NCBI GenBank assembly: GCA_003645645.1
Contig: QNBH01000003.1
Coordinates: 1-46,807 of the forward strand
Direction of reading: 5' to 3'
DNA length: 46,807 bases
Source: Spirochaetota bacterium
GTDB lineage: Bacteria; Spirochaetota; Spirochaetia; SPDA01; B32-G16
The notes below the pieces were generated by a model. It was not told the origin of the DNA, did no database searches, and saw only the letters and a program-made list of their open reading frames with translations. A program made the position numbers and the translations under genes. Positions 1 to 46,807 of the stretch are shown piece after piece; position 1 is the stretch's first letter, and each line of letters begins with the position of its first letter.

Positions 1-1199
1 CGGGAGATATACGGAAGGTTTATTCTAAAAGTGCTGCCCACTCCCAGCCTGCTTTCCACAGCAATTTGCCCTCCATGCATTTCCACAAGACGTTTTGCAA
101 TCGCCATACCGAGCCCCGTCCCCTCGGGTTTACTCGACATACTACTCTCCACCTGCTGGAAGCTATGGAAAATCTCTCCAACGTCCTTTGTATCGATTCC
201 CCTTCCTTCATCCCATACCTCGATTATCGCACAGCCGTCCTGATGGTAAGCACGCAGCCCGATACGTTTTCCCGATTCGCTAAATTTGACTGCATTCGAC
301 AGAAGATTATAAAGTATCTGTTTTAGCCGCACTTTGTCGGCATCGATGATCCCCAGGCCTGGTTGAATCTCCGGGTTGACCTGTATGCTCTTCTCTGTCG
401 CCATTGATTTTGTCAGAGTTATGGAATCTTCAAGCAGGCTGGGGAGGTCGAAAGGTTGCTTCTGCATTTTCAACTTCCCCGCCTCTATTTTTGTCAGATC
501 GAGCAAATCGTTCACCATCTGTAATAGATGTTCTCCGCTTGTTTTTATATACCCGATATATTCAAGAATCTCCTAAGTCCAACTGTTCTGTTTCTTCCTC
601 GAGGATTTGGCAGAATCCCAGGATGGTGTTAAGAGGGGTCCGTAATTCATGTACGATGTCGAGGGTAGGGACGTATTTAAGCGCCAATCCTGCAGCCTCC
701 TCTGAATTTTCCGCTGCCCACATCCATCCCTTGAGGGTCGCATGGGTAAAGCGTTTTACTACGAAAGAAAGCTTTGTACCTGTGGCGGTGGTCCATCGGT
801 CTTCTAGCTGGGGGACACACTGCAGGCTATGCCCGCTGGCTTTCTTTCGGAGCAAACAACCACCTAAGTAGTTTCCGCTTAAGCGGAAACTACTTAGCCC
901 TTGCAGGGCTCGCAAAGCCTTAGGCTTTGCCGGTGGTTGTTTACCAGTTCGGGATTCTCCTGTATCAAACTGTCGGTAGTAACCAGTATCATACCATAAA
1001 TGTGCACACCGTAATACTCAGGAAGGATAACGTTTACAGCGATGTTCTTCTCATGGGCTGTAAGCACTTCGTCGATTAAATATACCGCCCAAATATCGAT
1101 CTCACCGGAGAAAAAGGGAGACATGTCGTAGCCGCTTTCAACCTGGCTGACACTGTCAAATAGAGATAACAGGTCTCTGGTAATTGCTATTCCATGTTC
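1..1199 (-). pseudogene. Broken sensor histidine kinase (NMT1-like sensor fragment, HisKA, HATPase), runs off the left edge
   Basis: Read on the minus strand, three pieces of one protein can be seen. Bases 1199-940 encode the end of an NMT1/SsuA-type periplasmic-binding sensor domain (motif GYDMSPFFSGEIDIW). Bases 759 to about 570 continue that domain (KRFTHATLKGWMWAAENSEE) and join directly to a HisKA H-box (HELRTPLNTILGF). Bases about 570-1 encode an intact HATPase_c domain with N-box NLLSNAVKFSESG, G1 DEGRGI, F-box FHSFQQ and G2 GTGLGMAI. The gene is broken three ways. There is no start codon, and an in-frame TGA lies at 1200-1202. A 185-bp insertion interrupts the sensor domain. A one-base frame change near 565-575 separates HisKA from HATPase, with stops TGA in one frame and TAG in the other. 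The direct junction of sensor domain to H-box may be a further deletion. The family makes two-component signal kinases; this copy should be inactive. The frameshift alone could be a sequencing error, but the insertion could not. Confidence 0.85.
760..939 (-). repeat. Structured 180-bp repeat element, copy 1, inserted in the kinase gene
   Basis: This element is related to 27022-27197 in the opposite orientation. Read on the minus strand it starts CAACCACC and ends CTTTCTTTCGTA. It contains hairpin A (912-930, 8-bp stem GCAAAGCC/GGCTTTGC, identical in both copies), a perfect 32-nt palindrome (865-896), and an 11-bp stem made of 762-772 and 839-849 that closes the second half. The AAACAACCACC at its start also pairs with GGTGGTTGTTT after the palindrome, which would give a multibranched fold. 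GTAAA lies on both sides (944-940 and 759-755). Removing 185 bp restores the kinase reading frame as ELVKRFTHATLKG, so it is a genuine insertion with a probable 5-bp target duplication. No protein is encoded. It may be a non-autonomous mobile element or a structured RNA; the family is not one I recognise. Confidence 0.85.
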
Positions 1200-1209
1200 T
1201 CAGATGCTG

Positions 1210-1238
1210 TTGAAGATTTTACTATTTTTTGTTAACAT
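1210..1238 (+). promoter_or_regulatory. Candidate sigma-70 promoter of the aldo/keto reductase
   Basis: TTGAAG at 1210-1215 and TAACAT at 1233-1238 are separated by 17 bp. The -10 box ends 8 bp before the ATG at 1247, so the transcript would have almost no leader; no Shine-Dalgarno sequence is visible. The -10 match is moderate. Confidence 0.4.
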
Positions 1239-1246
1239 AAACCATT

Positions 1247-2287
1247 ATGGAAAGGGTTAAACTCGGTAGAAGTGGATTGGAAGTTACAAAAATCGGTTTC
1301 GGCGGTATTCCGATACAGAGGCTTCCAGAACAGAATGCTATGGAGGTAATTAAGTCTGCCCTTGAGAGGGGAATAAACTGGATCGATACGGCCAATGCTT
1401 ACGGTAATTCCGAGGAGAGGATAGGCAAGGTAATCCAATCTTTCAGAAGAGAGGAGTTTCTTTTATTCACAAAGGGGGCAGGTAAAGATCCCGAAACTAT
1501 AGAAAAACAGATAGAACTCTCCCTCAAGAGGCTGAATGTTGATTATATCGATCTGTATCAGTTTCACCTTGTGCCCGATCGAGAAACCTGGCAAAGGATG
1601 GTGGATAACGGTACCGTGGAGAGGGTGTTGGCGTATAAGAAACAGGGGAGATTGAGACATGTCGGCGCAACCGCCCACAAACTGGAAGCCGCTCTTGCAA
1701 CAATCGAACACCCTGAGATCGAGGTATTGCAGTTCCCCCTTAATTTTATTATGACTGATGATGGGCTTAAAGCATTGGAGGCAAGCATAAAGGTTGATGC
1801 CGGTTTTATAGCCATGAAGCCCTTCGGGGGTGGTGAGCTGGATGATGCTCCCTGTTGCATCCGTTTTCTGCTCCAATACCCTGAAGTGGTAACAGATCCG
1901 GGATTCGAGTCTGTAGAACAAGTCGAGAAGGTTTTAAGCCTATGTGAAGAGGGAGCGCCTCTCTCAGAGAGAGACAGAGCAAAAATAGAGAAGTACAAAG
2001 AGGATGTGGGCACAAGGTTTTGCAGGAGATGCGGATACTGCAGTCCCTGTGAACACGGTGTAGACATAATTCCTTTGATGACTATGGAGTCCATGATAAA
2101 GAGGTTTCCGGCGGAGACTGTTCTAAACGGAGATCAGTCAAGAGCAGTAGAATCCCACGAAAACTGTACAGATTGCGGTGAATGCGAAGAGAAATGCCCC
2201 TACGAGCTTCCCATTCGTGAAAGAATGAAGGCAGGGGTAGAGATGTTCAGAGAGCTTAAGAGTAGGTTTAATCGTCGATACGCTTGA
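1247..2287 (+). CDS. Aldo/keto reductase with C-terminal iron-sulfur cluster domain
   Basis: The 346-aa cytoplasmic protein starts with the aldo/keto reductase barrel (GRSGLEVTKIGFGG at residues 7-20). The usual catalytic tetrad can be read as Asp47, Tyr52, Lys76 and His107 (WIDTANAYG, FTKG, LYQFH). The C-terminal about 70 residues hold two cysteine clusters, CRRCGYCSPC and CTDCGECEEKCP; the second is a classical 4Fe-4S ferredoxin motif. This architecture is common in anaerobes and suggests an oxidoreductase that exchanges electrons with a cluster. The substrate is unknown. The ATG at 1247 has no Shine-Dalgarno sequence but sits just behind a possible promoter. The gene is convergent with the methyltransferase, with only 4 bp between the two stop codons, so the 3' ends of the two transcripts must overlap. 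Confidence 0.93.
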   Translation: MERVKLGRSGLEVTKIGFGGIPIQRLPEQNAMEVIKSALERGINWIDTANAYGNSEERIGKVIQSFRREEFLLFTKGAGKDPETIEKQIELSLKRLNVDYIDLYQFHLVPDRETWQRMVDNGTVERVLAYKKQGRLRHVGATAHKLEAALATIEHPEIEVLQFPLNFIMTDDGLKALEASIKVDAGFIAMKPFGGGELDDAPCCIRFLLQYPEVVTDPGFESVEQVEKVLSLCEEGAPLSERDRAKIEKYKEDVGTRFCRRCGYCSPCEHGVDIIPLMTMESMIKRFPAETVLNGDQSRAVESHENCTDCGECEEKCPYELPIRERMKAGVEMFRELKSRFNRRYA

Positions 2288-2291
2288 GAGC

Positions 2292-3242
2292 TCAGCCCAA
2301 CTCAGGAAATGGGTTTTCACACTGCCAGCCGGTCTTTCCGTTTTGGCGGAAATTCTCAAGCCTTCTTATGGTAATTTCGGCAAATACAGGATCAATATCG
2401 GATACAAAAGCCATCCTCTCCGATAATTCTGCTCCTATAAGGGTTGTGCCCGAATGGGCAAAGAAGTCGCAGATCAACTCTCCCCTTTTACTGCTTGTCT
2501 CAATTATGCGTAGGATCGCCTTTAGAGGTTTTTGTGCATAAGCACCAGGTACATTTTCTTCCATTTTATAGAAGACTTGCTGTATATCGAGCCATACATT
2601 ACCAGGCCGGATACGATCGGACTTGCTTCTTTCCAGGTTTTCGGTGACACGACCGTTTACAACCTTGTAATATCCCTTTAAAACCTTGGGAATATCTGTG
2701 TAACAAACGTTGAAATCCGGACTTCCTTTAACATAATAGAGAAGCTCCTGGCGGGCGCACATCCAGTTTTTCTGTGTACCGTATCCTCTCTGGTTGCGCA
2801 TGGTTATAAAGCTTCTGGATGTTAATGTAGCGAAGTTTCTCATCATAAGCATAAAATCAGGAAGGGGTTGAAAACCTCGATTCTGGTCTGCACCCAACCA
2901 TATATACAGATGGCTGTTTTTTTCAAGAAAAGCTATGGTATTTGCCACCCATTTTTGTGAAAACTCGAGATAACTCTTCATATCGAGTCTGAAAAGATGC
3001 TCCGTATTTTTATTACCCACCTTGATATTGTAGGGTGGATCCTGGATAGCCAGCACCGCTCTTCTGTCTTTCATTAAAAGTGCTATTTCCTGCTCGGAAC
3101 AGGCATCAAGCACTCCGACACGATGACCTCTCAGAGGATCTTCCCATATTTCTCCTCTTTTCAGTCTGCAGAAAGAAAGGAGCGATTTGTATACATTTAA
3201 ATTGGAATCCAGTCTGGGTAATGCTTCTTTCATATTAAGCAT
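2292..3242 (-). CDS. DNA methyltransferase, beta-class type (N6-adenine or N4-cytosine)
   Basis: The 316-aa protein has the catalytic motif IV as DPPY (residues 68-71, in AIQDPPYNIKVG) ahead of the AdoMet-binding motif I, FFAHSGTTLIGAE (about 260-272). This is the order of beta-class amino-methyltransferases such as the HinfI and CcrM groups. SDIDP after motif I fits the acidic residue that contacts the AdoMet ribose. DPPY points to exocyclic amino methylation (m6A or m4C), not m5C. No restriction endonuclease or specificity gene lies beside it, so it is either solitary and regulatory or a remnant of a restriction system. A second in-frame Met at codon 4 is an equally good start. The target sequence cannot be read from the protein. 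It diverges from the kinase gene at 3299 across a 56-bp shared promoter region. Confidence 0.9.
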   Translation of the reverse strand: MLNMKEALPRLDSNLNVYKSLLSFCRLKRGEIWEDPLRGHRVGVLDACSEQEIALLMKDRRAVLAIQDPPYNIKVGNKNTEHLFRLDMKSYLEFSQKWVANTIAFLEKNSHLYIWLGADQNRGFQPLPDFMLMMRNFATLTSRSFITMRNQRGYGTQKNWMCARQELLYYVKGSPDFNVCYTDIPKVLKGYYKVVNGRVTENLERSKSDRIRPGNVWLDIQQVFYKMEENVPGAYAQKPLKAILRIIETSSKRGELICDFFAHSGTTLIGAELSERMAFVSDIDPVFAEITIRRLENFRQNGKTGWQCENPFPELG

Positions 3243-3253
3243 ATCCTTTTTTC

Positions 3254-3280
3254 TTGATTATCCGATTTTATTGGTATAAT
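3254..3280 (+). promoter_or_regulatory. Promoter of the cytidylate-kinase-like gene
   Basis: A perfect -10 box TATAAT lies at 3275-3280. The -35 is TTGATT (3254-3259, 15-bp spacing) or TCTTGA (3252-3257, 17-bp spacing). A GAGAGG ribosome-binding site follows 7 bp behind the -10 box, and the ATG is at 3299. Confidence 0.6.
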
Positions 3281-3298
3281 ATTGGTAGAGAGGTAATT

Positions 3299-4129
3299 AT
3301 GGCAATAATAACAATTTCCAGAGAGACAGGAAGCATGGGAAGCGAGATAGCAAGAGAGCTTTCCAAGGAACTGGGTCTTCACTTCCTGGACAAATCCGAT
3401 ATGGAGAAGGTTCTTATTCAACATGGTGTTACAGAAATGGACATAAAAAAGTTCGATGAGAAAAAGCCCCGCTTCTGGGAAGTTTTTTCTTCCGAAAGGG
3501 AGAAGTATCTCAATTTTATGAAGCTCGTTTTCTACGATTTCGCAAGGAGTGTTGATGCAGTTATTGTAGGAAGAGGGGGGCAGATACTTCTTGCAAATCT
3601 TCCCTGTACTCTCCATGTCAGGATAATAGCCTCCATGGATGCGAGGGTAAAGAGGGTAAAGGAGGAGTTCTCCTGTGATGATAGAAATGCCGAGCGGATA
3701 ATAAGACAGAGTGATCACGATAGGGCAGGATTTCATAGATTCTTCTTCGATATGGAGTGGAGCTCCCCCTACATATACGACATGGTTATAAACACCAGCA
3801 CAATATCAAAGAAGAAGGCCTTGAATCTGATTAAGCAGGGTGTGGCCGATCTGGATAGTGAAGAAAACAGAAAAGCTGCTGTGAAAAAACTGGAAGCACT
3901 GTTGTTGAGTCAAAGGATAGTTACAAAGATTCTTTTTGATAAAAAGATACCCGTTAATCTTCTAAGAGTAGAGGCAGAAGGGAGTAAAGTCATTCTTGAA
4001 GGTAGTGTTACCATCATGCAGTCCATAAAACAGTGTGAAGAGGTGGTTCGAGAGATGCCGGGAGTCGAGGAGGTAGAGAATAAAATAGTGTTTATACACA
4101 ACTATCCGCTCCCCTATGCAACTTTATGA
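3299..4129 (+). CDS. Cytidylate-kinase-like protein with C-terminal BON domain
   Basis: The 276-aa protein begins MAIITISRETGSMGSEIARE, the nucleotide-binding start of the cytidylate kinase-like family. Here the P-loop is altered to SRETGSMGS. GRGGQILL and RVKRVKEEF give the rest of a P-loop kinase fold. The last about 65 residues (PVNLLRVEAEGSKVILEGSV to VENKIVFI) match a BON domain, a small alpha/beta module known from OsmY and mechanosensitive channel proteins that usually binds phospholipid or protein. The kinase-BON fusion is unusual, and the substrate need not be CMP. The start at 3299 is preferred over an upstream in-frame codon because of the GAGAGG site 5 nt before it and because the upstream codon lies in the promoter. 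No signal peptide is present. Confidence 0.82.
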   Translation: MAIITISRETGSMGSEIARELSKELGLHFLDKSDMEKVLIQHGVTEMDIKKFDEKKPRFWEVFSSEREKYLNFMKLVFYDFARSVDAVIVGRGGQILLANLPCTLHVRIIASMDARVKRVKEEFSCDDRNAERIIRQSDHDRAGFHRFFFDMEWSSPYIYDMVINTSTISKKKALNLIKQGVADLDSEENRKAAVKKLEALLLSQRIVTKILFDKKIPVNLLRVEAEGSKVILEGSVTIMQSIKQCEEVVREMPGVEEVENKIVFIHNYPLPYATL

Positions 4130-4428
4130 TCAGGGTAATATCCGAAGAGTCTGTAATCTGGTAATTAAAGGCAAGAATATTGTAAGAGTTACCCGGCGGG
4201 GGGATTTTGGAAGTGTTTTGTCCTCTCGGGTGAAAATGCCGGGATACATATCTAAAAATACTTTAGCCTTTTCACTGCAAGGGTTGCAGTAACGCACTAT
4301 TTAATTATTCCCTTCGGATAAGATACCGGAAAAAGTTGACCTCTTTCGATTCTTAATATTTATGAAGCACAGCTTTTTTTATTTTTTTATTGTTATATCC
4401 CGAAAAAGAGTGTATAAGTAGTATAGGA
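4130..4428 (+). other. Intergenic region without a convincing gene
   Basis: About 300 bp. An open frame of 58 codons (4116-4292, ATG overlapping the end of the kinase gene by 14 bp) reads through the first half. It has no Shine-Dalgarno sequence and resembles nothing I know, so I do not call it a gene. A small hairpin CTGCAA/TTGCAG lies at about 4274-4288. The last 60 bp are very T-rich and probably contain the promoter of the lipoprotein gene, but no clean -35/-10 pair stands out. Confidence 0.5.
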
Positions 4429-5235
4429 ATGAAACTATCTGTTTCTCTGTTGTTAATATTGATTATCTTTCTTTTTTACTCCTGTTCGGAGGAATCTCTG
4501 CTCATGAGGGAAACCAGAGAAATATCCCTTTCTACCGATACAATCGAGATTCTTGAAGTAAGTGGGGGAGACGGAGAGCTCTATATCACCGGTTTGCCGG
4601 ATTTAAAAGAGATAAAAACTAGGGCAGAAATACTCTATCCTGTTACAGTAGAGGAGCTGGGCGGTGGAGAATCGCAAGATAATCTTCTTAAAGATTTGTT
4701 CCTTTCTCTTGAGAAAAGGGGTAACCGGGCAGTTCTTGTTTCGGGTTTTAGAGAATCCTTTTTTCTCTTCAGACTTTTTTCACCCGGTGGGAGGAGGGCG
4801 ATCCATCTTGATGTACAAATTCCGGTCGGAATAGATACGAATATAAAAGATAATTCGGGAGATATCTACCTTGCAGGGCTTGAAGGTGATGTTATCATAA
4901 ATCACGGCCTGGGCAGTATCACCGCTAAAGACATGGCCGGAGATATTGAAATAGAAGATGAGGATGGTGACATCCTGATCGAAGATTTAGAAGGTAATAT
5001 CAAAATCCGCGATTCTTCGGGTGATATAGGGATTAAGAAGGTAAAGGGCAATATAGAAATAGTGGATGATAAAGGAGAGATATTGATAGGCTCTGTAACC
5101 GGTAACATCTATATTACCGACAGTACGGGGAGTATTTCTGTAGAGAACGTAGAGGGAGATTTAAGGATTGTAGGAGCAGGCAAGGGTAGCGTTCGCCTGG
5201 TCGATATAAATGGTCGGATACTTCAAAATTATTAG
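4429..5235 (+). CDS. Lipoprotein with DUF4097-like beta-helical repeats
   Basis: The 268-aa protein begins MKLSVSLLLILIIFLFYSC followed by SEES. This is a lipoprotein signal peptide with a lipobox ending at the Cys, so it should be acylated and anchored on the outside of the inner membrane or in the outer membrane. Residues about 145-268 are a run of short repeats with period about 10 and double period about 21 (GDIYLAGLEGDV, GDIEIEDEDGD, GNIKIRDSSGD, GNIEIVDDKGE, GNIYITDSTGS). This is the pattern of DUF4097 or bactofilin-like beta-solenoids. The function is unknown; such domains are often called adhesin-like but evidence is thin. ATG 4429 is chosen over an upstream TTG at 4390 because it puts the signal peptide at the N-terminus. 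The 72-aa gene follows 23 bp downstream and may be cotranscribed. Confidence 0.8.
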   Translation: MKLSVSLLLILIIFLFYSCSEESLLMRETREISLSTDTIEILEVSGGDGELYITGLPDLKEIKTRAEILYPVTVEELGGGESQDNLLKDLFLSLEKRGNRAVLVSGFRESFFLFRLFSPGGRRAIHLDVQIPVGIDTNIKDNSGDIYLAGLEGDVIINHGLGSITAKDMAGDIEIEDEDGDILIEDLEGNIKIRDSSGDIGIKKVKGNIEIVDDKGEILIGSVTGNIYITDSTGSISVENVEGDLRIVGAGKGSVRLVDINGRILQNY

Positions 5236-5258
5236 AATATTTCTGGAGAGGGCAGAAA

Positions 5259-5477
5259 ATGGGAAGTACTGCTAAGCCAACAGAGAGGATTGGAGAGTTT
5301 CTTGTGCGTATTGGAGCGTTAACCTCCGTACAGGCCGACGAGGTTCTCGCCGCACAGCGAAAGCAGCCCGGTAAATTGTTCGGCGAGCTCGCTATAGAGC
5401 TTGGTTTTATCAACGACGAGGCGGTCAACAGGTATTTAGAAGCAAAGGATAAAGGGGAGAACCTGAATAACGGATAA
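5259..5477 (+). CDS. Small 72-aa protein resembling the N-terminal fold of type II secretion/pilus ATPases (MshEN-like)
   Basis: The protein contains IGEFLVRIGALTSVQADEVL, then about 12 residues, then LFGELAIELGFINDEAVNRYL. The pattern (I/L)GE-L-x(2)-G-(A/F)-(L/I)-(T/N)-x(3)-A/V repeated twice is that of the MshEN / GspE N-terminal domain, which in other proteins binds c-di-GMP or partner proteins. Here it stands alone, with no ATPase attached. It has a good GGAGAGGG ribosome-binding site, lies 23 bp after the lipoprotein gene, and converges on the hydrolase gene with a 1-bp gap between stop codons. It may be a small binding or adaptor protein. The assignment rests on the pattern only. Confidence 0.7.
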   Translation: MGSTAKPTERIGEFLVRIGALTSVQADEVLAAQRKQPGKLFGELAIELGFINDEAVNRYLEAKDKGENLNNG

Positions 5478-5478
5478 A

Positions 5479-6090
5479 TCAGAATAACGGGTTAAGAATC
5501 TCTACATCACAGTTGGCCTTTTCTTTAAACTCCTCGGCATCCTTCTTGCTACCTACGACTCCACCACCAAAATGCATTGGTATGGCCTTCTTGCAATCGA
5601 TCCTCCGGGTAGCCTCCGCCGCTTCGGATGCACTCATCACATAAGTACCGCTTACAGGCAGAAGGGCAATATCACATGAGATTTCCTCCATCTCCTTTAT
5701 AAGGTCTGTATCACCGGCATGATATACAGACTCTCCGTCTACAGTTACAATGTAGCCAACCCAGTTGTTCTTTTTCGGATGAAAGTTTTTATTCGTATTG
5801 TATGCCCTGACTGTTTTAACCTCTACATCATCAAAGGGAAGGGTCTCTCCGGGTTTTACACTCTTCTGATCTCCGGAAAGCTTCTCACAATCTCCCGTTG
5901 CAACGATTATAGTATCAGGTTTTCTTATCTTTTCGATATCTTCCTTACTGAAATGATCGAAGTGGGAATGGGTGCAGAGGATTATATCCGCCTGCCAGTT
6001 GGAAACAATCTGGAAAGGATCGATAAAGATTTTTTTCCCACTGTTTGTCTCGAGTAAAAATCCTGCATGTTTAAGCCATGTGATTTTCAT
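5479..6090 (-). CDS. MBL-fold metal-dependent hydrolase (UPF0173/UlaG-like)
   Basis: The 203-aa protein has the metallo-beta-lactamase metal motif HSHFDH at residues 41-46. A further metal ligand region YHAGDTD lies near residue 125, and a C-terminal MHFGGG supplies the last His. Size and the start MKITWLKHAGFLLE fit the UPF0173/YtkL-UlaG-like group. Those enzymes bind two metal ions and hydrolyse phosphodiester, lactone or thioester bonds; the substrate here cannot be told. No signal peptide is present, so it is cytoplasmic. An AAGGAGGAGG ribosome-binding site supports the start at 6090. Confidence 0.88.
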   Translation of the reverse strand: MKITWLKHAGFLLETNSGKKIFIDPFQIVSNWQADIILCTHSHFDHFSKEDIEKIRKPDTIIVATGDCEKLSGDQKSVKPGETLPFDDVEVKTVRAYNTNKNFHPKKNNWVGYIVTVDGESVYHAGDTDLIKEMEEISCDIALLPVSGTYVMSASEAAEATRRIDCKKAIPMHFGGGVVGSKKDAEEFKEKANCDVEILNPLF

Positions 6091-6212
6091 AGGTCCTCCT
6101 CCTTGAAATATAAGTGTATTGGTAGACTCTATAAAATAAATTGTTTAAATCAGCAGTTTTACAGTTACTATGGTACTATTTTATCTGCCTGGATTCAAGC
6201 GTATGGTTTCCT

Positions 6213-6317
6213 CTATTTAGCAGGAGTTTTTTTAGCTCCTTTCTTTTTGGGTCTTCTCTTCCCGTGTGTTCTGCGAAAGAGCTTTCCCCGTCTTGTTCTG
6301 CGATCGCCCTTGCCCAT
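6213..6317 (-). CDS. 30S ribosomal protein bTHX
   Basis: This 34-aa gene is easily overlooked because of its size. It begins MGKGDRRTRRGKLFRRTHG and continues with KRRPKKKG and a Lys-rich tail. The MGKGDxxTxRGKxxRxxxGKxRPKKK pattern is diagnostic for bTHX, a tiny basic protein first seen in Thermus that inserts between 16S rRNA helices at the top of the 30S head. The ribosome-binding site AGGAGGAAGG sits 5 nt before the ATG. More than half of the residues are Lys or Arg. It lies alone on the minus strand, far from the ribosomal superoperon. Confidence 0.93.
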   Translation of the reverse strand: MGKGDRRTRRGKLFRRTHGKRRPKKKGAKKTPAK

Positions 6318-6385
6318 GATTTCCTTCCTCCTATAGTTTAAGATTTTAATAGAAACTGTTTTTCTCTTACCCCAAAGGGGCAACC

Positions 6386-6583
6386 TCACCGTCTATCCGA
6401 ATTATTGCTCTTTTTATAATAAAGTGTCAAATAAAAAAGAGCCCCATCGTTTAAAGGGATCTCTATAAGATCTTCTTTTTTTGGTAATACAGGCGCATCG
6501 AGAGACATTCCTGCCATATAGAGTTCGTGTATTTCAAATATTTTTCCCGAGCTGTCAGATACCAGGAGTTTCGGTAACTCCAT
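6386..6583 (-). pseudogene. Gene fragment, possibly the N-terminus of a radical-SAM family protein
   Basis: The 65-codon remnant starts MELPKLLVSDSSGKIFEIHE and continues to IEIPLNDGALFYL. It then drifts into a Lys/Asn-rich tail and stops. The beginning resembles the conserved N-terminal leader domain (LPKLLVxDxxGxIFE) of a group of radical-SAM proteins. The catalytic CxxxCxxC part is absent, and nothing downstream continues it. No ribosome-binding site precedes the ATG; a MITE-like element (6588-6716) sits 4 bp upstream where promoter and leader should be. The open frame extends upstream into the MITE, which I take as chance. The family match is tentative; that this is a truncated gene is more secure. 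Confidence 0.4.
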
Positions 6584-6587
6584 ATCT

Positions 6588-6716
6588 AATTCAGGCTGTC
6601 CAGCAACTGCCGAAAATTGGCGGAGCATACAAGATATTGTGGTTATTTAATACGAAACACACGAGATACTGAGTATTAATAGCCAAAATCGAGGTTGCGG
6701 GACAGCCTGAATTGAG
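6588..6716. mobile_element. MITE-like element with about 20-bp terminal inverted repeats
   Basis: The left end reads AATTCAGGCTGTCCAGCAAC and the right end, reverse-complemented, AATTCAGGCTGTCCCGCAAC. That is 19 of 20 matches, with weaker similarity continuing about 12 bp further in. The 128-bp unit has no coding capacity, as expected of a non-autonomous element moved by a transposase elsewhere in the genome. No clear target duplication is visible. It sits between a truncated gene and the TIM-barrel gene. Confidence 0.7.
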
Positions 6717-6735
6717 TATACCCACAGTTTTGGGG

Positions 6736-7596
6736 TTAAAACACCTGAGTAAAGCCGGTCTTTTTACAAATATAATCAATACTTTTTCTAATTGCGTTTA
6801 TAAGCTGATCCGGATGAAGATGCTGTATTTTCTCCGAAAAGGGCTCGAAGGAGAAAGCCCCTTCATAGCCGCTGTTTTTAAGGAGTTCTATCTGTTCTGT
6901 TGTATTAGTTTTATCTTCAGAAGATACCAGCACCCTGTCGTTATCGGTGTAATCAGAGGTGGAACGTTCCTGTTCTACTCCCGAAATGTGTACAAGAGCT
7001 GTAAAGGAAAAATCGTACTCTCTGGAAAGAGATTCAATCGTATCCGGACCTATGAAGTGATGAAAGGTATCGTGGACTATCCTGTAATTTTCCTCTCCCG
7101 CCTCTTTAATTGCTTTCATTGCGGTTACTGGTGAACGTAGAGAACTTATTTTGAAACCGAGAGGTTCTATGAGACCGGTTATATCATTTTCTTCGAAAAG
7201 TGGTGCAAATTCCTTTAAGGCAGTCACCGTATCGGTAAACTTTTCCTTATCGGTTCTAGTATCTGTAGAATCGGTGTTGGGACAGAGAATTACAGCCTGA
7301 CAACCGATTGCTTTTGATATCTGTAACAGCTTTTCAAGTTCTTGCTTCTTGTCCTTAAGAAGATCCCCCACGTTGAATTTTTGAAGTGCATTTATTGATA
7401 GAATCTCCATTCCGTATTTGGCAGAAAGCTCTTTTACCTGTGCAGGAGTATAGTTATCCGTAATAAGTCCACTGGAAAGATCATTTCTCAATTCAACCCT
7501 GGCAAGACCTGCACCGGAGGATAGCTCGAAAAACTCTTCTAAATCCAGGTAAGGATTTACGATTCTGTTAAGGGCAAAGGCAATCTGCTGGCTCAT
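6736..7596 (-). CDS. Sugar phosphate isomerase/epimerase-type TIM-barrel protein (inosose isomerase-like)
   Basis: The 286-aa protein is an AP-endonuclease-2/xylose-isomerase-like TIM barrel. Typical strands carry metal-site residues: ARVELRND, LSINALQKFN, AVILCPN, GLIEPLGF (Glu), RIVHDTFHHF (Asp, His), LVHISG (His) and AFSFEPFSE (Glu). The order and the HDTFHHF and SINAL motifs are closest to IolI-type 2-keto-myo-inositol isomerases or related hydroxypyruvate isomerases. The substrate is not decided by the sequence. It has no signal peptide. It starts 135 bp from the divergent tRNA-Thr promoter region. No inositol pathway genes are nearby, so the name should stay generic. Confidence 0.83.
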   Translation of the reverse strand: MSQQIAFALNRIVNPYLDLEEFFELSSGAGLARVELRNDLSSGLITDNYTPAQVKELSAKYGMEILSINALQKFNVGDLLKDKKQELEKLLQISKAIGCQAVILCPNTDSTDTRTDKEKFTDTVTALKEFAPLFEENDITGLIEPLGFKISSLRSPVTAMKAIKEAGEENYRIVHDTFHHFIGPDTIESLSREYDFSFTALVHISGVEQERSTSDYTDNDRVLVSSEDKTNTTEQIELLKNSGYEGAFSFEPFSEKIQHLHPDQLINAIRKSIDYICKKTGFTQVF

Positions 7597-7679
7597 TGTT
7601 ATCCCTCTTTATATCTATCGGATTTCTTTTATTAGACCAGTTTTATCTCAGTAAGTCAATGTGTTTAACGAAATTGCTA

Positions 7680-7708
7680 TTGACAAAAAGATACAACTTT
7701 GTTATTTT
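7680..7708 (+). promoter_or_regulatory. Strong sigma-70 promoter of the tRNA-Thr/rpmG/secE/nusG unit
   Basis: TTGACA (7680-7685) and TATTTT (7703-7708) are separated by exactly 17 bp, 22 bp before the mature tRNA-Thr. Confidence 0.8.
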
Positions 7709-7730
7709 TGCAAAGCTAAATATTGGATAT

Positions 7731-7803
7731 GCCCTTGTAGCTCAGCCGGCAGAGCACCTCCATGGTAAGGAGGGGGTCATCGGTTCAAATCCGATCGAGG
7801 GCT
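7731..7803 (+). tRNA. tRNA-Thr (anticodon GGT)
   Basis: The cloverleaf is complete. Acceptor arms GCCCTTG and CGAGGGC pair. The D arm contains AGCTCAG, the anticodon loop is ATGGTAA with anticodon GGT, and the T loop is GGTTCAAATCC. The 3' CCA is not encoded and must be added by the CCA-adding enzyme. It reads threonine codons ACC/ACT. Confidence 0.95.
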
Positions 7804-7811
7804 CTTCTATA

Positions 7812-7840
7812 TTGACACAAAAAGAACAAATATTTATATT
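7812..7840 (+). promoter_or_regulatory. Second sigma-70 promoter, upstream of rpmG
   Basis: TTGACA (7812-7817), a 17-bp spacer and TATATT (7835-7840) lie between tRNA-Thr and rpmG. The leader would be about 58 nt. This lets the rpmG-secE-nusG part be made without the first tRNA. Confidence 0.75.
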
Positions 7841-7904
7841 AGAAATTTAGACTTTGAATTAAAAACCGGGTTTTTTCGACTATTTACAGGAGCTTATATC
7901 AACC

Positions 7905-8090
7905 ATGGCAAAATCAAAAAAGGGCAAAAAGGGCGGGGTAGAGATTATCGCATTGCAGTGTAGTGAATGCAAAAGGCGAAATTATACTACAAAAAAAAAT
8001 AAAAAAAATATTCAGGGAAAGCTGGAACTGAAGAAGTATTGTAGTTTTGACAGAAAGCATACTCTTCACAAAGAAACAAAGGTTAAGTAG
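7905..8090 (+). CDS. rpmG: 50S ribosomal protein bL33
   Basis: The 61-aa protein has an N-terminal basic extension ([11 protein letters not shown]) followed by the bL33 fold with [18 protein letters not shown]. It is a zinc-ribbon family, but only three of the four cysteines are present (C19, C22, C46); the fourth position is Asp49 ([11 protein letters not shown]). Zinc binding may therefore be weak or lost. It sits between tRNA-Thr and tRNA-Trp and upstream of secE-nusG, the classical bacterial arrangement. The GGAG ribosome-binding site lies about 13 nt before the ATG, a little farther than usual. Confidence 0.95.
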
Positions 8091-8189
8091 AATATACAAT
8101 AGAACAACCGTAGTTTGTCTTATTAAGAAAGGTTTTTCACTCAATCGTTGCTGGAAACAGTGGGACAAAGGGTAGGATTAAATAAACCC

Positions 8190-8263
8190 AGGCCAGTAGC
8201 TCTAACGGCTAGAGCGCCGGTCTCCAAAACCGGAAGTTGTAGGTTCGAATCCTACCTGGCCTG
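8190..8263 (+). tRNA. tRNA-Trp (anticodon CCA)
   Basis: Acceptor arms AGGCCAG and CTGGCCT pair. The anticodon loop CTCCAAA gives anticodon CCA, and the T loop is GGTTCGAATCC. The 3' CCA is not encoded. It lies between rpmG and secE, where many bacteria place tRNA-Trp. Confidence 0.95.
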
Positions 8264-8288
8264 ATATTTCAGGAGTATATCTTAAGTA

Positions 8289-8468
8289 ATGAAAAAAATT
8301 ATCCGTTTTTTTCAGGAGAGTTACGCAGAGTTAAAAAAAGTAGTTTGGCCCAGCCAAGAAGAAGTTGTTTCTTCTACCAAAGTGGTTATTGTATCGGTAA
8401 TTATCTTTGCAATTGTTCTGGGTCTTGTAGATTTTCTCCTGTTGCTGGGGATCGATCTGATCTTTTAA
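8289..8468 (+). CDS. secE: Preprotein translocase subunit SecE
   Basis: This 59-aa gene is too short for a routine ORF list. The protein reads MKKIIRFFQESYAELKKVVW, then PSQEEVVSST, then one hydrophobic segment from about residue 31 to 53. ELKKVVWPSxxE is the SecE signature: an amphipathic helix that clamps SecY, followed by the single essential membrane span. The partner SecY is encoded at 31222-32544. Position just upstream of nusG is typical. The ribosome-binding site is weak (AGGAG 14 nt upstream). Confidence 0.95.
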   Translation: MKKIIRFFQESYAELKKVVWPSQEEVVSSTKVVIVSVIIFAIVLGLVDFLLLLGIDLIF

Positions 8469-8521
8469 AGGTTGAAACAGTTTTGACGATATTCGTTTAA
8501 GGGAAGAATGTAAAGGATAAG

Positions 8522-9073
8522 ATGGCTAAAGGGTGGTATGTCCTTCATACTTACTCCGGGTATGAAAGCAAGGTAGAGAAATATATAAGAAAACTCATGA
8601 AAGACTCTCTTTCCGGCAGTGTAAGTAATGTAAAAGTTCCTTCGGAAGAGGTGGTGGAGATAAAAGACGGAAAGAAAAAGATATCCACCAAAAGGTTCCT
8701 ACCGGGTTACATTCTTCTGGAGATGGATTTACCGGAAAGGGGCTGGAAGTCTATTTGTTCTCAGATTAGAAGGATACAGGGAGTAACCGGATTTGTAGGT
8801 GCACAGGGGGGGGCAAAACCTCAACCAATCGCACCCGAGGAAGCACGGGCAATATTGCAAAAAGCAGGCGAGATAAAGAGCGAAAAAACCCTGAAACCCA
8901 AACAATCCTTTTCAGTTGGAGATAAAGTAAGAATTATTGACGGGCCTTTCGATACATTTACAGGTTCGGTAGAAGAGGTAAATGTAGAGAAAGGCAAATT
9001 AAGGGTGATGGTTGGCATTTTTGGGCGATCCACACCTGTAGAGGTAGATTTTCTTCAGGTGGAAAAAATCTAA
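8522..9073 (+). CDS. nusG: Transcription termination/antitermination protein NusG
   Basis: The 183-aa protein has the NGN domain (GWYVLHTYSGYESKVEKYI at 4-22, RFLPGYILLEMDL in the middle). After a linker comes a C-terminal KOW domain (FSVGDKVRIIDGPFDTFTGS). NusG binds the RNA polymerase clamp and links it to Rho or to ribosomal protein S10, both relevant to the operons in this window. Length is normal and no insert domain is seen. Confidence 0.97.
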   Translation: MAKGWYVLHTYSGYESKVEKYIRKLMKDSLSGSVSNVKVPSEEVVEIKDGKKKISTKRFLPGYILLEMDLPERGWKSICSQIRRIQGVTGFVGAQGGAKPQPIAPEEARAILQKAGEIKSEKTLKPKQSFSVGDKVRIIDGPFDTFTGSVEEVNVEKGKLRVMVGIFGRSTPVEVDFLQVEKI

Positions 9074-9163
9074 TACCCTATTTAGTGCTCTTGCTTTGCA
9101 TGAGTATCGAATATGGGAGTCCTTTATTCAATATGGGCACAAATACCATAATCGGAGACATCT

Positions 9164-9595
9164 ATGGCCAAGAAAAAGATAGCAGCAATAATTAAACTTC
9201 AGGTTCCTGCAGGGAAAGCTACACCCGCACCCCCAGTAGGTCCCGCACTTGGACCTCATGGGGTTAGTGCACCACAGTTTGTTCAGCAATTCAACGACCA
9301 GACAAAGGACATGGAACCGGGACTTATAGTACCGGTGGTAATCACCGTTTATACCGATAAGAGCTTTACCTTTGTAACCAAAACACCACCGGCATCGGTA
9401 CTGATTAAAAAGGCCTGCGGATTGGAAAAGGGCTCTTCCGAACCCAACAAGATAAAGGTTGCAACCATTTCGCAGAAGCAACTTAAGGAGATAGCCGAAA
9501 CAAAACTTCAGGATTTAAATGCCAATGATATCGAGTCGGCTATAAAAATAATAACAGGTACCGCTAAAAGTATGGGCATTGAGGTTAGGAGTTAA
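9164..9595 (+). CDS. rplK: 50S ribosomal protein uL11
   Basis: The 143-aa protein contains [20 protein letters not shown] at the N-terminus (the GTPase-centre/thiostrepton region) and the C-terminal rRNA-binding part ending [16 protein letters not shown]. It forms the base of the stalk with L10 and L7/L12, encoded directly downstream. It is followed after 3 bp by rplA. The 90-bp gap to nusG shows no convincing promoter. Confidence 0.97.
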
Positions 9596-9598
9596 CAG

Positions 9599-10270
9599 AT
9601 GAAGCGAGGTAAGAAATATCAGGAAGCAATAAAGAAGCTTAACAGAAATGAAAAATACTCCTACGATAAGGCATTGTGCATTTTAAAGGATATTGCCTAT
9701 GCAAACTTTGACGAAACAGTAGAACTGGCATTGAGACTTAACCTTAAGAAGAGTGAAACGGTGAGAGATACTCTTGTGCTGCCCAATCAATTTAAAAAGG
9801 AGAAGAAAATACTTGTATTTGCAAAAGGCGACAAGGCTAAAGAAGCCGAAGAAGCCGGTGCCACCTACGTAGGAGACGAAGACTTGATTGAAAAGATAAA
9901 AAATGGATGGCTGGATTTTGATGTTGCAGTAGCTACCCCGGATATGATGAAAAGTGTGGGAAAGCTGGGTCCTGTTCTCGGACGACGGGGTTTAATGCCG
10001 AACCCTAAAACAAAAACCGTAACTTTCGATATTAAAGAGGCTCTGGAAGAACTAAAAAAAGGTAGAGTAGAATACCGCTCGGATAAAACCGGTGTTGTGC
10101 ATATGGCAGTGGGAAAGCTCTCCATGGAAAATGAGAAATTGCTGGAAAATGTAAACCTGGTAGTATCTGAGATAAGGAGGAAAAAACCGGCAGACACGAA
10201 AGGCGAGTTTATTCTCTCTGCAGCGCTCTCAACAACCATGAGTCCCGGTGTAAAAATTGCGACAAAATAG
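9599..10270 (+). CDS. rplA: 50S ribosomal protein uL1
   Basis: The 223-aa protein has the L1 signature GKLGPVLGRRGLMPNPKTKTV and the two-domain layout. L1 lies at the mobile stalk near the E site. In many bacteria it also represses its own rplK-rplA mRNA by binding a leader that mimics rRNA. I looked in the 90-bp rplK leader and saw no clear mimic. The start is 3 bp after rplK, so translation is probably coupled. Confidence 0.97.
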   Translation: MKRGKKYQEAIKKLNRNEKYSYDKALCILKDIAYANFDETVELALRLNLKKSETVRDTLVLPNQFKKEKKILVFAKGDKAKEAEEAGATYVGDEDLIEKIKNGWLDFDVAVATPDMMKSVGKLGPVLGRRGLMPNPKTKTVTFDIKEALEELKKGRVEYRSDKTGVVHMAVGKLSMENEKLLENVNLVVSEIRRKKPADTKGEFILSAALSTTMSPGVKIATK

Positions 10271-10296
10271 AATGTTTAGAGGAAGGAGAAGGATAA

Positions 10297-10845
10297 ATGG
10301 CAGAAGGAGAGAAGAAAATACAACAATATAAAATTGAGATGGTAAAAGAGCTCAAGGATAAGTTTAAGAGCACGAAAGACTATATATTTACCAACTACAG
10401 AGGATTAAATGTAGAACAGATAACGGATTTAAGAAGAAAATTAAGAGAAAAAAATGCCGAATACAGGATAATAAAGAATAGATTTGCAAGAATTGCAATG
10501 GAGCAACTGGAATTACCCGATGTAGGTGATCAGCTTAGAGATCCCACTGCTGTTGCGCTTTCCAGGGATGACGAAGTCAACGAGGTGGTAAAAATTCTCT
10601 CTGGTTTTAAGAAGGAGACATCCCTCCAGATAAAGGGTGCTCTTATCGGCGGCAGGATATACAACGGTACAGAGGTAGAGGCTTTTTCCAGGCTGCCATC
10701 TAAGCAGGAACTTATTGCAAAACTTGCTGTTACCATGAACGCACCTTTACAAAACCTTGTATTTGTTTTAAATGGTGTTACCAGTAAACTGGTAAGAACG
10801 ATACAAGCAATAGCAGATAGAAAAGCAGGTGATAAAGAAAAATAA
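10297..10845 (+). CDS. rplJ: 50S ribosomal protein uL10
   Basis: The 182-aa protein has the L10 core (YIFTNYRGLNVEQITDLRRKLR, then YRIIKNRFARIAME) and a C-terminal helix that carries L7/L12 dimers. The N-terminus is a few residues longer than in E. coli. An AGGAAGGAGAAGG ribosome-binding site precedes the ATG. The rplJ-rplL-rpoB-rpoC order is conserved. Confidence 0.97.
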   Translation: MAEGEKKIQQYKIEMVKELKDKFKSTKDYIFTNYRGLNVEQITDLRRKLREKNAEYRIIKNRFARIAMEQLELPDVGDQLRDPTAVALSRDDEVNEVVKILSGFKKETSLQIKGALIGGRIYNGTEVEAFSRLPSKQELIAKLAVTMNAPLQNLVFVLNGVTSKLVRTIQAIADRKAGDKEK

Positions 10846-10872
10846 ATAATAGAAATTGAAGGAGAAAGGATT

Positions 10873-11265
10873 ATGGCTACTCTATCCAAAGAAGAGATAA
10901 TTGAATCAATTGCAAACATGTCTGTTTTGGAGGTTTCAGAACTTGTCAAAGCAATGGAAGAGAAGTTCGGTGTGAGCGCGCAAGCTCCGGTGGCTGTAGC
11001 ATCGGCTCCCAGCGGTGCAGGAGAAGCGACTGCAGAGGAATCAGAAGAGAAGACCGAATTCGATGTTGTTCTCAAAGGGTTTGCGGACGGGAAGAAGATT
11101 CCTGTTATAAAAGAAGTCCGTGCAATAACAGGTCTGGGCTTGAAGGAGGCAAAAGAACTGGTAGAAGCCGGAGATAAGACATTAAAAGAGGCAGTCTCCA
11201 AGGAAGAAGCAAACTCTATAAAAGAAAAGCTGGAGGCAGCTGGCGCAGTCGTTGAAATCAAATAA
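10873..11265 (+). CDS. rplL: 50S ribosomal protein bL12 (L7/L12)
   Basis: The 130-aa protein has an N-terminal dimerisation helix ([30 protein letters not shown]), a flexible Ala/Glu-rich hinge, and a C-terminal factor-binding domain with [22 protein letters not shown]-Tu and other GTPases bind that domain. The strong ribosome-binding site GAAGGAGAAAGG fits its higher stoichiometry. A short insertion (FADGKK) lies in the first strand of the C-terminal domain. Confidence 0.97.
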
Positions 11266-11372
11266 CAGAAGTATCAATCTTATTAATATTACAAAGCCAC
11301 TCAATAAAAAAGACTCGTATAACTACTGTGAAGGGATGTTCTTCAGGCAGTCATATTATAATGGGAGGTCGT

Positions 11373-14300
11373 ATGCCCGGAAGCTTAAAAACAATTGAAC
11401 GTGTTTATTTAGGCTCTGAATATGAAGAGGTATTGGAGCTTCCCAACCTTGTGGATATTCAGCTTAACTCGTATGAGAAGTTTCTCCAGAGAGAAAAGTT
11501 CAGGAGGGGCGAACCACTCGCCCGTCAGGGTCTGGAAGATGTGTTTCAGTCCGTTTTCCCTATAGAAAGTCCAAACGGCGATATGCTTCTGGAGTACACT
11601 CATTATACCCTCGACGAAGAAAATATAAAGTTCTCAGAAGCAGAATGCAAACTGAAGGGTCTTACCTATTCGGTGCCAATAAAAGCCAGAATAAACCTTA
11701 TTTTTCAAAACACCGGCGAGATAAGACAGAAAGATATCTATATGGGTGATATCCCCCTTATGACCGAGAGAGGTACTTTCATAATAAACGGAGCCGAAAG
11801 GGTGGTTGTAAGCCAAATTCACAGATCACCCGGAGTTATTTTCTCTCACGAAAAGGGTGTTTTTTCATCAAGAATAATTCCATACCGGGGTTCCTGGCTT
11901 GAGTTCGAAATAGATCAGAAGAGAGAGTTAATCTACACCAAGATAGATAGAAAGAAACGAATATTGGGCACTCTTTTCTTACGAGCCCTGGGGTTTGAGA
12001 CGAGGGAGAAGATAATATCCCTCTTCTATAAAACCCGCGAAGTTTCGGTTCTTGACTCCAGAGAAGATAAGGAAAAACTCGTAGGACAGGTATTCGCCAA
12101 ACCGGTTTATGTTGAGGGAGAAGGGGGCGGGAAGAAATTATACAACGCAGGAGATAAGATTCACCTCCATGATGTGGATGAGCTCCTGCACTTAAACATC
12201 CACAGCGTAAAGGTTATAGATTTTGAACATCCCGATTCACTCCATTCCGATATTATTTTAAACTGCTTCGAACGAGAAGAGGTAAAGTTCACCAAGGATG
12301 AGGTGGGGGTGGATGAGCCCACCAAGGAGGATGCTCTTACTACCATCTATTCGGTATTGATGCCCGGAGAACCTATCACCCTGGAAACTGCCGAGAAAGA
12401 TCTTAATTCCATGTTCTTCTCGCCAAGAAGATACGACATGGGAAAGGTTGGGCGGTATAAACTGAACAAAAAGTTTGATTATAACCCTCCTTTAGAGACG
12501 CGTACTCTAACAAGCGATGATATCATCAACACTATGTTATATCTAATTAAAGTTTACATAGGAGAGGCAAATGTTGATGATATAGATCACCTCGGAAACA
12601 GAAGAGTACGTTCGGTAGGGGAATTGCTGGCAAATCAACTCAAGACTGCCTTTGCCAGGATGGAGAGAATCGCAAAGGAGAGAATGTCTCTAAAAGAAAC
12701 CGATACCATCAAACCACAGGATCTCATATCAATAAAGCCGATCGTAGCTTCCATAAAAGAGTTTTTCGGATCAAGCCAGCTCTCTCAATTTATGGATCAG
12801 GTAAATCCCCTTGCAGAGCTGACCCATAAAAGAAGATTAAATGCTCTAGGTCCGGGAGGGCTCTCAAGAGACAGGGCAGGATTCGAAGTCAGAGATGTCC
12901 ATTATACTCACTACGGAAGGATGTGTCCCATAGAAACCCCCGAGGGTCCCAATATCGGACTCATAGTTTCTCTAGCCAATTATACAAGGGTAAATGAATA
13001 CGGTTTTCTGGAAACACCCTACCGTAAAGTTGTAAATGGAAAGGCATCGAAGGAGATCGAATACCTCTCGGCAATGGACGAAGAAAAACACTTCATCGCC
13101 CAGGCTAATGCTCCTATAGATATAGAGGGTAACTTTCTCTCCAACAGAATTTCGGTGCGTAAAGGGGGAGATTACACCACCAGACCTCCGGAAGATATTC
13201 AGTATATGGATGTTTCTCCCAAACAGGTAGTTTCTGTTTCCACCTCCCTTATACCCTTTCTTGAACACGATGATGCAAACAGGGCATTAATGGGCTCAAA
13301 TATGCAGCGTCAGGCCGTACCTCTGGTGTTTACAGAACCACCCAGAGTTGGGACAGGCATGGAAGCAAAAACAGCCTACGATTCCGGGGTAATGGTAAAG
13401 GCAAGACGCAGCGGTACGGTGAAGTATGTCAGTTCCATGAGGATTGTTGTTAAACCCGATGAACCTTTAAACAATGAAGATGAAGATGTATACAATCTTA
13501 TCAAGTTCCAGCGGACAAACCAGGATACATGTTACAATCAGAGACCGTTGGTAGAATTGGATGAACATGTGGAAGCAGGTCAAGTTATTGCCGACGGGCC
13601 CAGTACCTGTCGTGGCGAGCTTGCACTTGGAAGAAACGTACTGGTAGGGTTTTTACCCTGGAACGGATATAACTACGAAGACGCAATTCTTATCTCGGAG
13701 AAAGTAGTAAAGGAAGAAATATTTACATCCTTCCATATAAAAGAGTTTTCTGTAGAAGTCCGGGAGACAAAGCTTGGTACCGAGAAAATCACCAGGGATA
13801 TTCCCAATGTAAGCGAAAAGGCACTGGAGCAACTGGATGAGGAAGGAATCATAAGAATCGGAGCAAAGGTAAAACCCGGATATATCCTGGTCGGAAAGGT
13901 AACTCCAAAGTCTGAAACGGAGACCACACCGGAGTTTAAGCTCCTCAATTCTATTTTCGGAGAAAAGGCCAAGGAGGTAAGAGATACCTCTCTTAAGGTA
14001 CCTCACGGAACTGAAGGTACGGTTATTGATATACAGAGATTAAAGCGTTCCGAAGGCGATGATCTTAGTCCTGGAGTAGATGAAATAGTAAAAGTAATAA
14101 TTGCAACCAAGCGAAGATTACAGGAAGGAGATAAACTGGCGGGTCGTCATGGAAACAAGGGGGTTGTGGCAAGAGTGCTTCCTGAAGAAGATATGCCCTA
14201 CATGGAAGACGGTACCCCGCTGGATATATGTTTAAACCCTCTGGGAGTGCCTTCAAGAATGAACCTGGGACAGATCATGGAAACCGAGCTGGGTTGGGCA

Positions 14301-14873
14301 GGTACACTGCTTGATCAATGGTACGCAACACCGGTTTTCCAGTCTGCCGCCAATGAGCAAATAGAAAAGAAGCTTAAAGAAGCAGGTTTACCGGTTAACT
14401 CCAAAATTAAACTCCGAGATGGCAGAACGGGTGAACCTTTTCAGAATGAGGTGCTGGTAGGTTATATGTACATTATGAAACTTCACCATCTGGTAGACGA
14501 TAAAATGCATGCTCGCTCAACAGGTCCGTACTCTCTGGTTACTCAGCAACCTCTGGGTGGAAAGGCGCAATTTGGGGGGCAGAGGCTGGGTGAGATGGAA
14601 GTTTGGGCGCTGGAGGCCTATGGTGCTTCCAATACCCTTCAGGAACTTCTTACAATAAAGTCTGATGATATGACCGGAAGGGCGAAGATTTACGAAAGTA
14701 TTGTAAAGGGTGAGCCCTCTTCTTCTGCAGGTGTTCCCGAATCTTTCAATGTACTGGTTCAAGAACTGCGCGGTCTTGCCCTTGATATAACTATTTACGA
14801 TTCCAGAGGGAAGCAGATTCCTCTCACCGAGAGGGATGAAGAGCTTATAAACAGACAGGGAAGCCATTTTTAG
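11373..14873 (+). CDS. rpoB: DNA-directed RNA polymerase subunit beta
   Basis: The 1166-aa protein forms one half of the polymerase active-site cleft. The rifampicin region is easy to read: [18 protein letters not shown] followed by [14 protein letters not shown]. In it Asn490 occupies the place of E. coli Ser531. The C-terminal part has [12 protein letters not shown] (active-site lysines), [12 protein letters not shown] and [22 protein letters not shown]. Start 11373 ([10 protein letters not shown]) is chosen because GGGAGG lies 4 nt upstream; in-frame GTG 11328 and ATG 11361 lack such a site. The gene follows rplL after about 107 bp with no obvious terminator or promoter, so it is probably cotranscribed. 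Confidence 0.97.
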
Positions 14874-14951
14874 AGCATACTCTGTGTGCAATCGATCGGA
14901 GGAGCTTAAGATTAAATCGAAGAGTTATACCCTTGGAGGGGAACAGAAGGC

Positions 14952-17900
14952 ATGAGAGATATTCAAGATTTTGATAGTATTATGATCAAACTCGCTTCAC
15001 CGGAGCAGATCCGTGCATGGTCTTACGGTGAGGTAAAAAAACCGGAAACCATAAACTATCGCACTTTAAGACCAGAGAAAGACGGGTTGTTCTGTGAGCG
15101 AATCTTTGGTACCACAAAAGAGTGGGAGTGCTACTGCGGTAAGTTTAAATCCATCAGATACAGGGGTGTTATATGTGACCGCTGTGGTGTGGAGGTTACT
15201 CATTTTAAGGTAAGAAGGGAGAGAATGGGGCATATAGAGCTTGCAAGTCCTGTTTCCCATATCTGGTACTATCGCTCGGTTCCCTCCCGAATGGGGCTTC
15301 TGCTGGATTTAAGTATTGCAGCTCTCAGATCAATTCTTTACTACGAAAAATATATAGTAATCGATCCAGGCGATACAGATTTAAAAAAGTTGGAGCTGCT
15401 CACAGAAGAGGAATATATGGGAGCTCGGGAAAGGTACGGGATGAACTTTACTGCCGGTATCGGAGCAGAAGCCATTCGTACATTGCTGGAAAATTTGGAC
15501 CTGGATGCCCTTTCGGTAGAGCTTAGAGACAAAATGATCGAGAAGAAGGCAAAATCGGATAAAAGATTACTAAAGAGAATAGAAATAGTGGAAAACTTCA
15601 AGGATTCGGGCAACAGACCGGAGTGGATGATACTGGATGTGATTCCGGTGATACCTCCTGAGCTGAGACCAATGGTACAATTGGATGGGGGAAGATTCGC
15701 CACTTCCGATTTAAACGACCTTTATCGACGAGTGATCAACAGGAATAACAGGCTTAAACGACTCATGGCTTTGAACGCTCCTGACATAATAATTCGGAAT
15801 GAGAAGAGAATGCTTCAGGAAGCGGTGGATGCTCTCTTCGATAATTCCAAAAAGAAGCGTGTGGTAAAGGGAGCATCGAACAGACCTCTTAAATCTCTTT
15901 CGGATATGTTGAAGGGAAAGCAGGGCCGCTTCAGGCAGAATCTTCTCGGAAAGAGGGTTGACTATTCGGGACGCTCCGTTATTGTAGTCGGTCCGGAGTT
16001 GAAGTTGCACCAATGCGGACTTCCTACCAAGATGGCTCTTGAGCTCTACAAACCTTTTATAATGAAAAAACTTGTGGAGAAGGACGTTGTATACAACATA
16101 AAAAAGGCTAAGACACTGGTAGAACAGGAGACACCGGAAGTGTTTGCCATTCTCGACGAGGTTGTGAAAGAACATCCGGTGTTGCTAAACCGTGCACCCA
16201 CACTTCACAGACTAGGGATTCAGGCGTTCGAACCGGTTCTTGTAGAGGGAAAGGCCATCAAGCTGCATCCCCTGGTCTGCCATGCCTACAATGCCGACTT
16301 TGACGGAGATCAGATGGCCGTTCATGTTCCTTTAACCCAGGCAGCTCAAATCGAGTGCTGGACGCTTATGCTATCAGCCAAAAATCTTCTCAATCCGGCA
16401 AACGGTGCACCCATTGTGTTTCCTTCTCAGGATATGGTATTGGGGATAAACTATCTAACGATCGCCAAGAAAGGGGCAAAGGGAGAGGGGAAGAGGTTTT
16501 CCTCAAAAAAGGAAGCTCTTCTGGCCTTGGAGGCCGGAGTCGTAGATTATCAGGCTCTCTGTAAAGTACCGATAAACGGGAATGTGATAGATACTACCCC
16601 CGGAAGGATAATTTTAAACGATGAGTTACCAAACGAAATAGGATTTATCAATCAATCGTTGGGGGAGAAGGAACTGAGGAGCCTGGTAGCCGACTGCTAT
16701 CGAGTTCATGGATCCTATACGACTGTCCAGCTTCTCGATTCCATAAAAGATCTCGGTTTTAAATACGCGACCGTGTTTGGCGCAACAATCGGTATGGATG
16801 ATATAGTAATTCCCGAACGGAAAAAAGTATTGATAGAAGATGCCAACGCGGAAGTAGAGGCTATTCAGAATCAGTATCTACAGGGTCATATAACCCAAGA
16901 AGAGCGCTATAATAGGGTTGTAGAGGTATGGAACAAGACAAACGAAGAACTCACAGCAGCCCTTATGAAGACTCTGAGGGAAGACAGGAGCGGATTTAAT
17001 CCTGTTTACCTGATGGCGAACTCAGGCGCCAGGGGAAGCAGATCACAAATTCGTCAGCTTGCCGGAATGAGAGGTCTTATGGCTAAACCTTCGGGAGATA
17101 TAATCGAGCTTCCCATACGTAGTAACTTCAAAGAGGGATTATCCGTTATTGAGTTTTTTATTTCTACCAATGGAGCCAGAAAGGGCCTTGCAGACACCGC
17201 ACTAAAAACCGCGGACGCCGGTTATCTCACGAGGAGATTGGTAGATATAGCACAGGATGTTGTGGTAAATGAAGAAGACTGTGGCACCATAAACGGAATC
17301 GATATGAGGGCTTTAAAAGACGGCGAGGAAGTTGTGGAATCACTGTCAGACAGAATCGTTGGAAGATTCACTCTGGAACGGGTAAGACATCCTATTACGG
17401 AAGAGGTAATTGTAGATGTAAACCAGGAGATAACCGATGATCTTGCAAAATACATAGAAGATGAGGGTATAGAGAGTGTAAGAATCAGAACAGTTTTGAC
17501 ATGTGAAACCAGGCATGGAGTATGCAAAAAATGTTACGGAAGAAACCTGGCAACCAACAGAACTGTAGACATAGGTGAAGCTGTAGGGATTATCGCTGCC
17601 CAATCCATCGGGCAACCGGGAACTCAGCTCACAATGAGAACATTCCACATTGGAGGTGCGGCTACACGAATCAGTGAAGAGAATAGAACTTTTCTAAGAT
17701 ATCCCGTAATCATAAAGCAAATAATCGGAAATACTGTGGCTCTGGATTCCGGAAACATCCTTTTTACCAGAAAGGGCCATGTTATTGTAAATAGAATACT
17801 AAAGGAGATCGTCTTACAGGAGGGGGACGAAGTTCTGGTAAAGGAAGGGCAGAAAGTTACCAGCGGAGAAACTATACTTAAACGCGGTAAGGAAAAGATT

Positions 17901-19172
17901 ACATCGGCAGATATTGCCTATGTGAAGATCAAAGATAATAAGCTCCTTTTAATTGCTCAGGATCAAAAAGTTGAGATAAGAAATGGAGCCGAATTGCTCG
18001 TTAAAAAGGACGATATGCTGGGTGCAGAAGAGTCAATAGCAATTTTCGATCCTTTCTCCGAACCTATTATTGCAGAATATGGTGGTACGGTAAGGTTTAA
18101 AGATATAGTTTTGGGTACAACCCTCAAGGAAGAGATAAACGAAGATACCGGAAAGATAGAGAAAAAGATAACAGAGTACACTCTGGAGACACTTCAACCA
18201 CGCATTATACTGGAGGATGATAGTGGTCAGGAAATAGCGTGCTACTTCCTGCCAGGGTCTGCCTATCTTAATGTAGAAGACGGCGAGAAGGTTAAGCCCG
18301 GAAGGACCCTTGCAAAACTTCTCAAGGAGAGCGTAAAAACAACGGACATAACAGGAGGTCTGCCTAGGGTAGGGGAGCTCTTCGAGGCAAGAAGGCCGAA
18401 GAATGCTGCAATACTTGCTCAAATCAGCGGTGTTGTACGGTTTAGAGGCTTAACAAAGGGTAAACGGGTAATAATAATCGAGGATGCCTACGGCAAGGAG
18501 TATAAACATCTTGTTCCAATGGGAAAACATCTATTTGTACGCGATGGCGACTATGTGGAAGCGGGGGAGATGTTGTGTGATGGAAACATCGACCCCCATG
18601 ATGTACTTCACATCCTTGGCGAGAACGCCTTACAGCGCTTCCTGGTAAACGAAATTCAGGAAGTATACCGCCTGCAGGGAGTAAATATCAATGACAAGCA
18701 TATCGGTGTAATAATTCGTCAGATGATGAGAAAAGTTGAGATCAGGCAAGTGGGAGATACGAACTTCATATTCGGTCAGCAGGTTGACAAATACAAGTTT
18801 CATGAAGAGAATCAGAAGGTAATTAGAGAAGGCGGGAAAGCGGCAGTTGCCAAGCCCTTACTGCTGGGAATTACGAGAGCATCTCTTAATATCGACTCCT
18901 TTATTTCCGCTGCTTCTTTTCAAGAGACAACCAGAGTGCTGACAAACGCCGCCATTGCAGGAAGTATTGATAATTTGAGAGGTTTGAAGGAAAATGTCAT
19001 TATAGGTCATCTTATTCCTGCAGGTACGGGTATGAAGATTTACAGAAACGTTAAACTCTTCGATGAACACAGCGAAGATCTGGATGCAACGGTACAGGAG
19101 CTGCTCGAATTGAGACAGAATAAACAGGAAATGGAAGAGATAGAGATGGGTAAGGAGGAGGCTCCAGGCTGA
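14952..19172 (+). CDS. rpoC: DNA-directed RNA polymerase subunit beta'
   Basis: The 1406-aa protein contains the catalytic Mg-binding motif NADFDGD with Asp449, 451 and 453. The N-terminal zinc site uses C60, C62, C75 and C78. A second zinc site uses C777, C851, C858 and C861. [18 protein letters not shown] is the conserved lid/rudder start, and [25 protein letters not shown] is the trigger loop. A sandwich-barrel-type insert lies between the trigger loop halves (about 920-1100), as in many bacteria. The ribosome-binding site GGAGGGG lies before the ATG. A strong promoter for rpsL starts 13 bp after its stop codon. Confidence 0.98.
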
Positions 19173-19184
19173 GTAATTGGGCTC

Positions 19185-19213
19185 TTGACTTTTTGATAAC
19201 GGATTGTTATATT
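19185..19213 (+). promoter_or_regulatory. Sigma-70 promoter of rpsL-rpsG
   Basis: TTGACT (19185-19190) and TATATT (19208-19213) have 17-bp spacing. The leader would be about 25 nt and carries a GAGAAGAG ribosome-binding site. It gives the str genes transcription independent of rpoBC. Confidence 0.8.
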
Positions 19214-19244
19214 CCACGAACATTGCTTTAGAGAAGAGATAAAT

Positions 19245-19619
19245 ATGCCAACGATTAATCAACTTGTAAGAAGAGGAAGAAGAGCTGTCAGAAAGAAGAC
19301 GAAGTCTCCAGCTTTAAACAGTTGTCCTCAGAAAAGGGGCGTGTGTACGCGTGTTATGACTGTAACCCCTAAAAAACCCAACTCCGCTTTAAGAAAGGTT
19401 GCCAGGGTAAGGTTATCCCATGGAGTGGAGGTTACAGCTTATATTCCCGGAATCGGTCATAATTTACAGGAGCATTCTGTAGTTCTGCTTCGTGGAGGTA
19501 GAGTTAAAGATCTTCCCGGAGTCCGTTACCATATCATTAGAGGCGCAAAGGACACACTTGGGGTAGAAGATAGAAGGAAGGCGCGTTCTAAGTATGGTAC
19601 CAAAAAACCAAAAGCATGA
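19245..19619 (+). CDS. rpsL: 30S ribosomal protein uS12
   Basis: The 124-aa protein has [17 protein letters not shown] and [17 protein letters not shown]. Lys43 and Lys88, the positions mutated in streptomycin-resistant strains, are both wild type. Asp89 is the residue methylthiolated by RimO in other bacteria. It sits in the decoding centre. rpsG follows after 29 bp. Confidence 0.98.
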
Positions 19620-19648
19620 AGAGAAAAAAATATCGGAGAGACTGATAT

Positions 19649-20119
19649 ATGCCGAGAAGAAAAATTAATGTTCCAAAACGTATACAGAGAGATCCGAAGT
19701 ACCACAGCGAGGTTGTAAGCAAATTCATTACCAGGATGATGCTCCATGGAAAGAAGTCGGTTAGTACCAGAATTATGTACGATGCAATGGATATCCTGGG
19801 TAATAAAACAAAAAAGGATCCTCTCGAAGTTTTTCTCAAGGCTGTAGATAATGTAAAACCTGTAGTGGAGGTAAAATCTAGAAGAGTTGGAGGTTCCACC
19901 TATCAAGTGCCGGTAGAAATAGAGGAGAAAAGAAGGGAAGCTCTGGCCATGCGCTGGATAATACACGCAGCTCGCGCTAAAAAGGGGAGACAAATGAGCC
20001 AGAGGCTGAGTACCGAGTTGCTCGATGCATATAATGCCACAGGTACGGCTTTCAAAAAGAAAGAAGATACTCACCGGATGGCTGAGGCAAATAAAGCATT
20101 CTCCCATTATCGGTGGTAA
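19649..20119 (+). CDS. rpsG: 30S ribosomal protein uS7
   Basis: The 156-aa protein has [33 protein letters not shown] and the C-terminal helix ending [10 protein letters not shown]7 nucleates the 30S head. fusA, which often follows rpsG, is absent; instead a hairpin terminator starts 4 bp after the stop codon. Confidence 0.98.
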
Positions 20120-20122
20120 AGG

Positions 20123-20150
20123 ACCACCTGCAGAATTGGTGGTTTTATTT
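20123..20150 (+). terminator. Rho-independent terminator after rpsG
   Basis: Stem ACCACC (20123-20128) and GGTGGT (20138-20143), 9-nt loop, then TTTATTT. It closes the rpsL-rpsG transcript. Confidence 0.7.
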
Positions 20151-20634
20151 CGGAAATAAATAATAAATATTTCCATTGTTTAAATAGGGACTTGATTTTA
20201 AATCTAAATTAATTTATTTTATTGTTTGCTTAAATACAGGAGTTATATTATTCGAGTGTACCTGTTTGAGTGTAACCCGGAGATTCGTGGCTTTAACAAA
20301 GCCAAACCGATCATCCGACTTATAATATACTGAGCCGAAAGCTTTGCTATGTTGTATGATTCGGTATGTAACCTGAAAAAATCGGGATGATAAGGTGGTG
20401 AGATATGGAGAGAAGAAAATTTCTTTACAAAACTCTATTAAAAAATCCCTTCCCTCCGTTTAATCCCGCCTTATAGTCCTGATAATAAATGTTTGTTTGC
20501 TTAAATATCCAGCGTGGGTAAGCAGTAATTATTGTATAAGAATGGTCTTAATTAAAGACATTCTTTATATAATTATAGAATTTTCTTAAGCATTGCTTCT
20601 AAGATTACCAAGAAGATTTCTAAGGAGGATAAAG
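20151..20634 (+). other. Intergenic region in the usual place of fusA
   Basis: This stretch is strongly A/T rich and holds no recognisable gene. A 15-nt direct repeat TTGTTTGCTTAAATA occurs at 20222-20236 and 20493-20507. The first copy could act as a -35 with TATATT at 20244-20249. A hairpin TGGCTTT/AAAGCCA lies at 20288-20304. A 23-codon frame at 20405-20476 (MERRKFLYKTLLKNPF) has a possible GGTGGTGAG ribosome-binding site and a Tat-like RRKFL start, but is too short to call. The tuf promoter and its palindrome fill the last 100 bp. I see no fusA remnant. Confidence 0.6.
20538..20573 (+). promoter_or_regulatory. tuf promoter -10 box with overlapping palindrome (possible operator)
   Basis: A perfect TATAAT lies at 20568-20573, about 60 bp before the tuf start; the -35 match is poor. 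Immediately upstream, AAGAATGGTCTT (20538-20549) and AAGACATTCTT (20555-20565) form an inverted repeat of 11 pairs with one extra base, covering the -35 region. A weak -35 behind a palindrome is the layout expected when a regulator controls the promoter. Confidence 0.5.
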
Positions 20635-21825
20635 ATGGCTAAGGCTAAATTTGAAAGGACAAAGCCCCATATAAATGTTGGTACCATCGGGCATGTAGAC
20701 CATGGTAAAACAACATTGACTGCAGCAATCTCTCTTATTAGCTCAAAGAAATACGGCGATAAGCTCATGACCTATGAGGATATCGATAATGCGCCGGAAG
20801 AGAAAGAGCGGGGGATTACTATCAACACCAGGCACATAGAATATCAAACCGATAACAGGCATTATGCTCATGTGGATTGTCCCGGACATGCTGACTATAT
20901 AAAGAATATGATCACCGGTGCCGCTCAGATGGACGGAGCAGTTCTGGTAGTAGGTGCGGATGATGGCCCCATGGCTCAAACGCGGGAACATATTCTCCTC
21001 GCAAGACAGGTAGGAGTACCGGCGATTATTGTTTTTCTCAATAAAACCGATCTTGTCGAAGATCCGGAACTTATCGATCTGGTAGAGATGGAAGTAAGAG
21101 AACTTCTATCTGCCTACGATTTTCCCGGGGATGAAATACCCGTAATCAGAGGGTCAGCCTTTCAGGCTATGACAAACCCCGACGATCCTGAAAAAATAGT
21201 TCCGGTTATGGAGTTACTCAAGACCATGGATGAATATTTTCCTCTGCCCGAGAGGGATATCGATAAGCCTTTCCTTATGCCCATTGAGGATATTTTCTCT
21301 ATTCAAGGCAGGGGAACGGTTGTTACAGGCAGGGTAGAAAGAGGAATCATCAAGGTTGGAGATGAGGTAGAAATTGTAGGTATCAAAGAAACCAGAAAAA
21401 CTGTCTGTACCGGTGTGGAAATGTTCAATAAAACTCTAGATGAAGGTCAAGCGGGGGATAATATCGGTGCCCTGCTGAGAGGAATTGAAAAGAAAGAGGT
21501 AGAGAGAGGACAGGTACTGGCGAAGCCCGGTACAATCACTCCTCACCATAAATTTAAAGGTACCATATACGCACTGACAAAAGAGGAAGGCGGAAGGCAT
21601 TCTCCCTTTTTTGGGGGTTACAGACCACAGTTTTATTTCCGTACAACAGATATTACCGGGACTGTACAATTACCAGAAGACAGACAGATGGTGATGCCGG
21701 GTGATCATACCGAAATTGAGGTGGAATTGATTCATCCCATTGCCATGGAGAGAGGACTGCGGTTTGCAATCCGGGAAGGAGGCCGAACCGTAGCCAGCGG
21801 ACAGGTAATCGATATTATAGAGTAG
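20635..21825 (+). CDS. tuf: Translation elongation factor EF-Tu
   Basis: The 396-aa protein has the GTPase motifs GHVDHGKT (residues 19-26), the switch I sequence [17 protein letters not shown] and NKTD (NKCD in E. coli). It also has the beta-barrel domains 2 and 3, with [11 protein letters not shown] and the C-terminal [14 protein letters not shown]-Tu delivers aminoacyl-tRNA to the ribosome. ATG 20635 with AAGGAGG 8 nt upstream is clearly the start; an in-frame TTG at 20593 would add 14 residues that EF-Tu lacks. No fusA is next to it. A terminator follows before rpsJ. Confidence 0.98.
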
Positions 21826-21832
21826 ACATAAA

Positions 21833-21873
21833 CCCCGCCTGATTCTTTTAAGGAAAAAGGCGGGGTATTTTTT
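21833..21873 (+). terminator. Strong terminator or attenuator between tuf and rpsJ
   Basis: Stem CCCCGCC (21833-21839) and GGCGGGG (21859-21865), 19-nt loop, then TATTTTTTT. The T-tract ends only 10 bp before the rpsJ start codon, so no promoter can fit between. Transcription of the S10 operon must therefore pass this hairpin or start within or before tuf. Confidence 0.85.
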
Positions 21874-21883
21874 GGGAGATGAA

Positions 21884-22192
21884 ATGGCCAAGGACAGGAT
21901 AAGGGTTAAACTCAGAGGATTTGATGTCGAGCTCATAGATCAGAGTGCTAAGTCAATTGTTCAGACTGTGGCGAAGGCGGGTGCAAAAGTAGCGGGCCCC
22001 GTTCCTTTGCCCACCCGGATTAATAAGTTTACGGTTTTACGTTCGCCTCATGTCAACAAGAAGTCAAGAGAGCAGTTTGAGATGCGGACACACAAGAGGT
22101 TGATCGATATTCTGGATCCAACTTCAGCGGTTATGGATGCACTTATGAAACTGGAATTACCCGCCGGAGTTGATGTGGAGATTAAACAGTAA
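21884..22192 (+). CDS. rpsJ: 30S ribosomal protein uS10
   Basis: The 102-aa protein has [20 protein letters not shown] and [31 protein letters not shown]10 is in the 30S head and, with NusB/NusG, takes part in antitermination and coupling. ATG 21884 preceded by GGGAGATGA is preferred to an in-frame TTG at 21872. First gene of the long S10-spc-alpha run. Confidence 0.97.
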
Positions 22193-22226
22193 TCACGTTA
22201 AGCAAATATTATTGTAGGTGATGGAT

Positions 22227-22850
22227 ATGATCGGGTTGATAGGAAAAAAGGTAGGAATGACTCAGACTTTTGACGATAGTGGTCTCCTTACACCTGTAAC
22301 AGTCATAGAGATAAAAAATAACTATGTGATAGCTCAAAGAAAGGCTGATAAAGAAGGTTATAATGCAGTTTTGCTGGGAGCTTATGAAATGAAGAAAAAG
22401 AGGGTAAAGAAGCCCTATTCAGGCCAGTTTCCGGAAAATATCACTCCCAAAAAGCACTTGAGAGAAATAAGAGATTTCGACATAGATTGTAATATCGGCG
22501 ATAAGTTAGGGATAGAGCTTTTAGAGGATCTTCGGTTTGTCGATATAATCGGCACCACAAAGGGTAAGGGCTATCAGGGTGTTGTAAAAAGACACGGATT
22601 CAGAGGCGGAAAAAGGTCTCATGGATCAAAGTTTCACCGCGAAGCAGGCTCTACAGGCATGGCTGCTTCCCCATCCAAGGTATACAGGGGAACGGGTATG
22701 CCGGGAAGAATGGGAGCAGAAAGGCGAACGGTTCAGAATCTCAGAGTTGTAAAAGTAGATAAAGATAAGCAGATAATTCTGGTAAAGGGAGCCGTACCTG
22801 GTAGAAGAGGTGGATTGGTGATTGTAAAGAACGCAAAGAAAAAAGAATAG
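22227..22850 (+). CDS. rplC: 50S ribosomal protein uL3
   Basis: The 207-aa protein starts MIGLIGKKVGMTQTFDD. The central RHGFRGGKRSHGSKFHREAGS loop reaches towards the peptidyl-transferase centre, followed by MPGRMGAERRTVQNL. ATG 22227 is chosen because AGGTG lies 6 nt before it and because L3 proteins begin at this Met; GTG 22218 and ATG 22221 would add two or three residues. Confidence 0.97.
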   Translation: MIGLIGKKVGMTQTFDDSGLLTPVTVIEIKNNYVIAQRKADKEGYNAVLLGAYEMKKKRVKKPYSGQFPENITPKKHLREIRDFDIDCNIGDKLGIELLEDLRFVDIIGTTKGKGYQGVVKRHGFRGGKRSHGSKFHREAGSTGMAASPSKVYRGTGMPGRMGAERRTVQNLRVVKVDKDKQIILVKGAVPGRRGGLVIVKNAKKKE

Positions 22851-22870
22851 CATATTATCGGGTATCTAAA

Positions 22871-23524
22871 ATGGAAAAGAGCGTATATTCAGTTGAAGGC
22901 AATGAGATTAAGAGTATAGAACTCGACGATGAAGTGTTTAACCGGAAGGTAAACGATAAGGTGATCTACTATGCAATAAAGAACGAGCTGGCCAACAGGA
23001 GAGTGGGCACGGCGAGCACCAAAACCAGAAGCGAAGTTAGGGGTAGCGGGGCAAAGCCCTGGCGCCAGAAGGGCACCGGCAGAGCAAGGGCAGGTACCAG
23101 AAAATCACCTATATGGGTGGGGGGAGGTGTTACTTTCGGACCAAAGCCGAGGGATTATTCTTATTCCATCCCCAAGAAGATGAAGCGTCTTGCAATGAAA
23201 TCGATTTTGAGTCTGAAAAATCAGGAAAACAGGCTTAAAATTGTAGAGGATTTTACCGTGAAATCTGGCAAAACAAGAGATCTGGTAGCGATTTTAAAGA
23301 ATCTTGTAACCGAAGAAAGAACAGTACTGGTACTTGCAGAGGATGACAATATGATAAAAAGAGCAGGCTCAAATATCCCCTGGTTGGGGTTTCTTTCATA
23401 CAATCGGCTGAGAGCTCATGACCTCTTTTACGGAAAAAATGTTCTTATGTTAGAGTCTGCTGCTCTTAAACTCAACGAGTTCTATAACAACAAAAAGAGG
23501 GAGGTTCCGCACGGTGGATCCTGA
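22871..23524 (+). CDS. rplD: 50S ribosomal protein uL4
   Basis: The 217-aa protein has the tunnel-lining loop RSEVRGSGAKPWRQKGTGRA and RAGTRKSPIWVGGGVTFGP. In E. coli L4 also represses the S10 operon; whether that holds here cannot be seen. It overlaps rplW by 11 bp, so the two are translationally coupled. Confidence 0.97.
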   Translation: MEKSVYSVEGNEIKSIELDDEVFNRKVNDKVIYYAIKNELANRRVGTASTKTRSEVRGSGAKPWRQKGTGRARAGTRKSPIWVGGGVTFGPKPRDYSYSIPKKMKRLAMKSILSLKNQENRLKIVEDFTVKSGKTRDLVAILKNLVTEERTVLVLAEDDNMIKRAGSNIPWLGFLSYNRLRAHDLFYGKNVLMLESAALKLNEFYNNKKREVPHGGS

Positions 23525-23810
23525 TAAAATCATCATAGAGCCGATTTTAACAGAAAAAACAAACGCCCTTCGAGAGAAGAATAAGTATGTTTTTAAAGTA
23601 AACCAGAAAGCAAATAAGATACAGGTAATGAAAGCGGTAAGGGAGATGTTCTCGGTAAAACCTGTATCTTGCAACATAATGAACGTAAAAAGAAAGCCAA
23701 GAAATGTGAGATCTCGTTCTGGCTACAGAATAGGACATACATCAGCCTGGAAAAAAGCAATCGTTACACTTCATCCAGGCGAAAAGATCGAGATCTTCGA
23801 GAGCACCTGA
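23514..23810 (+). CDS. rplW: 50S ribosomal protein uL23
   Basis: The 98-aa protein ([42 protein letters not shown]) lies at the tunnel exit, where trigger factor and SRP dock. It starts with GTG inside the last codons of rplD, with AGGGAGG upstream. Confidence 0.96.
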
Positions 23811-23824
23811 TTCAGGAGGATAAA

Positions 23825-24649
23825 GTGGGGCTTAAGAAATACAAACCAAGAACGACGAGTTTGCGTTTTAAAACGGGATTAACATTCGATGAGATAACAA
23901 GAGATAAACCGGAGAAATCGCTTACAAAAGGTCTGCCCTTTAAAGGAGGAAGAGATACTAACGGCAGGATAAGCGTAAGACGAAGGGGTGGGAGACATAA
24001 AAGAAAATACAGAATAATCGATTTTAAAAGGAATAAACTAAACATTCCTGGCAAGGTAGCTTCTATAGAGTACGATCCGAATCGTAGTGCCAATATCGCC
24101 CTGATAAATTATGTTGACGGAGAGAAGCGCTACATACTGGCTCCCCGGGGGCTTAAACCTGGAGATTCTGTAATGAGTGGAGAAAGCGCTCCACTGGAGA
24201 AGGGCAATGCACTACCCCTGGAGAAAATTCCCACCGGAATGAACGTACACAATGTGGAGCTACAAATTGGCAAAGGCGGTCAAGTCGCAAGGTCTGCCGG
24301 AGTGGCCGCTACAGTAGTGGCAAAGGAGGGAGATTATGCTACACTAAAGCTCCCCTCGGGAGAATTACGTATGGTTTTTAAAAAATGTTACGCCACTCTG
24401 GGAGAACTGGGCAATGAGGATCACATGAATGTTTCCCTTGGAAAGGCGGGAAGATCCAGATGGCTGGGTAAAAGACCGAAGGTAAGGGGAGTTGCTATGA
24501 ATCCACATGACCATCCCCATGGAGGCGGAGAAGGAAAGACTTCGGGCGGAAGGCATCCGGTTACGCCGTGGGGTGTTCCTACAAAAGGTTATAAGACAAG
24601 AAAAAAGAAGAAACTGTCGAGCAAGTTTATTATAAAGCGAAAAAAGTAG
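23825..24649 (+). CDS. rplB: 50S ribosomal protein uL2
   Basis: The 274-aa protein starts GTG GGG CTT AAG ([17 protein letters not shown]) with CAGGAGG 6 nt before it. The open frame extends further upstream through rplW, but that part is out of the L2 family. Signatures are [34 protein letters not shown] and [19 protein letters not shown] with the conserved histidine near the peptidyl-transferase centre. Confidence 0.97.
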
Positions 24650-24665
24650 GAGGTAGTCAGCTACA

Positions 24666-24947
24666 GTGTCCAGGTCGATCAAGAAGGGTCCGTTCATAGA
24701 AAAAAAATTGTATAAACGCGTTGTTGATATGAGCAAATCAGGTAATAAGAAACTCATTAAAACATTTTCCAGGTGTTCTACAATCATTCCGGAGATGGTC
24801 GGATTTACCATTTCCATATATAACGGGAAGACATGGGTTCCGGTATTTATCACAGAAAATATGGTAGGCCACAAGCTTGGTGAGTTTGCTCCTACAAGAA
24901 TTTTTCGCGGTCATGCAAAATCTGATAAAAAGGCAGTAAAACGATAA
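24666..24947 (+). CDS. rpsS: 30S ribosomal protein uS19
   Basis: The 93-aa protein starts at GTG ([19 protein letters not shown]), with AGGAGG about 11 nt upstream. It contains [35 protein letters not shown], the classic S19 core that contacts the A-site finger. No other start fits. Confidence 0.96.
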
Positions 24948-24966
24948 CACTCCAAGGATACATACT

Positions 24967-25317
24967 ATGAAAGCAAAGAAAGGGCATAAAGCACAGGTAA
25001 AATATCTGTTTATATCACCTTCAAAGATAAGACCGGTAGCAGATCATATACGCAGAAAACCCTATGCGGAAGCGCTGGCTATTCTTGAAGGTTCGCCCCA
25101 GAAGGGTGCAAGAATATTGAGTAAAGTTTTGCAATCTGCTGCTGCCAATGCCCTCGCTCAGAATAAAAAACTGGATGAGGAGATGCTCTATATAAAGGAG
25201 CTGCAGGTAAACGAAGGGCCGCGGTACAAGAGAGTATGGCCAAGAGCGAGGGGAAGGAGAGATATTCTCTTAAAAAGATTGAGTCATGTTTCGGTAATTC
25301 TTGATGAAATTACATAA
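24967..25317 (+). CDS. rplV: 50S ribosomal protein uL22
   Basis: The 116-aa protein has the L22 pattern YLFISPSKIRPVADHIRRK. The tip of the tunnel hairpin is at RYKRVWPRARGRRDILLKR, the region where macrolide-resistance changes occur elsewhere; it looks normal. Spacing to rpsC is 12 bp. Confidence 0.96.
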   Translation: MKAKKGHKAQVKYLFISPSKIRPVADHIRRKPYAEALAILEGSPQKGARILSKVLQSAAANALAQNKKLDEEMLYIKELQVNEGPRYKRVWPRARGRRDILLKRLSHVSVILDEIT

Positions 25318-25329
25318 ACAGGAGAATAA

Positions 25330-26028
25330 ATGGGACAGAAAGTAAATCCAATAGGCTTAAGACTGAAAATAAACAAAACCTGGAAATCCAAGTGGTTTGT
25401 CGATCCCAGGGAGTATGCAGATACACTCCACGAAGATCTGATTCTCCGTAGAGAGATCAAGAAATGTCCTGAGGCAAAGGGGGCAGAAATTGCCGATGTG
25501 GAAATTATCCGGCATCCACAAAGAATTACAATCGTTATTCATACTTCGAGACCGGGGATAATAATAGGAACAAAGGGTACAAATATCGAGAAGATCGGGA
25601 AACGGCTCCAGAAACTCGTAAATAAGAAGATCCAGCTTAAGATAAAAGAGATTAAACGCCCGGAAACAAATGCCAGACTCGTTGCTCAGGGAATAGCCAG
25701 ACAACTGCAAAGCAGAGCATCTTTCCGAAGAGCTTTGAAAATGGCACTTGCCAACGCAATGAAGGCGGGTGTGGAAGGTATAAAGGTAAGAATTGCCGGA
25801 AGACTTGGCGGAGCAGAAATGGCACGGATTGCCCAGTATAAGGAGGGTAGAATTCCTCTCCATACTTTCAGGGCAAATATAGATTATGGGTTTGCCGAAG
25901 CTTATACAACTTTTGGCGTCATAGGGGTAAAAGTCTGGATATTCCACGGAGAGGTATATAAGAAGGGCAAAAAGGAAGATGCAGGAGTATTTCTTAAGAA
26001 AAAAGAAAAAGCGGAAGTAAGGAGTTAA
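25330..26028 (+). CDS. rpsC: 30S ribosomal protein uS3
   Basis: The 232-aa protein starts [20 protein letters not shown]. It carries a KH domain ([20 protein letters not shown]) and the C-terminal domain with [22 protein letters not shown]3 lines the mRNA entry channel. The C-terminal tail is lysine-rich. Confidence 0.97.
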
Positions 26029-26035
26029 AGTAGAG

Positions 26036-26452
26036 ATGTTAAGTCCTAAGAGGACAAAGTATCGAAAACAACAGAGAAGCACTTTGCAAGGAAATGCTAC
26101 GCGGGGGGATAAGATCAGTTTTGGCGATTTTGGTCTGGTGGCTCTTGAGCCAAAATGGATTACCAACAGGCAAATAGAGGCTGCTCGAATAGCTATGACA
26201 AGACACATTAAAAGAGGCGGCCGTGTATGGATTCGCATATTCCCAGATAAACCTTACACAAAAAAGCCTGCAGAAACGAGAATGGGTAAGGGCAAAGGTA
26301 ATCCCGAGTACTGGGTAGCGGTAGTACGTCCGGGGACAGTTATGTTCGAAATGTCCGGCGTACCTCCAGGGCTTGCAGAAGCAGCATTCAGACTTGCAAG
26401 CAGCAAGTTACCGATAAAAACAAAATTCGTGGCAAGAAGAGATCTGGAGTAG
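26036..26452 (+). CDS. rplP: 50S ribosomal protein uL16
   Basis: The 138-aa protein starts [55 protein letters not shown] is the conserved loop near the A-site tRNA. It begins 7 bp after rpsC, and rpmC begins 3 bp after it. Confidence 0.97.
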
Positions 26453-26455
26453 AGA

Positions 26456-26656
26456 ATGCGAGATTCTTTCAATGACCTCACCTATGAAGAATTGGTACTT
26501 AAGCGAGAAGAGATAAAGAAGAAATACAGAGATTTACGTTTTGACATGGTTATTGGACATGTGGACAATCCAATGGAGAAAAGAAACCTTAGAAGAAAAC
26601 TGGCAAGACTGAATACACTTATACATGAATATGATCTCGGAATAAGGGAAACCTAA
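26456..26656 (+). CDS. rpmC: 50S ribosomal protein uL29
   Basis: The 66-aa helical-hairpin protein has [24 protein letters not shown] and [15 protein letters not shown]. It lies near the tunnel exit beside L23. Order rplP-rpmC-rpsQ is conserved. The sequence AGATCTGGAGTAGAGA, inside the end of rplP, serves as ribosome-binding site. Confidence 0.96.
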
Positions 26657-26666
26657 GGAGCGGTCT

Positions 26667-26912
26667 GTGGTAAGAAAAACTTATACAGGTACTGTTGTCA
26701 GTGATAAAATGGATAAAACCATAGTTGTAGCAATTTCTAAAAAGAAATTGCATCCATTTTACAAAAAATACATTACCCGAACGAAGAAAATTAAGGCGCA
26801 TGATGAGAGAAACGAGGCTAAAATCGGTGATACCGTCAAGGTAATCGATTCGAAGCCCATAAGTAAAGAAAAATGCTGGAAGTTAATCAAAATTGTTGAA
26901 AGAGCCAAATAG
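26667..26912 (+). CDS. rpsQ: 30S ribosomal protein uS17
   Basis: The 81-aa protein starts at GTG ([23 protein letters not shown]) and contains [37 protein letters not shown], the S17 OB fold. AAGGAG lies 7 nt upstream. It is the last gene of the S10 cluster; the next ribosomal gene, rplN, is 341 bp away because of an inserted element. Confidence 0.96.
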
Positions 26913-27253
26913 AAAAAATAATTAGCGTATCGCAATTTGCGATCGCAACTTAAAGGTAAATTGAGATTTACTATGGATTAAGGTAGATTTTGTTTTTTTT
27001 GCTTTAACAAATTTGAGTAAACAACCACTTGCAAAGCCTAAGGCTTTGCAAGCCATGCAAGGGATAAGCAATTTCCGCTTTGCGGAAATTAGTTAGGTGG
27101 GCGTATGCTCCGAAAGAAGGTAGAATGGCTCAAGGACGTCTCTTCACCGGTCTTTCAACCGGTGCTCCACCACCATAGGTGGTGGCCTTCTTTCGTAGAA
27201 AAAAAACAAAATCTTGACCGCATAGTGCACAAAGGTAGAAAGGCGGCCAGAAA
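26913..27253 (+). other. Enlarged rpsQ-rplN spacer holding repeat copy 2
   Basis: In this operon genes are otherwise 0-28 bp apart. The spacer contains a small hairpin ATCGCA/TGCGAT (about 26927-26945) and the structured element (27022-27197). A 16-nt perfect inverted repeat flanks the element (26985-27000, AGATTTTGTTTTTTTT, and its complement at 27199-27214). A weak promoter candidate TTGACC-16-TAGAAA (27214-27241) lies just before rplN and could restart transcription of the spc part. No protein gene is seen. Confidence 0.7.
27022..27197 (+). repeat. Structured repeat element, copy 2, between rpsQ and rplN
   Basis: This is the plus-strand relative of 760-939. Shared parts are GTAAACAACCAC at the start, the identical hairpin GCAAAGCC-TAA-GGCTTTGC (27031-27049), TGCAAGGG, a TTTCCGC/GCGGAAA hairpin (27070-27090), GCTCCGAAAGAA, and the end CTTCTTTCGTAG. 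A 10-bp stem (27111-27120 with 27186-27195) encloses two further hairpins, CACCGG/CCGGTG (27145-27164) and the perfect CCACCACC-ATA-GGTGGTGG (27167-27185). Stem differences from copy 1 are compensatory at two places. The flanks are GTAAA (27017-27021) and GAAAA (27198-27202), a possible target duplication with one mismatch. No coding capacity. Confidence 0.85.
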
Positions 27254-27622
27254 ATGATTCAGATGATGTCATATTTAAACGTAGCCGACAATAGCGGAGC
27301 AAAACAGGTGCAGTGTATTAAAGTCCTGGGCGGGAGCAAAAAGAGGACCGCTTCGGTTGGTGATATTATTGTTGTGGCGGTTAAAAGCGCACTTCCCAAT
27401 GCATCTATTTCGAAGGGAGATGTCCGTCGTGCTGTAGTTGTAAGAACCAAGAAAGAATACAGACGTCAGGATGGAACATATATACGGTTTGACGACAATG
27501 CATGTGTGTTAATAGATTCAAACAAAAACCCTATGGGGAAGCGGATTTTCGGTCCGGTGGCAAGAGAATTGAGAGAGGCCAATTTTATGAAGATTGTTTC
27601 TCTTGCTCCAGAGGTACTATAG
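27254..27622 (+). CDS. rplN: 50S ribosomal protein uL14
   Basis: The 122-aa protein has [20 protein letters not shown] and the [20 protein letters not shown] region, ending with [23 protein letters not shown]. It lies at the subunit interface (bridge B8). It is first after the inserted element. The ribosome-binding site (AAAGG about 12 nt upstream) is weak for a ribosomal gene, which may be a result of the insertion. Confidence 0.97.
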
Positions 27623-27631
27623 GGGGTTATC

Positions 27632-27958
27632 ATGATAAAATCAAAGAACATGAAGATGAAACTTAAAAAAGAAGATCAGGTAAAAATAATTGCAGGAAAA
27701 GATAGGGGAAAGATAGGCAAAATAATAAAAGTGGATAGAGACAGTGGAAAGGTCGTTATCCAGGGTCTTAATATGGCAAAGAAGGCTGTAAAGCCTCGCA
27801 GGAGGGATGAGAAAGGAGGTATTATTGATATAGAAGCCCCTATCGATGCTTCCAATGTTATGATTATTTGCAAGAGATGCGGTCCTACCAGGGTTGGTTA
27901 TAAATGGGTAGACGGCAACAAAGTAAGAAAATGCAAAAAATGCGGGGATGAGCTCTGA
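27632..27958 (+). CDS. rplX: 50S ribosomal protein uL24
   Basis: The 108-aa protein has the KOW motif ([20 protein letters not shown]) and [27 protein letters not shown]. The C-terminal [13 protein letters not shown] and [10 protein letters not shown] form a four-cysteine zinc ribbon found in many but not all bacterial L24. Its stop TGA overlaps the ATG of rplE (TGATG). An earlier in-frame ATG or a later one (codon 7) could also start it. Confidence 0.96.
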
Positions 27959-28506
27959 TGGAAAATTATGTACCTAGACTGAAAACGCTCCATAAAAAGA
28001 GTGGACCTGAGCTTATAAAAGAGTTCGGATATTCTTCTCCTATGGAAGTTCCCACACTCGAGAAAATCGTTCTCAGCATGGGAGTTGGTGAAGCAGTACA
28101 GAATAAAAATTTACTTGATTCCGCAATTAATGAGTTGACTCTTATTGCAGGTCAGAGAGCAGTCAAGACCAAAGCGAAGAAATCCATATCAAATTTTAAA
28201 GTGAGAAAAGGCATGGAGATCGGAGCAAGGGTAACTCTTCGGGGCAATCATATGTGGGAGTTTATGGACAGGTTAATAAATGTGGCTTTACCCCGGGTAA
28301 AAGATTTTCGAGGAGTAAGTCCCAATGCCTTTGATGGTCATGGGAATTATTCACTGGGGATTAAGGAGCAGATTATTTTTCCTGAAATTGACTACGACAA
28401 AATAGAGAGAGTGAGCGGGTTAAATGTGGTAATAGTTACTACTGCCGAAACCGATGAGGAAGCAAAAAGCCTGCTGGATAAACTCGGAATGCCGTTCAGG
28501 AAGTGA
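27958..28506 (+). CDS. rplE: 50S ribosomal protein uL5
   Basis: The 182-aa protein binds 5S rRNA. Signatures are [42 protein letters not shown] and [23 protein letters not shown]. The one-base overlap with rplX indicates coupling. Confidence 0.97.
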
Positions 28507-28530
28507 AATATAAGATGAAGAGAGGTATTT

Positions 28531-28716
28531 ATGGCCAGGAAAGCAATGATTGTAAAGGCACAGAAAAAGCCTAAATACAAAGTAAGGAAAGTGAACAGGT
28601 GTCGTATTTGCGGAAGATCAAAGGGTTACATGCGTAAGTTTCAGATGTGCAGAATTTGTTTTCGTAATCTGGCAAGTGAAGGACTGATACCCGGGGTCAC
28701 AAAATCTAGCTGGTAG
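28531..28716 (+). CDS. rpsN: 30S ribosomal protein uS14, zinc-binding type
   Basis: The 61-aa protein is the short C+ (type Z) form: C24, C27, C40 and C43 in [20 protein letters not shown] bind zinc. Zinc-free long forms have about 100 residues. C-terminal [15 protein letters not shown] is typical. Confidence 0.97.
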
Positions 28717-28730
28717 GAGAGATAAGAAGT

Positions 28731-29129
28731 ATGGCTATTAGCGATCCTTTAGCAGATATGTTAACAAAAATTAGAAATGCAAGCAGTGCAAGACACGAAA
28801 AGGTGGATATACTTGCTTCCAAATTAAAACTGGAAATTATCAAAATATTGAAAAACGAAGGTTATATAAAAAATTTTAAAAAAATCAGCCAAGATAGTTT
28901 TGCCTATATTAGAGTGTTTTTAAAGTACGATGATAAAATGGAACCGGTAATACACGGGATAGAGAAAGTATCCAAACCGGGTAGAAGAATTTACTCCGGA
29001 TACAGGAAAATCCCGAGAGTATTGAACGGTTACGGTACTTTAATTGTATCTACTTCTTCTGGAGTTATTACCGGTAAGAAAGCCGTAGAGAAGAAGGTAG
29101 GCGGTGAGTTAATCTGTACAATATGGTAA
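28731..29129 (+). CDS. rpsH: 30S ribosomal protein uS8
   Basis: The 132-aa protein has [22 protein letters not shown] and the C-terminal [17 protein letters not shown]. In E. coli S8 is the translational repressor of the spc operon and binds near the L5 start; no such structure could be identified by eye here. It ends with the usual Trp. Confidence 0.97.
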
Positions 29130-29145
29130 GCGAGGGTGTTAAAAA

Positions 29146-29685
29146 ATGTCACGAATCGGAAAATTGCCAGTTAAAATACTCCAGGGAGTTAAGGTAGATG
29201 TTGATGCAGACAGGGTAAAGGTTGAAGGTCCGAAGGGAAAACTCGAGCAGAAGTTCACACCGGAAGTCTCTGTATCGGTTGAGGACAACAAGATAGTAGT
29301 GCACAGAAAGAGTGAATCCAGGCGTGCAAAGGCCTTTCACGGTCTTTATCGAAAATTGATTAGTAACATGGTAGACGGTGTTACACGAGGATTCAGTAAA
29401 ACACTGGTCATAAATGGTGTTGGTTACAGAGCGGAATTGAGAGGGAAATCGCTCATACTCAATCTGGGATTCTCGAATCCCATCGAATATCCCATACCAG
29501 ATGATCTAACCGTTACGTGCGAAGGCAATAACAAGATTATAATAAGTGGGATAGATAAACAGAGAGTAGGTCAGGTAAGTGCCGAGATAAGATCGTTCAG
29601 GCCACCTGAACCCTATAAGGGTAAGGGCGTTAAGTACGAAAATGAAATCATCAGAAGAAAAATTGGGAAATCCGGTATTAAATAG
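29146..29685 (+). CDS. rplF: 50S ribosomal protein uL6
   Basis: The 179-aa protein has two similar alpha/beta domains: MSRIGKLPVKILQGVKVDVD at the start, then GVTRGFSKTLVINGVGYRAE, and the C-terminal RPPEPYKGKGVKYENEIIRRK. It lies next to the sarcin-ricin loop. Confidence 0.97.
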   Translation: MSRIGKLPVKILQGVKVDVDADRVKVEGPKGKLEQKFTPEVSVSVEDNKIVVHRKSESRRAKAFHGLYRKLISNMVDGVTRGFSKTLVINGVGYRAELRGKSLILNLGFSNPIEYPIPDDLTVTCEGNNKIIISGIDKQRVGQVSAEIRSFRPPEPYKGKGVKYENEIIRRKIGKSGIK

Positions 29686-29694
29686 GTTGGTGCT

Positions 29695-30054
29695 ATGAAA
29701 AGGCTTGAAGAGAAGAGAGCAAGGTGGCTAAGACGTAAAAAAAGAGTCAGAAAGAAAATCCTGGGTACAGAGTCAAGACCAAGGCTAACCGTCTATAAGA
29801 GTAATAGAAGAATTTATGTTCAGGTAATCGATGATAGTGAGGGGAGAACCTTAGCCTCAATAAGTAATCTGGAAAAAGAGTTTAAAGAAATGAAGAAAAA
29901 TAGAGAGACAGCGAATAGGCTCGGAGAGGTTTTAGGTGCCAGGATGAAAGAACTAAAAATTGAGAGAGCGGTGTTTGACAGAAACGGCTATCCATATCAT
30001 GGTATTGTAAAGGCTGTAGCAGAAGGTTTAAGAGAAGCAGGAATAGTAATTTAG
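29695..30054 (+). CDS. rplR: 50S ribosomal protein uL18
   Basis: The 119-aa 5S rRNA-binding protein has a basic N-terminus (RARWLRRKKRVRKKI), the core PRLTVYKSNRRIYVQVIDDS and the C-terminal FDRNGYPYHGIVKAVAEGLREAGIVI. It starts 9 bp after rplF. Confidence 0.97.
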   Translation: MKRLEEKRARWLRRKKRVRKKILGTESRPRLTVYKSNRRIYVQVIDDSEGRTLASISNLEKEFKEMKKNRETANRLGEVLGARMKELKIERAVFDRNGYPYHGIVKAVAEGLREAGIVI

Positions 30055-30060
30055 GGGGAT

Positions 30061-30558
30061 ATGGTGAATCAGGAAAGAGATAATGAGTTTGTAGAAAAAC
30101 TTATAAAACTCAACAGGGTTGCTAAGGTAGTAAAGGGGGGTAGAAGATTCTCATTTTCTGCGCTTGTGGTTGTGGGTGATCAGAATGGAATGGTAGGATA
30201 CGGCTTTGGCAAGGCTAATGATGTAGCCGAGGCAATTCGTAAGAGCATGGCCAGGGCCAGAAAAAATCTTATAAAAGTGCCTGTAAAACGAAATACCATC
30301 CCCCATCAGATAGTTGGGGAATATAAGAGCGCAAAGGTGCTGCTTAAACCTGCAGCGCCGGGAACGGGAATCATTGCCGGAGGGTCTGTACGGGCAGTCA
30401 TGGAAGCTGCGGGAATAAATGACATTTTAAGCAAATCGTTAGGTTCGGATAACACAATGAACATTTTAAAGGCAGTATTTCAGGGATTAAGCAGTTTGCT
30501 AGATGCGGCTGAAGTTGCAAAAAACAGGGGGAAAACGTTACAGGAGCTCTGGGGTTAG
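30061..30558 (+). CDS. rpsE: 30S ribosomal protein uS5
   Basis: The 165-aa protein has the N-terminal dsRNA-binding fold ([20 protein letters not shown]), [21 protein letters not shown] and the C-terminal [20 protein letters not shown]. The GGRRF loop, where spectinomycin-resistance changes occur in other species, looks normal. Confidence 0.97.
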
Positions 30559-30561
30559 TCT

Positions 30562-30747
30562 ATGAGTGGAAGAATAAAGATCAAACTTAAACACAGTCTC
30601 ATAGGGGAAAAGCCCGGGCATCGAAAAACAGTGGCTGCCCTTGGACTCAGGAAAATCAGTGATACTACCGAAAAAGAAGCCAATTCTGCTATTATGGGGA
30701 TGATAAGAAAAGTATCTCATCTTATTGAAGTAGAGGAGGTGAAATAA
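30562..30747 (+). CDS. rpmD: 50S ribosomal protein uL30
   Basis: The 61-aa protein has IKIKLKHSLIGEKPGHRKTVAALGLRK followed by the C-terminal MGMIRKVSHLIEVEEV. It starts 3 bp after rpsE and stops 3 bp before rplO. L30 is absent from some bacteria, so its presence is informative. Confidence 0.96.
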   Translation: MSGRIKIKLKHSLIGEKPGHRKTVAALGLRKISDTTEKEANSAIMGMIRKVSHLIEVEEVK

Positions 30748-30750
30748 CAA

Positions 30751-31215
30751 ATGGAAGAGTTTATGCTGAAACCTCCGGTAGGAGCCGCAAAAAAGAAAAA
30801 GGTCCGGGGAAGGGGTTACTCCAGCGGTAAAGGGGCAAGATGCGGAAGAGGCAATAAAGGTCAGAATGCCCGATCAGGAGGCGGAGTAAGGGTAGGCTTC
30901 GAAGGTGGTCAGATGCCTCTATACCGGAGAATAGCAAGAAGAGGATTTACCAATGCACCCTTTAAAAGAGAAAACACTATTATTAACCTTGGGGCTATAA
31001 ATCGTAAATTTGAAGAGAACGAAATTGTAAGCAAAGAAACACTTATCTCAAAGAGACTGCTTAAGAAAAGTGCAGCTCCGGTTAAAATACTGGGTGCGGG
31101 GAAACTGGAAAAAAAACTTATCTTTAAAGTAGAAAATATTTCTGCAGGAGCACAAAAGAAGATTGAAGTTGCAGGCGGTACAATAGAATTACAGGGAGAA
31201 AAGGAAAACAGGTAA
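30751..31215 (+). CDS. rplO: 50S ribosomal protein uL15
   Basis: The 154-aa protein has the Gly/Arg-rich extension VRGRGYSSGKGARCGRGNKGQ and FEGGQMPLYRRIARRGFTN that penetrate 23S rRNA. The globular C-terminus has KILGAGKLEKKLIFKVENIS. The ribosome-binding site GGAGGTG overlaps the rpmD stop codon. Confidence 0.97.
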   Translation: MEEFMLKPPVGAAKKKKVRGRGYSSGKGARCGRGNKGQNARSGGGVRVGFEGGQMPLYRRIARRGFTNAPFKRENTIINLGAINRKFEENEIVSKETLISKRLLKKSAAPVKILGAGKLEKKLIFKVENISAGAQKKIEVAGGTIELQGEKENR

Positions 31216-31221
31216 TTATAA

Positions 31222-32544
31222 ATGGCCAGAAACCCTATAATAGATATATTTAGAATTAAAGATCTTAGGGAACGTATCCTATTTACTATATTTATACTTA
31301 TAATCTTTCGTCTGGGAGCAACAATCCCCATACCAGGGATCAATATAAATGCTTTAAAGCTTTACTTCATGTCTCAGGAGACGACAGGTGGTATGGGGCT
31401 GGAGGAGTATATAAACTTCTTTTCGGGAGGTGCATATAAGAACTTTTCTGTATTTATGTTGGGTATAATGCCCTATATATCCACCTCAATCATAATGCAG
31501 TTACTGCTCCTTGTGTTTCCTAAATTGAAACGCATTTCCGAAGAAGAAGGTGGTAGAAAAAAGATACATCGGTACACACGGTACGGTACGGTACTGGTAT
31601 GTTTGATACAGTCCTACGCTGTAACTGTTAGGGCCGATATGATACCCAATGCAGTTACAATGGCGAAATTACCCTATACTCTGCTGGCAATGCTCACCGT
31701 TACGAGCGGTACAATTTTTTTAATGTGGATGGGTGAGCAGATAACCCAGAGAGGAGTGGGTAACGGTATTTCGCTTTTAATTTTCGCAGGTATTGTGGCG
31801 AGGATGCCTAATGCTTTTTATGTATTATTGCAGAAGATACGGGCCAAAGAGCTAAACCCGGTATTCGTTATTGTTGTCATGATCATATTTGTTATTGTTG
31901 TAGCGCTGGTGATATACGAACAGCAGGGTCAACGTAAAATACCGGTCCATTACTCCAAGCGAGTGGTGGGGAGAAAAATGTACGGTGCGCAGAACACCTA
32001 TATTCCTTTTAAAATAAACCCATCTGGAGTTATACCGGTAATATTTGCATCTTCATTTTTGCAGTTTCCCCTGCAAGTAGCAGGAAACCTCGCCGTAAAA
32101 GTAAAGTGGATGCGGGATTTTGCCTACTGGTTCAGATACGGGGGGCCTTCCTATTTGACTTTGTACTCTCTTCTGATTATCTTTTTTGCCTATTTCTATA
32201 CCCAGGTGACTCTTAATCCTGTAGAGATTGCAAAGCAGATAAGAGAAAACGGTGGATCAATACCGGGAATACGCTCAGAAAAAGTTGAGGAATACTTGAC
32301 CAAAATTTTAAACAGAATTATCTTACCGGGAGCTTTGTTTCTTGCATTTATCGCAATAATTCCTACTATTATCCAGAAATTATTCGACTTTCCTATACAA
32401 GTGGCATTATTGATGGGCGGCACATCTTTGCTGATAATGGTAGGTGTAGACCTCGATACAATGTCCCAAATCGAGGGGCATCTTAGAATGCACCATCATG
32501 AAGGCCTGGTTAAGAAAGGAAGAATTCGATCAAGAAACCTTTAA
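31222..32544 (+). CDS. secY: Preprotein translocase subunit SecY
   Basis: The 440-aa inner-membrane protein has ten hydrophobic segments and forms the translocation pore. Signatures are GATIPIPGININAL (plug region after TM1), GIMPYISTSIIMQLL (TM2), GVGNGISLLIFAGIVARMP, and the cytoplasmic-loop arginine region GQRKIPVHYSKR. The partner SecE is at 8289. adk, map and infA, which often follow secY, are missing here; rpmJ comes next. Confidence 0.97.
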   Translation: MARNPIIDIFRIKDLRERILFTIFILIIFRLGATIPIPGININALKLYFMSQETTGGMGLEEYINFFSGGAYKNFSVFMLGIMPYISTSIIMQLLLLVFPKLKRISEEEGGRKKIHRYTRYGTVLVCLIQSYAVTVRADMIPNAVTMAKLPYTLLAMLTVTSGTIFLMWMGEQITQRGVGNGISLLIFAGIVARMPNAFYVLLQKIRAKELNPVFVIVVMIIFVIVVALVIYEQQGQRKIPVHYSKRVVGRKMYGAQNTYIPFKINPSGVIPVIFASSFLQFPLQVAGNLAVKVKWMRDFAYWFRYGGPSYLTLYSLLIIFFAYFYTQVTLNPVEIAKQIRENGGSIPGIRSEKVEEYLTKILNRIILPGALFLAFIAIIPTIIQKLFDFPIQVALLMGGTSLLIMVGVDLDTMSQIEGHLRMHHHEGLVKKGRIRSRNL

Positions 32545-32556
32545 GGGAGCGAATTG

Positions 32557-32670
32557 ATGAAAGTCAGAGTGAGTGTAAAGAAAATCTGTGGAGGTTGTAA
32601 GATTATCCGCAGAAGAGGGGTAGTAAGGATAATTTGCAGTAATCCCAAGCACAAGCAAAGGCAAAAGTAG
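32557..32670 (+). CDS. rpmJ: 50S ribosomal protein bL36
   Basis: This 37-aa gene is below the usual ORF size limit. It reads [20 protein letters not shown], then [17 protein letters not shown]. The zinc ligands C11, C14, C27 and H32 are all present (zinc-containing form). It starts 12 bp after secY with GGGAGC upstream and precedes rpsM, its normal place. Confidence 0.97.
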
Positions 32671-32694
32671 AAAAGGGTTCAAGGAGTGAGATGA

Positions 32695-33072
32695 ATGGCC
32701 AGAATTGCAGGAATAGATTTGCCGAACAAGGCGGTAAAAACAGCACTTACATATATTTACGGAATTGGGTATTCTTCTGCGGAAGAAATTTGTAAGAAAG
32801 CCGATGTTAATAGCGCTGCAAGGATTAACGAGCTTGACGGTGAAGAAATCAACAGGCTGAGAAAAATAATAGAGAATGAGTATAAAGTAGAGGGAAGGCT
32901 GCGTACAGAAATCTCCCTCAATATTAAGCGATTGATGGACATCGGTTGTTACAGGGGTTTGCGGCATAGAAAGGGTCTTCCCGTCCGGGGTCAACGAACA
33001 AAGACCAATGCCAGAACGAGAAAAGGAAAAAAGAAGACCGTTGCAGGAAAGAAAAAGGCTCCAAGAGGATAA
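32695..33072 (+). CDS. rpsM: 30S ribosomal protein uS13
   Basis: The 125-aa protein starts [20 protein letters not shown], contains [16 protein letters not shown] and the C-terminal [24 protein letters not shown] tail that reaches the P-site tRNA. First gene after rpmJ in the alpha segment. Confidence 0.97.
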
Positions 33073-33095
33073 GACCATTAGGGAGGTAAGAGAAG

Positions 33096-33479
33096 ATGGC
33101 AAAATCTAAGAAGAAGAAAAAAGAGAAAAAGACGGTATATGTAGGAAATGTCTATATTCAGGCTACCTTTAACAATACCATTGTAACTATAACAGATTTA
33201 CAGGGTAATGCGGTATCATGGGCCAGTGCAGGGAGTCTTAACTTCAAAGGGGCAAAAAAATCAACGCCCTATGCCGCTCAAACAACTACAGAAGCGGCTG
33301 CGAAAAAGGCTATAGATTACGGTCTTCAGGAGATCAATGTATTTGTAAAGGGTCCAGGTGTTGGTAGAGAGTCTGCCATAAGGACTTTAGGTACTCTCGG
33401 ATTGAAGGTCAAGAGCATTAAAGATATAACGCCTATACCCCATAACGGGTGTAGACCACGAAAGAGTAGAAGGGTATAA
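33096..33479 (+). CDS. rpsK: 30S ribosomal protein uS11
   Basis: The 127-aa protein has a very Lys-rich start ([17 protein letters not shown]), then [27 protein letters not shown], and ends with [15 protein letters not shown]. It lies on the 30S platform near the E site. Confidence 0.97.
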
Positions 33480-33492
33480 GAGGGAGATGTGA

Positions 33493-34128
33493 ATGGGCAG
33501 ATATATAGAACCTCAATGTAGATTGTGCAGAACAGAGAGAAGAAGACTCTTTTTAAAAGGAGAGAGATGCTACGGTTCCAAATGCCCCGTAACACGCAAA
33601 AAAGCTTCTCCCGGGAAAGGTCCGAGAGATCGGATGAAGAAGATGTCTGATTATGGCGTTCAGCTTCGGGAAAAACAGAAGTTAAAAAGAATGTACGGAA
33701 TGCTGGAGAAGCAGTTTAAGATTTTTTTCAGAAGGGCCGAGAGGCTTCCAGGCAAAACCGGTGAAAACCTGATTATGCTTCTGGAAAGAAGGTTGGATAA
33801 TATAGTGTACAGAATGCGGTTCGCCTCATCGAGAAGGCAGGCAAGACAACTCGTGGGACACGGCCATATAATGGTAAATGGAAGAGTAGTAAACATCCCC
33901 TCCTATATTACCAATGAAAATGATATGATCGAAGTCAAAGATAAGAGCAAGAAAATGCTCACAGTCAAAGAGAGTCTTAAAGAATACACGAGGTCGGGTG
34001 CAGTTCCATGGCTTGAAGTAGATCCAGACAATGTGAAGGGCCGAATAAAGAATGTTCCAGGGAAAAACGATGTTGTGGATCTTGCAGATATTAGAGAGCA
34101 ACTAATAGTTGAGCTTTACTCAAAATAG
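33493..34128 (+). CDS. rpsD: 30S ribosomal protein uS4, zinc-containing form
   Basis: The 211-aa protein has C9, C12, C26 and C31 in the N-terminal extension, the C+ form of S4. The S4 RNA-binding domain follows with RLDNIVYRMRFASSRRQARQLVGHGHIMVNG. S4 starts 30S assembly and in E. coli represses the alpha operon. It lies directly upstream of rpoA. Confidence 0.97.
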   Translation: MGRYIEPQCRLCRTERRRLFLKGERCYGSKCPVTRKKASPGKGPRDRMKKMSDYGVQLREKQKLKRMYGMLEKQFKIFFRRAERLPGKTGENLIMLLERRLDNIVYRMRFASSRRQARQLVGHGHIMVNGRVVNIPSYITNENDMIEVKDKSKKMLTVKESLKEYTRSGAVPWLEVDPDNVKGRIKNVPGKNDVVDLADIREQLIVELYSK

Positions 34129-34147
34129 TATCAGGTAAGGAGCACAA

Positions 34148-35212
34148 ATGGCTAGAAAAAACCTTTTAAGAGGATTTAAAAAGCCAAAAGGAATAACTTT
34201 CGAACACAGCGAAATAGATAAAAACCACGGAAGATTTATAGCCTATCCATTTGAAAGAGGATACGGCACAACTATTGGTAATACGCTGAGGAGAATCCTC
34301 CTCTCTTCCATTCAGGGTTATGCCATAACTGCCGTTAAGATAACAAGTTATGACGATGAAAATACTCCTCACCTAATATCAAGCGAGTTTGAACCTATTC
34401 CTGAAGTTGTTGAAGACACTTCGGAGGTAATAGCTAACTTGAAAATGCTGAAGCTGAGCTTTCCTTTAGAGACGGAACAAAAAACTCTCTACTTTGAATA
34501 TAAAGGGCCAGGTATAATAACAGGTGGGGATCTGGAGAAAAATAACGAAGTAATTGTTCATAACAAAGAACAAAAGATTGCCACTCTTATGGAAAGGGCT
34601 AACCTGGATATACAAATGGAAGTCGATCTGGGTCGAGGTTATAAACCGGCGGAGTTAAATGAAAAATATGTGGAAGAGATTGGGATTATTCCGATAGATG
34701 CTATTTTTTCACCAGTTGAGAAAGTAAAATACACCGTAGAAAACACCAGGGTTGGCCAGCGCAGTGATTATGACAAACTCATTCTCGATGTATGGACAGA
34801 TGGTACTATCTCACCGGAAGATGCAGTTGCCGAGGCAGCTAAAATCGCTAAAGACCATTTTACGATTTTTATAAACTTCGATGAGGATTCTGTAAAAGGA
34901 AATACCGATATCGATGAGGATGAAGAGCATCTGCGTAATTTGCTTAATACTCCGGTGGAAGAGCTGGAGCTGTCGGTAAGATCAAGTAACTGCCTTAAAA
35001 ATGCAAACATACGCACAATAGGCGATCTTACACGCAAAACAGAAGATGAAATAGTAAAAACCAAAAATTTCGGAAAGAAGTCTCTACTGGAAATCAAGGA
35101 CAAGTTACAGGAGTGGGATTTAGAATTGGGTATGAGTGATTACAGCAAGTTGAAAAAATCTCCTAAATTCAAAGAACTTAAAAAGAAAGAGGAAGCGGAA
35201 AATGAATCATAG
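34148..35212 (+). CDS. rpoA: DNA-directed RNA polymerase subunit alpha
   Basis: The 354-aa protein has the N-terminal assembly domain ([52 protein letters not shown]). The C-terminal DNA- and activator-binding domain has [28 protein letters not shown] and [15 protein letters not shown]. The C-terminal tail is slightly longer and more charged than in E. coli (329 aa). It overlaps rplQ by 11 bp. Confidence 0.98.
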
Positions 35213-35597
35213 GAGCGGTTTTAACAGATTGGGAAGAAAGAAGAGTCACAGAAAGGCTATGGAATCCAGTATGGTGACATCACTTTTTCGCTATGAAAGG
35301 ATCACTACCACCAGACCAAAGGCGTTACAGGTCAAGAGACTCGCAGAAAAAATGATTACCCGAGCCAAAAAAGATACAGTGCATAACCGGAGAATGATTG
35401 CAAGAAGAATTAAGGACAAGGGCATCGTCGCCAAACTATTTAACGATATATCACTCAGATTTCTACAAAGACCCGGAGGATATACCAGAGTCTTAAAAAT
35501 CGGTCGAAGAATCAACGATGCTGCGGAAATAGCTGTTCTTGAGCTCGTAGAACGAAAGACGGAAGAGAGAAACAAGAAAAAGCGAGAGAAGGAGTGA
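35202..35597 (+). CDS. rplQ: 50S ribosomal protein bL17
   Basis: The 131-aa protein has [41 protein letters not shown] and the C-terminal [26 protein letters not shown]. Its start lies within the end of rpoA, with GGAAGCGG upstream. Last gene of the superoperon. Confidence 0.97.
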
Positions 35598-35603
35598 GGT
35601 AAT

Positions 35604-35638
35604 TACCCGGCAAAATATCTCCGGTTTCGGTATTTTTT
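35604..35638 (+). terminator. Probable terminator after rplQ
   Basis: TACC-CGG and CCG-GTTTC-GGTA can form an interrupted stem (35604-35632) followed by TTTTTT. The stem is weak compared with those after rpsG and tuf. Confidence 0.45.
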
Positions 35639-35706
35639 AAAAAAAGTGGAATGAGACGATTTGGATTATTAAACTATCAGAAAAGCACAATCTTTTTTCT
35701 ACTCTA

Positions 35707-35737
35707 TTGAAGTTTCTTCCTTTCCGATATATATAAT
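35707..35737 (+). promoter_or_regulatory. Promoter directly abutting the start of the membrane protein gene
   Basis: A perfect -10 TATAAT (35732-35737) with TTGAAG (35707-35712, 19-bp spacing). The ATG at 35744 is only 7 bp from the -10 box, so transcription would start at or next to the A of the start codon (leaderless mRNA). Confidence 0.5.
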
Positions 35738-35743
35738 GGAATA

Positions 35744-38617
35744 ATGAAGCTTCTAAAAAAGTTTGCTATAAGTCTTCTCATTACAGTCATTATGTTCAGT
35801 GCTTTCTCTCTACTCGCCTTCTCGGGCCTATTCGAAATCATAGAAACGAGATTCTACGATCAAAGGGTCACAAAAGAGATAGAGAGAGAGTTAAATCGGA
35901 CTTACTCAATTATTTCGGAGTTTCACCAAAAAAATATAGATCGTTTTCATTCTATTCTTACTTTAGATTCTGTAAAGAGAGTTTTTCTGCCCAATCAGAG
36001 TCAGGAAGATATATTCAGACGTGATACCATCTTTGAAAATCTTAAAAGCGAGTTCCCGGGAATATTGTATGTACGCTTTGTAGATACCAAGGGAAATATA
36101 CATTTCAGCACTTACGAAAACGATCTCCTTAAGAGAACCGATTTTAATATAGTCTATAAAAATCTAAAAGAAGTTGATAGAGAAATTCCTCAGGAAAAAT
36201 TGATTTTAAATGAAGGGGAAGAGATAAATAATATCATCGACGAATCCAGACAGGTAGTAATATATCAACTACCTTTTTACGATAATCTTGGCATTTATAA
36301 GGGGACTGTACTTTTTTATCTTTCAACAAAGAGTTTAAGGAATCTAATGCTCTCAAGGGGTATACTGCAACCTGGTCAGGATTTCTCTCTTGTCCACGAA
36401 TTAGGATATGTTTTTTATACTGATCTTGTGCAAAACGAGACGCTAAAAAGGGAGATCAAAACAGAGTGGGAATCATACAATAAAGGAAAAGAGATCGTAC
36501 TCCTGGCTTCAACAGATTTGAGAAAGCGCTTTTTCCTTTTTACCAGATACTCTGAGTGGTTTGGATTTGTAGGCTTTGTAATACCGGAAGATGTTTTTTC
36601 AATAAGTGATAGTCTGAAAGTAATTCTACTGGCAGCTTTTTTTATTACCACATTCCTGATCGTATTTCTGCTTCTCAACATAAAACAGGATAAACTGCTG
36701 GTTCTCTCGGAAAGGGTAAAGAGGTTTCAGATCAGATTCCTCAATGAGTTTATTGAAAATAAAGAAACAGTTGACTGGGAAAAATGGCAGAGTGAATTGA
36801 GGCTACTAAGGGAAGATGTAAAAAATCAGATAAAACGGGGGTTGGGAAAGTTAAAAGACAGAGAAGAGGAGAGTGTAGACCTACTTATTGATAAAAGCTG
36901 GGATGATATTATATCTACCTTGACCAGCATGGCTGAAAGGAAGAAGGGTGTAATAGAGAGCAGGATCGAAATTGCAAATCTGGAACAGGTTATCGAGAAG
37001 GTTTTAAAGAAGGGAAGATTTGCCTTACCGGTAGAGGTGAAAGGGCGGACTTCTGAAAAAAGGATAGAGAAGGTTGTTTCCGGAGAAGCCGGGTTTCATC
37101 CTACCGAAGAAAAAATAAAGGAACCCGAGGAGCTCGAAGAGGCAGAATCTGTTGGGGAGGTCGAAGAGGTTGAAGAACAGCTGGAAGAAATCGAAGAGGA
37201 GGAAGCCGAAGAGCTAGAGGAAATCGAAGAATTAAAGGAACCGGAAGAAGCACAGCCTGTTGGTGAGGTTGAAGAGCCGGAATACCTTGAAGAAGCAGAA
37301 CCGGCAGAAGAAGCGGAGGAAGTGGAAGAGATCGAAGAGGCAGAACCTGAGGAAGAAGCCGAGGAAGTTGAGGAATTGGAAGAGGCGGAACCGGTTGAAG
37401 AGGTTGAAGAGGTTGAAGAAGTTGAAGAAGTTGAGGAGGAGGAGGAGGAAGTCGAGGAGCTTGAAGGATTTGAAGAAGAACAACCTGTAGAAATCGAAGA
37501 AGAGGAATCCGAAGAAGCTGAAGAGGTAGAGGAAATTGAAGAGCTGGCAGCGATTGATATAGAACCTCTACCTGTTGAGGTCGAAGAGGAAGAATTAGAG
37601 GAGCTGCAAACGGTCGAAGAGACAGATATGGAGGAGGAATTACACCTTGAGAAAGTTTCCGGTGGATATAACGGCTACAGTATTTTCTCGAGGGGTGGTC
37701 CCGGAGAGTTCAATACACCTGTTAATTGGAAGGTATATATGTACGGTGAATCTGGTATGGAAGATGAAGAGCCTGCTTCTCTGGAAGAGATAGAGGAACC
37801 AGCAACAGAGCGATTAGCATTGGAGGAGAATCCAGCAGAAACGGATAATATCAAACTTCTTGACAAGCTCAGCCGCGAGAAAAAAATTGAATATTGCTCT
37901 ATAAGTGATGTAAAAGAGAAATTAATTCGTTTAACAGATGCCGTTGAAACTGATAGAAACGGTGTTTTACAAATTAAAGAGGAGGTATTTAACGAGAAAC
38001 TTTTTCCTAAGGATAATCAGTTTAAAGATCTTGCCGATAAAATAATTCAGGAAACGGAAAAGAAGAAGACATCTGCCGGTATTGAAACTCTCTACGGAGG
38101 AGAAGATATAGAGCTGCCAATTTCTCAGGTGGAGGAGGTAAGAGGAGAAGAGCGTAACGAGGTTTTGCCTTCTTTTCGTGATAACGGATTCGATTTTGAT
38201 TCTTTAATAAAGTACTTTGGTTTCAGACATATGCGAGTTATGAAATCTCTTCGGAGAATCTCAAAGAGTTTAAGGGCTCTTTCTGCCTCAATCCTCTTGA
38301 GCGAGAACGAAACACTTAAGAATAAAACATCCATAGGACTGGATGAGCATAGTAGAAAATCTTTTTTAATAGATAAGAAACACCTTTTATACAAATATTT
38401 TCTGCACAATCGAATGCTTCTGTTGATCCGTTTCCCAATAGACGGAACAATTGAATCACAAATCCCTCTATCCGCAGAAGATAGAAAAGCTATAGGGGGA
38501 TGCCTGTTCATTCCAATAATTTTCGAGAAAGAAGAAGCCTATCTTTTCCTCGGTCTTAAAACTCTAAACTTCTCCCTGTTGGAAGCGGTAAAAGTATTTG
38601 TTGATTTAAGCTGGTAA
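35744..38617 (+). CDS. Large membrane protein: Cache-like sensor domain, Glu-rich linker, GAF-like C-terminus
   Basis: The 957-aa protein has a first membrane span at about residues 8-30 and an extracytoplasmic domain of about 260 residues. That domain looks like a double-Cache sensor (FPGILYVRFVDTKGNIHFST; VIYQLPFYDNLGIYKGTVLFYLS). A second span lies at about 293-314. A charged cytoplasmic helix region follows. Residues about 450-632 are very rich in Glu with Val, Ala and Pro, partly built from 9-bp tandem repeats. The last 120 residues (RMLLLIRFPIDGT, GGCLFIPIIFEKEEAYLFLGLK) look like a GAF-type fold. No kinase, cyclase or methyl-accepting domain was found. It follows the alpha operon but has its own promoter. 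The function is unknown; a signal-sensing or scaffold role is plausible. The domain names rest on pattern only. Confidence 0.75.
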   Translation: MKLLKKFAISLLITVIMFSAFSLLAFSGLFEIIETRFYDQRVTKEIERELNRTYSIISEFHQKNIDRFHSILTLDSVKRVFLPNQSQEDIFRRDTIFENLKSEFPGILYVRFVDTKGNIHFSTYENDLLKRTDFNIVYKNLKEVDREIPQEKLILNEGEEINNIIDESRQVVIYQLPFYDNLGIYKGTVLFYLSTKSLRNLMLSRGILQPGQDFSLVHELGYVFYTDLVQNETLKREIKTEWESYNKGKEIVLLASTDLRKRFFLFTRYSEWFGFVGFVIPEDVFSISDSLKVILLAAFFITTFLIVFLLLNIKQDKLLVLSERVKRFQIRFLNEFIENKETVDWEKWQSELRLLREDVKNQIKRGLGKLKDREEESVDLLIDKSWDDIISTLTSMAERKKGVIESRIEIANLEQVIEKVLKKGRFALPVEVKGRTSEKRIEKVVSGEAGFHPTEEKIKEPEELEEAESVGEVEEVEEQLEEIEEEEAEELEEIEELKEPEEAQPVGEVEEPEYLEEAEPAEEAEEVEEIEEAEPEEEAEEVEELEEAEPVEEVEEVEEVEEVEEEEEEVEELEGFEEEQPVEIEEEESEEAEEVEEIEELAAIDIEPLPVEVEEEELEELQTVEETDMEEELHLEKVSGGYNGYSIFSRGGPGEFNTPVNWKVYMYGESGMEDEEPASLEEIEEPATERLALEENPAETDNIKLLDKLSREKKIEYCSISDVKEKLIRLTDAVETDRNGVLQIKEEVFNEKLFPKDNQFKDLADKIIQETEKKKTSAGIETLYGGEDIELPISQVEEVRGEERNEVLPSFRDNGFDFDSLIKYFGFRHMRVMKSLRRISKSLRALSASILLSENETLKNKTSIGLDEHSRKSFLIDKKHLLYKYFLHNRMLLLIRFPIDGTIESQIPLSAEDRKAIGGCLFIPIIFEKEEAYLFLGLKTLNFSLLEAVKVFVDLSW

Positions 38618-38678
38618 TTTTTTTATCATTTTAAGGCTTTCTATTGTTATATTTTTATATCATTAAGATATAACTTTC

Positions 38679-38706
38679 TTGACAAAAGTTCTGTAACAAT
38701 TATAAT
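38679..38706 (+). promoter_or_regulatory. Consensus sigma-70 promoter of rny
   Basis: TTGACA (38679-38684), 16-bp spacer, TATAAT (38701-38706). It is the best consensus promoter in the window and probably drives rny, the phosphoesterase gene and tlyA. Confidence 0.85.
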
Positions 38707-38738
38707 TGTTTGAATACTTTGAAGTGGGGGAAGATGAT

Positions 38739-40268
38739 ATGTCTATATTATTTTATATCATGCTTCCTCTCACTGGTTTGATTCTAGGTTGGACTATCAG
38801 ATGGCTTTATGCCAGATTTCAACTTTCTTCAGTAGAACAGAAAGCAGAACGCATCCGGCAGGATGCGATAAAGGAGGCGGAAGCCCAAAAAAAAGAAGTT
38901 ATTCTAGAAGCAAAAGACGAATTACTTCGTGAGAGAAATCAACAGGAACGGGAATTTAGAGAACGAAGAAATGAATTACAGCGATTCGAAAGGCGTTTAT
39001 TACAAAGAGAGGAAAACCTAGAAAGAAAGACGTCTGCACGGGATAAACTGGCGCAGTCTCTATCAGACCGTGAGGGGAATTTGATTCAAAAAGAAACTAT
39101 CTTAAATAAAGAAGAAGAGAGGTTAAAAAAAGAACTAGAAAAAATAGCGAAAATAACCAAAGAAGAAGCAAAAAATTTAATAATCCAGTCTATGCAGGAA
39201 GAGTCGCGCAGAGATGCGCAGGTCCTTGTGAATAAAATCGAAGAAGAAGCCAGGGCGTCTGCCGAGAAAAAGGCAAGAGAAATTCTCGTAACCACCATGC
39301 AAAGACTCGCAACAGAAACCAGCTCGGAGATGACCGTTACTTCTGTAAATCTTCCCAATGATGAAATGAAGGGCAGGATAATCGGAAGAGAGGGCAGAAA
39401 TATCAGAACCCTGGAAACACTAACAGGTGTTGATATCATTATTGATGATACTCCCGAAGCCGTGGTTATCTCCTGTTTCGATCCCATCAGAAGGGAGATA
39501 TCAAGGATAGCTCTTGAAAGACTGATTGCTGATGGCAGAATTCATCCTGCCAGAATCGAAGAAATCGTTCAAAAAGTTACAAAAGAGATCAGTCAGAAAA
39601 TTATTGAAGAGGGGGAAAGGGTCGTATTTGATCTTGGCATTCACAACATGACCCATGAGGGTATTCGAGCTCTGGGTAGACTCTTCTTCAGATCCAGTTA
39701 TGGTCAGAACGTTCTAATGCATTCAAAAGAGGTAGCGGTTATTGCAGGGATGATAGCAGCCGAAGTAGGTGCAGATCAGGAAATTGCAAAAAAGGCTGCT
39801 TTGCTTCACGATATCGGAAAGGGGATCGAAACAGAGAGTAACGGTAACCATGCAGAGATAGGGGCCGAGCTTGCCCGGAAAATGGGAGAAGATCCGCGAA
39901 TTATTAACTCTATTGTGGCTCATCATAATGATGTGGAACCAAACTGCATAGAATCTGTGATAGTACAGGTAGCTGATGCGATTTCGGCATCCAGACCGGG
40001 AGCAAGGAGGGAGAGCCTGGATAATTACATAAAAAGGCTCGAAAATCTGGAAAATATTGCCGAAAGTTTCAAGGGTGTTGACAAGGCTTATGCCATTCAG
40101 GCCGGCAGAGAGCTACGTATAATCGTAAATAATGAAGTGGTAAATGATGAGCAGGCAAAGGAAATGGCCAAAGAAATTTCAAAAAAGATCGAAACACAAC
40201 TTCGTTATCCCGGCAGGATTAAGGTTACTATTATAAGAGAAACAAGAATAATAGAGTATGCCCGATAG
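38739..40268 (+). CDS. rny: Ribonuclease Y
   Basis: The 509-aa protein has an N-terminal membrane anchor (MSILFYIMLPLTGLILGWTI). A long coiled coil of charged residues (about 30-190) follows. A KH RNA-binding domain comes next (GRIIGREGRNIRTLETLTGV, about 208-230). The HD hydrolase domain has the metal pair His357-Asp358 (LLHDIGKG) and AHHND downstream. RNase Y starts mRNA decay at the membrane. ATG 38739 is used because GGGGGAAG lies upstream; an in-frame TTG at 38706 overlaps the -10 box. The stop codon is in the loop of a perfect hairpin. The next gene starts 36 bp later. Confidence 0.96.
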   Translation: MSILFYIMLPLTGLILGWTIRWLYARFQLSSVEQKAERIRQDAIKEAEAQKKEVILEAKDELLRERNQQEREFRERRNELQRFERRLLQREENLERKTSARDKLAQSLSDREGNLIQKETILNKEEERLKKELEKIAKITKEEAKNLIIQSMQEESRRDAQVLVNKIEEEARASAEKKAREILVTTMQRLATETSSEMTVTSVNLPNDEMKGRIIGREGRNIRTLETLTGVDIIIDDTPEAVVISCFDPIRREISRIALERLIADGRIHPARIEEIVQKVTKEISQKIIEEGERVVFDLGIHNMTHEGIRALGRLFFRSSYGQNVLMHSKEVAVIAGMIAAEVGADQEIAKKAALLHDIGKGIETESNGNHAEIGAELARKMGEDPRIINSIVAHHNDVEPNCIESVIVQVADAISASRPGARRESLDNYIKRLENLENIAESFKGVDKAYAIQAGRELRIIVNNEVVNDEQAKEMAKEISKKIETQLRYPGRIKVTIIRETRIIEYAR

Positions 40269-40279
40269 GGCATACTCTA
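40252..40279 (+). other. Perfect 12-bp hairpin across the rny stop codon
   Basis: TAGAGTATGCCC (40252-40263), loop GATA, GGGCATACTCTA (40268-40279). The rny stop TAG (40266-40268) starts in the loop. There is no T-tract behind it (GAATATTATTTC), so it is not a standard terminator. It could be a stabiliser, a processing site or an attenuator between rny and the next gene. Confidence 0.75.
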
Positions 40280-40304
40280 GAATATTATTTCTTAAGGATA
40301 ATTT

Positions 40305-41099
40305 GTGTCAGACATCTTAAATGTTCTCTTCCTGGGTGATGTTGTGGGTCGCCCGGGTTGCAGAGCACTTTTTATAGGTCTCAAAACCCTTTCAAAGAAG
40401 TATAACTCCGATCTTGTAATAGTAAATGGAGAAAATGCCGCAGAGGGATTCGGAATAACTCCTGTGATTGCAGACCAGTTCTTTACTTCTGGAGTGGACA
40501 TAATTACCACAGGTAATCATATCTGGCAGAAAGAAGAAATACTTACCTATATGAGTGTAAACCCCCGCATATTACGACCCGAGAACTATCCAGATGGTGC
40601 TCCGGGAAAGGGGTACTGTACCTATAAGGTAAAGGGTTTTGATGTGGCGGTAATAAATTTGCAGGGGCGAGTAAGAATGATGAATCTGAATTGCCCCTTC
40701 ATATACGGGAGAAAACTTGTAAAAAAACTTAAAAAAAATACAAATATTATTATTGTAGATTTTCATGCAGAGGATCCCGAAGAGAAAGAATCTCTCGGTA
40801 TGTATCTGGACGGTCTGGTAACAGCAGTCCTGGGAACGCATACCCATGTGCAGACTGGAGATGAGAGAATTATGCCCGGAGGCACGGCATATATTTCTGA
40901 TGTCGGAATGATCGGTCCTGTGAATAGTGTAATAGGATTCGACAAAAATATTGCCTTAAAAAGGTCGCTCACCCAGATGCCTCTTAAAATGGTAGTTGCC
41001 GAAAATCCCGCCGTTATCAACGGAGTGTTTCTCCAAATTGATACAGCAACAGGAAAAGCCAAAAAGATAGAAAGAATATGGGAGATGTGCTCTGTCTAG
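40305..41099 (+). CDS. TIGR00282-family metallophosphoesterase (YmdB-like)
   Basis: The 264-aa protein has calcineurin-like metal motifs in order: GDVVGRPG, NGENAAEGFGI, TGNHIWQKEE, FHAEDPEEKESLG, GTHTHVQTGD and ISDVGMIGP. This matches the family of Bacillus YmdB, a 2',3'-cyclic-nucleotide phosphodiesterase that is often the neighbour of rny, as here. It is cytoplasmic and starts with GTG (AAGGA 8 nt before). Its end overlaps the probable tlyA start. The enzymatic substrate in this organism is inferred from the family. Confidence 0.92.
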   Translation: MSDILNVLFLGDVVGRPGCRALFIGLKTLSKKYNSDLVIVNGENAAEGFGITPVIADQFFTSGVDIITTGNHIWQKEEILTYMSVNPRILRPENYPDGAPGKGYCTYKVKGFDVAVINLQGRVRMMNLNCPFIYGRKLVKKLKKNTNIIIVDFHAEDPEEKESLGMYLDGLVTAVLGTHTHVQTGDERIMPGGTAYISDVGMIGPVNSVIGFDKNIALKRSLTQMPLKMVVAENPAVINGVFLQIDTATGKAKKIERIWEMCSV

Positions 41100-41871
41100 T
41101 AGAAAGACACTTCTGGATATTCTTTCTCAACGCTATCCCGACTTTTCACGCAAAGAACTTTCTGCAATGGTGATGTGCGGAGAAGTTATGGTAAACGGGG
41201 AGACTCTAAGGTTTCCCCGCATAGTAATTCCGGAAGACTCAATTATCTCTCTCAAGATTAAAGATTATGTCTCACGCGGAGGGGTTAAACTTGAGTTTGC
41301 TTTGAAAAAATGGAATATTGGTGTTGCGGGAAAAGTATTCATAGATGTAGGAGCCTCCACCGGTGGATTCACCCATTGTCTTCTTAAGCATGGAGCAGAA
41401 AATGTTCATGCAGTCGATGTTGGGTACAACCTTATTGATTACTCATTGAGACAGGACAGCAGAGTATTATTGCATGAAAGAATCAACATAATGGATGTAA
41501 AGGAGCTTTTTCCGGAACCACAGGCTGCAGTGGTCGATTTATCCTTTCGCTCGATTACAGGAGCCGCCTCTCATATTCTCAATCTGGTTTCGGAGAAATG
41601 GCTTATCGCTCTGATAAAACCGCAGTTTGAATGGCAAGATCCTGATAAACGGTTCAGAGGGGTAATAAAAGATAAAGGGGATCTCCTTAGAGTTATGAAA
41701 AATGTGGTAGACTCCCTGTGGGAAGAAAAGGCTTTTGTTACAAAGACTCTCCCCTCACCCATAAAAGGGAGGAAGGGGAATGTGGAGTTTTTATTTCTTA
41801 TTCAGGACTCGGAGGATAAATGCAGAGAGGAAATCCTGGAACGTCTCAAATTTGCCGTTAAAACTCTATAA
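41092..41871 (+). CDS. tlyA: TlyA-family rRNA (cytidine-2'-O)-methyltransferase
   Basis: The protein has an S4 RNA-binding domain (RKTLLDILSQRYPDFSRKEL, then VMCGEVMVNGETL). An FtsJ-like AdoMet methyltransferase domain follows, with FIDVGASTGGFTHCLLKHGA, AVDVGY, VVDLSFRSI and ALIKPQFE. The family methylates 16S and 23S rRNA and affects capreomycin sensitivity. The first ordinary start codon, ATG 41167, would remove two thirds of the S4 domain. In-frame similarity continues upstream to a stop at 41068, and the only candidate there is CTG 41092, behind GGGAGA and overlapping the stop codon of the previous gene. I use 41092 (259 aa), as a CTG start with coupled translation; the start remains uncertain. 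Confidence 0.9.
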   Translation: MSSRKTLLDILSQRYPDFSRKELSAMVMCGEVMVNGETLRFPRIVIPEDSIISLKIKDYVSRGGVKLEFALKKWNIGVAGKVFIDVGASTGGFTHCLLKHGAENVHAVDVGYNLIDYSLRQDSRVLLHERINIMDVKELFPEPQAAVVDLSFRSITGAASHILNLVSEKWLIALIKPQFEWQDPDKRFRGVIKDKGDLLRVMKNVVDSLWEEKAFVTKTLPSPIKGRKGNVEFLFLIQDSEDKCREEILERLKFAVKTL

Positions 41872-41902
41872 ATACATTCTCTATGCCATGGAAAGGAGAG
41901 GC

Positions 41903-42634
41903 CTAAAATGATTCTCTGTCCAGAGGCTTTTCTATATTAACACCTTCTGCACCTAAGTACTTATGCCTTTTACCTTCTATCAGGAATTGCACTTTCTTGA
42001 CTGTGCTGTATTCGGTTGCAGTATATACTATCTGTTTAAGCTGAGCAATATAACCCTCTACTCCCAGAGAATTAAATCGAAAGGATTCGTTGAAATCGAT
42101 GTAGGCAATATGGTCCTTTACATATACCGATCTAAGCTCAGTTTTTTCAGGAATAAGAGTTATAAGTTCCATGTTAAGTTCGGAAGGCGAGGGCCCGTTA
42201 AGAAGGGCTTTAATTGTTTCGGTGAGGGGAGAGTCAACATAGTAGATGGAGCGTTTTACCGGTTTAAGATTTATATCTCCGTTTTGTTTTACTTCGATGA
42301 AATATAGCGATGCCTTTCTCATGTTCTTTTCTTCGGGTATTTTCTCAGGCTCTTTCTCAGGAGGTAAAGAGTCCTCAATATTAAGAACAATTTCCGGATT
42401 TTCTTCGGGAGAAGAAGTAGATCTGTCTTCTCTTTCCTTATCCTCTTTAGCGGGAGTTTTTCGTAATAGTTCTGGTTTTCTGTCAATCTGAAGTTCCCTT
42501 GAAATTACATTGAGGAAGCCCGTTTTTTCAAATACGTTATTGATAGTTTGCCTGTTGAATAAAAAAATAACCAGTACCAGCAGGATCAATGCTATCCAGA
42601 AAAGACATCCGATAGAAGTTTTTTTCTTGCTCAT
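41903..42634 (-). CDS. Membrane-anchored GerMN-domain protein
   Basis: The 243-aa protein has an N-terminal signal anchor ([20 protein letters not shown] plus LVIFLF) and a Glu/Pro-rich linker (about 50-95). The C-terminal domain has [53 protein letters not shown] and [19 protein letters not shown]. This is the GerMN pattern, first named in spore-germination protein GerM but common in non-sporing bacteria as an envelope protein. Met codons 8 and 6 positions upstream (42658, 42652) are alternatives. It converges on tlyA with 31 bp between and diverges from ptsI. Confidence 0.85.
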
Positions 42635-42666
42635 TACTTTCTTTATCGGCATCAGCAATACTGTAT

Positions 42667-42695
42667 TTGACAGCTTGTGAAAAAGAGCGTATAGT
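42667..42695 (+). promoter_or_regulatory. Consensus sigma-70 promoter of ptsI
   Basis: TTGACA (42667-42672), 17-bp spacer, TATAGT (42690-42695). The ATG is at 42706, so the leader is only about 4 nt and carries no ribosome-binding site. Confidence 0.8.
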
Positions 42696-42705
42696 TAATT
42701 CGGAT

Positions 42706-44451
42706 ATGAAGAATCTGAAAGGTATTCCGGCATCTCCGGGGATAGCAATAGGTAAAGCTTTTTTATATCTTGACGATATAATAAAGATACCCAAATACGA
42801 AGTAAGCGAAGACGAAATACATCTCGAGTTTACAAGGTTTTTGGAAGCTACAAAGAGAGCCTCGGAAGAGATTCACGAAATTAAGAAAAAGACTTCTTCA
42901 GGGAAGGGAAATGACGAGATAAATTTTCTCGATTCCCATCTGCTTATGCTGAACGATCCTGAGTTTCATGAGAAAGTTAATACGGGATTGAAAAACTATA
43001 TGAAGAATGTAGAATGGGTTTTATTCCAGGTTATGGAAGAACTTATAGAGAAACTCAATTCTTCCAGCGATGGCTATCTCCGGGAACGTACTATTGACAT
43101 ACATGATGTGTCCAAAAGGGTGCTAAATCATCTAATGTACAGAGTACGAATCTCTCTTGCCGATCTAAGCGAAGAAGTAATTTTGGTTACCCATAACCTT
43201 CTTCCTTCGGACGCACTGCAGATGAACAAACGCATGATCAAGGGCATCGCCATGGATGCAGGAGGAAAAACCTCCCATACTGCTATTCTGGCGAGGTCTT
43301 TTGAAATACCTGCCGTACTGGGGTTATCGAGTATAGTACAAAATGTAAGTACAGGCGATGAAATTATCGTAGATGGTAATAAAGGTGTAGTAATAATCAA
43401 CCCGGACCAGTCTACCAAACAGCGATATTTAATTTCTCAGAGTGAGTGGCAGAGGAGAGAAGCGGAGCTCCTCACCTTAAACGAACTGCCTGCCGAAACC
43501 AAGGATGGGAAGCTGATTAAGCTGAGTGCAAATATCGAGGTGCCGGAAGAGACTGACTCCGTATTGGCTCATGGCGCAGACGGTATAGGACTTTTTCGTT
43601 CGGAGTTTCTCTTTCTTCAGTCAAAGGGGCTTTCTTCAGAGGAAACTCAGTACGAGTATTACACCAGGGTATTAAAAGCGATGAAAGGAAAACCCGTTAC
43701 AATTCGTACTCTGGATGTGGGGGGGGATAAGATTATCGCCGATATGGAAGGGTTGGGTGAGAAGAATCCCTTGCTAGGCTGGAGAGCTATTCGATACTGT
43801 CTTGCCAGAGAGGATATCTTTAAAACTCAGCTCAGGGCTCTTTTCAGGGCATCAATTCACGGAGATTTAAAAATTATGTTTCCCATGATATCCGGTCTCG
43901 AGGAGCTATCCAGGGCAGAAGAAATTCTGGAAGAAGTAAAGGAAGAGTTAGGTAAGGAAGGCATATCTTTCAGGGAAGACATACCTGTGGGAATCATGAT
44001 AGAGGTGCCATCCGCCGCACTTACTGCGGATATACTTGCAAAAAGGGTAGATTTTTTCTCATTAGGGACGAATGACCTGATTCAATACACAGTTGCGGTG
44101 GATCGTGGTAACGAGAAAGTAGCCTATCTATATGAACCTTTTCATCCGGGAGTTTTACGTCTTATCAAAATGACAATCGATAGTGCCCATGAACAGGGGA
44201 TTCCCGTAGGGATGTGTGGTGAGATGGCCGGTGATCCTATGGCTTCGATTATCCTTCTCGGTCTGGGACTCGATGAGTACAGCATGAGCCCCTTTAGCAT
44301 TCCGGAAATAAAGAAAATTGTAAGATCCATAACCATAGCCGAAGCAGAAGAGCTTGTGGGAACAATTATGGAGATGAAATCTTTCGAAGAAATAGATCAT
44401 TTCGTAAATGTGTGGATGCACGAGCGATTCGACCTTGTTACAGCTTCTTGA
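42706..44451 (+). CDS. ptsI: PTS enzyme I (phosphoenolpyruvate-protein phosphotransferase)
   Basis: The 581-aa protein starts [20 protein letters not shown]. The phosphorylated histidine is His191 in [23 protein letters not shown]-binding parts follow: [50 protein letters not shown] and [11 protein letters not shown], with the catalytic Cys in the last. It passes phosphate from PEP to HPr. No ptsH or sugar-specific EII lies nearby, which fits spirochaetes where PTS is often reduced to a regulatory chain. ATG 42706 is chosen over TTG 42667, which is inside the promoter. der follows after 7 bp. Confidence 0.96.
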
Positions 44452-44458
44452 TAAAAAA

Positions 44459-45778
44459 ATGGTTAACATTGTAATTGTTGGAAGAACGAATGTAGGCAAA
44501 TCCACTCTGTTCAACCGTTTGATAGGAAAGAGAAGGGCAATTACCGATTCAATGCCCGGGGTCACAAGAGACCCGGTAGAATCGAAATGGGAATTGAACG
44601 GTCAAATCGTTCGTCTCATCGATACGGGTGGTTTTTCCCTTAATGGCAGCACTCTTGATAGAGCGGTGAAGGAGAAGGCTTATAAAATGATAGATACAGC
44701 CGATCTGATAATGCTTGTGCTCGACTGCAATGAGTTTACTCCGGAAGACGAATCCTTTGTAGAGACTCTAAGACCTCATTCCGAAAGGGTTATACTGGTA
44801 GTTAACAAAGTGGATAATCCCGAAAGAGAGACCGGCATATGGAATTTTTTATCAACAGGTTTTCCTGTGGTTGGTGTTTCCGCCATACATGGTAAAAACA
44901 TCGAAAGACTCGTGGAGGAAGTAAAGCAACGCATTGCTCATATAGCAGATGGTTCAGGAAGGGAGTGGAGGACGGAGGAGAGAGAAGCGAGATTTGCCAT
45001 TCTCGGTAAACCAAACACAGGTAAATCCACTCTTTTAAACCGTCTTACAAGCTCAGTAATGGCCATTGTTGATGAAAATCCCGGTACCACCAGAGACATA
45101 ATAGAAGGAAGGTTTTTTTACAAAGACAGATTTTTTACTATTTATGATACTGCAGGAATCCGAAGAAAGAAAAGGGTGAAAGAATCTGTAGAGTACTATT
45201 CTGTCAACAGGGCTATTAAAGCCATCGATTTCGCCGATGTAATTTTTTTACTGATCGATGCACAGGGAGATCTGACTCAGCAGGATAAAAAGATTGCAGA
45301 GCAGGTGGTAAAGAAGGGTAAGGGTATTGTTTTGGTGCTTAACAAATGGGATAAACTTGAAAAAATTCCAAATCTGTTCAGAGCGGTAAAAGACCGCATC
45401 AGATTTCTTTTTCCGGTACTTTCCTTTGCACCTGTAGTACGCATTTCGGCTCTTACAGGCTACGGAGTCGAAAAGCTTCTTGAAACAGGATTAAAACTGT
45501 GGAAGCAGTTGAATCTTCGAATTAATACCGGCCGATTAAATAAAATGCTTGCAAAGTGGAAAAGTAACTACTCACCTCCTTCAACTCGAAGATTTATCTA
45601 TAAAATTCGTTATATTACACAGGTAAGCTCAAATCCGGTTGTTTTTGTGGCTTTTGTAAACAGAAAAAAGGGCTTCCCCCAGGCATATATAGATTATATT
45701 AAGAATAGAATCAGAGAAGAATTGGGTTTTTCACTTATACCTATATCAATTGAGTTGAGAGAGAGTGGAATATGGTAA
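44459..45778 (+). CDS. der: Ribosome assembly GTPase Der (EngA)
   Basis: The 439-aa protein has two GTPase domains in tandem, the hallmark of Der. G1 motifs are GRTNVGKST and GKPNTGKST, G3 motifs are DTGG and DTAGI, and G4 motifs are NKVD and NKWD. A C-terminal KH-like domain follows (YKIRYITQVSSNPVVFVAFVN). Der helps late 50S assembly. ATG 44459 gives the family's usual start (MVNIVIVGRTNVG); upstream in-frame codons lie inside ptsI. No ribosome-binding site is visible, so translation probably depends on ptsI. Confidence 0.96.
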   Translation: MVNIVIVGRTNVGKSTLFNRLIGKRRAITDSMPGVTRDPVESKWELNGQIVRLIDTGGFSLNGSTLDRAVKEKAYKMIDTADLIMLVLDCNEFTPEDESFVETLRPHSERVILVVNKVDNPERETGIWNFLSTGFPVVGVSAIHGKNIERLVEEVKQRIAHIADGSGREWRTEEREARFAILGKPNTGKSTLLNRLTSSVMAIVDENPGTTRDIIEGRFFYKDRFFTIYDTAGIRRKKRVKESVEYYSVNRAIKAIDFADVIFLLIDAQGDLTQQDKKIAEQVVKKGKGIVLVLNKWDKLEKIPNLFRAVKDRIRFLFPVLSFAPVVRISALTGYGVEKLLETGLKLWKQLNLRINTGRLNKMLAKWKSNYSPPSTRRFIYKIRYITQVSSNPVVFVAFVNRKKGFPQAYIDYIKNRIREELGFSLIPISIELRESGIW

Positions 45779-46807
45779 GGACCTTAATATTCATCTTTGT
45801 ATTACTTATCTGTTTATTCACCCCGGAGAGAGGAGAGGCGGAAAGGGATTCATTAAACATTGAAGAAGCAGGCTATTATGAGTTCACTGATCTATATCCT
45901 CCTTTCCCGGAAAATGTAGAAGTAAGGAAGCTTTTAAAAGAGATAATTTTTGCCCCGGCCGTTGAAGCCATGAGAGCTTCTCAGGGAGTATTCGTTCAAA
46001 AAAACTTCAATAACAGGGTTTTATTCCAGGTAAAAAGGCAAAACGGAGCCTTTTATCTTTTGTTTACAAACGAAGAAAATTACTCCTTTCCCCTCTACAG
46101 CAGAGGCAGCTACATCATAAAGCGCAGTCTGGAGGATGGTTCACTTCTGCAGATAAAAATATTTTTGCGGAATCATCCTGAATGTTTTTTACGCATCTTT
46201 CCCAGGAACGACAGATCATCGATGGATGTTTACCTTTACGGGTATCCGGTGTATCAAAATATTAACCTTCCCATATCTTTGCAGGAAATTACAACCTCTC
46301 CATTTAATTTGCTTAAACGTATGAGCAAAAACAGCGTAGACTGGTCACTTATCTTTTCCCCTGAAGCAGAACAATACAAAGAGGTAAGACTGATGGCGGA
46401 GAAGATAAGAGGGAAGTTACCTGAATTAAGAGATGCCGACGATGGAGCAATGAACCAAAATGGAGAATATGTATTAATCGAAGATCTTAGTATTCAAGAA
46501 TCCGGTGGCTTCAACTGTTCAGGATTTGCGAAATGGATTGTAGATGGGATTTATTATCTAAAAAACGGTAGATATCTGCCGATAGAGAGACTTAAGGATA
46601 AAAATTATTCAACAAGAGGACACAGATGGAGTGAACGTTACGAGGATTCAAGAGATCCCTATTTCGGACTCGACTGGACCAGAAACCTCTCTTTGAGTCT
46701 CCTGGAAACCGAATCGGAGTCGAAAGCGTTAATCGACCCCGAAGTCGCAGATGTACGCGAAGTGCCCTTTTTTGACTATATAGAAGATGTTGGATACCCT
46801 GTTGAAA
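45772..46807 (+). CDS. Secreted protein with possible NlpC/P60-like cysteine, incomplete at the right edge
   Basis: The frame is open from ATG 45772, overlapping the end of der by 7 bp, to the end of the window (345 codons, no stop). It begins MVRTLIFIFVLLICLFTPERG, a signal peptide, and continues as a soluble domain. The stretch GGFNCSGFAKWIVDGIYYL (Cys249) resembles the catalytic Cys region (D/N-C-S-G-F-x-x-W/Y) of NlpC/P60-type or papain-like cell-wall peptidases. A His partner could be in RGHRWSERY about 30 residues later or beyond the window. The remaining N-terminal 240 residues are unlike anything I recognise. Exported location is likely; enzymatic activity is a guess. Confidence 0.75.
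   Translation, partial: MVRTLIFIFVLLICLFTPERGEAERDSLNIEEAGYYEFTDLYPPFPENVEVRKLLKEIIFAPAVEAMRASQGVFVQKNFNNRVLFQVKRQNGAFYLLFTNEENYSFPLYSRGSYIIKRSLEDGSLLQIKIFLRNHPECFLRIFPRNDRSSMDVYLYGYPVYQNINLPISLQEITTSPFNLLKRMSKNSVDWSLIFSPEAEQYKEVRLMAEKIRGKLPELRDADDGAMNQNGEYVLIEDLSIQESGGFNCSGFAKWIVDGIYYLKNGRYLPIERLKDKNYSTRGHRWSERYEDSRDPYFGLDWTRNLSLSLLETESESKALIDPEVADVREVPFFDYIEDVGYPVE

Follow-up and report, generated by a model that had tools for sequence, protein, structure and literature searches.

The window analysed here, that is, the whole stretch of 46,807 nucleotides of a contig from a Spirochaetota bacterium, carries ymdB and tlyA one after the other on the forward strand. The ymdB gene (TIGR00282/PF13277 metallophosphoesterase family) runs from a GTG start at 40305 to the TAG stop at 41097-41099, and the Pfam YmdB model is matched through its final position at residue 258 of the 264 residues. 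Just upstream of ymdB, a perfect inverted repeat (40252-40279) lies right where another gene terminates (stop codon ending at 40268). An ORF of 957 amino acids elsewhere in the window (35744-38617) contains a long central region that is repetitive, rich in Glu and Val and highly acidic.

The tlyA frame is bounded on its upstream side by an in-frame TAG (41068-41070), is open from there onward, and ends with a stop at 41871. Reading the frame confirmed what a preliminary description of this DNA had stated, namely that no ordinary start lies between the stop at 41068 and the ATG at 41167: ATG, GTG and TTG are all absent from 41071 to 41166, and ATG 41167-41169 is the first ordinary start. The most likely start codon is a CTG at 41092-41094, as judged from homology, the starts of relatives and the Shine-Dalgarno (SD)-like sequence. 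Counted from this codon, tlyA (41092-41871) would encode a putative TlyA-family rRNA 2′-O-methyltransferase of 259 amino acids, with ATG 41167 as residue 26. A single substitution turns this CTG into any of the ordinary starts. The SD-like sequence, GGGAGA (41080-41085), is separated from the CTG by 6 nt, or by 7 nt when counted from the GGGAG core (41080-41084); the coordinate of the CTG had been given correctly, but its distance from GGGAGA had been put at 7 nt. The CTG had also been said to overlap the stop codon of the preceding gene, which is slightly off, the ymdB TAG beginning 2 nt past the CTG and the two genes overlapping by 8 nt. The SD-like sequence, the CTG and the ymdB stop all fall within a predicted RNA hairpin (41069-41127) having an 11-bp perfect stem (41069-41079/41117-41127).

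The TlyA family model TIGR00478 (cut-off 185.8 bits) aligns with the CTG-started protein from residue 7 onward (model positions 2-228 of 228) and gives it 204.9 bits. The form started at ATG 41167 scores 14.6 bits lower, at 190.3, and is still above the cut-off. Homology to PDB 3hp7 begins at residue 6, and family homology thus reaches residues 6-7 (41107-41110); the family profile itself aligns from its position 2 onto both 3hp7 and 7s0s, the latter being the structure of M. tuberculosis TlyA bound to the 50S subunit. For the NF049952 equivalog (23S rRNA TlyA), the score was 144.9 bits, under its 250-bit cut-off. The FtsJ-like methyltransferase domain (PF01728) was matched, whereas no Pfam S4 model was listed for the product at E values up to 10, so that the label "S4" depends on the TlyA homology and the predicted fold. 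The S4-domain similarity reported upstream of 41167 therefore stands as TlyA-family homology from residues 6-7, not as a Pfam S4 match. Upstream of residue 26, P16 is invariant in an 11-protein alignment, and conservation reaches 90% or more at L7, L8, L11 and D17.

The AlphaFold model of the CTG-started protein (mean pLDDT 93.2) has a strand at residues 4-6 and helices at 7-14 and 20-28; its input was a 32-sequence alignment in which several of the 31 other rows are cut at residue 10 or 19, making the N-terminus thinner. Starting at residue 26 would remove the predicted strand 4-6, helix 7-14 and most of helix 20-28, and the earlier remark that a start at ATG 41167 truncates the N-terminal domain agrees with this predicted fold. 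The layout of an S4-like N-terminal domain followed by an FtsJ-like domain is present and, going by the predicted N-terminal fold, complete only when translation starts upstream of 41167. Foldseek ranked TlyA-type structures on top, 3hp7 (TMq 0.70) and 3opn followed by 7s0s (TMq 0.77), with a probability of 1.00 for both 3hp7 and 7s0s. Residues K66, D149 and K176, as well as G87, S89 and G91, are invariant in the TlyA family alignments. The B. subtilis TlyA, which methylates 23S and 16S rRNA, is described in PMC12805891 as having a KDK triad and a GxSxG motif. We infer that K66/D149/K176 and G87/S89/G91 correspond to these two elements, and since the invariant residues fit them, the gene looks functional.

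The starts of tlyA in relatives were collected by whole-genome searches of two overlapping sets of 60 and 394 genomes (our own included), of which 54 and 243 gave a match. The order-level search covered 3 genomes, again with our own, and the comparison reaches no nearer than order. Of the 242 other genomes that matched, we kept the best 48 relatives (L002-L049), and added the best 80 of at least 591 relatives from named genome contigs (L050-L129); L050-L053 are the nearest named matches among those listed, all Spirochaetia, and L045 and L050 resemble each other and are possibly one species counted twice. Between the in-frame stop upstream and residue 13, 124 of the 128 other loci (129 with our own) contain an ordinary codon. 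The four loci lacking one are L084 and L091, which are cut by contig ends, L099 and L079. In L079 (a MAG labelled Chloroflexota), an ACG around position 1501 stands at codon +1, where tlyA is expected to start, and overlaps the last part of the preceding gene; the first ordinary codon is located about 20 codons further inside; this is possibly a second near-cognate start, or an error. In L099 (a MAG labelled Nitrospina), the N-terminal residues of tlyA are in another frame beside an A-run (around 1400-1501), either a frameshift or an assembly error.

In every one of the 52 loci L002-L053, an ordinary start (45 ATG, 6 GTG and 1 TTG) is found between codons -6 and +3 relative to CTG 41092. It is at codon +1 in 34 loci and within -1 to +3 in 46, figures for which the codon nearest +1 was counted when several fitted, a choice favouring +1 somewhat. 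Against a CUG start, none of the 128 other loci demonstrably needs a CTG. As none of them demonstrably needs it and the comparison stops at the level of the order, there is no sign of selection keeping the CTG.

The initiation signal was compared with a sample of 447 kb of this genome (the window and 20 further stretches, about a ninth of the genome), in which a simple script predicted 370 genes. GGGAG before CTG 41092 pairs with the anti-SD at -7.3 kcal/mol; the median at the 370 gene starts, chosen by a rule somewhat favouring better SDs, is -6.4. Only 8.1% of in-frame internal CTGs have an SD as good. The values for ATG 41167 (-1.1 kcal/mol) and for CTG 41113 and ATT 41119 (-1.2 each) are far weaker. 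However, the neighbouring codon TCT 41095 scores better than the CTG, at -7.7 kcal/mol, and the SD therefore places the start only to about one codon. A stretch of 32 codons without ATG, GTG or TTG is expected in 24% of random cases, so the missing ordinary codon says little by itself. CTG makes up 2.1% of codons, which gives a chance of 10% of finding one in a 5-codon stretch, and of about 0.8% of finding one with an equally good SD. It is the coincidences that are unlikely by chance: the absence meets a conserved protein, and a CTG with a good SD sits where 46 of the 52 relatives start. The hexamer coding potential of the tlyA extension ranked 30 of 122 and did not single it out, which argues against a strong ab initio case.

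The same sample was used to ask whether such starts are a habit of this genome. In 38 genes with a length of 100 codons or more, the frame stays open for 60 nt or more ahead of the first ATG, GTG or TTG; NCBIfam was run on all of them and Pfam also on ten. Only tlyA (1/38) had a family model whose match both included the opening model positions and began ahead of the first ordinary start. Six of the 38 had no NCBIfam match (L133:5852, L138:4074, L147:15036, L138:31, L142:1100 and L133:2752). Two frames of one contig (L149) were discarded as candidates because their upstream matches begin in mid-model and the genes look broken. The first (10138-10710) joins in one frame a partial HigA-like antitoxin, the opening part of that model being unmatched, to a downstream DhiT-like toxin domain; the second (818-2569) has a caspase-like domain matched from mid-model and then surface-repeat matches, and looks truncated. 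Also rejected were a GntR-type gene (L146:16878), for which two minor models start 4-5 residues upstream but the best model starts downstream, and L148:10815, with a single minor model starting 1 residue upstream. Genome-wide use of CTG thus has no sign in its favour in the ninth or so of the genome sampled, and tlyA is a one-off, which counts against a CUG start. In another part of the sample (L138, 12053-14371 and 17980-19968), genes for the catalytic subunits of acetyl-CoA synthase and CO dehydrogenase were observed; judging by these genes, the organism may carry the Wood-Ljungdahl pathway.

A relaxed initiator tRNA was likewise unsupported. The pattern of the initiator anticodon stem-loop had one exact occurrence and another with a single mismatch; a backwards control occurred twice as well, so the pattern alone proves nothing. 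ARAGORN placed a tRNA-Met with the usual GGG/CCC anticodon stem at the locus of the exact match, which offers no special tolerance of CUG and again speaks against a CUG start. In E. coli, infC starts with AUU; we also looked for a rarer start in the infC of this genome, which by eye appears to start with TTG.

The pairing of tlyA with ymdB is common in relatives. The ymdB gene is on the same strand in 51 of the 52 loci, and in 47 of these 51 the spacing is between -4 and +13 nt, including ten 4-nt and three 1-nt overlaps; the outliers are at -22, 32, 43 and 978 nt. The SDs of tlyA in the relatives are weak, with a median of -2.3 kcal/mol (n = 52). Since tight spacing is so common, translational coupling is plausible, and the weak SDs in relatives would fit it too. 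The short overlap classes described in PMC10666635 are -4, -1 and -8 nt, of which -8 couples less well than the shorter ones. In one of two models of coupling outlined in PMC12548453, a hairpin over the downstream ribosome-binding site is opened by upstream translation; the same text cites work in which structure just past the upstream stop codon lowered coupling, which argues against a hairpin that aids it.

The predicted hairpin at 41069-41127 has a folding energy of -20.2 kcal/mol and a z-score of -2.76, which is optimistic, as its window was picked after the fold had been seen; 2 of 200 shuffles were equally stable. Equal stability was found at 4.3% of 369 gene starts and in 9.9% of 1029 random internal windows. 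The 447 kb contain 55 perfect stems of at least 11 bp whose loops measure 3-40 nt; 13 fall in mostly coding sequence and two span predicted gene starts, tlyA (entered with its ATG) being outside these two. Over 53 loci (our own included) the mean z was -0.18, and the hairpin is thus not conserved, although L031, L028 and L007 are individually below -2. We therefore take the predicted hairpin at the tlyA start as a lead only. That the CUG is a kept regulatory device, in which this hairpin would lock the SD and CUG until a ribosome finishes ymdB, and TlyA would be held low by ymdB translation and IF3 discrimination, seems to us quite improbable.

Translation of tlyA from CUG 41092, probably coupled to that of ymdB, is our best reading, with a probability of about 0.6. 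An intact tlyA would be translated from this codon, read by the initiator fMet-tRNA, with the GGGAG element placing the ribosome. Termination of ymdB just downstream would probably help, by termination-reinitiation or by unfolding of the 41069-41127 hairpin. The product would be a complete TlyA rRNA 2′-O-methyltransferase including its N-terminal domain; its enzyme activity is presumed from the family, and the weak CUG codon may hold its production at a low level linked to ymdB. The frame, the homology, the position relative to the starts of relatives, the SD match and the overlap are all in keeping with the original proposal that tlyA starts at the CTG, the doubt that stays with this proposal being an ordinary start hidden by a sequence error.

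According to this main rival, an error in the sequence or assembly, or a minor strain variant, conceals a true ATG, GTG or TTG at 41092 or close by, which would make tlyA an ordinary gene. One base change is enough, the assembly consists of 380 contigs with 4.12% contamination, and an ordinary start is the rule in the other loci (124/128); the N-terminus in another frame beside an A-run in L099 is trouble typical of such assemblies. On the other hand, ymdB is matched to the end of its model, and homology in the tlyA frame sets in at residue 6-7. Both frames thus read well, which makes an indel improbable; a substitution would need to strike the start codon. The third-frame GTG 41087 needs an indel too and is just 2 nt from the SD core. 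We consider this explanation unlikely, and the one to be taken most seriously after a CUG start.

Recent loss of an ordinary start, leaving either a decaying gene or only a truncated product from ATG 41167, would agree with the absence of an upstream ordinary start and with the poor initiation at CUG described in PMC11497404. However, the whole tlyA frame is open, the residues invariant in the family are retained, those of the N-terminus remain conserved, and ATG 41167 is nearly without an SD (-1.1 kcal/mol), which makes such a loss very unlikely. Scarcely likely, and least of all, is another route into the frame, either initiation at the near-cognate CTG 41113 or ATT 41119 or a frameshift from the ymdB frame (ATG 41085) or the third frame (GTG 41087). 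All four codons exist in the region, but the SDs of CTG 41113 and ATT 41119 are weak and conserved residues would be lost, the ymdB frame ends at 41099, and no slippery run was seen by eye.

If initiation at CUG 41092 is true, tlyA would be one more CUG-started gene beside the few bacterial cases. Gene finders that accept no start other than ATG, GTG and TTG would shorten this TlyA by 25 residues, cutting its N-terminal domain, and the consequences past annotation are small. A limited literature search found no report of a CUG start of tlyA. Two points from the literature weigh against such a start. Reconstructed switches from an ancestral start to CUG are very rare, PMC5622118 counting 2 of 61,358 AUG, 1 of 5,080 GUG and 1 of 2,468 UUG starts. 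According to PMC11497404, AUG, GUG and UUG all give more stable initiation complexes than CUG, at which initiation is inefficient; a variant initiator tRNA, M1, is described there as having a weak first codon-anticodon pair. A CUG start of tlyA would be unusual, yet of a known kind.

The nearest systems are genes whose weak start codons hold expression low at initiation. According to PMC13009471, these include infC (AUA), cvfC1 (AUU) and ccpN (AUA) of S. aureus and pcnB (AUU) of E. coli, and the natural non-canonical starts of S. aureus, which have extended SDs, reach about 10% of AUG for AUU/AUA and up to 30% for ccpN. Our tlyA resembles these genes in combining a weak codon with a good SD, and differs from them in that its codon is CUG, conservation was not seen, and the case is known here from sequence alone. 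As a member of the TlyA family (TIGR00478; 3hp7, 7s0s), it has the whole-model match over the cut-off, the Foldseek probability of 1.00 and the tight spacing to ymdB; unlike its relatives, it has no ATG, GTG or TTG at the start, and it falls under the NF049952 cut-off. It departs from coupled overlapping pairs in its downstream CUG start, its non-conserved hairpin and its -8 nt overlap, said in PMC10666635 to couple less well. With such pairs, as PMC10666635 and PMC12548453 describe them, it shares the -8 nt overlap itself, the tight spacing in relatives and the predicted hairpin at the ribosome-binding site.
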